Below the pieces are notes generated by a model, which worked only from the letters and a program-made list of their open reading frames with translations, ran no database searches and was not told the origin of the DNA. From assembly GCA_910575255.1 (NCBI GenBank), contig CAJTEM010000004.1:1-64000 (forward strand): a DNA stretch of 64,000 nt. Direction: 5' to 3'. The translations under genes were made by a program, and so were the position numbers. How positions within the stretch are numbered: position 1 is the stretch's first letter; every line of letters begins with the position of its first letter. Below, in pieces: positions 1 to 64,000 of the stretch. This DNA comes from Lachnospiraceae bacterium. Its GTDB lineage: Bacteria > Bacillota > Clostridia > Lachnospirales > Lachnospiraceae.

Positions 1-296
1 AGATAAAGCGATTTCCTATTTGCCGGAATCGTGATTTCCACAAAAACGGAACTTTGATTTCCAATAGCCGGACGGGTGATGTACTTCACCCCGGAATACT
101 CAGCCAGGAAGGAGAAACGATGCCTGACCCTTTGCTTTCATCATCCGGAAAAGGGCTGGTGAGCATACCGATAGCCGCCAATGAAAAAAGCGGTGCTGTG
201 TTTTGGGATTTTTGTTATGAATACCACAGCAGTATAGTTAAAAATCAAATAATGCGTCCGTTAGGGCGATCCCCGTGCGAAGGGAAATGTTTTGAA
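1..296. other. Non-coding leader at window edge
   Basis: No convincing gene is seen here. An open frame running from 54 to 476 crosses the terminator at 297-338 and overlaps the well-supported gene at 403, so I treat it as chance. The stretch may be the untranslated part of a gene or transcript that starts left of the window. Confidence 0.4.
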
Positions 297-338
297 GACC
301 GCAGAAGGCTGAATACCGGCTTTTTGCGGTCTTTTTTT
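297..338 (+). terminator. Intrinsic terminator
   Basis: GACCGCAGAAG pairs with CTTTTTGCGGTC across a 12-nt loop (some G-U pairs), followed by a run of seven T. It separates an upstream transcript from the phage early genes that start at 403. Confidence 0.6.
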
Positions 339-402
339 GTATTTATAGGAATGGCGGCAGGCTTTTCCTGGCTTTACCGCAGGGTAAAGAAAGGAAAGCC
401 GT

Positions 403-849
403 ATGTCAAAACGGAAAATCAAGATCCGGTCCGGAAAGGAAGAAGTGTGGATGGAGGTTACAGAAGAGGAATATAGGAAGTATTACCGCCCATGGTGGCA
501 GGAGAAAAAGAGGGAGCAGAGGAACAGGGCGGCAATGGAGGAAAAGGGGTATACGGAAGAATCCTATGAGGAGTGGAAAGAGAACGATATGAGGACGGAG
601 CTTTTTGCGGAGAGCATGGAGGAACTGATGGAGAAGAAGGCTCTGCTGTATGTATTGGAAGAGGCTCTGTCCGGCCTGATGCCGGAGGAAAGGGAGCTGG
701 CGGAGAAAGTGTTCGGGGAAGAAATGCAGGTCAGCGAATTTGCAAGGTTAAAGGGTGAGAGCAGGACAACGGTTTCTTCCAGAAAGCAGAGGGTGTTGGA
801 GAAACTGCGCCGTTTTTTCAGTGATAAGGGATTTCAGATAAGAAAGTGA
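403..849 (+). CDS. Sigma-70 region 4-like phage regulator
   Basis: A 148-residue protein. Residues about 85-145 look like a sigma-70 region 4 helix-turn-helix: an acidic 'LMPEERELAEKVF' helix, then a recognition-helix pattern (SEFARLKGESRTTVSSRKQR), ending in a basic helix. The N-terminal part is highly charged and rich in Glu, Arg and Lys. Proteins of this kind commonly control early or late transcription in Clostridia prophages. A GGAAAG ribosome site lies just before the ATG. It opens the early gene block. It lacks sigma regions 2 and 3, so it is more likely an accessory activator than a full sigma factor. Confidence 0.55.
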   Translation: MSKRKIKIRSGKEEVWMEVTEEEYRKYYRPWWQEKKREQRNRAAMEEKGYTEESYEEWKENDMRTELFAESMEELMEKKALLYVLEEALSGLMPEERELAEKVFGEEMQVSEFARLKGESRTTVSSRKQRVLEKLRRFFSDKGFQIRK

Positions 850-986
850 CAGTGTTTGACAAGATAATCGGTGCTTGTCGAACGGTTTTTAGAAAACTTT
901 TTAATTTTCATCGTCACATTTCGGAAAAGTGTCATTACGACAGTGAAGGGGATAGGTTTACTGTCCCGGAAAGGAGGAAGGCATTT

Positions 987-1151
987 ATGCAGAATGCGGC
1001 AGAGCTTATCGGTATCCTGCAGGCGATCAGCATTGTGGCTAAGAGCCTGGCAGTGAAGCTGATGCAGATCGAGAAGGATATGCAGGCGTATGAAGCCGGT
1101 ACGGCGGCAGTGGCCGGAAGACGGAAAGCAAAGAAAGGATGGAAGTGGTGA
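987..1151 (+). CDS. Small phage protein, unknown function
   Basis: A 54-residue protein. I chose the ATG at 987 because AAAGGAGGAAG lies at ideal distance upstream; the same frame is open back to a GTG at 846 but without a ribosome site. The N-terminal half (AELIGILQAISIVAKSLAVKL) is a hydrophobic or amphipathic helix and the C-terminal tail is strongly basic. Its stop overlaps the next start (TGATG), so it is translationally coupled to the gene at 1151. No family recognised. Confidence 0.5.
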   Translation: MQNAAELIGILQAISIVAKSLAVKLMQIEKDMQAYEAGTAAVAGRRKAKKGWKW

Positions 1152-1519
1152 TGCGTAAGAAGGTGTTTATCTGCAGCCCTTTCCGTGGGGACATGGAGGG
1201 GAATGCGAGGAAGGCGGCCGGGTACTGCCGGAGGGCCTGGGAAAAAGGGGTACTGCCTGTTGCGCCGCATCTGTTGTTCCCGCAGTTTCTGAATGAGGGG
1301 ATCGAGGCGGAACGGCAGGCGGGGCTTGCCATGGGGCTGGAACTGCTCCTTTGCTGTGACGAGGTGTGGGTGTTCGGGGAGGCCACGGAAGGGATGGCTT
1401 CGGAGATTGCCTTTGCCGTGGAGCAGGGGATTGGGGTGCGGTTCATGGAGCCGGAAGAACTGGAAGGGGGCGGCGCGTATGGAGATGGTGCTGGTGCTGA
1501 CGCATCTGACGGGGAGTGA
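1151..1519 (+). CDS. DUF4406-type deoxyribosyltransferase-like protein
   Basis: A 122-residue protein beginning MRKKVFICSPFRGD. The 'KVFICSPFRG' opening, the 'AxxYCRRAWEKGVLPVAPHL' stretch and the later 'CDEVWVFGE' are the pattern of the DUF4406/DUF7768 group, which shares the nucleoside 2-deoxyribosyltransferase fold. Such proteins are frequent in phage early regions, perhaps in nucleotide salvage, but activity is unproven. The frame is also open from an ATG at 1139; 1151 is preferred because GGAAG lies just before it and it overlaps the previous stop. The 3' end overlaps the next gene by about 40 nt. Confidence 0.6.
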   Translation: MRKKVFICSPFRGDMEGNARKAAGYCRRAWEKGVLPVAPHLLFPQFLNEGIEAERQAGLAMGLELLLCCDEVWVFGEATEGMASEIAFAVEQGIGVRFMEPEELEGGGAYGDGAGADASDGE

Positions 1520-1862
1520 GGAACTGGACCGGCAGAGGGCGGAGGAATACTGCCGGTATGCGGCCCATAAGGGGAAGATACCGGTGAGCCCGTTTTTGTG
1601 TTTCCATGGCATTTTCAAGGATGAGCTTGGGAGTGCGGTGGAGGGCATCCTGGTCTCCCGGCTGATGGAGAAGGCGGACGGTATCTGGGTGTTCGGCTTT
1701 GAGAGGGGTGAGCGGCGCAGGCTGATGGAGGCTAAGGTACGGAAGATGTACGGGGAGAAGGCGCGGTATTTCAGCCATCCGGAGATCGGGAAGGAGCTGC
1801 TGGTGTGCGCTATGTATTCCGAGGAACTGATAGAGCGTTTGGAAGATATGGAGGGATTGTGA
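1479..1862 (+). CDS. Second deoxyribosyltransferase-like protein (paralogue)
   Basis: A 127-residue protein, start ATG at 1479 after GGGGGCGGCG. It repeats the layout of its upstream neighbour: a hydrophobic N-terminal strand (MEMVLVLTHL), 'RAEEYCRYAAHKGKIPVSPF', and 'EKADGIWVFGFE' in place of 'CDEVWVFGE'. I infer a divergent tandem duplicate of the same fold. The overlap of about 40 nt with the preceding gene in a different frame suggests tight co-translation. Catalytic residues cannot be assigned by eye. Confidence 0.5.
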   Translation: MEMVLVLTHLTGSEELDRQRAEEYCRYAAHKGKIPVSPFLCFHGIFKDELGSAVEGILVSRLMEKADGIWVFGFERGERRRLMEAKVRKMYGEKARYFSHPEIGKELLVCAMYSEELIERLEDMEGL

Positions 1863-1864
1863 AG

Positions 1865-2281
1865 ATGGGAAATGAATTGTTGAGGATCGCGGACGGGTTT
1901 TCCATGGTGGCGGACGGGCTTAGAGGGCTTGCCGGTATGGAGTGGAATGGTGCTGTCGATATGGCGGAGAAGGATGCGGCTGTGCCGGAGAGCGCAGGAG
2001 CCGTGGATACGGACGGGAATGCGGAAGCGGATTCCGGGGCGGCCGGCGCTTCGGATGCCGGGAAGGGGCAGAAGTCCGGGAAAGAGGATAAGAAGGCTGC
2101 TGGCTCCGGGAAGGAGAAGGATGTCGCCATTGAGGACGTGCGGGCGGTGATGGCGCAGAAGACCCAGGAGGGGAAATCGCAGGAGATCAAGGACCTGCTG
2201 CAGAAGTACGGTGCGGTGAAGCTGTCCGCGGTGAGCCCGGAGCATTACCCGGCGCTTTTGAAGGAAGCGAGGGTGCTTTGA
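1865..2281 (+). CDS. Phage protein with Ala/Gly/Lys-rich linker, unknown function
   Basis: A 138-residue protein starting ATG at 1865, two bases after the previous stop. Residues 1-30 form a predicted helix (MGNELLRIADGFSMVADGL), residues about 40-85 are low-complexity (Ala, Gly, Asp, Lys), and the last 50 residues form a conserved-looking module with 'AQKTQEGKSQEIKDLLQKYG' and 'LSAVSPEHYPALLKEA'. That C-terminal module is commonly seen in hypothetical proteins beside DUF2800 genes in Clostridia phages. No function is known to me. Confidence 0.55.
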   Translation: MGNELLRIADGFSMVADGLRGLAGMEWNGAVDMAEKDAAVPESAGAVDTDGNAEADSGAAGASDAGKGQKSGKEDKKAAGSGKEKDVAIEDVRAVMAQKTQEGKSQEIKDLLQKYGAVKLSAVSPEHYPALLKEARVL

Positions 2282-2282
2282 T

Positions 2283-3419
2283 ATGGGGAGACATGCGTTA
2301 TTGTCGGCGTCTTCTTCCAGGAGGTGGCTGAACTGCACGCCGTCCGCGCGGCTGGAAGAGCAGTTTGCGGAGGAAACGGGGAACAGCGTGTATGCGGAGG
2401 AAGGGACTGCCGCCCATGCCCTGGCGGAGCATAAGCTGAAACGGAGCCTGAAACGGCGTTCTAAGCGTCCGGTGTCGGATTACCAGTGTGACGAGATGGA
2501 GGAATGCACGGACGGGTATGTGTCCTATGCCATGGAGCAGGTGGAGCTTGCCAGGCAGGAGTGTAAGGACCCGGTGGTGCTGATCGAGCAACGGCTGGAT
2601 TATTCTGCCTATGTGCCGGAGGGGTTCGGCACGGGGGACCTGCTGATCGTGGCGGACCGGGTGCTGACGGTGGTGGACTTGAAGTACGGGAAGGGCGTTG
2701 CCGTGGAGGCGGAGCGGAACCCGCAGATGATGCTGTATGGCCTGGGGGCGCTGGAGCTGTTCGGGGCTATCTATGATATTGATACGGTGCGTATGACGAT
2801 TTATCAGCCCCGGCTGGAATCGGTGAGCACCTGGGAGATCTCCGTACCGGAATTGATGGAGTGGGTGGAGAAGGAATTGAAGCCGAAGGCGGCGCTTGCT
2901 ATCAGCGGTGAGGGCGAGTTCCGGAGCGGTTCCTGGTGCCGTTTCTGCAAGGCGAAGGATACCTGCAGGGCCAGGGCGGAGGAATATTTGAGGCTGGCGC
3001 AGATGGAGTTTAAGGCGCCGGCGCTTCTGACGGATGACGAGATCGCGGAGGTGCTGAAAGTGGCCGACGAGCTTGCCAGGTGGTCTGCAGACGTGTATGC
3101 CTATGCCCAGGACGAGGCTGTGACCAGGGGAAAGAAGTGGAACGGCTTCAAGCTGGTGGAGGGCAGGAGCTGCCGGAAGTATACGGACGAGGAAGAGGCG
3201 GCGGAGGCGGCTGTGGCTGCCGGGTACACGGATATCTATAAGAAGTCGCTGATCGGGATTACGGAGATGGAGAAGCTGATGGGCAGGAAGAGGTTTGCGG
3301 AGGTTCTTGGGAAGCTGGTGTATAAGCCGCAGGGCAAGATCACGCTGGTGCCGGAATCGGACAAGAGGCAGGAAGTAATGGCAGCAACCGCAGAGGCGGA
3401 TTTTAAGGAGGAAGAATAA
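2283..3419 (+). CDS. DUF2800 family protein (PD-(D/E)XK-like phage nuclease)
   Basis: A 378-residue protein of typical DUF2800 length. It begins with the diagnostic 'SASSSRRWLNCTPSARLEEQF' region, then 'EEGTAAHALAEHKL', and a central 'TGDLLIVADRVLTVVDLKYGKG' matching the D-x(n)-D-x-K core of Cas4/RecB-type PD-(D/E)XK nucleases. Residues near 215-230 contain Cys residues (SWCRFCKAKDTC) like the Cas4/AddB iron-sulfur cysteines. The family sits beside DUF2815 and the phage polymerase and is thought to process DNA in recombination or replication. It follows the previous gene by one base. Confidence 0.85.
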   Translation: MGRHALLSASSSRRWLNCTPSARLEEQFAEETGNSVYAEEGTAAHALAEHKLKRSLKRRSKRPVSDYQCDEMEECTDGYVSYAMEQVELARQECKDPVVLIEQRLDYSAYVPEGFGTGDLLIVADRVLTVVDLKYGKGVAVEAERNPQMMLYGLGALELFGAIYDIDTVRMTIYQPRLESVSTWEISVPELMEWVEKELKPKAALAISGEGEFRSGSWCRFCKAKDTCRARAEEYLRLAQMEFKAPALLTDDEIAEVLKVADELARWSADVYAYAQDEAVTRGKKWNGFKLVEGRSCRKYTDEEEAAEAAVAAGYTDIYKKSLIGITEMEKLMGRKRFAEVLGKLVYKPQGKITLVPESDKRQEVMAATAEADFKEEE

Positions 3420-3420
3420 A

Positions 3421-3975
3421 ATGAGCAATGAGAATGTGAACCTGACAAAAGTGATCGTACCGTGCAGATTTTCCTATCTGCACTGCTGGGAGCCCAATGC
3501 GGTGAACGACGGGGACCCGAAGTATTCGGTGTCGGCAATCATCCCGAAGTCGGATACGGAGACCATTGGGAAGATTAAGAGGGCCATTGAGCAGGCGAAG
3601 AAGGATTCGGTTTCCAAGTGGGGCGGGAAGGTCCCGGCGAATTTGAAGCTGCCGCTCCGGGACGGGGATATTGACCGCCCGGAGGATGAGGCTTATGCGG
3701 ACAGCTATTTCTTTAATGCCAACAGCAGGCAGGCGCCGCAGGTGGTGGATAAGAACGTGCAACCAATCCTGGACCAGTCGGAGGTGTATTCCGGGTGCTA
3801 TGGTAGGATAAGCGTGAATTTTTACGGGTTCAACAGCAATGGGAACCGCGGGATTGCGGCCGGCCTGGGAAATATCCAGAAGCTGCGTGACGGGGAATCC
3901 CTGGGCGGGAGGACGAGCGCGGAGGATGATTTTGACGCGGTGGAAGTGGACGAAGAGGAAGATTTCCTTGGTTAG
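3421..3975 (+). CDS. DUF2815 family protein (probable ssDNA-binding protein)
   Basis: A 184-residue protein with the DUF2815 pattern: 'KVIVPCRFSYLHCWEP', 'YSVSAIIPKSD', 'PLRDGDIDRPEDEAYADSYF' and 'SGCYGRISVNFYGFN', ending in an acidic tail (DDFDAVEVDEEEDFLG). An acidic C-terminus and the position next to the polymerase fit a phage single-strand binding protein; that role is inferred for the family. A near-perfect AAGGAGG precedes the ATG, so it is probably made in large amounts. One base separates it from DUF2800. Confidence 0.85.
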   Translation: MSNENVNLTKVIVPCRFSYLHCWEPNAVNDGDPKYSVSAIIPKSDTETIGKIKRAIEQAKKDSVSKWGGKVPANLKLPLRDGDIDRPEDEAYADSYFFNANSRQAPQVVDKNVQPILDQSEVYSGCYGRISVNFYGFNSNGNRGIAAGLGNIQKLRDGESLGGRTSAEDDFDAVEVDEEEDFLG

Positions 3976-4025
3976 ATGTATCAGGGCGGCGGGGAGAAAT
4001 ACAGGAGGAAGGGAGCCGTGGCGTT

Positions 4026-5966
4026 ATGGGACGGATTTTAGAGATGGATATTGAGACGTTTTCGGATGTGGATTTGATTAAGTGCGGGGTTTACGCTTAT
4101 GCGGACAGCCCTGCTTTTGAAGTCCTGCTGTTTGCCTATTCCTTTGACGGAGGGGAGACCAGGGTGATAGATATTGCGCAGGGGGAGGAACTGCCGAGGG
4201 AAGTTGTGGAGGCGGTTTTTGACGGTTCTGTGGTGAAGACGGCGTTCAATGCGAATTTTGAGCGGACGTGCCTTTCTAAGCATTTCGGGAGGTATCTTCC
4301 GCCGGATTCCTGGCGCTGCAGTGCGGTCCAGGCGGCGTTGCTGGCGCTGCCCCGGTCCCTGGAGGACGTGGGCGCGGTGCTGGGGCTGGACGAGCAGAAG
4401 ATGAGGGAGGGGAAGGAGCTGATCCGGTATTTCTGTGTGCCGTGTAAGCCGACGAAGGCCAACGGCGGCAGGAGGCGGAACCTGCCATGCCATGCGCCGG
4501 AGAAGTGGGAGCTGTTCAAGGCTTACTGCATGAGGGACGTGGATGTGGAGAAAGCCATACGGAGGAAGCTGTATAAGTTCCCGGTTCCGGAGGGTGAGAT
4601 GGAGCTGTACCGGCTGGACCAGAGGATCAATGACCGGGGCGTGCTGGTGGATATGGGGCTGGTGCGGCAGGCGGTTGTCTGTGAGCGTCTGCATAAGGAG
4701 GTTGTGACGAGGCGGGCGTATGAGCTTACCGGCTTGGAGAATCCCAATTCCGTGGCGCAGTTGAAGGGCTGGCTGGGGGAGAACGGGGTGGAGGCGGAGA
4801 GCCTGTCCAAGAAAGCGGTGGCGGATATGATTGAGGAATCAGACGGGGAGGTGGAAGAGCTCCTGCGGCTCCGGCTTTTGATGGCGAAGACTTCCGTGAA
4901 GAAATATGAGGCCATGGAGCGGTCTGTCTGTTCGGACGGGCGGGTGCATGGTTTATTGCAGTTTTACGGGGCGAACAGGACCGGCCGGTGGGCGGGGAGG
5001 CTGGTGCAGGTCCAGAACCTGCCCCAGAACCATCTGCAGGATTTGGGACTGGCAAGAGGCTTGGTGAAAGAGGGCAGGTTTGAGGATGTGGAGAAGCTTT
5101 ATGATTCCACGCCGGGGGTGCTTTCGGAGCTGATACGGACGGCGTTTGTGCCGGAGCCGGGGTGCAGGTTTGTGGTGGCGGATTTTTCTGCCATTGAGGC
5201 AAGGGTGCTGGCGTGGCTTGCCGAGGAGCGGTGGAGGCTGGAGGTGTTTTCTTCCCATGGGAAGATTTATGAGGCTTCTGCGTCTGCTATGTTCCATGTG
5301 CCGATTGAGGAAGTGACGAAGGGCTCCCCTCTGCGGCAGAAGGGGAAGATTGCGGAGCTTGGCCTGGGGTATGGCGGGGCGGCGGGGGCGCTGGTCTCCA
5401 TGGGGGCTTTGGATATGGGGCTTTCCGAGGATGATCTGCCGCCCCTGGTGGCTGCATGGCGCAGGGCGAACCCGCATATTACGCAGTTCTGGTGGGACGT
5501 GGATAAGGCGGCTGTGGAGGCCGTGACGAAGAGGGCGGGGACACGGGCAGGGAGGATCGGGTTTGAGTATCGGAGCGGGATTCTGTTTGTCACGCTCCCG
5601 TCCGGCAGGAAGCTGGCGTATGTGAAGCCCAGGATGGCGGTGAATAAGTTCGGGCGGGAGGGCCTGACTTATGAGGGGATTCTGGAAAATAAGAAGTGGG
5701 GCCGGATTGAGACCTACGGGCCGAAGCTGGTGGAGAATATCGTGCAGGGGACGGCCAGGAACCTGCTGGCGGAGGCCATGCTCCGGGTGGAGAGGAAGGG
5801 CTATCCCATTGTGATGCACTGCCATGATGAGATCATTGCGGAGGTGCCGGAGGGCATGGGCTCCGTGGAAGAGATGTGTGAGGTGATGGCGGTGCAGCCT
5901 TCCTGGGCGGCGGGGCTGCCGCTGCGGGCGGACGGGTATGAGTGCCCGTTTTATCAGAAACAGTAG
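4026..5966 (+). CDS. Phage DNA polymerase, family A
   Basis: A 646-residue family A polymerase. The N-terminal 3'-5' exonuclease domain starts with 'MDIETFSDVDL' (the DxE motif), with 'AFNANFERTCL' and 'CMRDVDVEKAI' as later exonuclease motifs. The polymerase domain shows motif A 'VVADFSAIEARVLAWLA', motif B 'LRQKGKIAELGLGYGG' and motif C 'MHCHDEI'. All three catalytic elements look intact. It would copy the phage genome with the VapE-type helicase downstream. The length is right for the short phage form lacking the 5' nuclease domain. Confidence 0.92.
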   Translation: MGRILEMDIETFSDVDLIKCGVYAYADSPAFEVLLFAYSFDGGETRVIDIAQGEELPREVVEAVFDGSVVKTAFNANFERTCLSKHFGRYLPPDSWRCSAVQAALLALPRSLEDVGAVLGLDEQKMREGKELIRYFCVPCKPTKANGGRRRNLPCHAPEKWELFKAYCMRDVDVEKAIRRKLYKFPVPEGEMELYRLDQRINDRGVLVDMGLVRQAVVCERLHKEVVTRRAYELTGLENPNSVAQLKGWLGENGVEAESLSKKAVADMIEESDGEVEELLRLRLLMAKTSVKKYEAMERSVCSDGRVHGLLQFYGANRTGRWAGRLVQVQNLPQNHLQDLGLARGLVKEGRFEDVEKLYDSTPGVLSELIRTAFVPEPGCRFVVADFSAIEARVLAWLAEERWRLEVFSSHGKIYEASASAMFHVPIEEVTKGSPLRQKGKIAELGLGYGGAAGALVSMGALDMGLSEDDLPPLVAAWRRANPHITQFWWDVDKAAVEAVTKRAGTRAGRIGFEYRSGILFVTLPSGRKLAYVKPRMAVNKFGREGLTYEGILENKKWGRIETYGPKLVENIVQGTARNLLAEAMLRVERKGYPIVMHCHDEIIAEVPEGMGSVEEMCEVMAVQPSWAAGLPLRADGYECPFYQKQ

Positions 5967-6022
5967 GAGGACGTTTTCATGGGGTACAATGATGCAGGAA
6001 GAGGGACAGGGGGTATGTGTGT

Positions 6023-8404
6023 ATGAAGGTTTATGTTTCTACGGGCAATTCGAGGATGGAGAAGCGGTGGAACGGCGGGGAGATGGAGCTGGAGGATTTT
6101 GTCCGGCGTATTTCCCGGACGATACGGACGGCGGAGACGGTGGAGCAGTACCGGAAGCTGTCCAAGGCGAGGCAGGATTCCATCAAGGACGTGGGCGGCT
6201 TTGTGATGGGGAAGCTGAGGGGCGGCAGGCGGAAGAAGGACTGCGTGGTGTTCCGGTCTGCCCTGACGCTGGACATGGACCATGCAGAGGCGGATATCCC
6301 GGAGCGGATGGAAATGTTCTTTGACTTCCGGTGCCTGATCTATTCCACGCATAAGCATACGCCGGAGAGTCCCAGGTTCCGGCTGGTGGTCCCGCTGTCC
6401 AGGAATGTGTCGCCGGACGAGTACGCGGCGGTGGCGCGGAAGGTGGCGGAGGACATCGGCATGGAGATGTTCGACGATACCACTTATGAGCCGTCCCGCC
6501 TGATGTACTGGCCGTCCACGTCTGCGGACGGGGAGTTTGTGTTCCGGGATATCGAGGGGGAGGTCCTGGACCCGGACACGGTGCTCTCCAGGTATAAGGA
6601 CTGGCGGGATTCTTCGGAGTGGCCGGTGAGCGGGCGGCAGCAGGCGGTGGTCCTGCGGGAGATGAAGAAGCAGGCGGACCCGCTTTCTAAGGAGGGCGTG
6701 GTCGGGGCGTTCTGCCGGACGTACAGCATTGAGGAAGCGGCGGAGGTGTTCCTGGCGGACGTGTATAAGCCGAGCGCCATGCAGGGGCGGTATGATTATA
6801 TCCCGGCGGATTCCCAGGCGGGGGTTGTGGTTTATGAGGGGAAGTTTGCCTATTCCCATCATGCCACGGACCCGGCCTGCGGGAAGCTGATGAACGCTTT
6901 TGACATGGTGCGGATTCATAAATTTGGGGAGCTGGACGTGAGGGCTCCGGAGGATACGGAGGCTTCTAAGCTGCCGTCTTTTAAGGCGATGAGTGAGTTT
7001 GCGGTGAAGGATGAGCGGGTGAAGGAGACCATTGCCGCAGAACGGAAAGAGCGGGCGGAGAAGGAGTTTTCCGGGGAGGATGCGGAGTGGGAGAAGGAGC
7101 TGGAATATGAGCCGCGCTCCACGGTGATCAAGAATACCCTGCGGAACCTTCTGCTGATTTTGAATCATGACGAGAGGCTGAAAGGGATTGTGTTCAATCG
7201 GCTTAGTGACGGCATGGAGATTAAGGGGGACGTGCCGTGGGAGCATCCGGGGAAGTTCTGGCGGGATGCGGACGATGCCCAGCTTATTTCTTATGTGGAC
7301 CTGAATTACGGGACGTTTTCCATGCGGAATTATAATATCGCCGTGGCGAAGGCGGCGGATGACCGTTCCTACCATCCGGTGCGGGAGTTCCTGGAGGGGC
7401 TGCCGGAGTGGGACGGGGTGCCGAGGGCTGACAGGCTTTTGGTTGATTATCTGGGAGCGGAGGATACGGCTTATGTCCGTGCCGTGACCAGGAAGACGCT
7501 GTGCGCGGCGGTGTGCCGTGTGATGAGCCCCGGCTGCAAGTTTGATACCATGCTGGTGCTGAACGGGCCCCAGGGCGTGGGGAAGAGTACGCTGATCGCG
7601 AAGCTGGCGGGGGAGTGGTTTTCGGACAGCCTGAACTTAAGCGACACGAAGGACAAGACGGCGGCGGAGAAGCTGCAGGGATATTGGATCATGGAGATCG
7701 GGGAGCTTGCGGGGCTGAAAAAGGCAGAGGTGGAGACCCTGCGGAGTTTTCTTTCCAGGCAAAATGACATTTACCGGGCTTCTTTCGGCAGGAGGGCGAC
7801 GCCCCACCTGCGGCAGTGCGTATTTTTCGGGACTACCAATGCGGAGAAGGGGTATCTGCGGGATACCACGGGGAACCGGCGTTTCTGGCCGGTGAAGACG
7901 CCGGGAGGCGGAAGGAGGCATTCCTGGGAGCTGACGAGGGAGGATGTCTGCCAGATATGGGCGGAGGTGCTGGTGTATGTGGGGAAGGGTGAGAAGCTGT
8001 ACCTTGACGGGAAGGACGAGACGGCGGCGAAGCAGGAGCAGCGGGAGGCCATGGAGAGCGATGAGCGGGAAGGGCTGGTCCGTGAGTATTTGGAGACGCT
8101 GCTGCCGGAGGGCTGGGAGAAGATGTCTTTGTTTGAGCGCAGGGAGTTCCTGCATGGGGACGAGTTCGGGAAGCCGGGCGTGAAGGGGACGGTGCGCCGG
8201 ACGGCGGTGTCCAATATGGAGATATGGTGTGAGTGTTTCGGGAAGGAGCGGGCAGGCTTGAAGCGCATGGACAGCGGTGAGATTTCTGCTATCATGGCGA
8301 AGATCGGAGGGTGGGATTCCGGCAGGAAGAAAGAACGGATTCCGCTTTATGGGCCGCAGTGGGTATATAAGCGTGCCAAAGGGGATGTTCCAAAAACTGA
8401 ATAG
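6023..8404 (+). CDS. VapE-family phage replication protein (primase/helicase)
   Basis: A protein of about 793 residues; I chose ATG 6023 over a GTG at 6017. The N-terminal half resembles the primase-like part of virulence-associated E proteins (TLDMDHAE, 'YSTHKHTPESPRFRLVVPL'). The C-terminal half is the VapE P-loop ATPase: Walker A 'GPQGVGKSTLIAKLAG', a Walker B-like 'YWIMEIGELAGL', and 'FGTTNAEKGYLRDTTGNRRFWPV', a family hallmark. It likely opens and primes the replication origin for the family A polymerase. The final codons overlap the start of the GGAAC-rich repeat cluster. Confidence 0.9.
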   Translation: MKVYVSTGNSRMEKRWNGGEMELEDFVRRISRTIRTAETVEQYRKLSKARQDSIKDVGGFVMGKLRGGRRKKDCVVFRSALTLDMDHAEADIPERMEMFFDFRCLIYSTHKHTPESPRFRLVVPLSRNVSPDEYAAVARKVAEDIGMEMFDDTTYEPSRLMYWPSTSADGEFVFRDIEGEVLDPDTVLSRYKDWRDSSEWPVSGRQQAVVLREMKKQADPLSKEGVVGAFCRTYSIEEAAEVFLADVYKPSAMQGRYDYIPADSQAGVVVYEGKFAYSHHATDPACGKLMNAFDMVRIHKFGELDVRAPEDTEASKLPSFKAMSEFAVKDERVKETIAAERKERAEKEFSGEDAEWEKELEYEPRSTVIKNTLRNLLLILNHDERLKGIVFNRLSDGMEIKGDVPWEHPGKFWRDADDAQLISYVDLNYGTFSMRNYNIAVAKAADDRSYHPVREFLEGLPEWDGVPRADRLLVDYLGAEDTAYVRAVTRKTLCAAVCRVMSPGCKFDTMLVLNGPQGVGKSTLIAKLAGEWFSDSLNLSDTKDKTAAEKLQGYWIMEIGELAGLKKAEVETLRSFLSRQNDIYRASFGRRATPHLRQCVFFGTTNAEKGYLRDTTGNRRFWPVKTPGGGRRHSWELTREDVCQIWAEVLVYVGKGEKLYLDGKDETAAKQEQREAMESDEREGLVREYLETLLPEGWEKMSLFERREFLHGDEFGKPGVKGTVRRTAVSNMEIWCECFGKERAGLKRMDSGEISAIMAKIGGWDSGRKKERIPLYGPQWVYKRAKGDVPKTE

Positions 8405-8632
8405 GCGGTTGGAACGGAACAGGACGGCGGTTTGTTCCAAAACGGCTCTTTTTGGAACAGATTTCCGGAACATGGGAACAGAGGGTAAACACTGGGGAAA
8501 GCGGCTGTGTTCCTATGTTCCATAAAATTATTATTTAGATGGAATATATAAAATAAAGGGAGACTGGCAGGTGCATACACACATATGCGCGTAATAAGGG
8601 ATTTTTTGGTTTTTCGGAACTTTTGGAACAGA
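8385..8632. repeat. Cluster of eleven GGAAC/GTTCC motifs
   Basis: GGAAC or its complement occurs at about 8386, 8411, 8416, 8434, 8454, 8467, 8475, 8508, 8516, 8616 and 8625. Several copies are paired (GGAACGGAACAGG, GGAACATGGGAACAG, TGTTCCTATGTTCC, GGAACTTTTGGAACAG). It lies in the only sizeable gap of the replication block, between the VapE and VRR-NUC genes, with an AT-rich stretch at 8522-8555. This is what iterons of a phage origin, or a multi-site operator, look like. Confidence 0.55.
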
Positions 8633-8655
8633 AGGGCAGAAAGGGTATGGGTTTT

Positions 8656-8943
8656 ATGGCGATAAGGGAGAGTGAGATTGAACGGCATCTGGCCGTATCG
8701 GTGAAAAAGCTGGGAGGCATGGCGGTGAAGTTTGTTTCTCCCGGCTTGGATGGGGTGCCGGACCGGATTGTCTTATTACCGGGGAGGAAGATTGCTTTTG
8801 TGGAGCTGAAGGCTCCTGGGAAGAAGCCGGGGGCTTTGCAGGAGAAGCGGAAGCGGCAGTTGAAGGGGCTGGGGTTTCCGGTTTATGTGATAGACAGCCT
8901 GGGGCAGATCGGAGGTGTGCTGGATGAGATATGTTCCGCATGA
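8656..8943 (+). CDS. VRR-NUC domain nuclease
   Basis: A 95-residue single-domain VRR-NUC protein. It shows 'RESEIERHLAVSVKKLGG', then 'FVSPGLDGVPDRIVLLPGRK' (catalytic Asp), 'IAFVELKAPGKKPG' (the E-x-K of the PD-(D/E)XK core) and 'LGFPVYVIDS'. Stand-alone phage VRR-NUC proteins act as structure-specific nucleases, probably resolving branched DNA. I chose ATG 8656 (MAIRES) following AAAGGG; ATGs at 8623 and 8647 are also in frame. The 3' end overlaps the helicase gene by 20 nt, a common fixed pairing. Confidence 0.88.
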   Translation: MAIRESEIERHLAVSVKKLGGMAVKFVSPGLDGVPDRIVLLPGRKIAFVELKAPGKKPGALQEKRKRQLKGLGFPVYVIDSLGQIGGVLDEICSA

Positions 8944-10291
8944 CTATCAGGAGTATGCGAAAGAGTTTATCATCAGGGAGAAGGTGGGCGCGCTTTTTTT
9001 GGACTGCGGGCTTGGGAAGACGGTGATCACGCTGACGGCGGTGTGGGAGCTTCTGTTTGACTATTTTGATATCCGGAAGGTGCTTGTGGTTGCGCCCCTG
9101 CGGGTGGCGAGGGATACCTGGGGCGGCGAGCTGGAGAAGTGGGAGCATCTGTCCGGGATCGGGCTGTCAAAGGTGCTGGGTCCAGAGAAGGAGCGGCTGG
9201 CGGCTTTGGGGCGGGAGGCGCAGATGTATGTCATCAACCGGGAAAATGTGGAGTGGCTGGTGGAAAATTATAAATGGGATTTTGATATGGTGGTGATTGA
9301 TGAACTGTCTTCTTTCAAGTCCCATAGGGCGAAGCGGTTTAAGGCGCTAAAGAAGGTGCGCCCGAAGGTGAGGCGGATTGTGGGGCTGACCGGGACGCCG
9401 GCGCCGAACGGGCTGATCGACTTATGGGCGGAGATCGGGCTGCTGGACATGGGGCAGAGGCTTGGGCGGTTCATCGGCGGATACCGGGAGCGGTTCTTCC
9501 TGCCGGATAAGCGGAGCAGGCAGATGGTGTTTACCTATAAGCCCAGGGACGGGGCGGAGGAAGCGGTTTACGGGCTGATTTCTGATATCTGTATCAGCAT
9601 GAGGGCGGGTGACTATCTGGATATGCCGGAGTGTGTGTATAACCGGGTGGAGGTTGCCATGAGCGGGAGGGAGATGGAGCTGTATGGGAAGCTGGAGAAA
9701 GATATGCTGCTGCCCTTTGCGGAGGGGGATATTGACGCGGTGAATGCCGCGGGGCTCTCCAACAAGCTGCTGCAGATGGCGAACGGGGCGGTCTATGATG
9801 AGAACGGGAGGGTGAGGCGTATCCATGACCGGAAGCTGGAAGCCCTGGAGGATTTGATAGAGGCAGCGAACGGGAAGCCGGTGCTGGTGGCTTACTGGTA
9901 TAAGCATGATTTACAGAGGATTGTGGAGCGGGTGAAAGCCGTGGAGCTGGATACAGCGGAGGATATGCGGAAGTGGAATGCCGGGGAAATCCCGGTGGCG
10001 GTGATCCATCCGGCGTCTGCCGGGCACGGGCTGAACCTGCAGGCGGGAGGCTCCACGCTGGTATGGTTCGGGCTTACCTGGTCCTTGGAACTGTACCAGC
10101 AGATGAACGCAAGGCTGTGGCGGCAGGGGCAGAAGGATACGGTAGTGGTGCATCATCTGATTGCAAAGGGGACGCTGGACGAACGGGTGATGGCGGCCCT
10201 GGAGAAGAAGGACTGCGGGCAGGCGGCGCTTGTGGATGCGGTGAGGGCGAGGATTGGAGGCGGAAAGGATGGAGACAGAGAAGCTGTTTAA
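8924..10291 (+). CDS. SNF2-type DEAD/DEAH-box helicase
   Basis: A 455-residue superfamily 2 helicase of the phage SNF2-like type. Motif I is 'FLDCGLGKTVITL', motif II 'VVIDELSSFKS' (DEL-S variant of DEAH), motif III 'GLTGTPAPNG', and the C-terminal RecA lobe ends with 'QMNARLWRQGQKDTVVVHHLI' (motif VI). The start at ATG 8924 gives MRYVPHDYQEYAKEF, the usual N-terminus. It is translationally coupled to VRR-NUC and probably remodels replication or recombination intermediates. It overlaps the next gene by 23 nt. Confidence 0.9.
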   Translation: MRYVPHDYQEYAKEFIIREKVGALFLDCGLGKTVITLTAVWELLFDYFDIRKVLVVAPLRVARDTWGGELEKWEHLSGIGLSKVLGPEKERLAALGREAQMYVINRENVEWLVENYKWDFDMVVIDELSSFKSHRAKRFKALKKVRPKVRRIVGLTGTPAPNGLIDLWAEIGLLDMGQRLGRFIGGYRERFFLPDKRSRQMVFTYKPRDGAEEAVYGLISDICISMRAGDYLDMPECVYNRVEVAMSGREMELYGKLEKDMLLPFAEGDIDAVNAAGLSNKLLQMANGAVYDENGRVRRIHDRKLEALEDLIEAANGKPVLVAYWYKHDLQRIVERVKAVELDTAEDMRKWNAGEIPVAVIHPASAGHGLNLQAGGSTLVWFGLTWSLELYQQMNARLWRQGQKDTVVVHHLIAKGTLDERVMAALEKKDCGQAALVDAVRARIGGGKDGDREAV

Positions 10292-10754
10292 GGAATACCG
10301 GAACTGGAAGAAGGATATGGGGCTTCTGGAGTTTGAGCTGTCCCGGTTTGAGGGTGTTCCGTATGAGGATGTGATAGAGAGCATGTGCCTGGGGCAGCCC
10401 CAGGGGGAGCGGGTGCAGGGCGGCGGGATTTCCGATAAGACCGGGAATGCGGCGGTGAAGTACCGGCAGGTAAAGGAGCGTCTGGACGATGACTGGTTTG
10501 AGTACCTGCTGGGGCGGTATCAGGCGGTGAAGGAAGAGCTGGAGTTTTTTGAGTATGCCGTGGGGCAGTTGAGCGGGAGGCTGCCGGAGGTGGTGCGGGA
10601 TATGGTGATGGAGGATATGACGTGGAGGGCGCTTTCCGAGAAGTACAGCGTGAGCGAGGCCATGATCGGGAAGTACCGGAAGAGGGCGCTGTCGGAGATG
10701 AGGGAGCTGTACCTGATGAGGGAGAGGACGGCGGGGCAGTATCTTCTGGATTGA
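10269..10754 (+). CDS. ArpU/sigma-region-4-like late transcription activator
   Basis: A 161-residue protein starting ATG 10269 after GGAGGCGGAAAGG. The C-terminal third (DMTWRALSEKYSVSEAMIG, then KYRKRALSEMRELY) is a sigma-region-4-like helix-turn-helix. The middle (GISDKTGNAAVKYRQVKERL) matches the ArpU/RinA-like activators found just before the HNH-terminase genes in Firmicutes phages. I infer that it turns on the late operon, possibly at the promoter at 10804-10833 just downstream. The DNA-binding mode is known for the family only in outline. Confidence 0.65.
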   Translation: METEKLFKEYRNWKKDMGLLEFELSRFEGVPYEDVIESMCLGQPQGERVQGGGISDKTGNAAVKYRQVKERLDDDWFEYLLGRYQAVKEELEFFEYAVGQLSGRLPEVVRDMVMEDMTWRALSEKYSVSEAMIGKYRKRALSEMRELYLMRERTAGQYLLD

Positions 10755-10803
10755 TTCTGCATGCGGTTGAGTGATGGTTGAGTAAGAGTATAGGAAAGGT
10801 TTA

Positions 10804-10833
10804 TTGAAAGTTTATCGGCATCTGTGCTATGAT
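10804..10833 (+). promoter_or_regulatory. Sigma-A-type promoter ahead of late genes
   Basis: TTGAAA, an 18-bp spacer, then TATGAT. It lies after the ArpU-like gene and before two consecutive hairpins, so it may be the late promoter controlled by that activator and by termination or antitermination. Confidence 0.6.
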
Positions 10834-10855
10834 TAGGATGCGAAGAACTGTAAGG

Positions 10856-10890
10856 AGCTCTGTGGATATGTCCATGGGGCTTTTTCTTTT
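10856..10890 (+). terminator. Early terminator hairpin just after promoter
   Basis: AGCTCTGTGGA pairs along its whole length with TCCATGGGGCT (several G-U pairs) around a TATG tetraloop, followed by TTTTCTTTT. It ends only about 50 nt after the predicted start point of the 10804 promoter. Confidence 0.6.
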
Positions 10891-10899
10891 GTCTTTGCA

Positions 10900-10936
10900 G
10901 GGCAGCGGGCTTCATCCTTTCACCGCTGCCCTTTTT
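10900..10936 (+). terminator. Second intrinsic terminator in late leader
   Basis: GGGCAGCGG pairs perfectly with CCGCTGCCC, followed by TTTTT. It is the second hairpin in the leader between the 10804 promoter and the first late gene at 10962. Confidence 0.65.
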
Positions 10937-10961
10937 GGATTGAGAGGATGGAAGGGAGATC

Positions 10962-11168
10962 ATGATGGATTGTTTTGCTATGAATGACAGAGGGAAATGC
11001 AGCATATTAGGCAGCGGGATGTGCCAGGGAATCTCCTGCGGGTTCCATAAGACGAAGGAGGAACAGGAGCGGTCCCTGGAGAAAGCAAGGGAGAGGCTCA
11101 GGAGCCTGCCGGGGCATCAGCAGGACGCCATAGCGGATAAATATTACGGCGGAGTGAGGCGGTGGTGA
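10962..11168 (+). CDS. Small Cys-containing late-operon protein
   Basis: A 68-residue protein with spaced cysteines in its first half (DCFAMNDRGKCSILGSGMCQGISCGFHKTKEE) and a charged helical second half ending 'DAIADKYYGGVRRW'. Small proteins of this shape are common directly before the HNH gene in Lachnospiraceae prophages. The cysteines could bind a metal, but no function is known to me. GGGAG precedes a double ATG. The stop codon lies three bases before the HNH start. Confidence 0.6.
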   Translation: MMDCFAMNDRGKCSILGSGMCQGISCGFHKTKEEQERSLEKARERLRSLPGHQQDAIADKYYGGVRRW

Positions 11169-11170
11169 CC

Positions 11171-11524
11171 ATGCCGAGAAGGCCGAAGAAGCCGTGTAGG
11201 CATCCGGGATGTCCGGAGCTGACGGACGGTGATTTCTGTGAGGGACATGCTGCATTGCATAGGGCAGACCGTGTGGATGCATCCGGGCGTGGGTATGGCA
11301 GCAGGTGGCGGAAAGCGAGGAAACTTTTTTTGAAACGGCATCCGCTGTGTGAGAGGTGCAAGGAGCAGGGGCAGTTCGTGAGAGCGGAAGTGGTTGACCA
11401 TATTGTGCCGCACAGAGGGGATGGAAGGCTGTTCTGGGACGAAGGGAACTGGCAGGCTCTTTGTAAGAGCTGCCATGACAGCAAGACCATGACCGAGGAC
11501 AGGTATCAGGAATACAGGTACTGA
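11171..11524 (+). CDS. HNH endonuclease (terminase-associated)
   Basis: A 117-residue HNH nuclease. It begins MPRRPKKPCRHPGCPEL with a Cys/His zinc knuckle, then 'YGSRWRKARKLFLKRHPLCERC', 'EVVDHIVPHRGDGRLFWDEGN' (the HNH histidines) and 'LCKSCHDSKT'. This is the type of small HNH protein that works with the terminase in packaging HK97-like genomes. Here it is separated from the terminase by the modification block (12184-16471), which I take as a later insertion between HNH and terminase genes. Confidence 0.88.
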   Translation: MPRRPKKPCRHPGCPELTDGDFCEGHAALHRADRVDASGRGYGSRWRKARKLFLKRHPLCERCKEQGQFVRAEVVDHIVPHRGDGRLFWDEGNWQALCKSCHDSKTMTEDRYQEYRY

Positions 11525-11530
11525 CGGCAG

Positions 11531-11558
11531 AAAAGCCCTGGGAGCTTCCAGGGCTTTT
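11531..11558. terminator. Bidirectional terminator
   Basis: AAAAGCCCTGG pairs perfectly with CCAGGGCTTTT around a 6-nt loop. It lies between the convergent HNH gene and the minus-strand SymE-like gene and can serve both. Confidence 0.75.
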
Positions 11559-11577
11559 GCGGTATATGCTGTTTTTA

Positions 11578-11805
11578 TTATGCGGGTTCGGCGGGACAGT
11601 CCGGCTCCGGCGGCGCGGGGTGGATATGTATGGAGCCTTCTTCATAGTCCACCTGAAGGCGGTCCCCGATGTGGAAGCCGAGGGATTCCAGCCAGTTTCC
11701 CTCTATCTGGATTTTGGGTGTCCGGATGTATTTGGTGTCATCAAAAGGGTTTTTGGGATAGGTAAGGCGTGAGGATGTGATTACTTTGATCAGCTTTGAT
11801 TTCAT
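11578..11805 (-). CDS. SymE-family toxin-like protein
   Basis: A 75-residue minus-strand protein. The C-terminal half (PKIQIEGNWLESLGFHIGDR followed by LQVDYEEGSIHI) is the SymE/AbrB-like swapped-hairpin pattern of the SymE_toxin family. SymE proteins are known as type I toxins held down by an antisense RNA and are suggested to act on RNA or the nucleoid. AGGAGG sits nine bases before the ATG. It is the only minus-strand gene inside the prophage, so it is independently expressed. I did not find a clear promoter for an antisense RNA. Confidence 0.7.
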   Translation of the reverse strand: MKSKLIKVITSSRLTYPKNPFDDTKYIRTPKIQIEGNWLESLGFHIGDRLQVDYEEGSIHIHPAPPEPDCPAEPA

Positions 11806-12183
11806 GGACGTGTGCCTCCTTTAGATTTGGTGTGGTGCTGGCTATTATTTTACTGTGGAACCGTGCGGATCTCCAGTGAAATTTGGCCGGTGATCTCCAC
11901 AAAGATTTTTCATGTGAGCTGTGGGTTCTGTATATAGCCGGAGGGGCGGTGGAAATCTCCAGAAGCCGTATCCATGGACACCGCCGCCCCCTCAAACGTG
12001 AATTTTCGCAGAAATTAACAGGGGGGGATAGGCGGCACATAATCCCGGCATACATAAATGCAGGATTTATAAGGGGTTGAGCGGATTATTCCGTATCTGA
12101 AATCTCTGTAAATCCTGCATTTTGGGACTGAAAAACTATCGGAAAAAGGTGGTTTTCGGCTCTTTTTATTTGGGGGTGAAGGT
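11806..12183. other. Non-coding region with strong inverted repeats
   Basis: No gene is seen in this 378-nt stretch. It holds a GC-rich imperfect hairpin at about 11943-11991 (GGGGCGGTG against CACCGCCGCCCC) and a perfect 14-bp inverted repeat at 12056-12069/12109-12122. It separates the divergent SymE-like gene and the modification block, so it probably contains both promoters and their operators. Confidence 0.5.
12056..12122. repeat. Perfect 14-bp inverted repeat
   Basis: AAATGCAGGATTTA at 12056-12069 and TAAATCCTGCATTT at 12109-12122 are exact reverse complements with a 39-nt spacer. It lies 61 nt before the HTH gene and could be a paired operator or an RNA stem. Confidence 0.6.
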
Positions 12184-12384
12184 ATGACGAAGGAACAGGC
12201 GGAGCGGATTAAAGAGCTTCGGATGCAGGGGAAGGGCTATAAGGCCGTGGCCTCTGCCGTGGGGCTGTCCCGTGACATTGTGCGGAATTACTGCAGGGCG
12301 AACGGGATGGAAGGCTATGGGGAAGCGGTGAAGCTGAACCTGCAGAGAGAGATGGCGGAAGATACCGCCATGCCGGGTGCATGA
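12184..12384 (+). CDS. Small helix-turn-helix protein
   Basis: A 66-residue protein made almost entirely of one HTH: 'KELRMQGKGYKAVASAVGLS' then 'RDIVRNYCRANG', the resolvase/HTH_7-type pattern. Similar phage proteins often continue into a Cys-rich zinc module; here the gene stops early and runs into the next gene by an 8-nt overlap, so it may be a shortened version. It could regulate the modification block or form part of a DNA-targeting complex with it. Confidence 0.6.
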   Translation: MTKEQAERIKELRMQGKGYKAVASAVGLSRDIVRNYCRANGMEGYGEAVKLNLQREMAEDTAMPGA

Positions 12385-13183
12385 GGACGGCGGAAAGGAA
12401 AAGCTGTATGCGGCTTCGCTGTCCGGCGGGAAGGATTCCACGGCCATGGTCCTGCGGCTGGTGGAGGAAGGCTGGCCTTTGGATTTTGTGATGTTCTGTG
12501 ACACGGGGCTGGAATTTCCCCGGATGTATGAGCATGTGGAAAGGCTGGAAAAGGCCCTGCCGGTCCCGGTGGTGCGTCTGAAAGAGGAAAAGGGATTTGA
12601 GTATTATCTTCTCCATTATACACCGGAGAGGAAAGACCCGGATTCCTCTTATGCGGGTATGCCGGGGATGAGCTGGGCAGGTCCTAGGAACCGCTGGTGT
12701 ACGTCCGTGTTGAAGACGGCGGTGATCAACAGGTATCTGTCAGGGCTTAGGAAGAGATATGAGATCGTGCAGTATATCGGCATAGCAGCGGATGAGCCGC
12801 AGAGGGTGAGGGAGTACCGGTATCCCCTGGTGGAATGGGGGATGACGGAGAAGGACTGCCTGGATTACTGCTATGAGCGGGGGTATGACTGGGGCGGGCT
12901 GTACCGGCTGTTTGACCGGGTGTCCTGCTGGTGCTGCCCCCTGCAGGGGCTGGAGGAACTGCGGACGCTGCGCCGGGAGTTTCCGGAGCTGTGGAGCCAG
13001 CTTTTGGAATGGGAGGCGAAAACCTGGCGGAATTTTCGGAAGGATTTTTCCGTGCAGGAGCTGGAAGTCAGGTTCCGGTTTGAGGAAGAACGGCTCCGGG
13101 AGGGAAAACGTATCCGGGGAAAGGATTTTTTTAAGGAACTGTATGGGAGGTTAGGCAGGGATGGAGACAGGGCAGAAATATAA
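12377..13183 (+). CDS. PAPS-reductase-like (adenine nucleotide alpha hydrolase) protein
   Basis: A 268-residue protein. 'YAASLSGGKDSTAMVLRLV' is the PP-loop of the PAPS reductase/ATP pyrophosphatase superfamily, followed by 'FVMFCDTGLEFPRMYEHVERL', a family hallmark. Later Cys-rich sites (RWCTSVLKT and SCWCCPLQGLEEL) resemble the PAPS reductase-like sulfur-transfer group that includes DndC. In phages such genes lie beside DNA methyltransferases, and a role in DNA or tRNA thio-modification is suspected but unproven. The start is a GTG overlapping the HTH gene. The 3' end overlaps the MT-A70 gene by 23 nt. Confidence 0.8.
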   Translation: MHEDGGKEKLYAASLSGGKDSTAMVLRLVEEGWPLDFVMFCDTGLEFPRMYEHVERLEKALPVPVVRLKEEKGFEYYLLHYTPERKDPDSSYAGMPGMSWAGPRNRWCTSVLKTAVINRYLSGLRKRYEIVQYIGIAADEPQRVREYRYPLVEWGMTEKDCLDYCYERGYDWGGLYRLFDRVSCWCCPLQGLEELRTLRREFPELWSQLLEWEAKTWRNFRKDFSVQELEVRFRFEEERLREGKRIRGKDFFKELYGRLGRDGDRAEI

Positions 13184-13745
13184 TATCGTCTATGCCGATC
13201 CCCCGTGGCGGTATGATAACAAACGGGTGCAGGGCGGAGCGGAGAAGCATTACGGGACAATGGGAACGGAGGATATCTGTGCACTGCCCGTGGCGGATAT
13301 CTGCGCAGAAGACTGTACGTTGTTTCTGTGGGTTACGTTCCCGCAGTTGCCGGAGGCCCTGCGTGTGATGGAAAGCTGGGGGTTCCGGTATAAGACGGTG
13401 GCTTTTGTGTGGCTGAAACAGAACCGGAAGTCTCCGGGCTGGTTTTACGGGCTGGGGTTCTGGACCAGGGGGAACGCGGAGATCTGCCTGCTGGGAGTGA
13501 AAGGGCATCCGAAGCGCAGGTCTGCCCGTGTCCACCAGTTTATCATCTCTCCGCTGGAAGCGCACAGCAAGAAGCCGGACGAGACGAGGGAGAAGATCGT
13601 GGAATTGATGGGAGACCTTCCGAGGGTGGAGCTGTTCGCAAGGCAGCGTGTCCCCGGCTGGGAAGCGTGGGGAAACGAGGTGGAGAGCAGCGTTGTCCTG
13701 GAGCCGGAAGGAAGTGGAAGAGAGAAGAACGGGGAGGTGGACTGA
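13161..13745 (+). CDS. MT-A70 family DNA adenine methyltransferase
   Basis: A 194-residue MT-A70-like protein. 'NIVYADPPWRYDN' is the DPPW catalytic motif for N6-adenine methylation; 'DCTLFLWVTFPQLPEALRVM' and 'GFRYKTVAFVWLKQ' follow as in the family, and 'HSKKPDETREKIVELMGD' with 'RVELFARQRVPGWEAWGNE' forms the SAM-binding end. The length is typical for phage members. It would protect phage DNA from host restriction. It overlaps its upstream neighbour and ends two bases before the cytosine methyltransferase. Confidence 0.9.
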   Translation: METGQKYNIVYADPPWRYDNKRVQGGAEKHYGTMGTEDICALPVADICAEDCTLFLWVTFPQLPEALRVMESWGFRYKTVAFVWLKQNRKSPGWFYGLGFWTRGNAEICLLGVKGHPKRRSARVHQFIISPLEAHSKKPDETREKIVELMGDLPRVELFARQRVPGWEAWGNEVESSVVLEPEGSGREKNGEVD

Positions 13746-13747
13746 CC

Positions 13748-16471
13748 ATGGGAAGGCTTACGTTTCTGGATATCTGTTCGGGGATCGGCGGGTTCCGGCT
13801 GGGGCTGGAATGGGCCGGGCATAAATGCGTTGGTTATTGTGAGTATGATAAGTTTGCGAGGGCTTCCTATGAGGCCATGTATGACACGGAAGGGGAATGG
13901 AAGGCGGAGGATGTGACGAAGCTGACGCCGGAAGAGATCCCCTATGCGGATGCGTGGTGCTTTGGGTTCCCCTGCTTTGAGGCCGGGACGCTGGTGATGA
14001 CGGATCGGGGATATAAGTGTATTGAACATATCCGGGCCGGGGACCGGGTATTGACGCATAAGAACAGGTTCCGCCCGGTGGTGAGGTCCATGAAGCATAA
14101 GGCTGGGGAGATTTATGAGCTGGACGTTTTCGGCGTGGAGAATCTAAGAGTGACCGGTGAGCATCCGTTTCTGGTAAAAGACGGGGATTCTACCAAATGG
14201 AAAGCCGTACAGGAGCTGGAGGCGGGTGATCTGATTGCGGTTCCGGTGAATAACAAGGCGGAGCTGCCGGAGTGGGATGGGATTACTTATGAGCGGCATG
14301 GGAGGGAGTACAGGCTGGACGGCCTTGACCTTGGGAGCCGGGATTTCTGGTGGTTCGTGGGCTGTTATATGGGGGACGGCTGGTATCGGGTCACCAAGAG
14401 GAAGAATGCGTCTGATAGTTACCGGGTGGTGGTTGCCTGCAATGAGGAAAAGCTGGAACGGCTGAAAAGGCATGTGGACGGAATGTTCCGTTACAGTGTG
14501 GCGAAGGAGCGGACGGCTTATAAGGCGCATTTTACGAATAAAGAGCTGACGGTGTTTTTGATGCGGTTTGGGAAAGGCGCGGGAGGAAAGCGGCTGACGG
14601 ATGCGGTTTTCAATCTGCCGGAGGATCTGCTGCGGGCGTTTCTGGAAGGGTATTTTGAGACGGACGGGTGTGTGGTCGGTAAGTACCGGCAGGCATCCAC
14701 GATTTCCAGGGAGCTTGCTTATGGAATCCGGGATTGTGTGCATAAGGCGTACCGTATGCCCTGTGCGGTTTACAGAAATAAGATGCCAAAGACCTGCGTG
14801 ATCGAGGGCAGGACGGTACGGCAGCAAGATTTTTATACGGTGAGGTTTAAGGAAGGGCGGTCTGACAGGGACGGCTCTTTTTTTATGGACGGGTATGTCT
14901 GGTGCCGGTTCAGGGGCAGCAGGAAGGTTCCGTTTGACGGATATGTCTACAACATGGAGGTGGAAGATGACAATTCATACACAGCAGGAGGGCTGGCAGC
15001 CCACAACTGCCAGGATATCTCCATCGCAGGAAAGCAGAGAGGGCTTAGAGGGAAGCGAAGTGGGATCTATTACAGAATTATTGACCTCATCAAAGGCAAA
15101 GAGGAAAGTGATAAGCCCACATACCTACTTGTTGAGAACGTTAAGAACCTGTTATCAGTCAATGCAGGATTCGATTTTGCCGCCGTTCTCTCTGAAATGG
15201 ACGAGGCAGGGTATGACGTGCGGTGGCAGGTGCTTAATTCTAAAGACTTCGGAGTCCCCCAGAACCGGGAGAGGGTATTCCTTATCGCAGTTCTTAGAAG
15301 CAGAGGCGGACGGGAAGTATTACCTGTCACCGGAGAAGACGGCGGAGCTCTTAAAGAGGTTATAGGCGGGATGCAGGGATACCGGGTGTATGACCCGTCC
15401 GGGGTTTCGGTGAGTATCGGGGCGAACGGCGGGGGCATGGGCGCAAAGACCGGGCTGTACTGCGTGGGAGGTGCAGAGCCGGGCGGCCGGGTATTTGTGG
15501 ACCAGACGCTGAACCATCCAAAGGTCACAGAGGTTGCACGGTGCCTGGTGGCACAGTATAATGGCGGACTGACGAATTACGGCAATTCCGGGGTCTTGGA
15601 GGCTGCGGATGCGGTATCAGAAGATAAGGGCGGCAGTGTATCAGAAGCCAGGGCGGTGCTGACGCCGGACCGGGTGGAGAAGCGGCAGAACGGCAGGCGG
15701 ATGAAGGAGGCGGGGGAGCCGATGTTCACGTTGACGGCGCAGGACCAGCACGGGGTTTATCTGGCGGAAGAGGTATCCGGGGATGCGGAGACGGCGCTGC
15801 CGGTGAGGAACGGCACGAAGCAGGGGTATGACCTGGCTTATCCGGGGGACGGCGTGTGCCTGTCGTACCCGAAGAGTGAATCCCGGCGGGGCCGGGTTGG
15901 AAAGGGCTGTTCGCAGACGCTGGATACGGGGTGCATGATGGGGACGGTGACGAAGTGCGGGAAGATCCGGAGGCTGACGCCCCGTGAGTGTTTCCGCCTG
16001 CAGGGGTTCCCGGATGAGCTGTATGAGCGGGCGGCGGCTGTCAATTCGGAGACACAGCTTTACAAGCAGGCCGGGAACGCGGTCACGGCGACAGTGGCTT
16101 ATGCGGTGGCCATGGCGCTGCCGGAGAGCCGGGAGCTTCTGGCGCGGACAGAGGCTGTGTGGGAAGAGTTCGGGGATTCCGTGAGGGCGGATGGCTGGAA
16201 AGGCGCTGCCGGTTTTGTGCCGGGGACGGCGTGGGAGGACTTTGGCGATTCTGTCCGGGTTATATCGCGGGAAGATTTCAGCGGCTCTATACGGGATACA
16301 GCATGGGAAGATTTTTCTGATTCCGTGGAGGAAATGGAAAGCGGAGAATTTAAGGGTTCTGTATCAGATACGGTATGGGATGGTTTTGAAGATATGAAGG
16401 ATATGGAAGCAGGGGATGTGTCCGGGGATTCCGGGGCGGAGCCTGACGGGGAGTTTGATTTTCTGAATTAG
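13748..16471 (+). CDS. DNA cytosine-5 methyltransferase interrupted by an intein
   Basis: A 907-codon frame from ATG 13748. The N-extein (residues 1-75) has motif I 'FLDICSGIGGFRLGLEW' and runs to 'CFGFP'. The intein (residues 76-420) follows, then the C-extein resumes with 'CQDISIAGKQRGLRGKRSG', rebuilding motif IV GFPCQDIS. Later motifs are 'LLVENVKNLLS' (ENV), 'QNRERVFLIAVL' (QxRxR), 'RRLTPRECFRLQGFPDE' and 'QAGNAVTATVAYAVAMAL'. After splicing the enzyme would be about 562 residues. A C-terminal tail (from about 16158) repeats a W-E/D-x-F-x-D-S-V motif. It is last in the modification block; the terminase follows. Confidence 0.92.
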   Translation: MGRLTFLDICSGIGGFRLGLEWAGHKCVGYCEYDKFARASYEAMYDTEGEWKAEDVTKLTPEEIPYADAWCFGFPCFEAGTLVMTDRGYKCIEHIRAGDRVLTHKNRFRPVVRSMKHKAGEIYELDVFGVENLRVTGEHPFLVKDGDSTKWKAVQELEAGDLIAVPVNNKAELPEWDGITYERHGREYRLDGLDLGSRDFWWFVGCYMGDGWYRVTKRKNASDSYRVVVACNEEKLERLKRHVDGMFRYSVAKERTAYKAHFTNKELTVFLMRFGKGAGGKRLTDAVFNLPEDLLRAFLEGYFETDGCVVGKYRQASTISRELAYGIRDCVHKAYRMPCAVYRNKMPKTCVIEGRTVRQQDFYTVRFKEGRSDRDGSFFMDGYVWCRFRGSRKVPFDGYVYNMEVEDDNSYTAGGLAAHNCQDISIAGKQRGLRGKRSGIYYRIIDLIKGKEESDKPTYLLVENVKNLLSVNAGFDFAAVLSEMDEAGYDVRWQVLNSKDFGVPQNRERVFLIAVLRSRGGREVLPVTGEDGGALKEVIGGMQGYRVYDPSGVSVSIGANGGGMGAKTGLYCVGGAEPGGRVFVDQTLNHPKVTEVARCLVAQYNGGLTNYGNSGVLEAADAVSEDKGGSVSEARAVLTPDRVEKRQNGRRMKEAGEPMFTLTAQDQHGVYLAEEVSGDAETALPVRNGTKQGYDLAYPGDGVCLSYPKSESRRGRVGKGCSQTLDTGCMMGTVTKCGKIRRLTPRECFRLQGFPDELYERAAAVNSETQLYKQAGNAVTATVAYAVAMALPESRELLARTEAVWEEFGDSVRADGWKGAAGFVPGTAWEDFGDSVRVISREDFSGSIRDTAWEDFSDSVEEMESGEFKGSVSDTVWDGFEDMKDMEAGDVSGDSGAEPDGEFDFLN
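13973..15007 (+). other. Intein with LAGLIDADG-type homing endonuclease
   Basis: A 345-residue intein. It starts at Cys76 (CFEAGTLVMTDRGYKCIEHI, block A), has block B 'ENLRVTGEHPFLV' (TxxH) and ends 'NSYTAGGLAAHN' before Cys+1, giving the canonical His-Asn/Cys splice junction. The middle carries two dodecapeptide motifs, 'WWFVGCYMGDGW' and 'AFLEGYFETDGCV', of the DOD homing endonuclease with both acidic residues (D) present. All residues needed for splicing are visible, so it is probably active. The Cys+1 nucleophile is itself the methyltransferase catalytic cysteine. Confidence 0.93.
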
Positions 16472-16507
16472 AAGGTGTGTGGGCTGGTACGGAGGGAGGT
16501 GAGCGCG

Positions 16508-16987
16508 GTGGCGCAGAGAGGGCGGAAGCCGAAGCCTACGGCGGTGAAGGTGCTGGAGGGGAATCCTGGGAAGCGGGGGCTGAATGCGGGGGAGCCGAAG
16601 CCGGAGAAGAAGGCTCCCAGGTGTCCGGCGTGGCTGGAAGCGGAGGCGAAGAAGGAATGGAAGCGGATGGCGAAGCAGATGGAGCGGCTTGGGATTCTGA
16701 CGGAGATTGACATGGCGGCCTTTGCGGGGTACTGCCAGGCGTATGCCAGGTGGAAGGAAGCGGAGGAATATATTTCCGAGCATGGGGCGATCATGGAGAC
16801 GCCTTCGGGGTACTGCCAGCAGGTCCCGCAGGTGTCCATTGCGCAGACTTACCTGAAGATCATGAACCGGTTCTGTGAGCAGTTCGGGCTTACGCCTTCT
16901 TCCCGGAGCCGGATCGTGGCGGATGCCGGGGAGGATAAGGAGAGCGACGCTATGGAGATCCTGTTGTTCAAGGGAGGCGGAGGATAG
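16508..16987 (+). CDS. terS: Terminase small subunit, P27 family
   Basis: A 159-residue P27-type small terminase. The opening 'AQRGRKPKPTAVKVLEGNPG' is the family's basic N-terminal signature, followed by 'CPAWLEAEAKKEWKRMAKQM' and 'YLKIMNRFCEQFGLTPSSRSR'. It binds phage DNA and hands it to the large subunit. I chose GTG 16508 with GGAGGGAGGTGAGCG upstream; the frame is also open from a GTG at 16475. Its last base is the first base of the large subunit gene (GTG), a one-base overlap. Confidence 0.9.
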   Translation: MAQRGRKPKPTAVKVLEGNPGKRGLNAGEPKPEKKAPRCPAWLEAEAKKEWKRMAKQMERLGILTEIDMAAFAGYCQAYARWKEAEEYISEHGAIMETPSGYCQQVPQVSIAQTYLKIMNRFCEQFGLTPSSRSRIVADAGEDKESDAMEILLFKGGGG

Positions 16988-18534
16988 TGTTTGACGAGGC
17001 GAAGGCGCAGAGGGCTGTGGAGTTTATCCGCTGCTTGAAACATACGAAGGGGAGATGGCGGGGGCAGGCGTTTGACCTGCTGCCGTGGCAGGAGACGATT
17101 ATCAGGGACGTGTTCGGGACGGTGAAGGAGGACGGGTTTCGGCAGTATAATACGGCCTATGTGGAGATTCCGAAGAAGAACGGGAAGTCGGAGCTGGCGG
17201 CGGGGGTGGAGCTTTACATGACCTGCGGGGACAATGAGTGGGGCGCGGAGGTTTATGGGTGCGCTTCGGACCGGCAGCAGGCTTCCATTGTGTTTGATGT
17301 GGCGGTGGACATGGTGGAGCAGTGCCCGGCGTTGAAGAAGCGGATCAAGCCGGTGATGTCGGTGAAGCGGCTGGTGTATAAGCCGACGAACAGTTTTTAC
17401 CAGGTGCTTTCTGCGGAGGCGTATACGAAGCATGGGCTGAATGTCCATGCGGTGATTTTTGACGAGCTGCACAGCCAGCCGAACCGGGAATTGTTTGACG
17501 TGATGACGAAGGGCTCCGGGGATGCCAGGACACAGCCTTTGTTCTTCCTGATCACTACGGCGGGGACGGACCGGCATTCGGTTTGTTTTGAGCAGCATCA
17601 GAAGGCGGAGGATATTCTGTGCGGGCGGAAGGCGGATCCCACGTTTTATCCGGTGATTTACGGGGCGGAGGATGATGCGGACTGGACTTCGGAGGAAGTG
17701 TGGTACCGGGCGAACCCGTCTTTGGGGCATACGATTGATATCGGGAAGGTGCGGAATGCTTGTTTGAGCGCCAGGGACAATCCGGCGGAGGAAAATATCT
17801 TCCGGCAGCTCCGGCTGAACCAGTGGGTGAAGCAGTCTACACGGTGGATGCAGATGGAGAAGTGGGATGCCTGTGCTTTCCCGGTGGACGAGGGGGAGTT
17901 TCTGGGGCGGGAGTGTTACGGCGGGCTTGACCTGTCCAGCTCTATTGATATCACGGCTTTTGTGCTGGTGTTCCCGCCCAGGGACGATACGGAGAGGTAT
18001 GTGTTCCTGCCGTATTTTTGGATACCGGAGGAGAACATGGCGCGGAGGGTGCGGCGTGACCATGTGCCGTATGACGTGTGGGAGAAACAGGGGTTTCTGG
18101 AGACTACGGAGGGGGATGTGATCCATTATGGGTTTATTGAGAGTTTTATAGAGGATTTGGGGAAGAGGTTTCACATAAAGGAGATTGCCTTTGACCGGTG
18201 GGGAGCGGTGCAGATGGTTCAGAATCTGGAAGGGCTTGGGTTTACGGTGGTCCCGTTCGGGCAGGGGTTCAAGGATATGTCGCCGCCTACAAAGAGGCTG
18301 ATGGAGCTGGTGCTGGAGAGGAATGTTGCCCACGGCGGGCATCCGGTGCTGCGGTGGATGATGGACAATATTTTTGTGCGGACGGACCCGGCGGGGAATA
18401 TCAAGCCGGACAAGGAAAAGTCCACGGAGAAGATTGACGGTGCGGTGGCGGCGGTTATGGCGCTTGACCGGGCGGTGCGGAATGGTGGGAGCACAGGGAG
18501 CGTGTATGATGAGAGGGGGATTTTGTCCTTTTAA
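16987..18534 (+). CDS. terL: Terminase large subunit
   Basis: A 515-residue large terminase. The ATPase domain has 'FDLLPWQETIIRDVFG', Walker A-like 'EIPKKNGKSELAAG' and Walker B 'HAVIFDELHSQPNREL'. The nuclease half contains 'YGGLDLSSSIDITAFVLVF' (catalytic Asp), 'EIAFDRWGAVQMVQNL' and 'EKIDGAVAAVMALDRAV' with further acidic residues. It is typical of the HK97/phiC31-type terminases and drives genome packaging into the prohead. The start is GTG. It is followed by AT-rich cargo instead of the usual portal gene. Confidence 0.93.
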   Translation: MFDEAKAQRAVEFIRCLKHTKGRWRGQAFDLLPWQETIIRDVFGTVKEDGFRQYNTAYVEIPKKNGKSELAAGVELYMTCGDNEWGAEVYGCASDRQQASIVFDVAVDMVEQCPALKKRIKPVMSVKRLVYKPTNSFYQVLSAEAYTKHGLNVHAVIFDELHSQPNRELFDVMTKGSGDARTQPLFFLITTAGTDRHSVCFEQHQKAEDILCGRKADPTFYPVIYGAEDDADWTSEEVWYRANPSLGHTIDIGKVRNACLSARDNPAEENIFRQLRLNQWVKQSTRWMQMEKWDACAFPVDEGEFLGRECYGGLDLSSSIDITAFVLVFPPRDDTERYVFLPYFWIPEENMARRVRRDHVPYDVWEKQGFLETTEGDVIHYGFIESFIEDLGKRFHIKEIAFDRWGAVQMVQNLEGLGFTVVPFGQGFKDMSPPTKRLMELVLERNVAHGGHPVLRWMMDNIFVRTDPAGNIKPDKEKSTEKIDGAVAAVMALDRAVRNGGSTGSVYDERGILSF

Positions 18535-18596
18535 TGTTGGCGGATTTCTGGTATGATATAAGCTATAAATAAAGGTTTCTACTTAGGAGGGGTATT

Positions 18597-19493
18597 GTGG
18601 AGGAACGTAATGAAATTGCAGAAGTAGATAGGGAAGAACAATTAGAAAAAGAACGTAATATAAAAAGATATTTGATGAAACTTCATTATATCAATTTGTA
18701 TCCATTAAACCCAGACAGATTTTATGAAGACGAAAAAAGAAAGGCTATGAAAAATGGACCTAAGGTTCCAACAAGAAAAGATTCTCAAAAGGATGCGGGA
18801 ATAACATTGTGGCTGAAAATTAAATCTTTTTTTAGTGAAGATGCACGAAAAAAACGGGATTTTTTAGAAGAAAAGGCAGAAGAATATTATAAAGAAAATC
18901 TTGAATTGGTTATGCCACGGAAAACGGAATATGATAAACAGTGTGATCAACGATATACTTTCATGCGTGATCAACTTAGAAATGGAGATAAAAAAGAAGT
19001 TATTCGTTTTATGAAGGAAGTTCTTTATAGTGATGATTTTTCTGTGGATGGAGAAAACCGCTATGAGATAGACGTTTCGTTAGATTATCTGGAGGATCAA
19101 TCACAGTTAAATATATGTTTTAGGATTCCAAATGAGTATGAGATTCGAGTTATTCCAAGATACAGACAAAAGATGAATAGAGCAGATGAGGCGAGCTTTA
19201 GAATTGATATCGTAAAAAAGGTACTACTTAGAGTGGCAATAATAGTTTTTTTATCTGATATAGATATGAATATTCAAAAAATATTTTTGACAGGATATTT
19301 AGACTATTTCGACTCATCTATTGGTGCGGATGAACGCAAGAATGTCATACAGTTAAAAATGGATAGGGCTTTATTTGATAAAATTGATTTTGAAAAAGTT
19401 AGTGTAGCTGATTTATATGAAAAGAGAATAAAGCCTAAAATGTCAGGAATGTTATATTTAAAAGAACCGGTTGACTTAAAGGAAATTAAATGA
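18597..19493 (+). CDS. AT-rich cargo protein (moron), unknown function
   Basis: A 298-residue protein of no recognised family, inserted between the terminase and portal genes. Base composition is visibly AT-rich against its GC-rich neighbours, a sign of separate origin. The first 120 residues are highly charged and helical with 'KSFFSEDARKKRDFLEEKAE'; the middle looks like beta strands (YEIDVSLDYLEDQSQLNICF) and near residue 210 there is one hydrophobic stretch (KKVLLRVAIIVFLSDI). AGGAGG precedes the GTG start and its own terminator follows, so it is a self-contained unit. Superinfection exclusion or defence is a guess. Confidence 0.75.
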   Translation: MEERNEIAEVDREEQLEKERNIKRYLMKLHYINLYPLNPDRFYEDEKRKAMKNGPKVPTRKDSQKDAGITLWLKIKSFFSEDARKKRDFLEEKAEEYYKENLELVMPRKTEYDKQCDQRYTFMRDQLRNGDKKEVIRFMKEVLYSDDFSVDGENRYEIDVSLDYLEDQSQLNICFRIPNEYEIRVIPRYRQKMNRADEASFRIDIVKKVLLRVAIIVFLSDIDMNIQKIFLTGYLDYFDSSIGADERKNVIQLKMDRALFDKIDFEKVSVADLYEKRIKPKMSGMLYLKEPVDLKEIK

Positions 19494-19514
19494 ATGCATC
19501 ATAAATAAAAAACG

Positions 19515-19535
19515 GCATCTCTTCGGAGGTGCTTT
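19515..19535 (+). terminator. Terminator of the cargo gene
   Basis: GCATCTC pairs with GAGGTGC around a very stable TTCG tetraloop, followed by a T-rich stretch. It closes the AT-rich cargo unit before the portal gene. Confidence 0.55.
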
Positions 19536-19561
19536 ACTTTTGCATATTTTAGGAGGTGTTT

Positions 19562-20866
19562 ATGAAGCTGGCGTCTGTTTTGGGTATCAGGGGGGCGAGG
19601 GATAAGCCGAGGGACAGTTATGGGAGTACGGCTTATTCCTTTTTGTTTGGGCGGAGCAGCAGCGGGAAGGTCGTGAATGAGCGGACGGCCATGCAGACCA
19701 CGGCGGTCTATTCCTGTGTGCGGATTCTGTCGGAGGCGGTTGCTTCCCTGCCGGTGCATTTGTACCGGTATGCGGGGAGGGGGAAGGAGCGGGTGTATGA
19801 CCATCCTTTGTATTATCTCCTGCATGACGAGCCGAACCCGGAGATGACTTCTTTTGTGTTCCGGGAGACCTTAATGAGCCATTTGTTGATATGGGGGAAT
19901 GCCTATGCGCAGATCATACGGGACGGCGGGGGCCGGGTGCTGGGGCTGTACCCGCTGCTGCCGGACAAGGTGGAGGTTGACCGGGACGGTAAGGGGGAGC
20001 TTTATTATGTCTATAACCGGTACAGTGACGAGAACCCGAACTTTGGGGAGTACGGCAGGGTGTATCTTCCGCGGGAGGATGTGCTGCATATCCCCGGGCT
20101 TGGGTTTGACGGGCTGGTGGGGTATTCTCCCATTGCTATGGCGAAGAATGCGGTGGGGATGACGCTGGCCTGTGAGGAATACGGGGCGGGGTTCTTTGAG
20201 AACGGGGCCACGCCGGGCGGCGTTCTGGAGCATCCGGGGGTGTTGAAGGACCCGGCGAAGGTGCGGGAGAGCTGGCACGCTGTCTATGGGGGGTCTAAGA
20301 ATGCGGGGAAGGTTGCCGTTCTGGAAGAGGGCATGAAGTACCAGCAGATCGGGATTCCGCCGGAGGAAGCGCAGTTTTTGGAGACCAGGAAGTTCCAGGT
20401 GGACGAGATTGCTAGGCTGTACCGGATTCCGCCGCATATGGTGGGGGATCTGGATAAGAGCAGTTTTTCTAATATTGAGCAGCAGTCTTTGGAGTTTGTG
20501 AAGTATACGCTGGACCCATGGGTAATCCGGTGGGAGCAGTCTTTACAGAAAGCCTTATTGCTGCCCCAGGAGAAGCGGGAGTATTTTGTGAAGCTGAACG
20601 TGGACGGGCTTCTGCGTGGGGATTACCAGAGCCGTATGACTGGGTATTCTGTGGGGCGGCAGAATGGGTGGCTGTCTGCGAATGATATCAGGGAGATGGA
20701 GGACATGAACCCGATCCCGGCGGAGGAAGGCGGGGATCTGTACCTGGTGAACGGGAATCTGTGCAAGCTGGAAGATGCAGGGCTGTTTGCGGGGAAGAAC
20801 ATGCAGGATTCGGAGACGATGGACGGGAGGATGCCCCGGCAGGGCGATCCCGGACAGGGGCAGTGA
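19562..20866 (+). CDS. Phage portal protein, HK97 family
   Basis: A 434-residue HK97-type portal. 'AMQTTAVYSCVRILSEAVAS' then 'LPVHLYRY' is the family signature, followed by 'LYYLLHDEPNPEMTSFVFRE' and 'IPPHMVGDLDKSSFSNIEQQ'. It forms the dodecameric ring through which DNA enters the head. Start ATG 19562 is preceded by TTTTAGGAGGTGTTT. The gene order portal-protease-capsid that follows is standard. Confidence 0.93.
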   Translation: MKLASVLGIRGARDKPRDSYGSTAYSFLFGRSSSGKVVNERTAMQTTAVYSCVRILSEAVASLPVHLYRYAGRGKERVYDHPLYYLLHDEPNPEMTSFVFRETLMSHLLIWGNAYAQIIRDGGGRVLGLYPLLPDKVEVDRDGKGELYYVYNRYSDENPNFGEYGRVYLPREDVLHIPGLGFDGLVGYSPIAMAKNAVGMTLACEEYGAGFFENGATPGGVLEHPGVLKDPAKVRESWHAVYGGSKNAGKVAVLEEGMKYQQIGIPPEEAQFLETRKFQVDEIARLYRIPPHMVGDLDKSSFSNIEQQSLEFVKYTLDPWVIRWEQSLQKALLLPQEKREYFVKLNVDGLLRGDYQSRMTGYSVGRQNGWLSANDIREMEDMNPIPAEEGGDLYLVNGNLCKLEDAGLFAGKNMQDSETMDGRMPRQGDPGQGQ

Positions 20867-21015
20867 GGCATGGGAACATGAAAGCATAAAGCCATAAAAG
20901 CAGAATAAAGGAGTTTTGGAAGCTGGCAGGCGGAGATATCTGGCGGCTTTTTTTGTGCGCTGATTTATGGGGGCTGGCGGGAAGTGTTTAAAGAAGCGGA
21001 AAGTGAGGTGCAGGG

Positions 21016-21723
21016 ATGAAGCGGAAGTTTTGGAACTGGATACGGAATGAGACGGACGGGGAGAGGACCTTGGTTTTAAATGGGGAGATTTCGGATGAGA
21101 CCTGGTACGGGGACGAGGTGACGCCGGCGCTGTTTCGGAAGGAGCTGGATGCAGGGACGGGGAATATCACGGTCTGGATCAATTCTCCGGGCGGGGACGT
21201 GTTTGCGGCGGCGCAGATTTACAACATGCTGATGGAGTACAAAGGGGATGTGACGGTGAAGGTGGACGCTCTGGCGGCTTCGGCGGCGTCTGTGATTGCC
21301 ATGGCTGGGACGGAGGTCCTGATGTCCCCGGTGGGTATGATGATGATCCACAATCCCATGACGATTGCTATCGGTGACAGTAAGGAGATGCAGAGGGCCG
21401 GGGAGATGCTGGACGAGGTGAAGGAGAGCATCATGAACGCCTATGAGATTAAGACGGGCATGAGTCGGGCGAGGATTTCCCACCTGATGGATGCGGAGAG
21501 CTGGTTTAATGCGAAGAAGGCGGTGGAGCTTGGGTTTGCGGACGGGGTTCTGCATGAAGGGGAAGGTACGGAAGATGCGGTGAGAGGCGCGGAGCCGGAG
21601 GGCGTGATGTTTTCGCGCATGGCGGTGACTAATTCACTGCTGTCTAAGCTGGTGCCGAAGGAGCCGGAAAAGAGGGTTCCGGTGGAGCAGTTGGAGAAGC
21701 GGCTGGGACTTCTGCGGCATTGA
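21016..21723 (+). CDS. Head maturation protease, ClpP-like
   Basis: A 235-residue ClpP-fold prohead protease. 'ITVWINSPGGDVFAAAQIYN' is the ClpP oxyanion region, 'VDALAASAASVIAMAG' carries the catalytic Ser, and 'MMMIHNPMTI' the catalytic His; 'GFADGVL' ends the fold. It trims the delta domain of the capsid protein during head assembly. A 149-nt gap separates it from the portal gene. Confidence 0.92.
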   Translation: MKRKFWNWIRNETDGERTLVLNGEISDETWYGDEVTPALFRKELDAGTGNITVWINSPGGDVFAAAQIYNMLMEYKGDVTVKVDALAASAASVIAMAGTEVLMSPVGMMMIHNPMTIAIGDSKEMQRAGEMLDEVKESIMNAYEIKTGMSRARISHLMDAESWFNAKKAVELGFADGVLHEGEGTEDAVRGAEPEGVMFSRMAVTNSLLSKLVPKEPEKRVPVEQLEKRLGLLRH

Positions 21724-21859
21724 GTTTTCGGAGTGGTCATGGGCTGCGGCGGCCTGTGAACCGGTGGAGCCTGGGAAGCGGCTTTGAGGTGCTGCGGCGG
21801 TGCGGGGCCTGGAAAAGAGGTTTTTGTAAATTCAAAAAAAGATTGACGGAGGTATGGAG

Positions 21860-23071
21860 ATGAAGAAGATTTTGGAGTTGAGGGAGAAGCGTGCAAAGGC
21901 ATGGGAGGCGGCAAAGTTTTTCCTGGACAGCAGGCGGGGCGGGGACGGCCTGCTGTCGGCGGAGGATACGGCTGCCTATGAGAAGATGGAGCAGGAGGTT
22001 GTGGACCTGGGGAAGGAGATTGAGCGGCTGGAACGGCAGGCGGCGATTGACGCGGAGCTGAATAAGCCTGTCTCCGAGCCGATCACGAATAAGCCGAACA
22101 ACAATCCGGACGGCGAAGAGAAGAAAGGCAGGGCGACGGATAAGTATAAAAAGACGTTCTGGAACGCCATGCGGAAGAAGAATTTTTATGACGTGGAGAA
22201 TGCCCTGCAGGTGGGGACGGATTCCGAGGGCGGGTATCTGGTGCCGGACGAGTTTGAGCATACGCTGGTGGAGGCTTTGGAGGAAGAGAATTTTTTCCGG
22301 AGTATCGCTACGGTGATCCAGACTTCCAGCGGGGACAGGAAGATCCCGGTGGTGGCGACGAAGGGGACGGCTTCCTGGATTGACGAGGAAGGGGCTTACC
22401 CGGAGTCGGATGATTCTTTCGGGCAGGTTTCCATCGGGGCGTACAAGGTGGCGACGATGCTGAAAGTGTCGGATGAGCTTCTGAATGACAGTGTGTTTGA
22501 CCTGGAGGCGTATATCTCTAAGGAGTTCGGGCGCAGGATCGGGGCGAAGGAGGAAGAGGCGTTCTTTACCGGGGACGGGAAGGGCAAGCCTACGGGTATC
22601 TTCCATGCGGCGGGCGGAGCGTCCGAGGGTGTGACCACGGCAGCGGCAAATATTACGTTTGACGATGTGATGGACCTGTTCTATGCGGTGAAGTCGCCGT
22701 ACCGGAAGAAGGCGGTCTGGGTGCTGAATGATACCACGGTGAAGGCCCTGCGGAAGCTGAAAGACAATAACGGCAATTATATCTGGCAGCCGTCCGTGCA
22801 GGCGGGGCAGCCGGACATGATCCTGAACCGTCCGTACCATACTTCCGCCTATGTGCCGGAGGCTGCGGCGGGGGCGAAGGTGATGGCTTTCGGGGATTTC
22901 TCTTATTACTGGATCGCGGACCGGCAGGGGAGGTCTTTTAAGAGGCTGAATGAGCTGTTTGCGGCAAACGGGCAGGTTGGGTTCCTGGCAAGCCAGAGGG
23001 TGGACGGGAAGCTGGTTCTGCCGGAGGCTGTGAAGACTATGGCGATCAAGGGGAGCGGCTCCGGGGCGTAA
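21860..23071 (+). CDS. Major capsid protein, HK97 fold
   Basis: A 403-residue HK97-type major capsid precursor. Residues 1 to about 100 are a coiled-coil delta (scaffold) domain rich in Glu and Lys (EKRAKAWEAAKFFLDS; KMEQEVVDLGKEIERLERQ). The capsid fold starts near 'TDSEGGYLVPDEFEHTLVEA' and ends 'YYWIADRQGRSFKRLNELFA' and 'GFLASQRVDGKLVLPEAVK'. The delta domain would be cleaved by the upstream ClpP-like protease. ATG 21860 is preferred over ATG 21854 because GGAGG is then correctly spaced. Confidence 0.93.
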   Translation: MKKILELREKRAKAWEAAKFFLDSRRGGDGLLSAEDTAAYEKMEQEVVDLGKEIERLERQAAIDAELNKPVSEPITNKPNNNPDGEEKKGRATDKYKKTFWNAMRKKNFYDVENALQVGTDSEGGYLVPDEFEHTLVEALEEENFFRSIATVIQTSSGDRKIPVVATKGTASWIDEEGAYPESDDSFGQVSIGAYKVATMLKVSDELLNDSVFDLEAYISKEFGRRIGAKEEEAFFTGDGKGKPTGIFHAAGGASEGVTTAAANITFDDVMDLFYAVKSPYRKKAVWVLNDTTVKALRKLKDNNGNYIWQPSVQAGQPDMILNRPYHTSAYVPEAAAGAKVMAFGDFSYYWIADRQGRSFKRLNELFAANGQVGFLASQRVDGKLVLPEAVKTMAIKGSGSGA

Positions 23072-23152
23072 GGTTCTGACGTGTTGTGAGTGATGCCGGG
23101 GGTGTGAAGTCTCCGGCATGAAATTAAGTATGAAAGGCGGGAGGGATGCTGG

Positions 23153-23431
23153 ATGGCGGTTGTGACGCTGGAAGAGGCGAAGCAGTATCTCCGGGTGGAC
23201 AGCGCGGATGAGGACGGGTTTATCTCCGGGCTGTTGGAGACCGGGGAGAGCATGTGTGCGGATATGGCGCGGATGGAATCGGGGGAACTGGAAGAATATC
23301 TTCCCATGGCGCGGATTGCCGTTCTGTATGTCACTGCCTATCTGTATGAGCACAGGGAGCAGGCGGACCATGAGGAACTGGTGCAGACTTTACGCTCTCT
23401 GCTGTTCGGTATCAGGAGGGAAGTGTTCTGA
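23153..23431 (+). CDS. Head-tail connector protein (gp6-like DNA packaging)
   Basis: A 92-residue protein of the gp6-like head-tail connector group: 'VTLEEAKQYLRVDSADEDGF' then 'ISGLLETGESM' and 'MARIAVLYVTAYLYEHREQA'. It adds to the portal after packaging. Its position straight after the capsid gene and its size are typical. The stop overlaps the start of the next gene by one base. Confidence 0.88.
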   Translation: MAVVTLEEAKQYLRVDSADEDGFISGLLETGESMCADMARMESGELEEYLPMARIAVLYVTAYLYEHREQADHEELVQTLRSLLFGIRREVF

Positions 23432-23814
23432 TGGCGGAGGCATGGAGGGACAGCGGGGCGGGCGGGAGTTCCCGGCAGAGGTATCCTTTGGGGGAGTGGA
23501 AGGAACGGATCACGGTCCAGAAGAGCTCTCTGGGGAACGATAAGGCGGGGAACCATGTGCTGGCCTGGGAGGATTATTTTTCCTGTTCTGCTTTTGTGAA
23601 CAGTCTTTCCGGGAAGGAATACTGGGAGGCGGCGCAGATTAACGCACAGAAGGATATGTATTTCATTATCCGGTATTGTTCGGAAGTGGCGGATATGGAT
23701 ACGGAGCATTACCGGGTATTGTTCCGGGGGCAGGTTTATAATATCACTTTTATTGATAATGTGCGGTATCAGAATAGGACGTTGAAGCTGCGGGCTTCTT
23801 TGGTGAAGAGGTGA
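23431..23814 (+). CDS. Head closure/head-tail adaptor protein
   Basis: A 127-residue head-tail adaptor of the SPP1 gp16-like type: 'LGEWKERITVQKSS' at the start of the fold, 'EYWEAAQINAQKDMYFIIRY' and 'YNITFIDNVRYQNRTLKLRA' at the end. It closes the head after DNA filling. The first 20 residues are Gly/Ser-rich and probably flexible. Confidence 0.85.
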   Translation: MAEAWRDSGAGGSSRQRYPLGEWKERITVQKSSLGNDKAGNHVLAWEDYFSCSAFVNSLSGKEYWEAAQINAQKDMYFIIRYCSEVADMDTEHYRVLFRGQVYNITFIDNVRYQNRTLKLRASLVKR

Positions 23815-23818
23815 TTGG

Positions 23819-24205
23819 GTGTCGGAGAATCAGAGGGTGTCTGTGGACCGGATGGCGGAGGCCGTTATGGAGGGTCTTTTGGAGTATGCGGAGCTTGCCG
23901 CGGACGTGATGAAGGACTGTGTGAAGAAGGCCGGGAATACGGTGAAGAAGGAGACGCAGGCGGGCGCTCCGGTGAGGACCGGGAAGTATAAGAGGAGCTG
24001 GGCGGTGAAGCGGCAGAGGGAGACTTCCAGTACGCTGGAGGTGGTGGTACACAGCCGGAACCGGTATCAGCTTACCCATCTTCTGGAGAAGGGCCATGCG
24101 AAGCGGGGCGGGGGCAGGGTGAAGGCTGTCCCGCATATTGCACCGGCGGAGGAAAAGGGTGTCCGGGAGCTGGAAGAGGGGATTAAAAGGGGGCTGTCCA
24201 AATGA
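23819..24205 (+). CDS. HK97 gp10-like tail completion protein
   Basis: A 128-residue HK97 gp10-like protein. Hallmarks are 'AGAPVRTGKYKRSWAVKRQR' and 'HLLEKGHAKRGGGRVKAVPH' followed by IAPAEEK. It terminates the tail tube and joins it to the head. The start is GTG 23819. It overlaps the next gene by 4 nt (ATGA). Confidence 0.9.
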   Translation: MSENQRVSVDRMAEAVMEGLLEYAELAADVMKDCVKKAGNTVKKETQAGAPVRTGKYKRSWAVKRQRETSSTLEVVVHSRNRYQLTHLLEKGHAKRGGGRVKAVPHIAPAEEKGVRELEEGIKRGLSK

Positions 24206-24519
24206 GCCATGGGGATGTGCTGGAAATGATGGAGGAAATGGGGCTTCCTTTTGCCTGTGGCCATTTCGTGGAAGGGGAGGCGCCGGAGCCGCCGTTTGCG
24301 GTGTTTCTGTATTCCAGGGCGGATAATTTTTCGGCGGACGGGATTGCGTATTTTAAGAAGAGTGAGCTGGACATTGAGCTTTATACGGACTTGAAGGACC
24401 CGGGGCTGGAAGAGGCTGTGGAGGCGGTGCTGTTAAAGCATGGGATTTTCTACGGGAAGAGCGAGGTGTGGATTGAGTCGGAGAAGCTGTATGAGGTTCT
24501 GTATGAGATGGAGGTTTAG
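24202..24519 (+). CDS. Phage minor tail/tail terminator-like protein
   Basis: A 105-residue protein between the gp10-like gene and the major tail gene, the usual slot for a tail terminator or tail-to-head joining protein. 'PPFAVFLYSRADNFSADGIA' and 'KSELDIELYTDLKDPGLEEA' match the pattern of these small phage proteins. The start overlaps the previous stop (ATGA). Function is assigned mainly by position and size. Confidence 0.75.
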   Translation: MSHGDVLEMMEEMGLPFACGHFVEGEAPEPPFAVFLYSRADNFSADGIAYFKKSELDIELYTDLKDPGLEEAVEAVLLKHGIFYGKSEVWIESEKLYEVLYEMEV

Positions 24520-24524
24520 ACGGG

Positions 24525-25127
24525 ATGAATAACAAGGTGAAGTTCAATATCTGCAACTGCCATTATGCGCTGCAGAGGGCGGCGGAGGACGGGGAGATGA
24601 CGTTTGACAAGCCGGTGGCGATGCCGGGCGCGGTTTCGCTGGCGCTGGACCCCAACGGGGAGCCGGAGTCTTTTTATGCGGACGGCATTGAGTATTATAT
24701 CATTGCCAACAATATGGGCTATGACGGGGACCTGGAGCTGGCGCTGATTCCGGAGAGTTTCCGGACGGATGTTTTGAAGGAGGAAGCGGACGGGAATGAG
24801 GTGCTGGTGGAGAACGCCAATTCGGAGACGGGGGCTTTTGCGCTGCTGTTTGAGTTTGACGGGGATGTCCGGAAGATTCGGCATGTGTTGTACAACTGTT
24901 CTGCCAGCAGGCCGAAGATTGAGGGGAAGACCAATGAGGAAAGCCGGGAGGTGCAGACGGAGACGCTGACGGTGAAGGCAAGGCCGCTGGCCAGCGGGTA
25001 TGTGAAGGCGAAGACGGGGAACAGGACTTCTGCGGAGACGTATGAGGGGTGGTATAAGAGCGTGTATCTGCCGGTCCCGAAGACGGAGACGGGCGGCGGT
25101 GGAGATGATTTGGAAGGTCAGGGTTAA
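24525..25127 (+). CDS. Major tail protein, phi13 type
   Basis: A 200-residue major tail tube protein of the phi13/TP901-like group: 'NICNCHYALQRAAEDGEMTF' at the start, 'YADGIEYYIIANNMGYDGDL' then 'ELALIPESFRTDVL' in the middle, and 'VRKIRHVLYNCSASRP' towards the end. It polymerises into the tail tube. A Gly-rich tail (ETGGGGDDLEGQG) closes the protein. Confidence 0.9.
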   Translation: MNNKVKFNICNCHYALQRAAEDGEMTFDKPVAMPGAVSLALDPNGEPESFYADGIEYYIIANNMGYDGDLELALIPESFRTDVLKEEADGNEVLVENANSETGAFALLFEFDGDVRKIRHVLYNCSASRPKIEGKTNEESREVQTETLTVKARPLASGYVKAKTGNRTSAETYEGWYKSVYLPVPKTETGGGGDDLEGQG

Positions 25128-25142
25128 GGAGGCTGAAAGGGT

Positions 25143-25520
25143 ATGAGTATTGTGAAGAAGGTGGGGATTGACGGGAAAGAGGTGCTGTTCAAGGCTTCGG
25201 CGGCGATTCCGAGGATTTACCGGTTGAAGTTCCAGAGGGATATTTATAAGGATCTGCGGATTCTGGAGAAGAGCATTGGGGAGGGGGATGAGGAACATTC
25301 CAACCTGGATCTGTTTTCTTTGGAGATGTTTGAGAATATCGCCTATACCATGGCGAAGCACGCAGACCCGGCGATTCCGGACGATGTGGAGGAATGGCTG
25401 GACGGGTTCAATACGTTTTCCATTTACCAGGTGCTGCCGGAGCTGATCAAGCTGTGGGGGCTGAATGTGCAGACGGATGCGGAGGCTAAAAAAAACTTCG
25501 GCCAACAGAGAGGGAGATGA
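25143..25520 (+). CDS. Tail assembly chaperone (gpG-like)
   Basis: A 125-residue tail assembly chaperone: 'GIDGKEVLFKASAAIPRIYR' then 'LKFQRDIYKDLRILEK' and 'WLDGFNTFSIYQVLPELIKL' match the gp12/gpG-like family in Firmicutes siphophages. It sits between major tail and tape measure genes as expected. Near its 3' end a slippery heptamer allows -1 frameshifting into the next frame, giving the longer GT-type product. The normal stop overlaps the ATG of the downstream frame. Confidence 0.88.
   Translation: MSIVKKVGIDGKEVLFKASAAIPRIYRLKFQRDIYKDLRILEKSIGEGDEEHSNLDLFSLEMFENIAYTMAKHADPAIPDDVEEWLDGFNTFSIYQVLPELIKLWGLNVQTDAEAKKNFGQQRGR
25490..25496 (+). promoter_or_regulatory. Programmed -1 frameshift slippery site
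   Basis: A AAA AAC in the zero frame of the chaperone gene (codons AAA AAA AAC). Slipping back one base continues in an open frame (CTT CGG CCA ACA GAG ...) to the stop at 25679-25681, adding about 60 residues. This is the classical G/GT arrangement of long-tailed phages. Confidence 0.85.
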
Positions 25521-25681
25521 CCACGCCGCTGTTTCTGCTTAGGTGTGTGCAGTTGGGGCTGTCTATGGCGGATACGGAGCTTCTGTCTATCGGGCTGGTG
25601 AATGATATGTATACGGAGCAGGTGAATGACGGGTATCGGTATTGTGAGCTGGGGACGCAGGAGGATATGGACCGGTTCTGA
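25517..25681 (+). CDS. Frameshift extension of tail chaperone (T part)
   Basis: The -1 frame downstream of the slippery site reads 'MTTPLFLLRCVQLGLSMADT' then 'ELLSIGLVNDMYTEQVNDGY' and ends DMDRF. This is the usual T domain that in the fused protein contacts the tape measure protein. It has an ATG overlapping the chaperone stop, but the fused frameshift product is the expected functional form. It is 54 residues if started at the ATG. Confidence 0.82.
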   Translation: MTTPLFLLRCVQLGLSMADTELLSIGLVNDMYTEQVNDGYRYCELGTQEDMDRF

Positions 25682-25728
25682 TTGATAAAACGGCCTTTTT
25701 CTGCTATAATTTGGTGGTGGAAAAAGGC
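25682..25728 (+). promoter_or_regulatory. Sigma-A promoter with inverted-repeat operator for cargo
   Basis: TTGATA, a 17-bp spacer and TATAAT (25682-25710) form a near-consensus promoter. GCCTTTTTC (25693-25701) and GAAAAAGGC (25720-25728) are an inverted repeat straddling the -10 box, a possible operator. It would express the AT-rich pair at 25753-27777 independently of the late operon, including in the lysogen. Confidence 0.7.
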
Positions 25729-25752
25729 TGACAAATTAAGGATATATTGGTA

Positions 25753-26904
25753 ATGAATAAATATTTTTCAAAAGTTTTGAAGAGATTTGAGGAATATATT
25801 TCTGAATATTCTTTTCAAAAATTTATAATCGAAAAACAGGAAGTTGTTTACCTTATAGAAGATAGTATTATAGAATGCTTTTCTGTTCGTGGGGAGAATT
25901 ATGGGCGAATTGTCATAGAAGAAATTTTTAATGAGGGTGTCCATAATCTCAAATTGAAAAAATTTGAGAATCAACCAGAAGGAGCAATATTACAGTATTT
26001 TCCTTATTATGGAGGGCTTGGTGTTTCTAATCCATTTATGAAAAGTCAATTTGAAAAAGTGAACCAACTGTTGCCAGAATTGAGGATAAGAGAAAGATTT
26101 GATAATTGGCCTGGTTTTTCGGTTCCGCATTTGGTTTTTGAATTGGAAGATGAAGGGATAGTAGGATACGCTATTTGCCAAACTAATGCAAGACAAACGA
26201 TTAAAAAGGTGATTGATATTGGAAGTGATTTAATGTCCGCATGTTTATCTGCACCAGATTTCGATATGATGTATAAAGAATATGGAAAGAAGTATGTGAG
26301 CTGTGGTTTAAATTACTATTTTCAGATTGATTGTAATATGAAGGATATAATGCTGTGTCGTTTAAAGGCGGATACATCCAGTTGGAGAAAGAAGAATTTA
26401 AGCGGAGGCCGGTTAGGGCTTGAAGAGAAGGGATTAAAATATTTTTGGATTAATGCCCGCATTAAATATCCCGATGAACGTTTTGATGGAAAAATAATTG
26501 AAGATATAAAATCCGGTGTTTATGAGGATGTAGACAAATATGAATATGTTCTTCCAGAAAATAAATGGAAATCTGAGCAACTGGTATATGAAATGGTTAA
26601 GCAACTTTATCCGAAAGCAACAGTCTGGTATCAGTTTCGTCCTGATTTTTTGAATACAGGCACTGGACAGTTATCATATGATATATTTATTGGGAAATTG
26701 CGGGTTGCAATAGAATATCAAGGAAAGCAGCATTTTGAACCAGTTGACATTTTTGGAGGACAGGAGAGTTTTGAACGACAGAAGACAAGGGATGCTTTAA
26801 AACGTAAACTAAGTGAAGAAAATGGCGTGAAATTAGTATATATAAATTATTGGGATGATATTACACCAGAACTGATAAAAGAAAGAGTTGAAGGAGAAAC
26901 TTGA
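25753..26904 (+). CDS. AT-rich cargo: protein with C-terminal PD-(D/E)XK-like nuclease domain
   Basis: A 383-residue protein inserted between the tail chaperone and tape measure genes. The C-terminal 100 residues look like a Vsr/DUF559-type PD-(D/E)XK fold: a helix 'WKSEQLVYEMVKQLYPKATV', then Asp310 in 'SYDIFIGKL' and 'RVAIEYQGKQHF' with Glu321, Gln323 and Lys325 as the E-x-Q/K core, ending 'VKLVYINYWDDITPELI'. The first 280 residues are of no recognised family. The start is ATG 25753. The AT-rich composition differs sharply from the phage genes. A defence or homing nuclease role is inference. Confidence 0.7.
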   Translation: MNKYFSKVLKRFEEYISEYSFQKFIIEKQEVVYLIEDSIIECFSVRGENYGRIVIEEIFNEGVHNLKLKKFENQPEGAILQYFPYYGGLGVSNPFMKSQFEKVNQLLPELRIRERFDNWPGFSVPHLVFELEDEGIVGYAICQTNARQTIKKVIDIGSDLMSACLSAPDFDMMYKEYGKKYVSCGLNYYFQIDCNMKDIMLCRLKADTSSWRKKNLSGGRLGLEEKGLKYFWINARIKYPDERFDGKIIEDIKSGVYEDVDKYEYVLPENKWKSEQLVYEMVKQLYPKATVWYQFRPDFLNTGTGQLSYDIFIGKLRVAIEYQGKQHFEPVDIFGGQESFERQKTRDALKRKLSEENGVKLVYINYWDDITPELIKERVEGET

Positions 26905-26931
26905 AAATAATAAATGGAGGGAGAATGAATT

Positions 26932-27777
26932 TTGGATAAGGAACATATATTCGAAAAGCTGAATAAATCGTTTGACTTAAATATTGAAATAAGAAGAATT
27001 GAGGCTTTATTCTGTACAAAACTTTATTATGAGCAATTTGGGAGTTATAGGAGGATATGGTATTTCCCAGAACAGTTAGTTGATGAGTATTGCATATTTA
27101 GCTGGGAACATAGGAAAAATTGTATTACTTGTAGAGACATGAGGGAAACCCTTGGAATACCTCATTTCGATTATGTGGATTGCTATACGCAAGATGAGGT
27201 ATTGACATACTTAGAATATGTCGCAAATATTTTGTTTTTATGTGAAATATGGAGAAAAAGTCATTCGGATTTAAAGGTTACTGATGAATACGATATGCTG
27301 ATTCAAAATCTCAATGTTGTGTTGGATACTTTAAATCTTGAAATAAAATGTTTTGAAGAAAGCCGACAGGTCTTCATAAAGGAAAAAAATAATGCGATAA
27401 ACATTGTATTAGATTCCGTAGATGATAATATTGCTATAGATATTGTTAAATACAATCACCATATGTTAAAAGGAAAATTAGAAGAAAAAAGAAAGATACT
27501 GGCTTTTTTAGCAACAGAATTTGAAGGAATGAGAAAACAATTAAAAAGTATGAAGTGTAATATCGAGGACGATGCTGGGTATTTGCTGAATACTTTCATC
27601 CGACATAATAACAATAGTAAAATGTATATACAGAGTTTGTCAAATGATGAATTGGAGAGATGGTATGATAAGACATATGAATTGGTGATGATTTGTTTTT
27701 TACAAAATAAATATCTACAAGACAAAAAAGATATAAAATCTTTAAAACAAAGAATGTCTGAAAATACGAAAAATTAA
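26932..27777 (+). CDS. AT-rich cargo partner protein, unknown function
   Basis: A 281-residue protein from TTG 26932, with GGAGGG about nine bases upstream; the ATG at 26925 is out of frame and stops at once. It has a paired Cys site (CITCRDM near residue 65), an N-terminal aromatic-rich region and a long helical, coiled-coil-like part from about residue 120 (NLEIKCFEESRQVFIKEKNN; EEKRKILAFLATEFEG). No family recognised. It follows the nuclease gene by 27 nt, shares its composition and ends in its own terminator, so the two form one cassette. Confidence 0.65.
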   Translation: MDKEHIFEKLNKSFDLNIEIRRIEALFCTKLYYEQFGSYRRIWYFPEQLVDEYCIFSWEHRKNCITCRDMRETLGIPHFDYVDCYTQDEVLTYLEYVANILFLCEIWRKSHSDLKVTDEYDMLIQNLNVVLDTLNLEIKCFEESRQVFIKEKNNAINIVLDSVDDNIAIDIVKYNHHMLKGKLEEKRKILAFLATEFEGMRKQLKSMKCNIEDDAGYLLNTFIRHNNNSKMYIQSLSNDELERWYDKTYELVMICFLQNKYLQDKKDIKSLKQRMSENTKN

Positions 27778-27798
27778 TATGGAATTAATGAATACATA

Positions 27799-27829
27799 GG
27801 CGTTTGTCAGAAATGGCAAGCGCTTTTTT
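27799..27829 (+). terminator. Terminator after AT-rich cassette
   Basis: GGCGTTTG pairs with CAAGCGCT around a 10-nt loop, followed by TTTTTT. It closes the cargo pair before the tape measure gene. Confidence 0.6.
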
Positions 27830-27892
27830 GCTGCATTTTTATGGGAGCCAGTGACGGCTCCTTTTTTCGTTGGAGAAAGGCGGGTGAGGTTC

Positions 27893-30823
27893 GTGGCATC
27901 TAGGATTCAGGGGATTACGGTGGAGATCGGCGGGGATACTACGAAGCTCTCCACGGCGCTTTCAAAGGTGAATAAGGAGATTCGGGATACGCAGGCACAG
28001 CTAAAGGATGTGAACAAGCTGTTGAAGCTGGACCCGGGCAATGCGGAGCTGATGGCGCAGAAGCAGAGGCTTTTGTCCCAGGCGGTCGGTGAGACGAAGG
28101 AGAAGCTGGACGCTTTGAAGCTGGCGGGGCAGCAGGCCAATGAGGCGCTGGCGAAGGGGGAGATTTCCAGGAGCCAGTATGATGCCTTGCAGAGGGAGAT
28201 TGCGGAGACGGAGCAGGCCCTTCGGGATCTGGAGCGGCAGGCGGAGCAGTCTTCGGTGGCATTGCAGAAGATCGGGGCTGCCGGGGAGAAGCTGCGGGAT
28301 GTTGGTTCGGCTATTGAGGGAGCCGGGCAGAAGCTGATGCCAGTGACGGCGGCTGTGGGCGGGCTTTCCGTGGCGGCTGTGAAGGTGGCGTCTGATTTTG
28401 ATTCTGCCATGAGCCAGGTGGCGGCGGTGTCCGGGGCTGCGGGGAAGGAGCTGGATGCCCTGCGGGACAAGGCCAGGGAGATGGGGAGCAGGACCAAGTT
28501 CTCTGCTTCCGAGGCGGCGGAGGCTATGAATTACATGGCTATGGCCGGGTGGAAGACCGGGGACATGCTGGAGGGCATTGAGGGGATCATGAACCTTGCG
28601 GCGGCTTCCGGGGAGGATTTGGCTACTACTTCGGATATTGTAACGGACGCTTTGACGGCTTTGGGGCTGTCGGCGGCGGATTCGGGGCATTTTGCTGATA
28701 TCCTTGCGGCGGCCAGCTCTAATGCGAACACGAATGTTTCCATGATGGGGGAGACGTTCAAGTATTGCGCGCCGGTTGCCGGGGCTTTGGGGTTCACGGC
28801 GGAGGATACGGCGGAGGCCATCGGGCTGATGGCGAATGCGGGGATTAAGTCTTCCCAGGCGGGTACGGCTATGAGGACCATGCTGACCAGCCTGACGGGG
28901 GAAGTGACTTTCGTTGGGGATGCGTTCGGGGAGCTGACGGTGCAGACGGTCAATGCGGACGGGAGTATGCGGAGCCTGGGGGATATCCTGGGGGACTGCC
29001 GGTCGGCGTTCGCGCAGATGTCGGAGGCGGAGCGGGCGGCCAATGCGGAGGCCCTGGTGGGGAAGAACGCCATGAGCGGGTTCCTGGCGGTGATGAACGC
29101 GGCTCCTGGGGATATTGAGAAGCTGAACAATGCTATCAATAACTGTGACGGCACGGCGGAGCGGATGGCCGAGACCATGCAGGACAATCTGGCGGGGCAG
29201 CTTACGATTTTGAAGAGCCAGTTGGAGGAGCTGGCGATCTCCATAGGGGAGATTCTGATGCCGTCCATCCGGCAGATCGTGGGGTGGATTCAGGGGCTTG
29301 TGGACTGGCTGAACGGGCTGGACGAGGGGACGAAGAAGGTCATTGTGACGGTGGCCCTGCTGTCTGCTGCCCTGGGGCCGGTGCTGATCGTGGTCGGCAA
29401 AGTGGCAGGCGCTGTGGGGACAATCCTGACGGTGGTTCCGAAGATTGCGGGGGCGGTTTCCGGTGTGGCCGGGTTTGTGTCGGGGACGGTGGTTCCGGCG
29501 CTTTCGGCGGTTGTGGCGGCTATCGGGTGGGTTCCCATTGCCATTGCCGCGGTGATCGGGGTTGTTGTGCTGCTTTATAATAAGTGTGAGTGGTTCCGGG
29601 ACGCGGTGAATGCGGTCTGGGCGCAGGTGAGGAATTTTTTTGTTTCTGCCTGGGAGGTTATCTGTTCGTTTTTCACGGAGACTATACCGGCGGCCTGGGA
29701 GGCGCTGGTTTCGTTTTTTGAGGGGATTCCGGCCTGGTGGTCGGGGCTTTGGCAGTCGGTGGGGGATTTCTTCGGGAATGTCTGGACGGGCATGATGGAG
29801 AATCCGGTGCTGGCTGGGATTGTGGATATGATACGGTCTCTTTGGGAGAATCTTTCTGCTGCTTTGCAGGGGATTTGGTCTGGGATTCAGACTGCGGCTT
29901 CGGGTGCCTGGGAGTTGATTAAGAATGTGATTCTGGGGCCGGTGCTTCTGCTGATTGATTTGGTGACGGGGAATTTTACGAAGCTGAAAGAGGACGCGCT
30001 GCATATCTGGACGAATATTCAGCAGGCGGCTTCCACGATCTGGTCCGGCATCCGGCAGATGGTTGGTTCTGCGGTGCAGGGGCTGGTGGAGCATGTTTCT
30101 ATCCTGCTGTCGGGGCTGCGGGAGTTTATGGGAAACCTGTGGTCTGCGGTGTCCTCTGCGGCGGCTTCGGCCTGGAACGGGCTGAAAAATCTGGTGGTGT
30201 CTACGGTGTCGAATTTGAAGCAGTCGGCGGTGGAGGCTTTCCGGGCGATGGTGTCGGGGATCGGTTCGGCGCTGGGTTCTTTGGGGAGCGTGGTGCAGGA
30301 CGGGTTCCGGTCGGCCATTGGGTTTATCACATCCCTGCCGGGGCGGGCTTTGCAGTGGGGGATGGATTTTATCAATGGGATTGCGGAGGGCATCCGGAGT
30401 GCTGTTGGGAATGTGGTGAGCGCGGTGTCTGACGTGGCGGATAAGATACGTTCTTTCCTGCATTTTTCTGTGCCGGACGAAGGGCCTCTGACGGATTATG
30501 AGAGCTGGATGCCGGATTTTATGGGCGGTCTGGCGAGGGGGATCGAGAAGAGCCGGGGGCTGGTGAGGAAGGCCGTGGAGGGTGTGGCCGGGGATATGGT
30601 GGTGAGTCCGAAGCTGGCGGATATGCAGGCGGTCCAGGCGCAGGGGGCTTCCGTGGAGGCTGTGCGGCAGATGGTTTCCGGCCTGCGGGAGATGTTTGTG
30701 GGGATGCAGGGCGGTGACGGGATGGGGACGATCTGTATTCCGGTGTATGTGGGCGGCACGCTGCTGGATGAAGTGGTGGTGGACGCGCAGGCGAGGCAGA
30801 ATCTGAGGTCAGGAGGGAGATAG
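27893..30823 (+). CDS. Tail tape measure protein
   Basis: A 976-residue tape measure protein. Residues 1 to about 130 are coiled coil (TKLSTALSKVNKEIRDTQAQ). The TP901-type core follows: 'VASDFDSAMSQVAAVSGAAG', 'MGSRTKFSASEAAEAMNYMA', 'GIKSSQAGTAMRTMLTSLTG'. Around residues 490-580 are hydrophobic membrane-like stretches (IVTVALLSAALGPVLIVVGK), then Trp-rich repeats. It sets tail length and helps DNA enter the cell. The start is GTG 27893; the frame opens earlier, but over the cargo terminator region. Confidence 0.93.
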   Translation: MASRIQGITVEIGGDTTKLSTALSKVNKEIRDTQAQLKDVNKLLKLDPGNAELMAQKQRLLSQAVGETKEKLDALKLAGQQANEALAKGEISRSQYDALQREIAETEQALRDLERQAEQSSVALQKIGAAGEKLRDVGSAIEGAGQKLMPVTAAVGGLSVAAVKVASDFDSAMSQVAAVSGAAGKELDALRDKAREMGSRTKFSASEAAEAMNYMAMAGWKTGDMLEGIEGIMNLAAASGEDLATTSDIVTDALTALGLSAADSGHFADILAAASSNANTNVSMMGETFKYCAPVAGALGFTAEDTAEAIGLMANAGIKSSQAGTAMRTMLTSLTGEVTFVGDAFGELTVQTVNADGSMRSLGDILGDCRSAFAQMSEAERAANAEALVGKNAMSGFLAVMNAAPGDIEKLNNAINNCDGTAERMAETMQDNLAGQLTILKSQLEELAISIGEILMPSIRQIVGWIQGLVDWLNGLDEGTKKVIVTVALLSAALGPVLIVVGKVAGAVGTILTVVPKIAGAVSGVAGFVSGTVVPALSAVVAAIGWVPIAIAAVIGVVVLLYNKCEWFRDAVNAVWAQVRNFFVSAWEVICSFFTETIPAAWEALVSFFEGIPAWWSGLWQSVGDFFGNVWTGMMENPVLAGIVDMIRSLWENLSAALQGIWSGIQTAASGAWELIKNVILGPVLLLIDLVTGNFTKLKEDALHIWTNIQQAASTIWSGIRQMVGSAVQGLVEHVSILLSGLREFMGNLWSAVSSAAASAWNGLKNLVVSTVSNLKQSAVEAFRAMVSGIGSALGSLGSVVQDGFRSAIGFITSLPGRALQWGMDFINGIAEGIRSAVGNVVSAVSDVADKIRSFLHFSVPDEGPLTDYESWMPDFMGGLARGIEKSRGLVRKAVEGVAGDMVVSPKLADMQAVQAQGASVEAVRQMVSGLREMFVGMQGGDGMGTICIPVYVGGTLLDEVVVDAQARQNLRSGGR

Positions 30824-30825
30824 GG

Positions 30826-31188
30826 ATGGCGTTTGTGCAGTATCTGGTGTTTGATGGTGTTCCGCTCCCTCTGCCGGATTCTTATGAGGTGCAGATGGAT
30901 GACGTGGAAGCGGATTCCGGCGGGGAGACGGAGGCGGGGACTACCCAGAGGGACGTGGTGAGGCTGGGGGTGGTGTCTATTGCGGTGAGTTTTTCGGTTT
31001 CCCCGAAGTGGCTGAAAGTGCTGACGGGGTTTAAGCAGAAGGAGAAGATTTCCGTGGAGTATTTTGATACGGAGACGTTGGAGACGAAGCGGACGGAGAT
31101 GTTTGTTGAGGGGTATAAGGCGGTACTGGTGAAGGATACGTCCTATAAGGGGCTGTGGAAGGTGTCGTTTACGTTAAAAGAGTTTTAA
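30826..31188 (+). CDS. Phage tail protein (DUF6711-like)
   Basis: A 120-residue protein right after the tape measure gene. It reads 'YLVFDGVPLPLPDSYEVQMD', 'TQRDVVRLGVVSIAVSFSVS' and 'FVEGYKAVLVKDTSYKGLWK' then VSFTLKEF, the shape of small distal-tail-associated proteins in Firmicutes siphophages. The role at the tail tip is assigned by position. The next structural gene is separated from it by a cargo region of 1.7 kb. Confidence 0.75.
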   Translation: MAFVQYLVFDGVPLPLPDSYEVQMDDVEADSGGETEAGTTQRDVVRLGVVSIAVSFSVSPKWLKVLTGFKQKEKISVEYFDTETLETKRTEMFVEGYKAVLVKDTSYKGLWKVSFTLKEF

Positions 31189-31206
31189 GGAAATAGAGGA
31201 TGATTT

Positions 31207-31228
31207 TTGGCGGGATGTCTTGTATAAT
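31207..31228 (+). promoter_or_regulatory. Putative cargo promoter (-10 TATAAT)
   Basis: TTTGGCGGGATGTCTTGTATAAT precedes the GNAT gene by about 40 nt, with a good -10 and a weak -35. A similar block, TTGGCGGATTTCTGGTATGAT, lies at 18537-18557 in front of the other cargo gene, hinting at a shared cargo promoter type. Confidence 0.4.
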
Positions 31229-31264
31229 GAGAAGCGTAAATCAGAATTTGGTGAGGGAAAGTGT

Positions 31265-31747
31265 ATGATTAGAATAAGACCATATAAGGCTTTGGATGCA
31301 GATACGATATTATCGTGGTGTCAAGATGAAAAAGCATTTTATCAATGGACAGCAGGCATACTTGGTAAATATCCTATAACACAAAATGAATTTTGTTTTG
31401 TTGAATCTCTAATGCCGTTTACTGCATTTGACGAAACGGGAATTGTTGGTTTTTTTACATTAAGGAACCCGAATGGATTATTGGATGAATTGCGCTTTGG
31501 ATTTGTTATTGTTGATTCGCACAAGAGAGGAAAAGGCTATGGAAAAGCTATGCTCCGATTAGGTCTAAAATTTGTATTTGAAATATATGGGGCAAAAAAA
31601 GTATCATTGGGTGTTTTTGAGAATAATCTTCCGGCTTATTATTGTTATAAAGCAGTCGGTTTTAGCGATGCAATTCTTGATGCAACAGAAAAATATTGTA
31701 TTCTGGGTGAAGAATGGAAGTGCAAAGAATTGATGATGGAAAAATAG
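31265..31747 (+). CDS. GNAT family N-acetyltransferase (cargo)
   Basis: A 160-residue GNAT acetyltransferase. Motif A is 'DSHKRGKGYGKAMLRLGL' (R-x-x-G-x-G acetyl-CoA loop), preceded by 'LRFGFVIVD' and followed by 'GAKKVSLGVFENNLPAYYCY' then 'KAVGF', the family's C-terminal signature. It is of the small-molecule or Rim-type branch; the substrate is unknown. AT-rich composition and position inside the tail gene block mark it as cargo. The start is ATG 31265 after GTGAGGGAAAG. Confidence 0.85.
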   Translation: MIRIRPYKALDADTILSWCQDEKAFYQWTAGILGKYPITQNEFCFVESLMPFTAFDETGIVGFFTLRNPNGLLDELRFGFVIVDSHKRGKGYGKAMLRLGLKFVFEIYGAKKVSLGVFENNLPAYYCYKAVGFSDAILDATEKYCILGEEWKCKELMMEK

Positions 31748-31807
31748 ATAAGTTTCCGTTTGGGTATGAATAAAACAAGCACAGCAGCGAAAGGCAAGGG
31801 TGTGGTT

Positions 31808-32257
31808 ATGTCAATGAATATAGCAGAAATATTTGAATTGCTATTTGATAAAGATAATAAGACGGCGTACAAGGCATTACAGGAATTGCAGAAAGAGAGT
31901 GAGGAAACAGATCATGTCTACCCTTATATGGACAGATTGAGTGATATGCTTGAAAGTGATAATTCTTATATCCGTACCAGGGGGCTTACGTTGCTTGCCT
32001 ATAATGCAAGGTGGGACAGGGATAATAAGATAGATGAGATCATTGATGGATATTTGAAGCATATAACAGATGTTAAGCCGATTACGGCAAGACAGTGTAT
32101 CAAGCTGTTGCCTATGATTGCGAAGGATAAGCCCGAACTGAAAGAGGATATTCTTTCAGCGCTGCACAAGGCGGATGTATCTTTTTATGAGGATAGTATG
32201 CGGCCGTTAGTTTATAAGGACATCCAAAAGGCGTTGAAAGAGATACAGAAGTTATAG
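31808..32257 (+). CDS. HEAT-repeat-like protein ('SufBD'-annotated type)
   Basis: A 149-residue all-helical protein with HEAT-like repeats: 'LFDKDNKTAYKALQELQKES', 'MLESDNSYIRTRGLTLLAYN' and 'KPITARQCIKLLPMIAKDKP'. Proteins like this are common in Firmicutes chromosomes under the loose name SufBD protein; no iron-sulfur role has been shown that I know of. I chose ATG 31808 (MSMNIAEIF); an ATG at 31766 is in frame. It follows the GNAT gene and was probably picked up from a bacterial chromosome. Confidence 0.65.
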   Translation: MSMNIAEIFELLFDKDNKTAYKALQELQKESEETDHVYPYMDRLSDMLESDNSYIRTRGLTLLAYNARWDRDNKIDEIIDGYLKHITDVKPITARQCIKLLPMIAKDKPELKEDILSALHKADVSFYEDSMRPLVYKDIQKALKEIQKL

Positions 32258-32310
32258 GCAGATACAGATTTGGTTTTTAGCGGGAGTAGATCCTGCTGGA
32301 AATAGAAAAA

Positions 32311-32446
32311 GCAAAGATAAAAACGCAACGTGCATCTTCGGATGTGCCAGAGCCGGTAGGTAGCCCGGCCGTCCTGATGGTATCAGGGTAAGTAACCTGC
32401 CCTCCTGGGTTGTCCGTTCTTTGTTCATAACACATTTAAGGAGGGT
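32311..32446 (+). promoter_or_regulatory. yjdF-type riboswitch
   Basis: The 5' leader of the yjdF gene is strongly structured: GTGCATC-TTCG-GATGTGC hairpin (32330-32347), then AGCCGG/CCGGC and CCTGAT/ATCAGG stems, and a CCCTCCT stretch (32400-32406) that can pair with the ribosome site AAGGAGGG (32438-32445). This layout and the linked gene match the yjdF motif RNA, reported as a sensor of azaaromatic compounds. The anti-ribosome-site pairing suggests translational control. Confidence 0.8.
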
Positions 32447-32452
32447 TTCGTT

Positions 32453-32869
32453 ATGGACAGAGGAAAGGCAGGTCTGACGGTATTTTTTGAGGGGCCGTTC
32501 TGGGTCGGCGTATTTGAGCGGGTTGAAGACGGGAGACTTTCGGTATGCCGGGTGGTCTTCGGGAGTGAACCCAGGGACTATGAGGTGTTGGATTTTGTCC
32601 TCAAAAATTATTATGGCCTGAGATTCAGTCCGGCTGTTGAGGCGGCTGTGAAGGACGGCAGGGTGAACCCGAAGCGGAGGCAGAGGGAAGCCGGGAGACG
32701 GACCATGCAGGCGGGGATAGGCACGAAGTCCCAGCAGGCGTTACAGTTGCAGAGGGAAGAGCGGAAGACGGAGCGCAGGCAGGCCGGCAGGGAGCAGAAG
32801 GAGGCCGAGAAGCAGCGGATGTTTGAGCTGAAACAGCAGAAGCGGAAGGAGAAGCACAGGGGCAGGTAG
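32453..32869 (+). CDS. yjdF: YjdF family protein (DUF2992)
   Basis: A 138-residue protein with the full YjdF pattern: 'KAGLTVFFEGPFWVGVFERV' near the N-terminus, 'EPRDYEVLDFVLKNYYGLRF' in the middle, and the highly basic and acidic coiled tail 'AEKQRMFELKQQKRKEKHRG'. The biochemical role is not established; in other Firmicutes it is controlled by the yjdF riboswitch, which is present here. AAGGAGGG precedes the ATG. It is a chromosome-type gene carried inside the phage tail operon. Confidence 0.9.
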   Translation: MDRGKAGLTVFFEGPFWVGVFERVEDGRLSVCRVVFGSEPRDYEVLDFVLKNYYGLRFSPAVEAAVKDGRVNPKRRQREAGRRTMQAGIGTKSQQALQLQREERKTERRQAGREQKEAEKQRMFELKQQKRKEKHRGR

Positions 32870-32900
32870 GCTTTTGTGTTTCGGGTATAACAGTATTAAT

Positions 32901-32931
32901 GGGCATCAGTCAGGAATGGCTGGTGCTTTTT
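32901..32931 (+). terminator. Terminator after yjdF
   Basis: GGCATCAG pairs with CTGGTGC around a 10-nt loop, then TTTTT. The stem sequence is nearly the same as the terminator at 36944-37096 that is split by a MITE. Confidence 0.7.
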
Positions 32932-32951
32932 GTGTGGAAAGGGGTGTTTTC

Positions 32952-34838
32952 ATGTATCCGGTGAGCGAGGCGTTCCTGCGGGCGGTGCGGGAGAATACCC
33001 GGAGGTATTACTGGACGGGGAAGATCACTACAAAAGGCGGGGCGGTGTATCCGTTCGGGTATGAGGATATTGTGAAGGGGAGCGGGTATGTTTCCGCCCA
33101 GTGTTGCGGGAGCGCGGAGATTGAATTGGGGACGGTGTATGCGGCGGAGATGGGCGTTACGCTGTTTTCGCAGATTGACCGGTATACGCTGGACGGGGCG
33201 AGGGTGGAGCTGTCCTACCATCTGCGGGTGGCGGACGGCAGTTTTGAGGAAGTGCCCATGGGCATTTTTGAGGTGAGCGAGGCGAACCGGACGGCGCACT
33301 GCCTGGAACTGAAAGCCTATGACTATATGCTGCGGTTCGAGAAGAGTTTCAACGGGTTTGAGTCTGTGGGGAATGCCTGGGCTTTTCTGGAACTGTGCTG
33401 TAAGTCCTGCGGCGTGGAGATGGAGAACACGAGGGCGGAGATTGAGGGTATGCCCAATGGGAGGGAGATGCTTTCCATTTATCCGGAGAATGATATTGGG
33501 ACGTACCGAGACGTGCTGTTTTTTGTGGGGCAGGTGCTGGGCGGGTTTTTCTGCATCAACCGGCGGGGGAGGCTGGAGCTTCGGAAGTACGGGGCGGAGC
33601 CGGTGGCGGAGGTGCAGGGGAGGCACAGGTTTTCCAGCAGTTTTTCGGATTTTATCACCAGGTATACGGCGGTGAGCTCCACGAACCTGCGGACGCAGAC
33701 GGCGGAGTATTATGCTTTGGAGACGGACGACGGGCTGACCATGAACCTGGGGGTGAACCCGCTCCTGCAGTTTGGGCTGGAGGAGACCAGGAGGCAGTTG
33801 TGCGGGAATATCCTGGATGATTTGTCTGTGGTGAATTATGTGCCTTTTGATTCCAGCACCATAGGGAACCCGGCTTTGGACCTGGGGGACGTGTTGACTT
33901 TTTCGGGCGGGCAGGCGGACGGGGAGCAGATGACCTGTATCACGTCTTTCCAGTGCAGGATTGGAGGGAGGCAGAGCCTGAAATGTGTAGGGAAGAACCC
34001 GCGGCTGGCCCAGGCGAAGTCTAAGAATGACAAGAATATTTCCGGGCTTTTGAACCAGATTGAGGCCGGGAAGGTGGGGATTCATACGTTTACCAATGCT
34101 TCTGCTTATACGGTGGCGGAGGATAATGTGCGGATCATCAGTATCGAGTTTGCGGCGAAGGAAGAGACCCATGTGCAGTTTTTCGGGCAGGCGGTTGTGG
34201 ACGTGAGAGCGGCGCAGGAGGAGAGGACGGCCAGTGCGTCCGGGAGTATCGTGGTCCCGATTCCGGTGGGGACGGATGCCGGAGCGGAAACCGGCGGAAA
34301 CAGGGACAGTGCCGGAGAAAATGAGGGGCGTGCAGGGGACGGTTCCGGAACCGGGGGAAGTACGGAAGATGTTACTGTAGAGGTGGAGCTTCCGGTCACT
34401 TGGACGGAGGACGGGAAGGCTGTGGCTTATGTTACTTATGAGTTTAATGATTCGGAGATTCTGGCGCACTGTCCGGCGGAGACCTGGGGGAGCGGTAAGC
34501 ACATTTTGTCTCTGTATTATCCTATTGACAATCTTGTGCCGAACATTACCAACACGTTCAATGTGTATCTGCGGATGGAGAACGGTACGGGGGAGATTGG
34601 GACCGGCGGGTGCATTGCTTCCATCAGCGGGCAGGGCATGGCCGCGGCGGCCGCATGGGACGGCACGGTCACGGTGGAGGAATATGTCGCCCGCTTTGCT
34701 TTTGGCGGCGGCCTGGGTATGAAGGGGTTTGCCGGGGAGATAGGGATTGAGACTATGGAGCTGGTGCGGAAGGGTTATGCGGACAGTATCGGGAAGGCGC
34801 TGATTGGGGCGTTTGGGAAGCCCATTGATTTGGCATAG
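32952..34838 (+). CDS. Phage tail tip/minor structural protein
   Basis: A 628-residue tail protein from ATG 32952 (MYPVSEAFLRAVRENTRRYY). The opening 'FLRAVRENTRRYYWTGKITT' and 'FEKSFNGFESVGNAWAFLEL' are typical of the DUF5048-like tail proteins of Lachnospiraceae phages. Residues about 440-490 are a Gly/Ala/Asp-rich linker before a beta-rich C-terminal domain (HILSLYYPIDNLVPNITNTF). It probably forms the tail tip or baseplate hub, in the slot of gp18/Tal-like proteins. Confidence 0.78.
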   Translation: MYPVSEAFLRAVRENTRRYYWTGKITTKGGAVYPFGYEDIVKGSGYVSAQCCGSAEIELGTVYAAEMGVTLFSQIDRYTLDGARVELSYHLRVADGSFEEVPMGIFEVSEANRTAHCLELKAYDYMLRFEKSFNGFESVGNAWAFLELCCKSCGVEMENTRAEIEGMPNGREMLSIYPENDIGTYRDVLFFVGQVLGGFFCINRRGRLELRKYGAEPVAEVQGRHRFSSSFSDFITRYTAVSSTNLRTQTAEYYALETDDGLTMNLGVNPLLQFGLEETRRQLCGNILDDLSVVNYVPFDSSTIGNPALDLGDVLTFSGGQADGEQMTCITSFQCRIGGRQSLKCVGKNPRLAQAKSKNDKNISGLLNQIEAGKVGIHTFTNASAYTVAEDNVRIISIEFAAKEETHVQFFGQAVVDVRAAQEERTASASGSIVVPIPVGTDAGAETGGNRDSAGENEGRAGDGSGTGGSTEDVTVEVELPVTWTEDGKAVAYVTYEFNDSEILAHCPAETWGSGKHILSLYYPIDNLVPNITNTFNVYLRMENGTGEIGTGGCIASISGQGMAAAAAWDGTVTVEEYVARFAFGGGLGMKGFAGEIGIETMELVRKGYADSIGKALIGAFGKPIDLA

Positions 34839-34854
34839 GAAGGAGTGGATATGT

Positions 34855-36261
34855 ATGAAGCTGAAAGGGACAATGGTTCTGGAACTGACGGATGGGGCCA
34901 CGGGGGACGTGGAGACGGTCACGGAGGAAAACATGGTGACGGAGGCGGTGAACAATATCCTGGGGATGAATCCCATGGGGGTGTTCTATTCCGAGGAACG
35001 GCTGGCGGATGTGATGTCGTGGAATGATACCATGCTGCCGGTCTGCCCCAACATGATAGGGGGGATTCTGCTGTTCCCGAAGACACTGGAAGAGGACGCG
35101 GGGCATATCTATGAGATGTCGGACAACCTGCCGGTGGCTTATGCTTCCAACAACGTGAATACCACGGCGAATGCGGCCAGGGGGAGCCTGAACCAGACGG
35201 AGAGCAAGGTTTTGGAGAACGGGTATAAGTTTGTATGGGAGTTTACGCCGAGCCAAGGGAACGGGACCATTGCGGCGGTGGCGCTGACCAGTGCCCAGGG
35301 CGGGCAGAACGGGTACGGGAGCCTGACGGGGGATGCCAGCGCTTTTCTGCAGATTAAGAAGCTGGATATCGGGGACTTGGGGAAGGCGAAGCAGATTGTT
35401 TTGTTTGAGGCGGCGGAGATGGATTTTGAGAGGAACCTGCTGTATTCCATTACGTTTGAGGATTCCAGTGTGCGGGTGCGGAAGGTGAGGGTTCCGGTTT
35501 TCAGTATCGGGCTGAATGAGAGGCTGGACGATTCCACTTATACGGTGCTGGAGGACCATGCGGTGCCTGTACAGACGTTTCTGTTTTTGGGGAGCTATAC
35601 GAAGTACGGGGAGTTCCTGGACGGGCAGGACGGGTACTGGTACGGGTTTTCCAATGAGGGCAATTCTTCGGGGAATGCCAGGGTGCTGTGGGTGAGGGTT
35701 TCCAAAACGGACTATTCCATGATGGAGGGGGAGTGGACGCTTTCCAATGCGAAGCTGATGGCTGTGGGGGAGCGGGACATGACCGGGAGCTATCCGGAGC
35801 GGAAGTGCCGGTGCTGTATGCGGGGCGGGTATCTGTATGTGCCGGCCTATGACAAGAAGGGGATTTATAAGATCAATGTGGCGAATACGGCGGACGTATC
35901 GCTGATCGAGTTTGGGTTTACGTCCAAGATGAAGCCTTTGTGCGAGTCGGGAACCTGCGAGCTGTTCCTGACGCTGGTTGGGGACCTGATTGTAGGCGGG
36001 GATTTTCAGGTGACGGTGGAGGACACGGTGGTCCATACCCAGGGGAGCGCGAGGCTGGGGAGTGCGGCCACGCCTCTGTTCCAGTATAAGCAGTTTCTGG
36101 TGGGGTGGGGAGGCAGTTACGGGAATGAGTACCGGCATATGTATCTGCTGACGCCGTATCTGGCTACGGTCAATAATCTTTCTTCGGCGGTGGTGAAGGA
36201 TGCTAATAAGACTATGAAGATCACTTATACGCTGACGGAGGTTGAGGATACCGGGGCGTGA
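34855..36261 (+). CDS. Phage tail fibre/receptor-binding-type protein
   Basis: A 468-residue protein from ATG 34855 (MKLKGTMVLELTDG). It begins with 'ELTDGATGDVETVTEENMVT', a short attachment domain, and continues as a beta-rich protein with repeated Tyr/Trp-containing strands (LDGQDGYWYGFSNEGNSSGN; GGYLYVPAYDKKGIYKINVA). Position after the tail tip gene and before the holin suggests the distal, host-recognising part. No adhesin family was recognised by eye. Confidence 0.7.
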   Translation: MKLKGTMVLELTDGATGDVETVTEENMVTEAVNNILGMNPMGVFYSEERLADVMSWNDTMLPVCPNMIGGILLFPKTLEEDAGHIYEMSDNLPVAYASNNVNTTANAARGSLNQTESKVLENGYKFVWEFTPSQGNGTIAAVALTSAQGGQNGYGSLTGDASAFLQIKKLDIGDLGKAKQIVLFEAAEMDFERNLLYSITFEDSSVRVRKVRVPVFSIGLNERLDDSTYTVLEDHAVPVQTFLFLGSYTKYGEFLDGQDGYWYGFSNEGNSSGNARVLWVRVSKTDYSMMEGEWTLSNAKLMAVGERDMTGSYPERKCRCCMRGGYLYVPAYDKKGIYKINVANTADVSLIEFGFTSKMKPLCESGTCELFLTLVGDLIVGGDFQVTVEDTVVHTQGSARLGSAATPLFQYKQFLVGWGGSYGNEYRHMYLLTPYLATVNNLSSAVVKDANKTMKITYTLTEVEDTGA

Positions 36262-36276
36262 GTGGCGGGGTAGGAT

Positions 36277-36374
36277 GGTATGAGGTGCAGGAAATGATTT
36301 GATATATGAGGAATGGTATGAGATGCTGGGGAATGGTTTGAGATGTGTGAGAATGGGATGAAATTTCAGGGAAT
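36277..36374 (+). repeat. Degenerate 19-20-bp tandem repeats
   Basis: Five imperfect direct repeats of the form GGTATGAGATGCTGGGGAAT follow one another: GGTATGAGG..., GATTTGATA..., GGTATGAGA..., GGTTTGAGA..., GGGATGAAA..., each ending in AAT. They fill the gap between the fibre gene and the terminator ahead of the holin. Confidence 0.6.
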
Positions 36375-36406
36375 GATGTGCAGATAGTGGGATTGGGAAC
36401 AGGGCG

Positions 36407-36433
36407 GCGGCTTTTGGGAGCGGGCCGCTTTTT
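36407..36433 (+). terminator. Terminator before lysis genes
   Basis: GCGGC pairs with GCCGC around a 12-nt loop, then TTTTT. It would separate tail from lysis transcription. Confidence 0.5.
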
Positions 36434-36468
36434 CCATATAGAAAAGCAGAGAAAGCGAGGGATTTTGG

Positions 36469-36876
36469 ATGAAGGAGTTTGTGAGTGTGATAGAGTGCGG
36501 GTTTGCGGCTATGGGCGGATACCTGGGCTGGGCCATGGGAGGGTTTGACGGCTTTCTGTATGCCCTGGTGGTGTTTGTGGCGGTGGATTATGTGACGGGG
36601 CTGATGGCTGCGGCGGTGGAGAAGAAGCTGTCCAGCGGCGTGGGCTTTCGGGGGATTTTTAAGAAGATTGTGATCTTCTGCCTGGTGGCTCTGGGCCATA
36701 TCCTGGATACGCATATCATCCGGAACGGGAGCGCGGTTCGGACGGCGGTGATTTTCTTTTATCTGTCCAATGAGGGGATTTCGATTCTGGAGAATGCGGC
36801 CAGGATCGGGCTTCCGGTTCCGGAAAAGCTGAAAGGGGTTCTGGCGCAGCTGCGGGAGGAAAAGGGGAAGGAGTAG
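36469..36876 (+). CDS. Phage holin (toxin-secretion/lysis holin family)
   Basis: A 135-residue holin. Membrane segments are seen at about residues 10-45 (AMGGYLGWAMGGFDGFLYAL then VVFVAVDYVTGLM) and 65-85 (IVIFCLVALGHILD), with the family signature 'DYVTGLMAAAVEKKLSSGVG' then 'FRGIFKKIVIF', and 'YLSNEGISILENAARIGLPV'. It opens the membrane for the endolysin encoded next. Size and motif fit the TIGR01593-type family. Confidence 0.9.
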   Translation: MKEFVSVIECGFAAMGGYLGWAMGGFDGFLYALVVFVAVDYVTGLMAAAVEKKLSSGVGFRGIFKKIVIFCLVALGHILDTHIIRNGSAVRTAVIFFYLSNEGISILENAARIGLPVPEKLKGVLAQLREEKGKE

Positions 36877-36943
36877 GAGACGGTACGGGGGATAAGGGCG
36901 GTAAAACACAGGAGGGATATATTTTTAAGAGTTTTTATGAGAG

Positions 36944-37096
36944 GGCATCAGTGTGAAAAGGTTCTTTCTGATGTTTGGGTAACTCCGTCATTCTCGCTTT
37001 GCTTTACTAGGCCAATTTGGCGGCTTGTAGCAAATCCTGAAAATATGAGGATACCCAAAGTACAGAAAGAACCTGTGAAAAGCTGGTGCCTTTTTT
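36944..37096 (+). terminator. Terminator split by a MITE insertion
   Basis: GGCATCAG (36944-36951) and CTGGTGCC (37083-37090) followed by TTTTTT are the two arms of an intrinsic terminator whose loop (TGTGAAAAG before insertion) now holds a 114-bp element. The same stem exists uninterrupted at 32901-32931. Confidence 0.7.
36960..37073. mobile_element. 114-bp MITE-like element
   Basis: It begins GGTTCTTTCTG (36960-36970) and ends CAGAAAGAACC (37063-37073), perfect 11-bp terminal inverted repeats; the pairing extends inward (TTTGGGTA with TACCCAAA). It is flanked by exact 8-bp direct repeats TGTGAAAA (36952-36959 and 37074-37081). It has no coding capacity. An 8-bp duplication and GGTTCTTT-like ends resemble ISL3-family elements, but the parent is not in the window. 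Confidence 0.75.
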
Positions 37097-37155
37097 CGTG
37101 CGGAGAATTGGAGAATGTTTCCGGGCAGGGAACGGGAGAAGGAGAGTGGTTTTGT

Positions 37156-38754
37156 ATGAAACTGATTCAAAGATATTTAACGAAGTCCGGGTGTTACCGG
37201 GCGGGGAGGAAGATTGCGGTGAAGGGGCTGATGATCCATTCTGTGGGGTGTCCACAGCCGAAGGCTTCCGCTTTTATCAGTAACTGGGATAAGGCGGATG
37301 CGGGGGCCTGCGTCCATGCCATTGTGGAGCCGGGAGGGGACGTGTACCAGCTCCTGCCCTGGGACTGCCGGGGATGGCACTGCGGAGGTGACGCAAATGG
37401 GACGCATATAGGCGTGGAGATGACGGAGCCTGCCACGATTCGGTATACGGGCGGTGCGGACTGGATGGAGACCGGGGACGGGAGGAACACGGAGAGCCAT
37501 GTGCTTGCCGCTTATAAATATTCTGTGGAGCTGTTTGCTTATCTGTGCCGGGTGTATGGGCTGGACCCTTTGGCGGACGGGGTGGTAATCTCCCATTCCG
37601 AAGGGTATAAGAGGGGGATTGCCAGCAACCACGGGGACGTGGAGCATATCTGGAAGCGGTTTGGGCTGTCCATGGGGCAGTTCAGGAAAGACATTCGGGC
37701 GGCTATGGACGGTTCTGAAACCGGGAGTGGGAGCGGCGGGAACGGCGGTTCCGGTGACGGTGTTTCCGGGCTTACGGGGATTATGGGGAAGACTGCGGCC
37801 ACGGCGGAGCAGATGCGGGAGTATGTGAAGCGGAAGAATCCTGATGCGGCGCAGTCAGTCCTGGATATGGTGCCGCTGTATCTGTCCGAGGGGGAGACGG
37901 AAGGCGTGAGGGGTGACGTGGCTTTTGCCCAGTCCTGCTTGGAGACGGGGAATTTTACGTTTTCCGGTTCGGCGGTGACGCCGGAGCAGAATAATTTTGC
38001 CGGTATGGGGGTGGTGCAGAACGGGGCGAAGGGGCTGTCTTTTGATACGGCGCGGCTTGGTATCCGGTGCCAGGTGCAGCATCTGAAAGCCTATGCCTGT
38101 TTGGATGAATTAAGGAATGAAAATGTAGACCCGCGCTTCAAGTATGTTGTAAGGGGCTGTGCGCCTTATGTGGAGTGGCTGGGTATCCGGGAGAATCCCC
38201 AGGGGAAAGGCTGGGCTACGGGAGCCGGGTATGGGGAGAAGATTCTTTCCATCTTGAAGGAGATTGCCGGGGAGGACGGGAGTGCCGGGGACGGTACGGA
38301 CAGCCCGGATAATCCGGTGGAGCCCATGTCCGGGTATGTGAAGGTGTTCTATAAGGGCAGGGACGGGGTGAGTGTGCGGACTGCGCCCTGTATGGGGGAC
38401 AATGTGGACCGGGTGGTGTATGAGGGGATTTACACGGTGACGGGCATCAGCCTGGATAAGCGGTGGTACAGGCTGAAATCGGGGCTTTTTATTACGGCGG
38501 ATGCGGAGTATGTGATGTTCATGGAGAGGCTGCTGGGGAAGTCTTCTTATCTGGTGCGGGTGGATATCCCGGACCTGAATATCCGTAAGGGGCCGGGGAC
38601 GGATTTTGCCCGGACGGGGCTGTTTACGGGTGTGGGTGTGTTTACGGTTGTGGAGGAAGCGGACGGGAAGGGAGCCGGGAAGTGGGGGCTTTTGAAGTCG
38701 TATAAGCGGGAGCGGGACGGGTGGATTTCGCTGGATTTTGTTACGAGGCTGTAA
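37156..38754 (+). CDS. Endolysin: amidase + glucosaminidase-like + SH3 domains
   Basis: A 532-residue endolysin from ATG 37156 (MKLIQRYLTKSGCYRAGRKI). Residues about 20-180 are an Amidase_2/PGRP domain ('GLMIHSVGCPQPKASAFISN', 'LPWDCRGWHCGG', 'HIGVEMTEP', 'VISHSEGYKRGIASNHGDVE'), with zinc-ligand His residues visible. Then come a Gly/Ser linker, a glucosaminidase-like domain (residues about 220-370; 'FAQSCLETGNFTFSGSAV', 'NNFAGMGV'), and two SH3-like wall-binding domains. It would cut peptidoglycan at two bond types at the end of infection. Confidence 0.9.
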   Translation: MKLIQRYLTKSGCYRAGRKIAVKGLMIHSVGCPQPKASAFISNWDKADAGACVHAIVEPGGDVYQLLPWDCRGWHCGGDANGTHIGVEMTEPATIRYTGGADWMETGDGRNTESHVLAAYKYSVELFAYLCRVYGLDPLADGVVISHSEGYKRGIASNHGDVEHIWKRFGLSMGQFRKDIRAAMDGSETGSGSGGNGGSGDGVSGLTGIMGKTAATAEQMREYVKRKNPDAAQSVLDMVPLYLSEGETEGVRGDVAFAQSCLETGNFTFSGSAVTPEQNNFAGMGVVQNGAKGLSFDTARLGIRCQVQHLKAYACLDELRNENVDPRFKYVVRGCAPYVEWLGIRENPQGKGWATGAGYGEKILSILKEIAGEDGSAGDGTDSPDNPVEPMSGYVKVFYKGRDGVSVRTAPCMGDNVDRVVYEGIYTVTGISLDKRWYRLKSGLFITADAEYVMFMERLLGKSSYLVRVDIPDLNIRKGPGTDFARTGLFTGVGVFTVVEEADGKGAGKWGLLKSYKRERDGWISLDFVTRL

Positions 38755-38924
38755 GGGTGTTTTTGCAGATGGGCAGGGATGCCTTCTTTTTTTGTCCGGA
38801 TATATGGGAGGGCTGCCAGAGGCGGGTTCTGGTAAGGGCTTTTGTGCGGCGCGTCAGCCGGGGGGTCCCCGGCGGTACATACCATGCCGTTGGTATGAAT
38901 TTTGGAAAGGAAAGGTAAGGGATT

Positions 38925-39173
38925 ATGGCGGCAAAGGAATTGGACGCGCTGAAAGGTGTGGATATCCGGACGGTTGAGAAGGAGGCGCTTACGGATATCC
39001 GGGAGGTGGAGGTTGACAGGAGCCTGTCTTTGGAGGAAAGGAAGATGGCCTATCTGGAAGCGGTGGGGAATCCCTATGCGGTACGGGTGGGGGATATGAA
39101 GGTACGGGTACGGTTTGCGGAGGATGGGGCCTCTTTTGAAGAGGTTTTTGAAAATATGCTGCGGAATGTATAA
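38925..39173 (+). CDS. Small DUF6870-like protein before integrase genes
   Basis: An 82-residue protein: 'LDALKGVDIRTVEKEALTDI' then 'LEERKMAYLEAVGNPYAVRV' and 'GDMKVRVRFAEDGASFEEVF'. This small protein is a frequent companion directly upstream of serine recombinase genes in Lachnospiraceae elements and is called DUF6870 in my recollection. It may help recombination or excision, but no role is established. GGAAAGGAAAGG precedes the ATG. Confidence 0.7.
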   Translation: MAAKELDALKGVDIRTVEKEALTDIREVEVDRSLSLEERKMAYLEAVGNPYAVRVGDMKVRVRFAEDGASFEEVFENMLRNV

Positions 39174-39193
39174 AATAGTTCTGGATTTTTTGA

Positions 39194-39245
39194 GGCGGAG
39201 GCGCTATGATTGTCTTAGGGACAAGTTAGTGCATCCGCCTTTTTG
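39194..39245 (+). terminator. Terminator between DUF6870-like and recombinase genes
   Basis: GGCGGA pairs with TCCGCC at the base of a larger structured loop containing TTGTC/GACAA, followed by TTTTT. A TATGAT box lies inside the loop (39215-39220), so promoter and terminator functions may overlap. Confidence 0.55.
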
Positions 39246-39289
39246 GTTTTGCAGGTGATTCTGGCAGAAAACGAAAGGAGCGGAAGCAC

Positions 39290-40984
39290 ATGGAAAGCAA
39301 ACAATTCAAGAAGATCTATCATGCCGCCATCTATGTCCGGTTATCGAAGGAGGATGGCGATGTTGCGGGCGCGTCTAAGGCGGAGAGCAACAGCATTTCT
39401 AATCAGAGAGAGTTAATCAGAGATTTCCTGAAAGACAAAGAGGATATTGTGGTGGTGTCGGAACGGGTGGACGACGGGTACAGCGGTTCCAGTTTTGAGC
39501 GGCCTTCTTTCAAGCTGATGCTGGAGGATATCAAGAAGGGCGTTGTGGACTGTGTGGTGGTCAAGGACCTGTCCAGGTTCGGGCGGGAGTATATTGATTC
39601 CGGCAGGTATATTGAGCGGCTGTTCCCGGCTATGGGGGTGCGTTTTATTGCGGTGAATGACCATTACGACAGTTTGAAAGGGGACGGCCAGGGGGACGAG
39701 ATTCTGGTTCCTTTTAAGAATTTAATCAATGATGCTTACTGCCGGGATATTTCGGTGAAGATTCGGAGCCATCTGGAAGTGAAGCGGAAGAACGGGGAGT
39801 TTATTGGCGCTTTTGCGCCTTATGGCTATCAGAAGGACGGGGAGGACCATCACAGGCTTGTGGTTGATACTTATGCGGCCGGGGTGGTGCAGGATATTTT
39901 CCGTATGAAGCTGCACGGCATGAGCCAGGATGCCATTGCGGGCAGGCTGAATGAGACGGGGGTGCTGTCTCCTATGGAGTATAAGAGTGCGTCCGGGAGC
40001 AATTACCGGACCGGCTTTAAGACCGGGGAGCGGGCGCTGTGGAGTTCGGTCACGGTACGGCGGATTCTGGAAAATGAATGTTATATCGGGAATCTGGTGC
40101 AGGGCAGGCAGACGACGCCGAACCATAAGGTGAAGAAGCCCATTGTGAAGCCGGAGAAGGACTGGGTGCGGGTTGAGAAGAACCATGAGCCGGTGGTTTC
40201 GGACCGGGATTTTGCCATTGTGCAGAGGCTTCTGGGGATGGATACGAGGATGTCCCCGGAGCAGACGGAGGTGTACCCTCTGGCGGGCATGGTGGTATGT
40301 GCGGACTGCGGCGCGGCCATGGTGAGGAAGAATGTGTGTGCCGGAAAGAAGAAGTACCAGTATTATGTGTGTTCCAGGAATAAGGCGACGAAGGAGTGCG
40401 CAAGCCACAGGATTGCGGCGGAGCGGCTGGAAGAGGCGGTCCTGCATCTTCTGAAAGTGCAGATCGGCAATATCCTTGACTTGAAGCGGGTCATGGAGAA
40501 GGTCTCAGAAATCCCGTTTCAGGAGCTGGATATCCGGGAACTGGAGAAGCGGATTGAGCAGAAAGAAGCGGAGGTCCTGCGGTGTAAGGAACTGCGGAAT
40601 ATGCTTTATGAGGACATGAAGGACGGCATTGTCTCCAAAGAGGACTATATGGAGCTGCATGAAGCGTATACGCAGAGGCGTGACATGGCGGAGGAAGCAG
40701 CGGGGAAGATGAGGCAGGAGATCAGGGACATTCTTGCTTCCAATACGGACAAGTACCGGTGGCTGGATTATTTTGCGGAGCATAGGAATATTGACCGGCT
40801 GACAAGGAACGTGGCGGTGGAGCTGATCGACAGGGTGAAGGTCGTGGATAAGGATACGGTGGAAGTGGTTTTCAGCTTCGGGGACTGTTATAAGGAGGTT
40901 CTGGAAGGGCTGAAACATGCGGGCTGTGAGGTGGTCTGCGACAGCCGGGGCAGGGTCCGGTTTGAATGGAAGGAGGCGGTATAG
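39290..40984 (+). CDS. Large serine recombinase 1
   Basis: A 564-residue large serine recombinase. The catalytic domain has Ser19 in 'AAIYVRLSKEDGD', 'DDGYSGSSFERPSFKLMLED' and 'VVKDLSRFGREYIDSGRYIE' with the conserved Arg residues. A recombinase domain (GAFAPYGYQKDGEDHH...) follows, then a zinc ribbon ('MVVCADCGAAMVRKNVCAGK' with later Cys residues) and a coiled coil. It probably integrates or excises the prophage. The start follows AAAGGAGCGG. It is the first of three such genes; the next starts one base after its stop. Confidence 0.92.
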   Translation: MESKQFKKIYHAAIYVRLSKEDGDVAGASKAESNSISNQRELIRDFLKDKEDIVVVSERVDDGYSGSSFERPSFKLMLEDIKKGVVDCVVVKDLSRFGREYIDSGRYIERLFPAMGVRFIAVNDHYDSLKGDGQGDEILVPFKNLINDAYCRDISVKIRSHLEVKRKNGEFIGAFAPYGYQKDGEDHHRLVVDTYAAGVVQDIFRMKLHGMSQDAIAGRLNETGVLSPMEYKSASGSNYRTGFKTGERALWSSVTVRRILENECYIGNLVQGRQTTPNHKVKKPIVKPEKDWVRVEKNHEPVVSDRDFAIVQRLLGMDTRMSPEQTEVYPLAGMVVCADCGAAMVRKNVCAGKKKYQYYVCSRNKATKECASHRIAAERLEEAVLHLLKVQIGNILDLKRVMEKVSEIPFQELDIRELEKRIEQKEAEVLRCKELRNMLYEDMKDGIVSKEDYMELHEAYTQRRDMAEEAAGKMRQEIRDILASNTDKYRWLDYFAEHRNIDRLTRNVAVELIDRVKVVDKDTVEVVFSFGDCYKEVLEGLKHAGCEVVCDSRGRVRFEWKEAV

Positions 40985-40985
40985 C

Positions 40986-42665
40986 ATGGCGAGGAAGTCT
41001 AAGAAAGTGGATTTTGTGAATGTGAACGATCTGCCGGAGGCCGGCGCCGTGCCGGCTCCGGTGAGGGCGGCTTGTTATAAGGCGGGGCTGTATGCCAGGC
41101 TTTCCGAGGAAACGGAAGAGAACCGGGAGCGGGCGACGGTGGAGACACAGATGGAGCTTCTGCGGAAGTTCGCGGCGGAGCGGGAGGATATGGTCATTGC
41201 TAGGGAGTATGCGGATATCTCCTGCACGGGCACGAATTTTGAGCGTCCGGGGTTTGAGGAAATGATGCGGGACATGAGGGATGGGGTGATTGACTGTATC
41301 ATTGTAAAGGATCTGTCCAGGCTGGGAAGAGACTATGTGGAGACGGGTAATTATATTGAGAGGGTGTTCCCGTTCTTTGATGTGAGGTTTATTGCGGTGA
41401 CGGACGGGTATGATTCGGATAAGCCGGGTGAGGAACTGCTGATGCCGCTGAAAAACATGATCAATGAGATGTATGTCAAGGATCTGTCTAAGAAGATGAA
41501 ATCTGCGTATAGGGCCATGTGGCAGAAAGGGGAATATTCTTCCGGGTCGGTTCCGTATGGATATGTCAATGAGGGAAGACGGCTGCAGCCGGATGACGGG
41601 GCAAAGGAAACCGTACAGGAGATATTCAGATTGTTTCTGCGGGGCAGTTCTTTGAAGGAGATCGCAAGGATTCTTTCCGCAAAAACTGTCAATCCGAAAG
41701 CCTATAAGACGTTACGGTTCGGGCATGAGGTTCCGGACGGGATGAACACGGAATGGAACTGTGTAACGGTGCGGGCAATCCTTACCAATCATGCCTATAT
41801 CGGAGCCAGTGTCCATAATAAGAACAAACGGGTGAACGGGAAGCAGGTCAGGACCCCGAAGGAGGAATGGATCATTGTGGAGGATACCCATGAACCGTTG
41901 GTCAGCAGGGAGGATTTTGACATGGTCCAGGAAATGCTTGCGGACAATGTAAAGCAGTTTCATTCTACACATGGCAAAAACGGCTTTGACCATTCCAGGT
42001 TTAATCTGGTGGGGAAAAAGATTGTATGTGCGGACTGTGGAAAGATTATGGGATTTCGTACAGAGGGAACCAGGCATATCAATAAATTTTACCGGTGCAA
42101 GACCTATCTGGATACGACAAAGAAGGGCTGTACGAACCATAAGGTATCTCTGGGAACGGTGAACCGGGCTGTTTTTGAAGCAGTCCGTGAGCATATGAGG
42201 CTCTGCGTGGATACGGAGGACGCTGTGAGGCGGAAGAACGGCGGAGCTGACAGCGTGAGGAGATATGATGTTTATGGGAAGGAAGCTGGCCGGATAGAGA
42301 GGGAGCTGCAGAGGACGACGGAAGTAAAGGCAGGCATTTTTGAGGATTATAAGGACGGGCTGATTGATGAAGAGCAGTATGCAGAGATCAGCGGGAAGTA
42401 TGCAGTGAAGGTGAAGGAGCTTTCTGCAAGGCTTGATGAGATGCTGAAAGCCCAGGCGGAGTATTCCAGGGAGTACCGTGTTGACGGGGGATGGAAAGCG
42501 GCGGTGGAGCGGTTCCGGAATGAGCAGGAGCTGACAAGGGAGATGGCGGAGGCTTTTGTGGACAAGGTTCTGGTATATGAGGATGGGAGTGTCAGGGTGC
42601 ATCTGAAATATGATAAGGAACTGAAAGACCTGTTGAGTCTTGGGACAGAGAGGGAGGCGGTGTAA
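40986..42665 (+). CDS. Large serine recombinase 2
   Basis: A 559-residue large serine recombinase from ATG 40986. The catalytic Ser40 is in 'AGLYARLSEETEE', set back by a 30-residue extension absent from the other two; 'CTGTNFERPGFEEMMRDM' and 'VKDLSRLGRDYVETGNYIER' follow. The recombinase domain starts near 'GSVPYGYVNEGRR', and the zinc ribbon is 'KIVCADCGKIMGFRTEG'. All catalytic features are intact. It is in an operon with the recombinases on both sides (no spacing downstream). Confidence 0.92.
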   Translation: MARKSKKVDFVNVNDLPEAGAVPAPVRAACYKAGLYARLSEETEENRERATVETQMELLRKFAAEREDMVIAREYADISCTGTNFERPGFEEMMRDMRDGVIDCIIVKDLSRLGRDYVETGNYIERVFPFFDVRFIAVTDGYDSDKPGEELLMPLKNMINEMYVKDLSKKMKSAYRAMWQKGEYSSGSVPYGYVNEGRRLQPDDGAKETVQEIFRLFLRGSSLKEIARILSAKTVNPKAYKTLRFGHEVPDGMNTEWNCVTVRAILTNHAYIGASVHNKNKRVNGKQVRTPKEEWIIVEDTHEPLVSREDFDMVQEMLADNVKQFHSTHGKNGFDHSRFNLVGKKIVCADCGKIMGFRTEGTRHINKFYRCKTYLDTTKKGCTNHKVSLGTVNRAVFEAVREHMRLCVDTEDAVRRKNGGADSVRRYDVYGKEAGRIERELQRTTEVKAGIFEDYKDGLIDEEQYAEISGKYAVKVKELSARLDEMLKAQAEYSREYRVDGGWKAAVERFRNEQELTREMAEAFVDKVLVYEDGSVRVHLKYDKELKDLLSLGTEREAV

Positions 42666-44240
42666 ATGGATAGGATTATGGCTGCCATGTATCTCCGTCT
42701 CTCCAATGAGGACAGGGATAAGGAAAAGGGAGAAGAGAGCAACAGCATTTCAGCGCAGAGAGCGCTTCTGACAAGGCATATAGAGGAACTGCTGCGGGGG
42801 CAGGAATACAGTATCACGGAGTTTTGTGATGACGGATATTCCGGCGTTGATTTCCGCAGGCCGGGAGTGCAGGCATTGATTGAGGCGGCAAAGAGCGGGG
42901 ATATCCATATGATCGTTGTAAAGGACTTCTCACGGTTCGGCAGGGATTATCTGGAGGTGGGGCGGTTCCTGGAATATATCTTCCCTATTTTGCAGGTACG
43001 GTTTGTGTCTGTGAATGACGGTTACGACAGTGCCGATAAGTTCGGGGCTACAGGCGGTATGAGTGTTGCGTTGAAGAACCTGGTGTATGGGATGTACAGT
43101 GCTGATTTGTCAAAGAAAGTCCGGTCTGCCAGGGATACGAGGGTTAGGAACGGGGAGTTTGTCGGGCAGTTTGCGCCGTATGGGTATCGGAAGAATCCGG
43201 AGGATAGGCATGAGCTTCTGGTTGATGAAGATGCGGCGTGGGTGGTCCGTAAGGTCTTTCATATGGCGGCAGAGGGGATCAGCCATTCGGAGATCGCAAG
43301 GCGGCTGAATGAAGAGGGGATTCCCACAAGGTATATGTATCATAAGCTGAAAGGCGATAATTTCCCGGACAAACAGCCCCATGTGAAGATAAAGAAATGG
43401 GATAACAGTGCGGTCAGGGATATCGTTACGAATGAGACTTATCTGGGGACGCTGTTCTGGAACCGTGCGAAGTGCGGGATGGATACCGATAAGAAACGGG
43501 TGGAGCAGCCCAGGGAGAAGTGGATTGTGATAGAAGGGCAGCATGAGGCGCTTGTCTCCCAGGAGGTTTTTAAGAGGGCGAATGACAACCTGGCGGGGCT
43601 TGACGTGAGCGGGCGGAAGACGGGCGTGAGGAATCTGTTCTTTGTCTGCGGATACTGTGGGAAGGGTCTGCGGTTTTCCGGCAGGAAGAAGGAAAAGTAT
43701 CTCTGCAGGAGCCGGACGCAGGAGGCGGAGAATGACTGCCAGAGGGTGGAGGTCAGCAGGAAAGAGATTGAGGATGCAGTGCTGGAGCAGGTGAGGGTGA
43801 TGGCGGATATGCTGATGGAAGAAAGGGTTGTCCGCAGAGAAGCCCGGAAAGGTAATAAGGCATCGGAGCTTGATGCGGTGATTGCTGACAGCACAAAGGA
43901 GCTGGGGCAGTGGAAGGGGACGAAGATGCGTCTGTATGAGCGGTATAAAGCCGGAGAGGTCAGCCGGGAGGAATATATGGAGAGGATTGAAAAGGGCAGG
44001 GTTCGGATGGAGGAATTGGAGCGGGCCAGGCATGGGGCGCAGGCGGAACTTGACCGGATGCAGGAGGTTTCCGGTCCGGAGGAAATACCGGACGAGGAAC
44101 TGAATGGGCTTTCCGAGCTGGAGGTTTTTGATAAGGACAGGCTGAAAACGCTGATTGAGAAAGTGGTTGTTTATGGGGAGGATGCCATGGAGATTGTGTG
44201 GAAAGTGCGGAGTCCTTTTAAGGATGGGAAAACTGCATAG
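42666..44240 (+). CDS. Large serine recombinase 3
   Basis: A 524-residue large serine recombinase. The catalytic Ser13 is in 'AAMYLRLSNEDRD', with 'DDGYSGVDFRRPGVQALIEA' and 'VKDFSRFGRDYLEVGRFLEY'. The recombinase domain shows 'GQFAPYGYRKNPEDRHELLV'; the zinc ribbon 'FFVCGYCGKGLRFSGRKKEK' is followed by a long coiled coil. Its ATG is the base after the previous stop. As the last phage gene it lies near the right attachment site, which I could not define because the left end is outside the window. Confidence 0.92.
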   Translation: MDRIMAAMYLRLSNEDRDKEKGEESNSISAQRALLTRHIEELLRGQEYSITEFCDDGYSGVDFRRPGVQALIEAAKSGDIHMIVVKDFSRFGRDYLEVGRFLEYIFPILQVRFVSVNDGYDSADKFGATGGMSVALKNLVYGMYSADLSKKVRSARDTRVRNGEFVGQFAPYGYRKNPEDRHELLVDEDAAWVVRKVFHMAAEGISHSEIARRLNEEGIPTRYMYHKLKGDNFPDKQPHVKIKKWDNSAVRDIVTNETYLGTLFWNRAKCGMDTDKKRVEQPREKWIVIEGQHEALVSQEVFKRANDNLAGLDVSGRKTGVRNLFFVCGYCGKGLRFSGRKKEKYLCRSRTQEAENDCQRVEVSRKEIEDAVLEQVRVMADMLMEERVVRREARKGNKASELDAVIADSTKELGQWKGTKMRLYERYKAGEVSREEYMERIEKGRVRMEELERARHGAQAELDRMQEVSGPEEIPDEELNGLSELEVFDKDRLKTLIEKVVVYGEDAMEIVWKVRSPFKDGKTA

Positions 44241-44322
44241 AAGAGTGGAAGAAGTTCTTCTAATGACTGGATCAGTGTGGTATGATTGGAAATGAAACAA
44301 GGAAAGCAGGAGGACGAAAGGC

Positions 44323-44655
44323 ATGAGCATAGTTGTAAATATTTATTATAGCGGGACAGGCGGGAATGCGCGGAAATTTGCGGAGGAAATGGAGAGCAGC
44401 GGGACTGTGGCGGAAATCCGTAAGGAAGAGGGGAATCTGCGGTATGAGTATTTCATTCCCATGGCAGACCCGGAGACGGTGCTGCTGATTGACTGCTGGA
44501 AAGACCAGGAGGCGATTGACCGGCACCATGCTTCTCCGATGATGGAGAAGATTGCGGAGCTCCGGGTGAAGTATGATCTGCATATGAGGGTGGAGAGGTA
44601 TGTGTCTGACGAGGATGGGATACCAGAGGCGGACAGCCGTTTTATTAAAGAGTAG
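44323..44655 (+). CDS. Putative quinol monooxygenase (ABM domain)
   Basis: A 110-residue antibiotic biosynthesis monooxygenase (ABM)-fold protein: 'MSIVVNIYYSGTGGNARKFA', 'GNLRYEYFIPMADPETVLLI' then 'DCWKDQEAIDRHHASPMMEK'. These dimeric ferredoxin-fold proteins often oxidise quinols or similar small molecules. AGGAGG precedes the ATG. It is the first gene after the recombinases and is likely host DNA next to the prophage end, or recently carried cargo. Confidence 0.8.
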   Translation: MSIVVNIYYSGTGGNARKFAEEMESSGTVAEIRKEEGNLRYEYFIPMADPETVLLIDCWKDQEAIDRHHASPMMEKIAELRVKYDLHMRVERYVSDEDGIPEADSRFIKE

Positions 44656-44727
44656 AATGGGAGCCATGGGCAGGTGCTGTCCGTGGCTCAATAAATATGT
44701 AAAAAAATTTTTATTCCTTACTTGACA

Positions 44728-45231
44728 CGGGCAGAGCTGGTTCTTCTGCACGAGCCGAAAGATGCCGGATATTACGAGTTCTCCGCAAAAGAAGACCTCG
44801 TTCTGACAAACCGTTATCCGGGATTTACGCCAGAGCAAATCAAGAAAAGCTTCCACGCGGACACCTACTGCTTCGACTCCATCCCGGAGAAAGCGTGCTT
44901 TATGCAGTACATCACCAGCGGCAAGGTCAAGGAGGTTTATTTCACGGGGATGTTCACATCAAATCAAGAGGATCTCTCCGTACACTACTACGATCCCGAA
45001 TCAGGAAGAATCCGTCAATATTATCCGGATTTTCTTGCAAAGATGACTGATGGTTCTTATCGGCTCATTGAAGTTAAGGGAGACAACAAAATTGATGACA
45101 TTGTGGTAAAAGCGAAACAAGCTGCCGCTGAGGAGATGGCGGTTGCCAGCGGAATACATTATCTTATGTATGCAGGCTCCCGAATTATTAATTCTCATAT
45201 TCTGGACGATGAGCCGATGGCTTATTCATAA
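44728..45231 (+). pseudogene. Type III restriction enzyme Res subunit, C-terminal fragment
   Basis: About 168 residues of open frame match only the C-terminal end of type III restriction/helicase subunits: 'SFHADTYCFDSIPEKACFMQ', 'VKEVYFTGMFTSNQEDLSVH', 'QYYPDFLAKMTDGSYRLIEV' with KGDN (a PD-(D/E)XK nuclease core: D, E-V-K), and 'AAEEMAVASGIHYLMYAG'. The helicase domain of about 700 residues is missing. The frame abuts the 15-bp repeat ATTCCTTACTTGACA, so the gene was cut there. A TTG at 44722 could start translation, but I consider it a remnant. Confidence 0.75.
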
Positions 45232-45484
45232 TAAGCATCATAAAGGTACAAGTAACTTTGGTGCGAACTGAAAGTCGCTATCTTAAGTGTACCCTCAGTG
45301 GACAAAGGGCGTGTGTCCCCTTGTCCACTGAGGGTATCAAAGGGTGTTGTCATATCCACTCATGATATCCTACCATGAAATGCAGTATTAGTACATCGTT
45401 GCATTAATAATTGAGTAATATTATGCGAGGGTGTAGCTATTTGATACAAAAGCCTATAACTGTTTAGAACTCATGTAATTTCAA
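45232..45484. repeat. Non-coding gap with 16-bp perfect inverted repeat
   Basis: TACCCTCAGTGGACAA (45290-45305) and TTGTCCACTGAGGGTA (45321-45336) are exact complements around a 15-nt centre that can pair further (GGG/CCC). No T-run follows, so it is not an ordinary terminator. The remainder of this 253-nt stretch shows no gene. Confidence 0.65.
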
Positions 45485-46054
45485 TCAGGCGCAATCACTG
45501 ACATACTCTTTTGCACATTGAATAAGCATCCATTCCGTATAAGGAAGTCTGCTCCCGGTTTTGGCTCTGTATTCCTCGTCTGCTCTGCACTCCGGGCAGA
45601 TAAATATCCGGCCTCCCTCCATGCTGGGTGTAAAATATGTCATGTTTCCTCCGCAGCGTGGACAGCGTAAAAGAGTTTCCTTTTTCTGGGCTTTCTCCAA
45701 CAGCTCCTTACACCCGGATTCGCTATTCAGATCATATTTTTCCATAAACTCCTTTTTAATGGATACCCTTTCCATATTTTCTAATTTTTCCTGGAACTCC
45801 GTCATTTCCTGGAATATATCTAGCGCACCCATAAGCTGGTTTAGCTTATCCAGTGTCAGCCATTCCTCGAAACCGGTTTTCTCCATATTGATTGTCGGGT
45901 CTCCCAAATATGCCAAATATGCAATCATGGCAAAATCATTTTCCTTTTCAATGGCGTCCATAAGGGCTGCCACTGCCAGATTTCCATTGTTAAAGTTTTT
46001 TCTGCCTGCTTTGTTGCTGCAGTTTCTAGCTACTCTGATTTTTCTCTTGCTCAT
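45485..46054 (-). CDS. Zinc-ribbon protein, unknown function
   Basis: A 189-residue minus-strand protein. The N-terminus is basic (MSKRKIRVARNCSNKAGRKN), the middle helical and acidic (WLTLDKLNQLMGALDIFQEM), and the C-terminus carries a clear four-Cys zinc ribbon (CPRCGGNMTYFTPSMEGGRI followed by FICPECRADEE). The function is not recognised. It lies upstream of and divergent from the methyltransferase pair, so it could regulate it or belong to the same restriction-modification module. Confidence 0.7.
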   Translation of the reverse strand: MSKRKIRVARNCSNKAGRKNFNNGNLAVAALMDAIEKENDFAMIAYLAYLGDPTINMEKTGFEEWLTLDKLNQLMGALDIFQEMTEFQEKLENMERVSIKKEFMEKYDLNSESGCKELLEKAQKKETLLRCPRCGGNMTYFTPSMEGGRIFICPECRADEEYRAKTGSRLPYTEWMLIQCAKEYVSDCA

Positions 46055-46494
46055 ACTGTTTTCTCCTTTTCCTTTGATTTTTGTTTTTGGGTTCCGCCCG
46101 CCTTTGGATTACCGCCGGGATGGCTCCGGTACAGCGCTTCGCCTTCCGCCCTCCTCCAGGCTTCAGGTTTCCGGTAGTTACGGGTCATTCTGTTTTCAAT
46201 GTGCGGTTTTAGACAACAAAAAGGCCAACTCTGTATGATTTTCAGCTTTTCCTAAACCCTCTGGTTTGTTGCTTATTCATCATATCGAGTTGGCCAACTC
46301 TTTTTGATCTGTTTTATCCTCCACCTTAACGGTGGATTTACAGTCTACAGCAGATTCCCTCTATTGTCAACCGCTTTTTTAAAATTTTTTCAACTTGTTC
46401 CAAAACTTGTTATTTCTGTCTTTTTTTACCACCAGGTCTTACATCCTATTTTCAGCAGAACTTTTCTGACTAATACAGTAGGAGTAAGATTTTT
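46055..46494. other. Divergent intergenic region
   Basis: No gene is seen in 440 nt between the divergent zinc-ribbon and methyltransferase genes. GGCCAACTC at about 46222 and the palindrome GAGTTGGCCAACTC at about 46289 followed by TTTTT form an inverted pair that may act as terminator or operator. The part after 46350 is AT-rich with T-tracts and probably holds the methyltransferase promoter. Confidence 0.45.
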
Positions 46495-47514
46495 ATGAGC
46501 AGTACATTTACCTTTATAGATTTATTCTGTGGAATCGGCGGGTTCCGTCTGGCTATGGAGAGCATCTGCGGCATCTGCGTCTTTTCCTCCGATAAAAGCA
46601 GGAGGGCAAGGGAAACTTACTTTTCCAACTTCCACGAGGTCCCAGCCGGGAACATTACGAAAATAGAGGCTGAAGATATTCCTACCTTTGATGTCCTCTG
46701 CGGCGGCTTTCCCTGCCAGCCGTTCTCCATGGCCGGGAAAAAGAGAGGGTTTGAGGATAAGAGAGGGCAGATGTTTTTTGAAATAGCCCGGATTGTAAAG
46801 CACCACAAACCGAAAGCGCTGTTTCTGGAAAACGTGGCCCACTTAATCCGCCATGACGGCGGAAGAACCTTCCGGGTGATTACAGAAACCCTGGACGGCT
46901 TAGGCTATGATGTCCACTATAAAGTCCTGACGGCTTCCGACTATGGAGTGGCACAGATCCGGAAAAGGGTCTACCTTGTCTGTTTCCGCAAGGATTTACA
47001 AGCGGAGTTTTCCTTCCCTGAACCCACTTTTGAGGATGTGGCTGTTGAGGATTTCCTGGAATCCATTGTTGACGAAAGCTATTTTCTTGATCCTGATCTC
47101 GTTACATTTTACAAACCGGATATTGAGACAAGGACCCTGGACACTTACCGTTTAGGCTATGTCGGCACACCGGGACAGGGCAGGAGGGTTTACAGTGCCA
47201 AGGGCGTTTCCGCAACTTTTGTGGTATCCGCCAGAGGTCCCTGCGGAGGCACGGAAGCGTATCTTGTAAACGGCAGGGTGAGAAGGCCGACACCTGCGGA
47301 AGCAAAACGGATTATGGGATTTCCAGAGGATTTCCTTTTTCCCGTGACAGACAGCAAAGCCCTGGAGCTGCTGGGAAACAGTGTGGCGGTTCCGGTCTTA
47401 AAGCGTATCGCGGGACAGATGGCGGCAACCGGAATATTTGAGAACCAGGAGGATTTTACCAACGGGCAGAGCCGCTCTGTCAGCCTCCAGGACAAGCAGG
47501 AGGCAGCCTCATGA
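46495..47514 (+). CDS. DNA cytosine-5 methyltransferase (HhaI-like)
   Basis: A 339-residue C5 methyltransferase with uninterrupted motifs: I 'FIDLFCGIGGFRLAMES', IV 'VLCGGFPCQPFSMAGKKRGF' with the catalytic Cys, VI 'ALFLENVAHLIRHDGG', VIII 'AQIRKRVYLVCF', IX 'RRPTPAEAKRIMGFPEDFLF' and X 'LLGNSVAVPVLKRIA'. Unlike the prophage enzyme at 13748 it has no intein. It overlaps the following methyltransferase by 4 nt, so the two are co-expressed, probably for protection of a mobile element or as part of a restriction system whose nuclease I do not see. Confidence 0.92.
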   Translation: MSSTFTFIDLFCGIGGFRLAMESICGICVFSSDKSRRARETYFSNFHEVPAGNITKIEAEDIPTFDVLCGGFPCQPFSMAGKKRGFEDKRGQMFFEIARIVKHHKPKALFLENVAHLIRHDGGRTFRVITETLDGLGYDVHYKVLTASDYGVAQIRKRVYLVCFRKDLQAEFSFPEPTFEDVAVEDFLESIVDESYFLDPDLVTFYKPDIETRTLDTYRLGYVGTPGQGRRVYSAKGVSATFVVSARGPCGGTEAYLVNGRVRRPTPAEAKRIMGFPEDFLFPVTDSKALELLGNSVAVPVLKRIAGQMAATGIFENQEDFTNGQSRSVSLQDKQEAAS

Positions 47515-48248
47515 CAGAAACCAATAAGATTTACCACATGGACTGTCTGGAGGGCTTAAAACGGCTGCCGGATTCCTGCGTTGACCTGATTATGACCGAC
47601 CCGCCTTATCTGATTAAGGATACCCATGCCGGAGGACATTCCCAACTTGCCAGGAGTATTCAGCCAATCAATGACTGTCTAAAAGAAAATGACCTTGTTT
47701 CCGGCATGAACCCTCTCGTTCTCCCGGAACTGGTCCGGGTTATGAAACGGATCAACTGTTACATATGGTGCAACAAGGCCCAGATTCCCGGTTATCTGGA
47801 TTTCTTTGTAGACGGATTAGGCTGCTCCTTCGATATGATTGTCTGGTGGAAAACGAATCCGCCGCCGACTTTCCACAACAAATATCTTTCTGACAAGGAA
47901 TACTGTCTGTACTTCCGCAAGGGCGGCTACTGTCAGCCGGATTCTTATGAGAAGGCAAAAACCGTATACTTCCAGCCTATTAATATCTATGATAAAAAGG
48001 ATTATCCGCACCCTACCATAAAACCTTTGAATATCATAAAGAATCTGATTGAAAACAGTTCCCGGCCCGGCGACCTGGTTCTTGATCCGTTTTTAGGCTC
48101 TGGCACCACGGCGGCGGCCTGCCTGGAGCTTGGGAGGAACTACCTGGGATATGAGATAAACCCGGAGTATTTTGGGACTGCTGAAAAAAGGATTCTGGAT
48201 ACCAGGGCAGCGGAAAGAATGATTAAAAATACACAAAATCCAGAGTGA
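47511..48248 (+). CDS. DNA N6-adenine/N4-cytosine methyltransferase
   Basis: A 245-residue beta-class amino-methyltransferase. Motif IV 'VDLIMTDPPYLIKD' comes first, target recognition lies in the middle ('FDMIVWWKTNPPPTFHNKYL'), and motif I 'GDLVLDPFLGSGTTAAACLE' with 'GRNYLGYEINPEYF' closes the protein. The DPPY catalytic motif fits N6-adenine or N4-cytosine transfer. The start overlaps the C5 enzyme's stop (ATGA). The same pair of methyltransferases is often seen on conjugative elements. Confidence 0.92.
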   Translation: MTETNKIYHMDCLEGLKRLPDSCVDLIMTDPPYLIKDTHAGGHSQLARSIQPINDCLKENDLVSGMNPLVLPELVRVMKRINCYIWCNKAQIPGYLDFFVDGLGCSFDMIVWWKTNPPPTFHNKYLSDKEYCLYFRKGGYCQPDSYEKAKTVYFQPINIYDKKDYPHPTIKPLNIIKNLIENSSRPGDLVLDPFLGSGTTAAACLELGRNYLGYEINPEYFGTAEKRILDTRAAERMIKNTQNPE

Positions 48249-48364
48249 AACTTTGTGCAATATTTTATCGTTTCCAACGTGTCCATTTTCCCTGAATCTC
48301 AGCATATTAAAGGTGTCTGAAAGAATCAGATACAGAACAAACAAGGAAAGGACACAAAAAGGAA

Positions 48365-48574
48365 ATGAATATAAACAAAAGGAAACCATTGACAAGCCTT
48401 GAGTATGCCGGGATGGAATCTCTTCTTGACCGGATTATCAATGCCTATGAGGAATACCAGGGAATCCCGGAGTATGACCGGACTCCCGCAAAAGAAGTCA
48501 GCCGGAGGACAGAGAATGGAATGGAAATCTTTGACGGTGAATATAACTGCTACCGGATTGAGGATTTCCTGTGA
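48365..48574 (+). CDS. Small mobile-element protein, unknown
   Basis: A 69-residue acidic protein: 'LTSLEYAGMESLLDRIINAY' then 'EEYQGIPEYDRTPAKEVS'. No recognised domain. AAAGGA precedes the ATG. Its stop overlaps the GTG of the next gene (GTGA), so it is co-translated with it. Small genes like this accompany methyltransferases on integrative elements. Confidence 0.5.
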   Translation: MNINKRKPLTSLEYAGMESLLDRIINAYEEYQGIPEYDRTPAKEVSRRTENGMEIFDGEYNCYRIEDFL

Positions 48575-48753
48575 AATGTTTCTTCCCTATTGATGACACG
48601 CTTGTCATGGCAGGGCACAGACTGACGGGAAGTGAGAAAGAAGAATGCTTTGATCCCGTTCCTGACGCTATGATTGACGTCACGGAATTTCTGGACGAAA
48701 CCTACATAGACGTGGACCGGCTGCTTGAGAAGGTCAGCCAGATTGATAAATAG
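48571..48753 (+). CDS. Small acidic protein, unknown
   Basis: A 60-residue acidic protein from GTG 48571: 'MKCFFPIDDTLVMAGHRLTG', then a helix 'DVTEFLDETYIDVDRLLEKV'. Coupled to the gene before it by a GTGA overlap. No family recognised; the strong negative charge could suggest DNA mimicry, which is only a guess. Confidence 0.45.
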   Translation: MKCFFPIDDTLVMAGHRLTGSEKEECFDPVPDAMIDVTEFLDETYIDVDRLLEKVSQIDK

Positions 48754-48769
48754 AAAGGACCATACGATT

Positions 48770-49075
48770 ATGAAAAAGATTATTGAAGGAAAAACTTATA
48801 ACACGGAAACAGCCTTGCTCCTGGGAGACTGGCAGAACCTTTGGAAAGGTGATTATCATTATTGCAGGGAAGAACTGTACCGCACAAGGAAGGGAACCTA
48901 TTTCCTTTATGGAGAGGGTGGAGCCTTGAGCTGCTATGCAAGATATATTGGTGGTTCGGCTACTGGCGGTGCCGATTTCCAGGTTCTGTCAGACAGAGAG
49001 GCAAAGGAATGGGCAGAAAAAAAGCTGTCTGCTGAGGAATACTGTAAGATATTTGGTAAACCAGAGGAAGGGTAG
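48770..49075 (+). CDS. Mobile-element-associated conserved protein
   Basis: A 101-residue protein from ATG 48770: 'MKKIIEGKTYNTETALLLGD', 'CREELYRTRKGTYFLYGEGG' and 'FQVLSDREAKEWAEKKLSAE'. I recall similar small proteins of this layout on many Firmicutes integrative and conjugative elements, where the function is unknown. AAAGGACCATACGATT precedes the start, 16 nt after the previous gene. Confidence 0.6.
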   Translation: MKKIIEGKTYNTETALLLGDWQNLWKGDYHYCREELYRTRKGTYFLYGEGGALSCYARYIGGSATGGADFQVLSDREAKEWAEKKLSAEEYCKIFGKPEEG

Positions 49076-49085
49076 GAAAAACATA

Positions 49086-49114
49086 TTGACTTCACCCTGA
49101 AAAAATGCTATGAT
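49086..49114 (+). promoter_or_regulatory. Consensus promoter for antisense RNA
   Basis: TTGACT, a 17-bp spacer and TATGAT. It would start a transcript near 49121 that has no reading frame with a ribosome site and ends at the terminator at 49192-49231. Confidence 0.75.
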
Positions 49115-49120
49115 GAATTT

Positions 49121-49231
49121 GTAATAGAAAAAGGCGGCGATGTAGCTGCCGCCTATTGGTGAATTACTGATTGCTTGTGCAATCATCATTCGACCCATCA
49201 GACGCCGGCAAGCTAGCTGATGGGTCTTTTT
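49121..49231 (+). ncRNA. Predicted antisense RNA antitoxin
   Basis: About 110 nt from the strong promoter at 49086-49114. It has a hairpin AGGCGGC/GCCGCCT (49132-49154) and ends with GACCCATCAG/CTGATGGGTC (49192-49226) plus TTTTT. It is antisense to the 3' part of the minus-strand membrane-peptide gene (49164-49358); the first hairpin doubles as that gene's own terminator on the other strand. This overlapped-tail layout is that of txpA-RatA-type type I toxin-antitoxin pairs. Confidence 0.65.
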
Positions 49232-49358
49232 CTGTCTCTGCCTTATCCCGCTTTATGTAAGGTTTACACTTCTGGACTAATGAAACCAGCCCGTTAAGGC
49301 CGCCCACAATGCCCGCAAAGATACTCACAACACGGCTCAGGACTTCTAAGAAGAACAT
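49164..49358 (-). CDS. Small membrane peptide, candidate type I toxin
   Basis: A 64-residue peptide from the ATG at 49358, with AGGAGG nine bases upstream (the earlier in-frame ATG at 49367 overlaps the ribosome site). Residues 1-30 form one membrane helix (MFFLEVLSRVVSIFAGIVGG then LNGLVSLV), followed by a basic patch (KCKPYIKRDK) and a polar tail. A minus-strand -10 box TATAAT at 49485-49490 gives a structured leader of about 120 nt. A convergent antisense RNA overlaps its 3' end. All of this fits a pore-forming type I toxin; toxicity itself is inferred. Confidence 0.6.
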   Translation of the reverse strand: MFFLEVLSRVVSIFAGIVGGLNGLVSLVQKCKPYIKRDKAETEKDPSASLPASDGSNDDCTSNQ

Positions 49359-49582
49359 AGACCACATCCTCCTTTCTCTGGTGTTTGCACACCTGCGGCA
49401 CGAACCTAAACTGCTTTAAGTCCGTCCCGAAGGTGCGCATTCTCCAAATAGGGAGTGCTGCCCGCTTTTCTCTGATGTAAGGCTATTATAAGGGATTTAC
49501 GAAAAGAATGGAATACCTAAAAGAATGAAATTTGTCGAAAATAAAAACCCACCGGAATCTCTTCCGATGAGTTTAAAGTTAA

Positions 49583-49683
49583 TTACTGAAAATATACGTT
49601 ATCGGGTGTTGGGAAGTCAAGATTCAACACCTGATTAGATCCCATATAGGCAGTTCCATTCACTCTGATGTAATATACAGAAG
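49583..49683 (-). pseudogene. C-terminal remnant of a minus-strand gene
   Basis: The minus strand reads SVYYIRVNGTAYMGSNQVLN then LDFPTPDNVYFQ and a stop, followed by a good minus-strand terminator (CATCGGAA/TTCCGGTG then TTTTT at about 49570-49540). The upstream part is missing exactly where the IS256 left end begins, so the insertion cut this gene. The parent protein is not recognised. Confidence 0.55.
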
Positions 49684-51312
49684 GTAGTGTAAAATAGTTT
49701 GTGTCTTTGGAAGAAAATGGCTTCTTTTTGGTAAGAATTCAGATATGACAATTCTTATTGAAAAGGAGCATTTTTATGGCAGTAGCTAAGGAGCAAATTC
49801 GACAGATTATTTCACAAAACAACCTTTCCAGCGTCGCAGATGTCTATTCCCTTCTCAAAGAAAGTTTTAAGGACATCCTTCAGGAACTTATGGAGGCAGA
49901 ACTGGATGCTACACTCGGATATGAAAAAACCAGAAAAGGGATCTGGCTACGGACAATAAGCGCAATGGACATTCCCCGAAAACCCTCAAAAGCCAGTATG
50001 GCGAATTTCAGATCGAGGTGCCCAGGGACCGGAATGGGGAATTCGAACCAAAGCTTATCCCCAAATACCAGCGTGACATTTCCGGGATTGAGGAGAAGAT
50101 CATCTCCCTGTATGCGAGAGGGAGGAGTACCAGAGATATCCATGACCAGCTAAAGGATCTTTATGGGCTTGAGCTGTCCGCAGAGATGGTCCGTAAGATT
50201 ACGGATAAGATTCTGCCCCAGGTCAAGGAGTGGCAGTCCCGCCCTCTGTCCCCCATCTACCCTTTTGTCTTTATGGATTGCATCCATTATAAGGTAAGGG
50301 AAGAGGGAAGAATTTTGAGCCGGGCAGCTTATGTGGTTTTGGGTGTCACAACGGAAGGGTGTAAAGAGATCCTCAGTATCACGGTGGGAGCCAATGAGAC
50401 CAGAAAGTTCTGGCTGGGGATGTTAAATGACCTGAAAAACCGCGGATTAAAGGATGTCCTGTTCTTTTGTGTCGACGGGCTGTCCGGTTTTAAGGAAGCA
50501 ATCAGCGCTGTCTATCCCCAGGCCCAGATCCAGAGATGCGTGATCCATATGCTGCGCAACTCCTTCAAATATGTCAACTACAGCGACCTGAAGAAATTTT
50601 CCAATGACTTCAAAGCAGTATATAACGCCCCAAATGAAGCGGCGGCGTATTCCGAACTGGAAGGCCTGAAAGAGAAATGGGGAAAAAGTATCCGTATGCA
50701 ATCAGTAACTGGGAAAACAATTGGGAAGATGTGAGTTCTTTTTTTCAGTTTTCAGAGGAAATCAGAAAGATCATGTACACGACAAACATCATTGAGGGGC
50801 TGAACCGCCAGTACCGAAAGGTGACGAAAACGAAAAGTGTGTTTCCCAGTGACCAGTCCTTGGAGAAGATGCGGTATCTGGCCAGTGAGAACATCACAAA
50901 GAAATGGACCCAGAGATACCGAGGCTGGGATCAGGTGCTCAACCAGCTGATCGTCCTATACGGGGAAAGGCTGACCCAGTATTTATAAAAAGAAAAAGCC
51001 AGGGCGGCTCCAAGTGAAAAGGCAGCCGTCCCAGACTTATTCCATCGGCATTCAGAGTATTGCCAGAAAAGCCCAGACTTATTCCTGAGGCCGGGTGTGG
51101 GCAGAGCCCACAAAAAGCAGACTTTGAGATGTCTTTATTTTGGTGCGAAAAAATCAGATAATGATGTATAAAGAATCCCGTAGTGGTTATACTATAAATA
51201 GAAAGAACATTCGACAGCAGGAAATTCATGGAATCGACAACAAAAAGTTACATATCGAACTCTTATCAGGGAAATCTAAATTTCTATAGACACAAAATTC
51301 CTTACACCCTCC
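49684..51312 (+). mobile_element. IS256-family insertion sequence, decayed
   Basis: The left end GGTAGTGTAAAATAGTTTGTGTC begins at about 49683; the right end GACACAAAATTCCTTACACCCTCC at 51289-51312 is its imperfect inverted copy. Between them lies a frameshifted IS256-type transposase and about 300 nt of 3' sequence with the direct repeat CCCAGACTTATTCC. The total of about 1.63 kb is slightly long for the family. Confidence 0.7.
49776..50988 (+). pseudogene. IS256-family transposase with two frameshifts
   Basis: The reading frame starts MAVAKEQIRQIISQNNLSSV and shows IS256 features: 'ELMEAELDATLGYEK', 'PFVFMDCIHYKVREEG' (first catalytic Asp), 'VLFFCVDGLSGFKEAISAVY' (second Asp), 'QRCVIHMLRNSFKYV' and 'TNIIEGLNRQYRKVTKTKSV' (catalytic Glu). 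The frame is broken near 49940 (after GYEK) and again near 50690 in an A-run (GGGGAAAAAG), where one base appears lost. With both repairs it would be about 400 residues, the normal length. It is therefore inactive as it stands. Confidence 0.88.
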
Positions 51313-51335
51313 CCAACAAAAAAGTGGGAGTTTTT
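51309..51335 (+). terminator. Terminator at IS256 right end
   Basis: CTCCC pairs with GGGAG around a loop with an A-run, followed by TTTTT. It overlaps the inner edge of the IS right end. Confidence 0.5.
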
Positions 51336-51506
51336 CAGTGCCCTCATCTTTCAAAAGTTTTCTCCAATTCTAAATTTTTTCGCCTGCCTAAACAATTCCG
51401 CTTTTGATTTGCCTGCGCTGTTAAAAGCCCTGTCATAAGATCCGGATTCTCTGTTTCATTTGTATCCCTAATCAAATCTCTTATTACAAACGCTTTTTCT
51501 TTCAAT

Positions 51507-51542
51507 ATTTAAGGAAACGCTTTCATCAGCGTCTCCTTAAAT
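51507..51542. terminator. Long hairpin, terminator of the minus-strand gene
   Basis: ATTTAAGGAAACGCT pairs with AGCGTCTCCTTAAAT (one mismatch) around TTCATC. It lies directly after the stop of the minus-strand membrane protein gene at 51551. T-rich sequence flanks it only weakly. Confidence 0.5.
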
Positions 51543-51550
51543 GGAACATA

Positions 51551-52279
51551 TTACTTGGGGTCAGCTTCCTCGTTGAGGGGCTTATGGTTGCTGTCCATGT
51601 AGTTCTTTTTCCCGAAGGGAACGTAATTTTCATCCAGCAAAATTAAGTTTCCGTTTCCCAAATCAGGGAATTGCCGCGCAACCTCCTTGAGTACCTCCCA
51701 TTCGTCTCTGGCATTTTCTTTGTTGTCCTCCTCCACCTGTCTTAGCGCCGCTTGAATAGACTGCTGATCTGCCGTTCCCCAGTAGAGAGGATGGGGCTGG
51801 AAGGAAGAATGGTAATCGCCGCCCTCATAGCAGAAAAAACAGGAACAGGGGATTTTTTCAAATAAAATTTTTTGCGCCCCGTCAAGTTCCTTCACTTCCA
51901 GACAGTAGCATCCATTGACGGTTGCTGCACCATCCCGCGCGGTCATGTTTGCGATTGCCATGATGGTGAGGGGGCTCGTTTTCACGATCATGCCGGGAAC
52001 CAAGAGCCCTTCCTCGTACATTTCCCGTAAATATTCGTCAGAAAATTTTCCGACAGCCCGCCATAGAAAAAACAATGCAAGAAGGAAACAGATAACGGCG
52101 GGAATCCAGCTTTTAAACAAAGAAATTCCTGCCATACATAGGAAGCACACGCTGATTATCGCGGAGCTTCTCCGTTTTTTGACGACGGCTTTTATTATTT
52201 CATCCTTTTGCCGTATCCGGCTCACATCTGCATGGATGCCGGATTTTACACTTGCCTCAAATTGTGAATAATCGACCAT
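51551..52279 (-). CDS. Membrane protein with two TM segments, unknown
   Basis: A 242-residue minus-strand protein. Residues about 38-75 form a two-helix hairpin in the membrane (AIISVCFLCMAGISLFKSWI then PAVICFLLALFFLWRAVG). The remainder is soluble, with 'LLVPGMIVKTSPLTIMAIAN' as in DUF3239-type proteins and a Cys-rich stretch (IPCSCFFCYEGGDYHSSF). 'GTADQQSIQAALRQVEEDNK' follows. GGAGG precedes the ATG. It could belong to a secretion- or envelope-linked module, but I cannot assign a function. Confidence 0.65.
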   Translation of the reverse strand: MVDYSQFEASVKSGIHADVSRIRQKDEIIKAVVKKRRSSAIISVCFLCMAGISLFKSWIPAVICFLLALFFLWRAVGKFSDEYLREMYEEGLLVPGMIVKTSPLTIMAIANMTARDGAATVNGCYCLEVKELDGAQKILFEKIPCSCFFCYEGGDYHSSFQPHPLYWGTADQQSIQAALRQVEEDNKENARDEWEVLKEVARQFPDLGNGNLILLDENYVPFGKKNYMDSNHKPLNEEADPK

Positions 52280-52571
52280 TTTTCCTCCGTTTCTTACGCT
52301 TCTGTAAATTGCTAATATTTTTTATGGATATATTCAGTAAAAATTCGATAAAATCAGATAGAAACGAAACACGACAGCAATAAATTTACTGTTTTTCAAA
52401 TCTTAATTATCTTAAATCTTATTTTTTTACCATTATTATCTATTGCCAGAATAATTCCGGTTTTCCCGGTACAACTTCCCGTTTGTTGTTGTGTTCAGTT
52501 TAGCATATTTATAGAATATTTACAAGATTCCATGTATGAAAAAGCAAAAGGATGAATTCCTTACTTGACAA
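52280..52571. other. AT-rich intergenic stretch
   Basis: No gene is seen in these 290 nt. The part near 52290-52360 is AT-rich and probably holds the promoter of the minus-strand gene. It ends with ATTCCTTACTTGACA (52556-52570), identical to 44713-44727. Confidence 0.4.
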
Positions 52572-52739
52572 TGCGGCAACGAATTGATGAGCCAGGATGA
52601 GCTTGCGGTGATGGACGGAGGAAAATGTATCCTCCAGCTGCGGGGCGTCCGCCCGTTTTTGTCGGATAAATATGACATTAGCAAGCACCCAAATTTCCAG
52701 TACACCACCGATACAGACAAGAAGAACGCCTTTGACATG
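52572..52739 (+). pseudogene. VirD4/TraG coupling protein, C-terminal fragment
   Basis: The frame reads CGNELMSQDELAVMDGGKCI then LQLRGVRPFLSDKYDISKHP and ends near DKKNAFDM. This is the C-terminal region of VirD4/TraG-type coupling proteins of conjugative elements. The preceding 500 or so residues are absent; the cut lies directly after the 15-bp repeat. At about 52738 it runs into an IS200/IS605 transposase fragment in another frame. Confidence 0.75.
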
Positions 52740-53112
52740 CTACCGAAAACCCGTGCTGATGGGAAAGATCGCGGTAAGAACAAGAGAACTGATACGGAAG
52801 ATATGCCAGACAAATGATGTGGAGATTCTGGCCGGGTATGTAGGGAAGGATCACATACATCTCCTGGTATCGGTACTGCCACACCTGTCGGCAAGCAAGC
52901 TGGTCCAGTATATGAAGGGGAACACGTCCCGAAAATTACAGATGGAATATGAAGAGTTGAATAAGGAGTTCTGGGGCCGCCATCTATGGGCAAGAGGATA
53001 TTTTGTAGCCAGCAGTGGGAACGTAACGGACGAGATCATACAAGAATATATCAAAAATCAGGATTTAGAAGAACGAAAGAAGAGCGATAATTTCGAGGTC
53101 GGACAACTTTAG
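52738..53112 (+). pseudogene. tnpA: IS200/IS605 TnpA transposase, N-terminally truncated
   Basis: The frame from about 52738 reads CYRKPVLMGKIAVRTRELIR, then 'GYVGKDHIHLLVSVLPHLSA' (the HUH motif HIH) and 'YMKGNTSRKLQMEYEELNKE', with 'GYFVASSGNVTDEIIQEYI' (catalytic Tyr region). Only the first 20 or so residues are missing, replaced by the coupling-protein fragment. The HUH and Tyr motifs survive, but no normal start remains. Confidence 0.82.
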
Positions 53113-53130
53113 GCTGCTACAGCAGCCAGC

Positions 53131-53163
53131 CTAAACCCACCGGCTTCAGCCGGTGGTGGTTTA
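53131..53163 (+). mobile_element. IS200/IS605 right-end hairpin
   Basis: AAACCCACCGGC-TTCA-GCCGGTGGTGGTTT is the subterminal hairpin typical of the right end of IS200/IS605 elements, 20 nt after the tnpA stop. It marks the element's right boundary. Confidence 0.75.
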
Positions 53164-53310
53164 GTTTATGCGTCCGAATGGCTCTATGCTGTTCGGGCGC
53201 ATTTCTGTTTCTATGGAGTCTCGGGCCATTGTCTACAAGCTGGACCGGAACAGCCGCCAGATTAAAAGAGCAGGGAGTCAGCGCAGAGGTTGCCTATGTT
53301 TCGCCGTTTT
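53164..53310. other. Degraded sequence, no assignable gene
   Basis: A frame ending EQGVSAEVAYVSPFLT and a stop (to 53317) looks like the tail of a lost coding sequence, but I cannot name it. Nothing else is seen before the lipoprotein promoter. Confidence 0.35.
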
Positions 53311-53314
53311 TGAC

Positions 53315-53343
53315 TTGATATAAGAAATCTTTTTTGGTATAAT
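53315..53343 (+). promoter_or_regulatory. Promoter of lipoprotein gene
   Basis: TTGATA, a 17-bp spacer and TATAAT, 45 nt before the ATG at 53388; AAAGGAGAGAGG is the ribosome site. Confidence 0.75.
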
Positions 53344-53387
53344 TTTTCGATAGATCGATACCAGATGATACCAAAGGAGAGAGGATT

Positions 53388-55148
53388 ATGAAGAAACGGC
53401 TATGGATGGTTCTGGGCAGCCTGACGCTTGCGTGTTTGACTGCATGCGGCCAGACGAAAACCCCGGCGGAATCCAAATGGGATGCTGCCAAAAAGGCAGA
53501 TGATACGGCGGCCTACGTGACGGAGCACAGGGAGGAGCTAGATGTCCTGAGAGCAGAGGCGGAGTCTGCAGAGACCTTGGGACAGCAGTTCAAGGCAGTG
53601 GCGCTTCTTTGCATGGCAGAGTATCAGGATAATCTTTCCTCCGGTGATGATTCGAATCTCACCGGATGGGTCAATCATGATGTATTTCAGTTTGATTATC
53701 CCAATACCTCCGCTTATGCAGATCAGTATTTTGCCAGCATTAACAAAGATGAGACAGCCTTCTGGGAGTCATTGAAGGATGCTTATTATCCTTATGACTA
53801 CTTCCTTCCCATGATTGCCGCCACAGAGAATCTGGACGGGGAGATTGTGTCCAAGCTGCTGAACGGAACAGCTCTGGAAGGCACGTGTAAGACAAAGCTG
53901 GAAGAGGCGATTGAGGCCTGGGTTGAGAACAGGCCGGGACAGATCGTAGCCTCAGGGGATCAGCTGATGGAAATGGGATATTTTGATGACTGGAATTCCG
54001 GTGAGTGGACAGGGACCTACCTTTCCAACAGCACGGATCTGTATCGGATCCGCACAAAGACAGCAGAGGATGGGCTGGCCTATATCCGTTATATAAGGGA
54101 TGTTATGCTTCCCGGAATGGAGGGAAAGATCAGCAGAGACAGCTATTGCAAGACATCGGAAATCACCGGAGAGGAGTATTATTCCACGGATCTGGCAGTT
54201 TCCATTGGGGAAGAGCTGCAGCTGGCAGAGCCAACCGGGGAAAATCTTCCGGAGACCATAGATCTGGAAGGGAAAAAGGTTGCCGCATTCTATCACAATC
54301 CCACGGCAGGAGAGGATGTGGATGCTCCTCCGTCCTGGCGGATCCTGGGCGATTTTATGATGGGGCTTCCAGAGGAGGAGCTTCCGGCAACACTGGCTGA
54401 GGCAGATTATTATCTTGTCCTGACAGCAGACCATCAGTTCGGCAATTACTATCAGAGCCAGAGCGGGAAGCCTCTTGACATACAGGCAGTCTATTCCAGC
54501 ACATCCTTGGATCTCTATGATGCCGCCACAGGAGCATTTCTCCGCCATATCGGAAAGGTGATGGAGAATCCCTCGAATACGATTGTCAGGAACATGGACA
54601 GGGACGGCTCCCAGTATCCGGAGCTGACAAATGCAGATGTCCTTTCTTACATTTATCACAATATCAATGATCCGGACAGCTACCAGGTATTGCTGGATCA
54701 CACCAGTGGTTCAGAGCCACTGCAGGCTGGCGGCACCGGCCTTTTGGGACCCTGGGAGATAACCATGAAGTCTTATGAGGTCGTGAAATCTTTTGATGAT
54801 AATTTTTACACCTATTCTGCCAGCGACGGCTGCCAGATTGTGCGGGGGTATTTTACGGTTACGAACCGGGGCTTCCAAAAGGACAGCTTCCTTGCCGGTG
54901 ATCTTCATCTGACTTCGGATTATGCGATGTTTGCGTGTGTCATGGACGAGAGCGAGGAGAATTATTATCCGGCAACCGATGCCATGACATACAGTGAGTG
55001 CCTGAACGGAAAGTCCCTGGAGGTCGGGGAGACGAAGGAAGGAGAGGTACTCTTTGAAGTGCCGGACGAGGCGCTCTCAGGAGGAAGTCCTTTGTACCTG
55101 ACCTTTAATCTGGGGAATCAGATGCTCAAATTTTCCATAAATGAGTAG
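53388..55148 (+). CDS. Secreted lipoprotein, unknown function
   Basis: A 586-residue protein with a lipoprotein signal: basic start MKKRLWMVLG, a hydrophobic core and lipobox 'LTAC' with Cys20. The mature protein is acidic and shows 'TEHREELDVLRAEAESAETL', a central region with 'EYYSTDLAVSIGEELQLAEP', and a C-terminal beta-rich domain from about residue 450 ('GPWEITMKSYEVVKSFDDNF', 'GYFTVTNRGFQKDSFLAGDL') resembling DUF4352-type immunoglobulin-like folds. It sits on the outer face of the membrane. It has its own promoter and is separated from the next gene by the long palindromic region. Confidence 0.75.
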   Translation: MKKRLWMVLGSLTLACLTACGQTKTPAESKWDAAKKADDTAAYVTEHREELDVLRAEAESAETLGQQFKAVALLCMAEYQDNLSSGDDSNLTGWVNHDVFQFDYPNTSAYADQYFASINKDETAFWESLKDAYYPYDYFLPMIAATENLDGEIVSKLLNGTALEGTCKTKLEEAIEAWVENRPGQIVASGDQLMEMGYFDDWNSGEWTGTYLSNSTDLYRIRTKTAEDGLAYIRYIRDVMLPGMEGKISRDSYCKTSEITGEEYYSTDLAVSIGEELQLAEPTGENLPETIDLEGKKVAAFYHNPTAGEDVDAPPSWRILGDFMMGLPEEELPATLAEADYYLVLTADHQFGNYYQSQSGKPLDIQAVYSSTSLDLYDAATGAFLRHIGKVMENPSNTIVRNMDRDGSQYPELTNADVLSYIYHNINDPDSYQVLLDHTSGSEPLQAGGTGLLGPWEITMKSYEVVKSFDDNFYTYSASDGCQIVRGYFTVTNRGFQKDSFLAGDLHLTSDYAMFACVMDESEENYYPATDAMTYSECLNGKSLEVGETKEGEVLFEVPDEALSGGSPLYLTFNLGNQMLKFSINE

Positions 55149-55166
55149 AGATTTCTGTCTATGAGC

Positions 55167-56063
55167 AATGTCGTTTAGTTAAGTTTTACCAAAAGGTCCG
55201 CCATGAAAAAAGGAGCGGAAAGGGACCAGAAATGGTCTGCTGCTTTTTCCGGTTTCGGGATCAAGAATTCCTAAAATTCTCGATTTTTGTTAAAAGCGAA
55301 ACGAAAAATTCAGGAATTTAAGGACTTCTAAATCCCTGCAAAGTCAAAAGCAGCAGACCATTTCTGGTCCCTTTCCACTCCTTTTTCCATGGCTGAACAT
55401 ATCTTTGTCTAAACTAAATGACATTGGCCCGTGAATTGTAACCTTTTGCCGGTTACTTTTCACGGGGTGGGGTTCCGGAAGGTACGCTCTGGAAAAAGGC
55501 TTCCCCGGCTTGCGGGTTTCGGATGCAGAAACTCTAAGCTTGCAGAAATCTGCTAAAAGCAGTGTCAAAAATACAGAACTCGCTTCGCTCAGACAGCTGT
55601 ATTTTTGACACTGACGCAGATTCCTGCGAGCTAAGAGTTTCTATGCATCCTGCAAACGCAGGCCGGGGAAGCCTTTTTCCAGAGCTGGTATCTACCAGCC
55701 TTGAAAGAATAGAGAACGGGATGTTCAGCCTTGGAACAAGGGGAGGGCTGCAGCGGAAAATGGTCTACGGATGTTGACTTTGCAGAGATTTAGAAGTCCT
55801 TAAATTTCTGAGTTTTGCGTGGAAACGAAAATTCACACTGTTTGAGCGTAGCGAGTTTGTGAATTTTCGTTTCGTTTTTCGCCTAAGCGCACAGGAAAAT
55901 GCGCCAGTGACGCATTTTATCGTGAGCAAAAATCGGAAATTTTAGGAATTCTTGATCTCGAAACCGGAAACATCCGCAGACCATTTTCCGCTGCGGCCCT
56001 CCCCTTGTTCCAAGGCGTACCTTCTGGAACCTCACCCCACCCCGTGAACAGTAACTTTTGCCG
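55167..56063. repeat. Mosaic of three long inverted-repeat hairpins
   Basis: Hairpin A spans 55167-55425 (core arms 55205-55246 against 55348-55390, near perfect). Hairpin B spans 55487-55684 with arms of about 90 nt, ending in CAGTGTCAAAAATACAG and its complement around a 20-nt loop. Hairpin C has 43-nt arms at 55733-55775 and 55969-56011 with only two differences. Parts of A's loop reappear inverted inside C, and 55431-55482 reappears inverted at 56013-56063. No gene is present. Confidence 0.85.
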
Positions 56064-56094
56064 GGCAGGATCGAAAAAATCGGCAAATTAATAC

Positions 56095-56123
56095 TTGCGC
56101 AATAAAGAAAATGATGCTATACT
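56095..56123 (+). promoter_or_regulatory. Promoter for surface-protein genes
   Basis: TTGCGC, a 17-bp spacer and TATACT. It lies about 340 nt before the gene at 56464, leaving a long leader. A possible 42-codon frame at 56236-56364 lies in that leader without a clear ribosome site. Confidence 0.5.
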
Positions 56124-56370
56124 GATTCTACTAATCGCAGATATTCCTTCTGCAATAGTTCAGGGACAGCGGTTTGCTGTCTGTCGGGTACTTCTTTAAG
56201 GAGTGCATCTGGCTGATCGCCGGAGATTACCATTGATGAAAAACGGAATTTCGGGAAAAGAGGGTGATTCCTATGATTTAAGGGCAAAAGCCATAGAGTA
56301 TTATGTTTTTTTCAACACTTTGTTTTTGATTCACGGAAGTCGTATCAGACGGTTGTGTGGGTAATCATTC

Positions 56371-56390
56371 GGAATTCGGATCCGAATTCC
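56371..56390. promoter_or_regulatory. 20-bp perfect palindrome
   Basis: GGAATTCGGATCCGAATTCC is exactly self-complementary, 74 nt before the start of the surface-protein gene at 56464. It could be an operator, or a hairpin in the leader RNA. Confidence 0.6.
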
Positions 56391-56463
56391 ATATTTTTAG
56401 AAAATCGTGAGGTTTCCTCAAACATTCAGAGAGAAAGTTCAGCCACAGGGCAGAAAGGATGGA

Positions 56464-58665
56464 ATGAAGGGAAAATATGTGAAGGAGCTGGCAGTGCTGG
56501 GGATTCTGACATTGCTGGGACAGCCGAGGTCTGCTTATGCAGGCTGGCAGCAGCAGTCCGGAGAGTGGAAATACGAGCAGGCCGGCAGTTTGGTTCAGGA
56601 AAGCTGGATAAAGGAAGGAGATGGCTGGTATTACCTGGAGGCAGACGGAAGAATGGCCTCCGGCTGGAAGCAACAGGGAGGATTCTGGTATTTTCTGAAT
56701 CCAATACCGGATGGCACCCGCGGGAAAATGATGACCGGCTGGCAGTGGATTGACGGAAGATGCTATTATTTTTCGGATATCAGCAGAGACGGGCATCCGA
56801 TGGGGGCAATGTATGCCAACGGACAGACGCCGGACGGGTATTGGGTTGGGGCGGATGGCGCCTGGGTGGATGCAAGGGGAGAGATTGTGGAGATTTTCGG
56901 AAAGGGAATTGTAGTAAAAAACCAGGCCTTGGAAAGGACACCGGAGATTACCGGGCCGGGAGGAGGGGGAGGAATCAGCCAGGGGGGCGGCGGAAGGAAA
57001 GGAAGAGGAGGCAGGGGGAGCGGAAGCAAGAGCAGTAGCAATGGCAGTAATAAAAGCGACAGGGGTAAGAGCATCGAAGACCAGGGCGTCAGTGATAAAA
57101 GCATCGAAGATAAAATCGTCAGGGATAAGGAAAGCGAAGACCAAAGCGTCAGGGATAAAGAAAGCGAAGACCAAAGCCGCTGTGATAAGGAAAACGAAGA
57201 CCCAAGCTGCGATGGTAAGGAGAACGATAGAAGCAAGGAAGACAGCAGTTTAAACAAAGAGGAGCAACAGGAGGGAAGGATTCCGGTTGCGACGGATTCC
57301 AATGTGGCAGCTGTGAATTGGTATATTCATTTTACGGATCAGGAGACGCATCAGACATTGCTGGCAGAATCCCGGCAGGGGCGGATTCCGGATGGGGAGA
57401 CGTTATCGGTGAATTTTCGGGAGCGGATTGTAGATTCTGAAGGGAATGTCTGGGAGTCTGTAGAGAAGCCGCCGCTGAAGCTGCAGGTCTATGGACCGGA
57501 GGACAGAATTTTTTATGTGGAATACCGCCAGACCGGGCGGATTCCGGAGACGGATCCCTTTGAGGAGGAACGGAGGCGTCTGCAGAAATGGATGGATCGG
57601 GCGAGAAAACAGGAAGCGCTTCTTACCGGCGAGGAGGAAGAAAGAATACCGGATGACCGTTTCGTGGTAAGGGATGCAAAGGAAAATGACGGAAGGCTGC
57701 TGACACTTGCCGGTCAGATCCGGTTTCCGGGAGAATATGCCGTCTATGTCATCGGCAAGGACTGGGAGCCAAACGGACGGATTCTGAAGAATTTCTATGG
57801 TGAGGAGCTGACATATTCCCAAATGGTGGAGGATCGGTTTATATGCCAGGGCGTCTCGTATACCATTACACGGTTTTCGCTGTCAGGGAAAGAGTCCGGG
57901 GCAGAGAAAGAAGACCCGGAGGATGTACAGACATCACGGCGGCTTCACTGGAATCTTGGAGATGTTCTGATGGGTGAGCTGGATGGGGAGAGCTTTTTCT
58001 TCCGCTGTATTGATCAGAACTATTCGGATGAGGAAGGAAATCACCGGCAGGGAGCGCTTTTTCTCTGTGATACTGTGATCCCGGCGGATTTCGGCTCTTC
58101 TTATACCTATGAAGCATTGGAGGACGGAAGCTTTGGCTATGTGTTTGAACCAGGGCCGATTGTGAATTTTGGCAAAACCAATGATTATAAATATTCCAGG
58201 ATCCGAGACTGGCTGAAGCAGTCAGAGGTCGGCTTTTCACAGGCAAAGGAGATCTCTGTCGGGGTGTCGAGGGCTTATGCCGGAGAAACGGACGACGGAA
58301 TGTACGGACAGTTCCAGGAATCGGATTTGAGAGGAGCTTATATCGGAGATCAGAAGCTTACCGGAAAGCTGTTTATTCTGTCAGTGGATGAGGCTCTGAA
58401 ATATCGGGACTGGCTCTGGCGGTTTGGGGACTCAGAGGAGGAGAATTCTCAGTCAGTGAGCAGTGCACATGCAAAAGGCTACTGGCTGCGGAATCCTGTC
58501 GGCACGGCAGGGGAGCATGATACAGGGCTGGTCTATGTGGTCGATTTGATGAAAGGGAAGATCCGTCCTGCAGCCATTTGTCCGACAGAGGACGGAGCGG
58601 ACGAGGAGCTTCGTGTGACAGGGGCGATCGGGGTGCGTCCGGCGTTTGTCATGCCGCAGGAGTGA
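56464..58665 (+). CDS. Secreted cell-wall-binding protein with DUF6273-like domain
   Basis: A 733-residue protein from ATG 56464. A signal peptide (MKGKYVKELAVLGILTLLGQ...AYA) is followed by choline-type cell-wall-binding repeats at residues about 28-150 ('GWKQQGGFWYFLNPIPDGTR', 'TGWQWIDGRCYYF'). A Gly/Arg/Ser-rich linker and 10-residue repeats (DKESEDQSVR type, about residues 200-250) follow, then a MucBP/Ig-like stretch, and a C-terminal DUF6273-like domain from about residue 495 (LHWNLGDVLMGELDGESFFF; ending 'VTGAIGVRPAFVMPQE'). It is probably anchored non-covalently to the wall. It heads a run of three secreted proteins. Confidence 0.82.
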   Translation: MKGKYVKELAVLGILTLLGQPRSAYAGWQQQSGEWKYEQAGSLVQESWIKEGDGWYYLEADGRMASGWKQQGGFWYFLNPIPDGTRGKMMTGWQWIDGRCYYFSDISRDGHPMGAMYANGQTPDGYWVGADGAWVDARGEIVEIFGKGIVVKNQALERTPEITGPGGGGGISQGGGGRKGRGGRGSGSKSSSNGSNKSDRGKSIEDQGVSDKSIEDKIVRDKESEDQSVRDKESEDQSRCDKENEDPSCDGKENDRSKEDSSLNKEEQQEGRIPVATDSNVAAVNWYIHFTDQETHQTLLAESRQGRIPDGETLSVNFRERIVDSEGNVWESVEKPPLKLQVYGPEDRIFYVEYRQTGRIPETDPFEEERRRLQKWMDRARKQEALLTGEEEERIPDDRFVVRDAKENDGRLLTLAGQIRFPGEYAVYVIGKDWEPNGRILKNFYGEELTYSQMVEDRFICQGVSYTITRFSLSGKESGAEKEDPEDVQTSRRLHWNLGDVLMGELDGESFFFRCIDQNYSDEEGNHRQGALFLCDTVIPADFGSSYTYEALEDGSFGYVFEPGPIVNFGKTNDYKYSRIRDWLKQSEVGFSQAKEISVGVSRAYAGETDDGMYGQFQESDLRGAYIGDQKLTGKLFILSVDEALKYRDWLWRFGDSEEENSQSVSSAHAKGYWLRNPVGTAGEHDTGLVYVVDLMKGKIRPAAICPTEDGADEELRVTGAIGVRPAFVMPQE
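57061..57213 (+). repeat. 30-bp coding tandem repeat
   Basis: Five imperfect units of 30 bp encode DKSIEDQGVS, DKSIEDKIVR, DKESEDQSVR, DKESEDQSRC and DKENEDPSCD inside the surface protein at 56464. The array is a likely site of length change by slippage. Confidence 0.75.
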
Positions 58666-58737
58666 AGCTCGTAAGGAAAAGGGTAATTTTGCCGGTCAGA
58701 GAAGCAGGAAACAAAAAAGAAAGATGAGGAAAATGCA

Positions 58738-61700
58738 ATGAAACCATGGAAGAGGAAGACTGCAGCAGCGATCGCAGCGGCCATGATTTTTCAGGGAACC
58801 GTATCTTCCCTGGCAGCAACACCGGAAGCAGCGACAGAGGTAATGGCAGAGGGAGTGCCGGAGACAGCGGCAAAAACCGCATCAGAGACAGAGCCAGCCG
58901 CACAGATAACGGGATATCCGGAACAGGCAAAAGCAGCGGCCTGCCGGATGACGGCAACGCCGGCAGATTGTGTGGACTCTGTGTCAGGAAAACGGGAGGC
59001 TGAGAGGACGGAAGAAAACAAAGAGGAGGGCTGCCTGGAGGATGACAGTGAAAAAACAGAGACGGCGTGGCTGCTGGCAAGCGGCTCGAATTTTGGAGAG
59101 AGGCCGTTGCTTTCTGAGACGATGGAGGAGGCAGAGGCATTTACGGCCTCTTCTACGGGAGATCTCTGGGATAACTGGAATGCGAACCTGGATTTTCCGG
59201 GAGAGGGAACAGAAAGTGTACCTTATCAGATCGACAGTCTTTCCCGGCTGATGGGGCTGTCGGAGGCAGTGGCAGACGGAACGGATTTTGCCGGAGAGTA
59301 TTTTGAACTGACGCAGGATATTGACCTGGGCGGAATGGATATCAATTCCGGAAGCTGGAACCCGATCGGCTGGTATCAGCATGGGACAGAGCTGGGAGGA
59401 CAGGTAAGGCATCCCTTCCGCGGACATTTTGACGGCGGCGGAAATACCATATCTGGTCTGAGAATCGTGAATCCTGCGAGGAATCTGACGAATATAGGAT
59501 TATTCGGAGTGATCGATGGCGGTTCTGTGCGGAATCTGACCATAGAGGCAGAAGATATTGTGGGTGAGGACAATGTGGCAGTTCTGGCAGGAGCGATTTT
59601 AGGAGATACGGTTATTTATGGGGTGACAGTATCCGGATATGTAAGTGCGAAGGGAAATGCAGGAGGAATCGCCGGAGAGGTGACGGGGTCGGGCAGGCGG
59701 GCGGTGATTGAGAATTGCCAGGCCAGAGGGATTGTACTGAATTCCGAACATCCGGACAGCTATACTGGCGGGATTGCCGGTAATGTACAGAATGCCTGGC
59801 TGACAGACAATCTTGTCACCACCCAGAACGGAGATGCCAATCGGATTCGGGGAAAGGGCTATGTGGGCGGAATTGCCGGCAGAATGAACCAGACGGATAT
59901 TTACAATTCGTATGTCAGCGGTACGATCGGCGGGAACGGCAGCCAGGCAGTGGGCGGTATCGTCGGACAATACCGGAGCGGCAATCTGATCCTGGCACGG
60001 ATGGCAGGAACCGTTGCGGCTACCAATAACGGAACGGCATCCCGGGAGGGCACCTTTGTGGGCACGCGGGCATCCCGGGATCGCTTTACCTACGGGACAG
60101 AAAAGCAGGACAATTTTAGTTATCTCTTTGCCAGGGATGCGGCCAGGGCAAAGAAGGTGCTGGGAAGCACGATTGACGGGGACAATACCTTTACCAAAGA
60201 TGCGCACATTGGTTATTGGACGGATCAGGAGAGGAAGTATGTACTGGTGGCCGGAAGGACAGAGTTCTCTGGCGGGGAACGGTTTTTCTATGAGGAGCTG
60301 GAGGATGCGGTACGGTATCTGATAACGCAGAAGCTGAACCGGGAGTTCACGGCAACCGACTATGCAAAAGGAACTTCTTTCCGGCTGGATCATTTTGCGC
60401 CGGGATATATGGGAGAGCCGGTGCGGGGCTGCCTGGTATCGGTTCCCAGGATTGACGCCAGAAATGATAACGGCACCTATGATACGGATGTGGCGGAGCT
60501 GACGGCGATTTCTGCCACCAGCAATTCCTACAGCAGGATGATTGACAAGGAGCATGCAGCAGCCGTGGTTCCGGGATCCGTCGTGACGGTGGCAACGGCT
60601 CCGAAAAACAAGGGAGGAAACCGGTATCAGATGGCAGCAGGAAGCGTTCCTACCTATGTGGATGAGTCTGGCAATCCGGTAAGGATGGACTATGTAATGG
60701 GCGGTTCGTACAGTTTTGTGATGCCGGAGTGCGATACGGAGCTGAATGCGGAATATATCAAGGTGACGACACGGCTGACAGTGGAACCTGCAAAAACCGC
60801 GATCCATATCGTTCACACCCGCAGCGGTGACCGCAAGAATCCGAAGATTGTCACTGAGGTGACCAATCAGGAAGGCATTCTGATTGCCCGCTATATTGAC
60901 CAGAATCCGGACACCTCTGTTGAGGTACAGCCGATCCGCATCCACGGGGAGCACAATGGGGAAGGCCAGACCGCAGACCGTACCATGAGATGGTCTGTGG
61001 ATGATAAGAATCTGCTTTTCAACCGCTCAGAGGCAGGTTATACGATAACCGATGCTGTCATTATGCCAAATCTGGATTCCTCTTTTGTCCAGGGCATCCT
61101 CCAACGGGAAATCCAGGCACAGGCAGACGGACAGTATCGGGAAAGGATCAACAACACGGTTTATACTGCCCATGCCGTGGTAACGGCAGCGACGAATCCG
61201 GACACTTCTGCAGACAACCGATCCGTCTATGGCAATTGCCGGGTCAATGTGACCTTTCAGATTGTGGATAATACCACGGTTCGGGTGGAAGCAATGGCGT
61301 TGAACCGTCAGCAGCTGGAATTTACGGTTACCAGAAGGCTGACAGGAGACCGGAGAAATCCTCAGGAGGAGATTACCTGCTCAGAGCCGGCGGTTCTGGC
61401 AGCAACCCTGCTTCCGGAACGTCCGTTTTTTAAAAACGTATCCTGGAATACACAGGAGGGAGGAAAACTGTCTCTGTCTCCAGTGGGGGATGCGAACGGG
61501 GAGTGTCAGGTTAAGGTGAACTATGACCGTGATGAGAAGAACTGTCCGGCCTGGATCCGTAACAGTATCCTGGCAGATAACGAAAAAAGAAAATCCGATC
61601 CATATGCACGGCTTACAGGATATGCGGAAGAAGCAGAACTGGTAACCGCGGTCAGCGAGGATCAGACCCATGGACATGTGACGGCTTCCTGTCCGGTAAA

Positions 61701-62775
61701 GCTTCGTTTTGTGACAGAGGATCAGACCAGGATTTATCCGGAGAAGCTTACTCTGGATAAAAAGGAGCTTTCTTATGCGCTTTCCTATGACTATACGGGA
61801 AATATCCGTTCCGCTGTGAAGCGCCGGAACGGATTTGGCACAAGGGACAGGATCTGCGCGTCTCTTCTTCCAGAACTGCCGGATTCTGAGGAATACCGGC
61901 CTTATGACCGGGAGATTCTCTGGTCCTCCTCGGATCCGGAGACAGTAAGCGTTGACAAGGGAAGCCTCGTGATTCATGATCATGCGCCATGGATAGCAGA
62001 GGCATTACAAGCCTATCCGTACCAGGCAGAAAAGACGGTGATCATTACGGCGAGAACCAGAGAAAAAGGACTGGAAGAGCACTGTGAGGTGAGATTGTCA
62101 TTTCAGGCCAACCTCTTGCGCACGGGCGGAGGGGGATCTTCCTCCGGGGGAGGATCTTCTTCGGGAGGTGGATCTTCCTCAGGCGGGGGTTCCTCTTCGG
62201 GAGGAGGGTCTTCCTCAGGAGGCGGATCTTCCTCAGGAGGCGGATCTTCCCCGGCAGGTGCAGCCTCTTCGGCCGGAAGTTCTTCCGGCGGACCGGGAGT
62301 ATCCAATGTGACTGTGACGGAGGAACCGGTTCCCAAGAGCGGATTAGCGGCGGAAGAGCTGCCGGATTATGTGGTCTCTGGAACCTGGACAATGGATGAT
62401 TCCGGACGATGGAGCTTTTCTGACGGAAAGAGAACTTATGCCGGAGAATGGGCTGCGGTACGGAATCCTTATGCGGATCCTGCCGCAGGGCAGAAGGAAT
62501 TCGACTGGTTCCGATTTGATGGAATGGGTTTTCTGGTCTGCGGCTGGTATACGGATCCGGATGGCAGCACCTATTATCTGAATCCGAGGCCGGACGGGAC
62601 AAAAGGAAGAATGTTTACCGGCTGGAACTGGATCCGCGATGATGAGGGGAACGAATTCTGTTTTTATTTTAATGAGAAATCCGACGGCACCAGAGGAGCC
62701 TTGTGGCATGGAGGAAGGACACCGGATGGGTATGAGACGGACAGCAGGGGGCGGTGGATTGAAAAAGACGGTTGA
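58738..62775 (+). CDS. Large secreted GLUG-repeat surface protein with wall-binding tail
   Basis: A 1345-residue protein. A signal peptide (MKPWKRKTAAAIAAAMIFQG...) is followed by an Ala/Glu-rich stretch, then a GLUG/right-handed-helix region at residues about 140-430 ('YFELTQDIDLGGMDINSGSW', 'FRGHFDGGGNTISGLRIVNP', 'YVGGIAGRMNQTDIYNSYVS', 'AVGGIVGQYRSGN'). Repeated Ig-like domains follow ('LTVEPAKTAIHIVHTRSGDR', 'LTLDKKELSYALSYDYTGNI'). A Ser/Gly linker of (SSSGGG)n precedes cell-wall-binding repeats ('VCGWYTDPDGSTYYLNPRPD', 'TGWNWIRDDEGNEFCFYFNE'). It is likely an adhesin displayed beyond the wall. Confidence 0.85.
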   Translation: MKPWKRKTAAAIAAAMIFQGTVSSLAATPEAATEVMAEGVPETAAKTASETEPAAQITGYPEQAKAAACRMTATPADCVDSVSGKREAERTEENKEEGCLEDDSEKTETAWLLASGSNFGERPLLSETMEEAEAFTASSTGDLWDNWNANLDFPGEGTESVPYQIDSLSRLMGLSEAVADGTDFAGEYFELTQDIDLGGMDINSGSWNPIGWYQHGTELGGQVRHPFRGHFDGGGNTISGLRIVNPARNLTNIGLFGVIDGGSVRNLTIEAEDIVGEDNVAVLAGAILGDTVIYGVTVSGYVSAKGNAGGIAGEVTGSGRRAVIENCQARGIVLNSEHPDSYTGGIAGNVQNAWLTDNLVTTQNGDANRIRGKGYVGGIAGRMNQTDIYNSYVSGTIGGNGSQAVGGIVGQYRSGNLILARMAGTVAATNNGTASREGTFVGTRASRDRFTYGTEKQDNFSYLFARDAARAKKVLGSTIDGDNTFTKDAHIGYWTDQERKYVLVAGRTEFSGGERFFYEELEDAVRYLITQKLNREFTATDYAKGTSFRLDHFAPGYMGEPVRGCLVSVPRIDARNDNGTYDTDVAELTAISATSNSYSRMIDKEHAAAVVPGSVVTVATAPKNKGGNRYQMAAGSVPTYVDESGNPVRMDYVMGGSYSFVMPECDTELNAEYIKVTTRLTVEPAKTAIHIVHTRSGDRKNPKIVTEVTNQEGILIARYIDQNPDTSVEVQPIRIHGEHNGEGQTADRTMRWSVDDKNLLFNRSEAGYTITDAVIMPNLDSSFVQGILQREIQAQADGQYRERINNTVYTAHAVVTAATNPDTSADNRSVYGNCRVNVTFQIVDNTTVRVEAMALNRQQLEFTVTRRLTGDRRNPQEEITCSEPAVLAATLLPERPFFKNVSWNTQEGGKLSLSPVGDANGECQVKVNYDRDEKNCPAWIRNSILADNEKRKSDPYARLTGYAEEAELVTAVSEDQTHGHVTASCPVKLRFVTEDQTRIYPEKLTLDKKELSYALSYDYTGNIRSAVKRRNGFGTRDRICASLLPELPDSEEYRPYDREILWSSSDPETVSVDKGSLVIHDHAPWIAEALQAYPYQAEKTVIITARTREKGLEEHCEVRLSFQANLLRTGGGGSSSGGGSSSGGGSSSGGGSSSGGGSSSGGGSSSGGGSSPAGAASSAGSSSGGPGVSNVTVTEEPVPKSGLAAEELPDYVVSGTWTMDDSGRWSFSDGKRTYAGEWAAVRNPYADPAAGQKEFDWFRFDGMGFLVCGWYTDPDGSTYYLNPRPDGTKGRMFTGWNWIRDDEGNEFCFYFNEKSDGTRGALWHGGRTPDGYETDSRGRWIEKDG
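62125..62262 (+). repeat. 18-bp (SSSGGG)n minisatellite
   Basis: About seven 18-bp units of the GGATCTTCCTCAGGAGGC type encode a Ser/Gly linker between the Ig-like domains and the wall-binding repeats. The complementary strand is also open in one frame (Pro/Glu repeats), a chance effect of the repeat. Confidence 0.8.
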
Positions 62776-62837
62776 CAGGTAACAGGCGGAAAGAGAGACA
62801 AGGGATAAGGAAGGCAGGTTGAAGGAGGGGAAAGACA

Positions 62838-64000
62838 ATGAGACAGAGGTTTGCCGGGGTGATGGCAGGTCTGATAATACTGATGGCATTTCTGCCGTAT
62901 TTGCCGCCGGCAGGTAGGGCTTATGGGGCGGTCAGCTTTGGCGGAGGCGAGCTTAGCTATCCGGAGGAGCTGGTGGCATTATGGGACCGGCTGGCATCTA
63001 TGGAGGGCGTGGATCTGGAGCGGACGGATTTTATCGGCCATATGACGAAGACGTATCCTAATCCGGGAATTGTTATTTATAAACAGCAGACCAGCGTCAG
63101 TCCTGGAAAAAGATGGAAGGATTATGAATATCGCAATATGTACTGCATTTCACACAGCCGGGAGCTGGCGGAGAATCCCAACACTACCATGGAGACAACG
63201 GCGGTCTGGTATATCAAAAAGGAACCCTATACTCTGGAAAATCTGCCGGAATTCATTAAAAGCAATACCACGGATGAGGAGCGGGTACGTCTGAATTTTC
63301 TCATTATGGCATATGCGGCCAATTATGAGGCATATCAGGGAACCGTAAATTCCGATCCGGTGGTCAAAACCGCGGACTATTATCTCTGCCAGAGCCTCTG
63401 CACTCTCTCGGAGGAGGCAAGCTTCACAGGTGACCATCAGCATGACTGGGAGATGTACCGCCGGCATGCAACACAGGTTGCCAACCGCTATCACCCATCC
63501 GGGCTGGGAAGCACACAGGTATATGAGGATATGATGGGGAAAATGGAGACCGTCTTTCGTTTGGTATGGAATACGGCCAGACTGGCGTCTGCCTGTACAG
63601 AGTCCTCGGATGGTGGTTATCTGTTCCATCCGATCGCTGCGCAGAACGCGGACGGGATGTACTATGCCTGCTATCCGCTTACCGCAGAAACCAGAGAGAT
63701 TCTGTCAGCAGCAACGATCCTTACCTATGGGGACTGGAGTTATGAAATGACAGAGTCGTCTCTGAACTTCAAATCACCGACGGGTCAGATACCAGAGGGC
63801 GGAGCGATTGCAGAAATAGATCTGAGGAATGCCAATGGAATTATCCCCCAAAATGTGGGAAAGGAAAGTGTAAGAGAGCTTCACATGCCAGTAAAGCTGG
63901 GAGGAAACTGGAGTTTGACCTTTGCACAGGGGAATCTGATCTCCCATTTAAAGGATGGTCTGAGGATTGTCGTGGGAAGTCCGGTGACCGGGGAAAATCC
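62838..64000 (+). CDS. Secreted protein with thioester (TQXA)-like domain, partial
   Basis: The frame starts ATG 62838 after GGAGGGG and stays open to the window end (at least 387 residues). Residues 1-30 are a signal peptide (MRQRFAGVMAGLIILMAFLP...). Residues about 70-220 resemble a thioester/TQXA domain: 'YRNMYCISHSREL' with Cys103, 'RLNFLIMAYAANYEAYQG', and 'RRHATQVANRYHP' with Gln213, the candidate Cys-Gln bond partners. Such domains form covalent links to host targets. A beta-rich region follows. It is third in the surface-protein series; the fold assignment is by pattern only. Confidence 0.6.
   Translation, partial: MRQRFAGVMAGLIILMAFLPYLPPAGRAYGAVSFGGGELSYPEELVALWDRLASMEGVDLERTDFIGHMTKTYPNPGIVIYKQQTSVSPGKRWKDYEYRNMYCISHSRELAENPNTTMETTAVWYIKKEPYTLENLPEFIKSNTTDEERVRLNFLIMAYAANYEAYQGTVNSDPVVKTADYYLCQSLCTLSEEASFTGDHQHDWEMYRRHATQVANRYHPSGLGSTQVYEDMMGKMETVFRLVWNTARLASACTESSDGGYLFHPIAAQNADGMYYACYPLTAETREILSAATILTYGDWSYEMTESSLNFKSPTGQIPEGGAIAEIDLRNANGIIPQNVGKESVRELHMPVKLGGNWSLTFAQGNLISHLKDGLRIVVGSPVTGEN

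Follow-up and report, generated by a model that had tools for sequence, protein, structure and literature searches.

The window analyzed here is a stretch of 64,000 nucleotides (positions 1 to 64000 of contig C4) from a Lachnospiraceae genome assembled as 106 contigs totaling 5.14 Mb. It holds a C5-cytosine DNA methyltransferase gene, running exactly from the ATG at 13748 to the stop at 16471, that is surrounded by prophage genes and interrupted by an intein. The features, in window coordinates, are as follows.

12377: phosphoadenosine-phosphosulfate-reductase-like gene, prophage neighbor
13161: DNA methyltransferase, upstream prophage neighbor
13748..16471, + strand: intein-bearing C5-cytosine DNA methyltransferase gene of the prophage, encoding a 907-aa precursor whose exteins total 562 aa
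13748..13972, + strand: N-extein, 75 aa, spanning motif I (DICSGIGG) to motif IV (GFP)
13898..13972, + strand: putative co-converted tract, 75 bp, borders approximate, diverging sharply from otherwise near-identical intein-free alleles
13973..15007, + strand: intein, 345 aa, with a LAGLIDADG homing endonuclease inserted in its Hint splicing domain
13973..13975, + strand: Cys1, first splicing nucleophile (52/52 rows)
14153..14164, + strand: block B, T61-G-E-H64 (Thr61 and His64 in 52/52 rows)
14303..14872, + strand: endonuclease domain, intein residues 111-300, approximate, cut from the secondary structure of the model
14351..14380, + strand: LAGLIDADG motif 1, WFVGCYMGDG (Asp135 in 51/52 rows, Glu in one)
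14639..14668, + strand: LAGLIDADG motif 2, FLEGYFETDG (Asp231 in 52/52 rows)
15002..15007, + strand: penultimate His344 and terminal Asn345 (52/52 rows)
15008..15010, + strand: Cys(+1), the motif IV cysteine of the methyltransferase and the second nucleophile of splicing
15008..16471, + strand: C-extein, carrying ENV, QNRER, and GNAV motifs and a tail of acidic repeats modeled with low confidence
16475: terminase small subunit, prophage neighbor
16987: terminase large subunit, prophage neighbor
19556: portal gene, prophage neighbor
46495..47514, + strand: second C5-methyltransferase, intein-free, weak candidate target

By its motifs and profile matches, the host gene is a C5-cytosine DNA methyltransferase. 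In the motif numbering of this family, motifs I, IV (PCQ), VI (ENV), VIII (QxRxR), and X (GN) were all found in columns that are invariant or nearly so, with P75, C421, and Q422 invariant in the 41 methyltransferase rows aligned. Pfam DNA_methylase matched the precursor in three stretches (1.7e-59), and NCBIfam TIGR00675 (dcm) matched it at 6.4e-62. The insert is 1,035 bp, or 345 codons, and lies in frame between GFP and CQDIS, its junctions reading ...ADAWCFGFP / C1FEAGTLV and ...GLAAHN345 / CQDISIAGK. The borders drawn in the initial annotation were correct to the base, and both junctions and Pfam matches agree with its placing of the intein directly before the motif IV cysteine, which is also the +1 residue. 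The C-terminal tail of the enzyme (16133 to 16471) contains degenerate WEDFGDSV-type repeats and was modeled with low confidence, and the C-extein ranges from 358 to 491 aa across the carriers L002 to L005.

Class 1 inteins are defined by an N-terminal Cys, a block B TxxH, a C-terminal HN, and Cys, Ser, or Thr at position +1. All four are found here, the last as Cys, in an in-frame insertion within a conserved motif for which intein-free homologues exist. The HMM check suggested with the initial annotation found the intein domains in the insert alone (Pfam Intein_splicing, 5.5e-13; LAGLIDADG_3, 5.5e-7; both above cut-off). A Hint splicing-domain fold is indicated by the Pfam match, by the predicted structure, and by structure comparison, which gave whole-length matches to solved LAGLIDADG inteins. 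The DOD endonuclease that had been proposed is borne out by two LAGLIDADG motifs, each with its acidic residue. Judged from these residues and domains, the insert is a class 1 intein with a putative LAGLIDADG homing endonuclease, and the observation is far beyond chance.

Class 1 splicing proceeds through an acyl shift at Cys1, transfer to Cys(+1), and cyclization of the terminal Asn. We infer that the precursor would self-splice by this route, using Cys1, Cys(+1), and Asn345, and leave an unscarred GFPCQDIS active site. One residue would serve as both the splicing nucleophile and the catalytic nucleophile of the enzyme, and the intein and the methyltransferase are therefore locked together at that codon. 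The earlier proposal that the precursor is inactive until spliced is a reasonable expectation from the sequence; the precursor model says nothing on this point because of its poor quality (pLDDT 66 overall, with loop residues 73-76 and 421-438 below 50).

Inteins occupy the motif IV site in phages of very different kinds. The window intein matched 172 records of the phage collection at an E value of 0.01, and 12 of the 16 that we fetched have an intein at the motif IV P/C site of a C5-type methyltransferase frame, the other four carrying inteins in NrdD, in thymidylate synthase, in the Pacc40 methylase, and, at a different place, in the methyltransferase of phage Lana. One of the 12, the fecal phage locus L073 (MT835926.1, 1201-3300), has three in-frame TGA codons (one before the intein and two within), for which it was omitted from the alignments; Trp would fit at these codons, which suggests a reassignment of TGA to Trp at this locus. 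The inteins of four jumbo-phage loci (L083 to L086, 1501-2571) keep their splicing residues; all four have another residue in place of the aspartate of LAGLIDADG motif 1, as do L083 and L084 for that of motif 2, a pattern of endonuclease decay as read from the residues. At three loci of the Mannheimia phage 587AP2 type (L076, L157, and L158), the intein is whole and the C-extein departs from the methyltransferase soon after the junction (CQSDKG...), so that the enzyme appears damaged with its intein retained. In a quick tree of 59 rows, which bears on a single origin, the site label needs 5 changes and the starred branches force 1, a count of little use since the 'other' group (n = 6) wrongly held two of the motif IV jumbo-phage inteins.

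Beyond the fetched phages, a junction-pattern search of IMG/VR, which presupposes the CQ side and a P before the first Cys and so counts motif IV occurrences and is uninformative on other sites, gave 102 relatives, and 80 of these were retained; the intein lies between P and CQ in 78, the other two being unreadable by the pattern expression. All 14 loci found in GTDB genomes are at the motif IV site. Eight of their titles name Lachnospiraceae or Dorea and Schaedlerella, which we take to be genera of that family, and one, at 63%, names Clostridium caldaquaticum. Together with the GTDB loci, L089, and the two copies of the window intein itself, the same-site set has 94 rows but is redundant, with 72 distinct inteins. 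Of 397 genomes from the family to which the window belongs, 14 matched the intein at an E value of 0.001, four of them over its full length. Among plasmids, 140 records matched, 113 of them from Escherichia. Schaedlerella arabinosiphila has two motif IV copies (L188 and L193) about 2.9 Mb apart in one genome.

Occupied and empty alleles occur side by side among close relatives. The junction was readable in 63 of 69 related IMG/VR loci, 4 with the intein and 59 without it; several of the six unreadable loci are fragments that start downstream. An uninterrupted GFPCQDIS coding site was found in at least 120 IMG/VR stretches, in line with the earlier statement that the endonuclease has a highly conserved target; that target encodes a conserved motif. 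Three intein-free alleles (L007, L008, and L011) are 97 to 98% identical to the window gene over +30 to +330 and 89 to 95% identical over -225 to -75, but only 68 to 71% identical over the 75 bp adjoining the insert. They are no closer to the window there than eleven more distant intein-free alleles (67 to 77%). The mean identity of this tract to those eleven is 71.4% for the window and 72.1% for the carrier L004 versus 77.6 to 78.8% for L007, L008, and L011, whereas the other two regions differ by at most 1.4 points; on these comparisons, the divergent tract is peculiar to the window and L004. The window sides with L004 over L007 at 17 sites to 7 in -150 to 0 and at 4 to 25 in +30 to +330 (Fisher contrast between regions, 4.6e-5; 1.3e-6 and 1.3e-4 with L008 or L011 as the intein-free allele). 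Two carriers at a greater distance, L005 and L198, lack the tract, the window being 67 and 63% identical to them there; taken as donor, either one leaves the window on the side of the intein-free allele in this tract and yields a weaker contrast or none (p from 8e-4 to 0.21). Among the carriers, L003 is nearer L007 at -150 to -75 (5/75 differences; 12/75 from L011) and the window nearer L011 (3/75; 8/75 from L007), a pattern suggestive of two or more transfers or exchanges. These regions were picked after inspection of the data, and the marks are those expected from homing with co-conversion, although ordinary recombination without cutting could produce the same.

Low dN/dS values against the relative L109 indicate that the endonuclease part (0.143/1.147), the splicing part (0.162/1.271), and the flanking extein (0.045/0.535) are all conserved. 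In seven close pairs, synonymous divergence was higher in the intein than in the flanking extein, the one exception being the endonuclease part in L187 (0.056 versus 0.112); this speaks against a simple recent spread.

The element is very probably a selfish intein that spreads by homing, lodged in a methyltransferase of a prophage and mobile into alleles of that gene that lack it. This reading draws on the anatomy, the intact catalytic residues, the sporadic distribution, the occupied and empty alleles, the co-conversion-like footprint, and the conserved endonuclease part, as well as on the intein fold as predicted. The endonuclease would cut empty alleles of this gene in co-resident phages or prophages, and break repair would copy the intein with some flanking DNA into the empty allele. 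From known intein and C5-methyltransferase chemistry, we infer why the site before the catalytic cysteine would be favored: an escape mutation of that codon would kill the enzyme, and the codon would also supply the +1 nucleophile. The target would persist because a host that loses the Cys(+1) codon loses the enzyme. The element is of a familiar kind, found at an unusually informative site, and its interest lies in the dual-role cysteine, in the breadth of the occupied site, and in the test bed that P1 offers.

The endonuclease, whose residues are intact and conserved, might instead serve as a weapon, cutting co-resident rivals, phages or prophages, that lack the intein and lowering their yield, with a putative benefit to the carrier phage as well as to the intein. 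Empty targets are plentiful, closely related phages hold both kinds of allele, and an intron endonuclease of phage PhiPA3 is reported to act in this way (PMC11620839). However, homing by itself accounts for all observations, and we consider the weapon unlikely. Rather unlikely, too, is a broader combination in which a group of phage inteins has specialized on cysteines at the catalytic or radical sites of nucleotide and DNA enzymes (motif IV of C5-methyltransferases, thymidylate synthase, and NrdD), with a target codon that cannot be mutated, and its endonuclease is a weapon between prophages. If it were true, the presence of the intein would decide which methyltransferase phage survives a co-infection, P1-like phage-plasmids included.

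The initial annotation had also proposed that methylation depends on splicing conditions such as redox state. In a conditional switch of this type, the intein would keep the enzyme inactive until a redox or other signal, and phage DNA methylation would be timed or sensed. The insert does interrupt the catalytic loop, whose residues have the low model confidence given above within an overall poor model, and Cys1, Cys(+1), Cys(-5), and eight further intein cysteines are available. Conservation did not support this proposal: no conserved thiol partner was found among same-site loci. A switch through Cys(-5), the N-extein cysteine closest to the junction, is likewise not supported by this test. 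Of the 78 same-site loci, 11 have this cysteine, 35 Val, and 23 Thr; the related carriers L110 and L198 have Thr there, and many intein-free alleles have the cysteine, which is therefore not linked to the intein. Each noncatalytic intein cysteine is shared by between 3 and 21 of the 52 rows (Cys16, 3; Cys131, 6; Cys311, 6; Cys264, 8; Cys255, 10; Cys156, 18; Cys233, 20; Cys275, 21), and no conserved cysteine pair was found among these rows. Near-identical intein-free alleles show that the enzyme family manages without the intein. There is a precedent in DnaBi1, a redox intein of Mycobacterium smegmatis, which relies on a nonconserved cysteine partner (PMC6195587), and it keeps the redox reading alive. 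Nonetheless, we regard a conditional switch as improbable, and the recurrent placement across phages looks more like a mobile element at a favored spot. That the window intein is a relic, having lost either splicing or cutting, is highly improbable, since it keeps its splice residues, both aspartates, and a low dN/dS, even though relatives decay, as in the jumbo-phage endonucleases and the apparently damaged 587AP2 C-extein.

The gene at 46495, raised earlier as a possible cleavage target, is indeed an intein-free C5-methyltransferase, but it is weak as a homing target. Its motif IV DNA agrees with the window site at 26 of 42 bases, including a 9-bp run across the junction (CCCTGCCAG), versus 24 of 42 for the best unrelated stretch of the window. 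Seven intein-free family alleles agree at 31 to 38 bases and an eighth, L037, at 23, and the third C5-methyltransferase of the genome (contig C25) agrees at 22.

The P1-like phage-plasmids of Escherichia coli are also polymorphic at this site. A 341-aa intein occupies the same dmt codon in the P1 record OP279344 and in RCS47, and dmt is intein-free in reference P1 (AF234172) and P7. Among 5,426 complete E. coli genomes, 493 matched the occupied dmt stretch, and the 148 that cover at least 80% of it were counted as occupied because an allele without the 1,023-bp intein covers 63% at most. Nine alleles of these E. coli or the P1 family were read, five empty and four occupied. The family has empty alleles about 98% identical over the flanks compared. 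No footprint was found in this family: the occupied L079 differs from the empty L209, L210, and L211 at 3 of 75 site-adjacent positions, no more than elsewhere, and its divergence from P7 (12/75) is not a footprint because the empty L209 also differs from P7, at 9/75. The reference P1 c1-100 dmt (L208, AF234172.1) reads VWGTPCQ at motif IV, versus VGGTPCQ in the relatives read. Homing, co-conversion, and intein competition thus become testable in a standard laboratory phage, a system that models the site and not the window's element, since the two inteins are only about 30% identical.

In the largely open-access literature searched, we found no description of a C5-methyltransferase motif IV intein site or of the P1 Dmt intein, and on redox or C5 inteins only general precedents, none on the motif IV site. 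The nearest known relatives at the site itself are the phage inteins of Nyseid, RCS47 and the P1 isolate Dmt, B22, and EBPR siphovirus 2, together with those of the jumbo phages Yoloswag, fHe-Yen9-02, Y3, and AD1. The phage same-site inteins share the P/C insertion point, Cys1, HN, and +1 Cys with the window intein at 20 to 34% identity; unlike the window intein, those of the jumbo phages have endonuclease aspartates replaced. In different host enzymes, the NrdD intein of Lactococcus phage P1048 (RV/CGYLS) is the top phage match (34.1%, 2e-52), and the thymidylate synthase intein of Aeromonas phage PS1 (TP/CHF) matches at 29.0% (3e-32), both with a +1 Cys; NrdD of Lactococcus phage AM4 and the PS1 thymidylate synthase took ranks 1 and 2 in the BFVD structure search. 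The cysteines after the PS1 and NrdD inteins are presumably catalytic or next to the radical glycine. The closest solved structures, the LAGLIDADG inteins of T. litoralis VMA (7qss), intein endonuclease II PI-PkoII (2cw7), and PI-SceI, are 16 to 20% identical over the aligned part and have different host proteins. DnaBi1 resembles the window intein in its insertion in a functional motif, the P-loop, and in its thiol chemistry (PMC6195587). It is a class 3 intein, and no conserved cysteine pair was found among the 52 rows of the window intein and its relatives. Related in kind of host are the actinophage methylase inteins DNMT-1/2 and Pacc40, which likewise sit in conserved places of phage methyltransferases and move horizontally, inteins near active centers being a theme of both reports (PMC5050341 and PMC9957025). 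Their host enzymes are N4/N6 methylases in the former and a methylase family with no base named in the text seen in the latter; the Pacc40 methylase site reads MHV/CPLQ, unlike the P/C motif IV site of the window, and PMC11855218 concerns another insertion of Pacc40.
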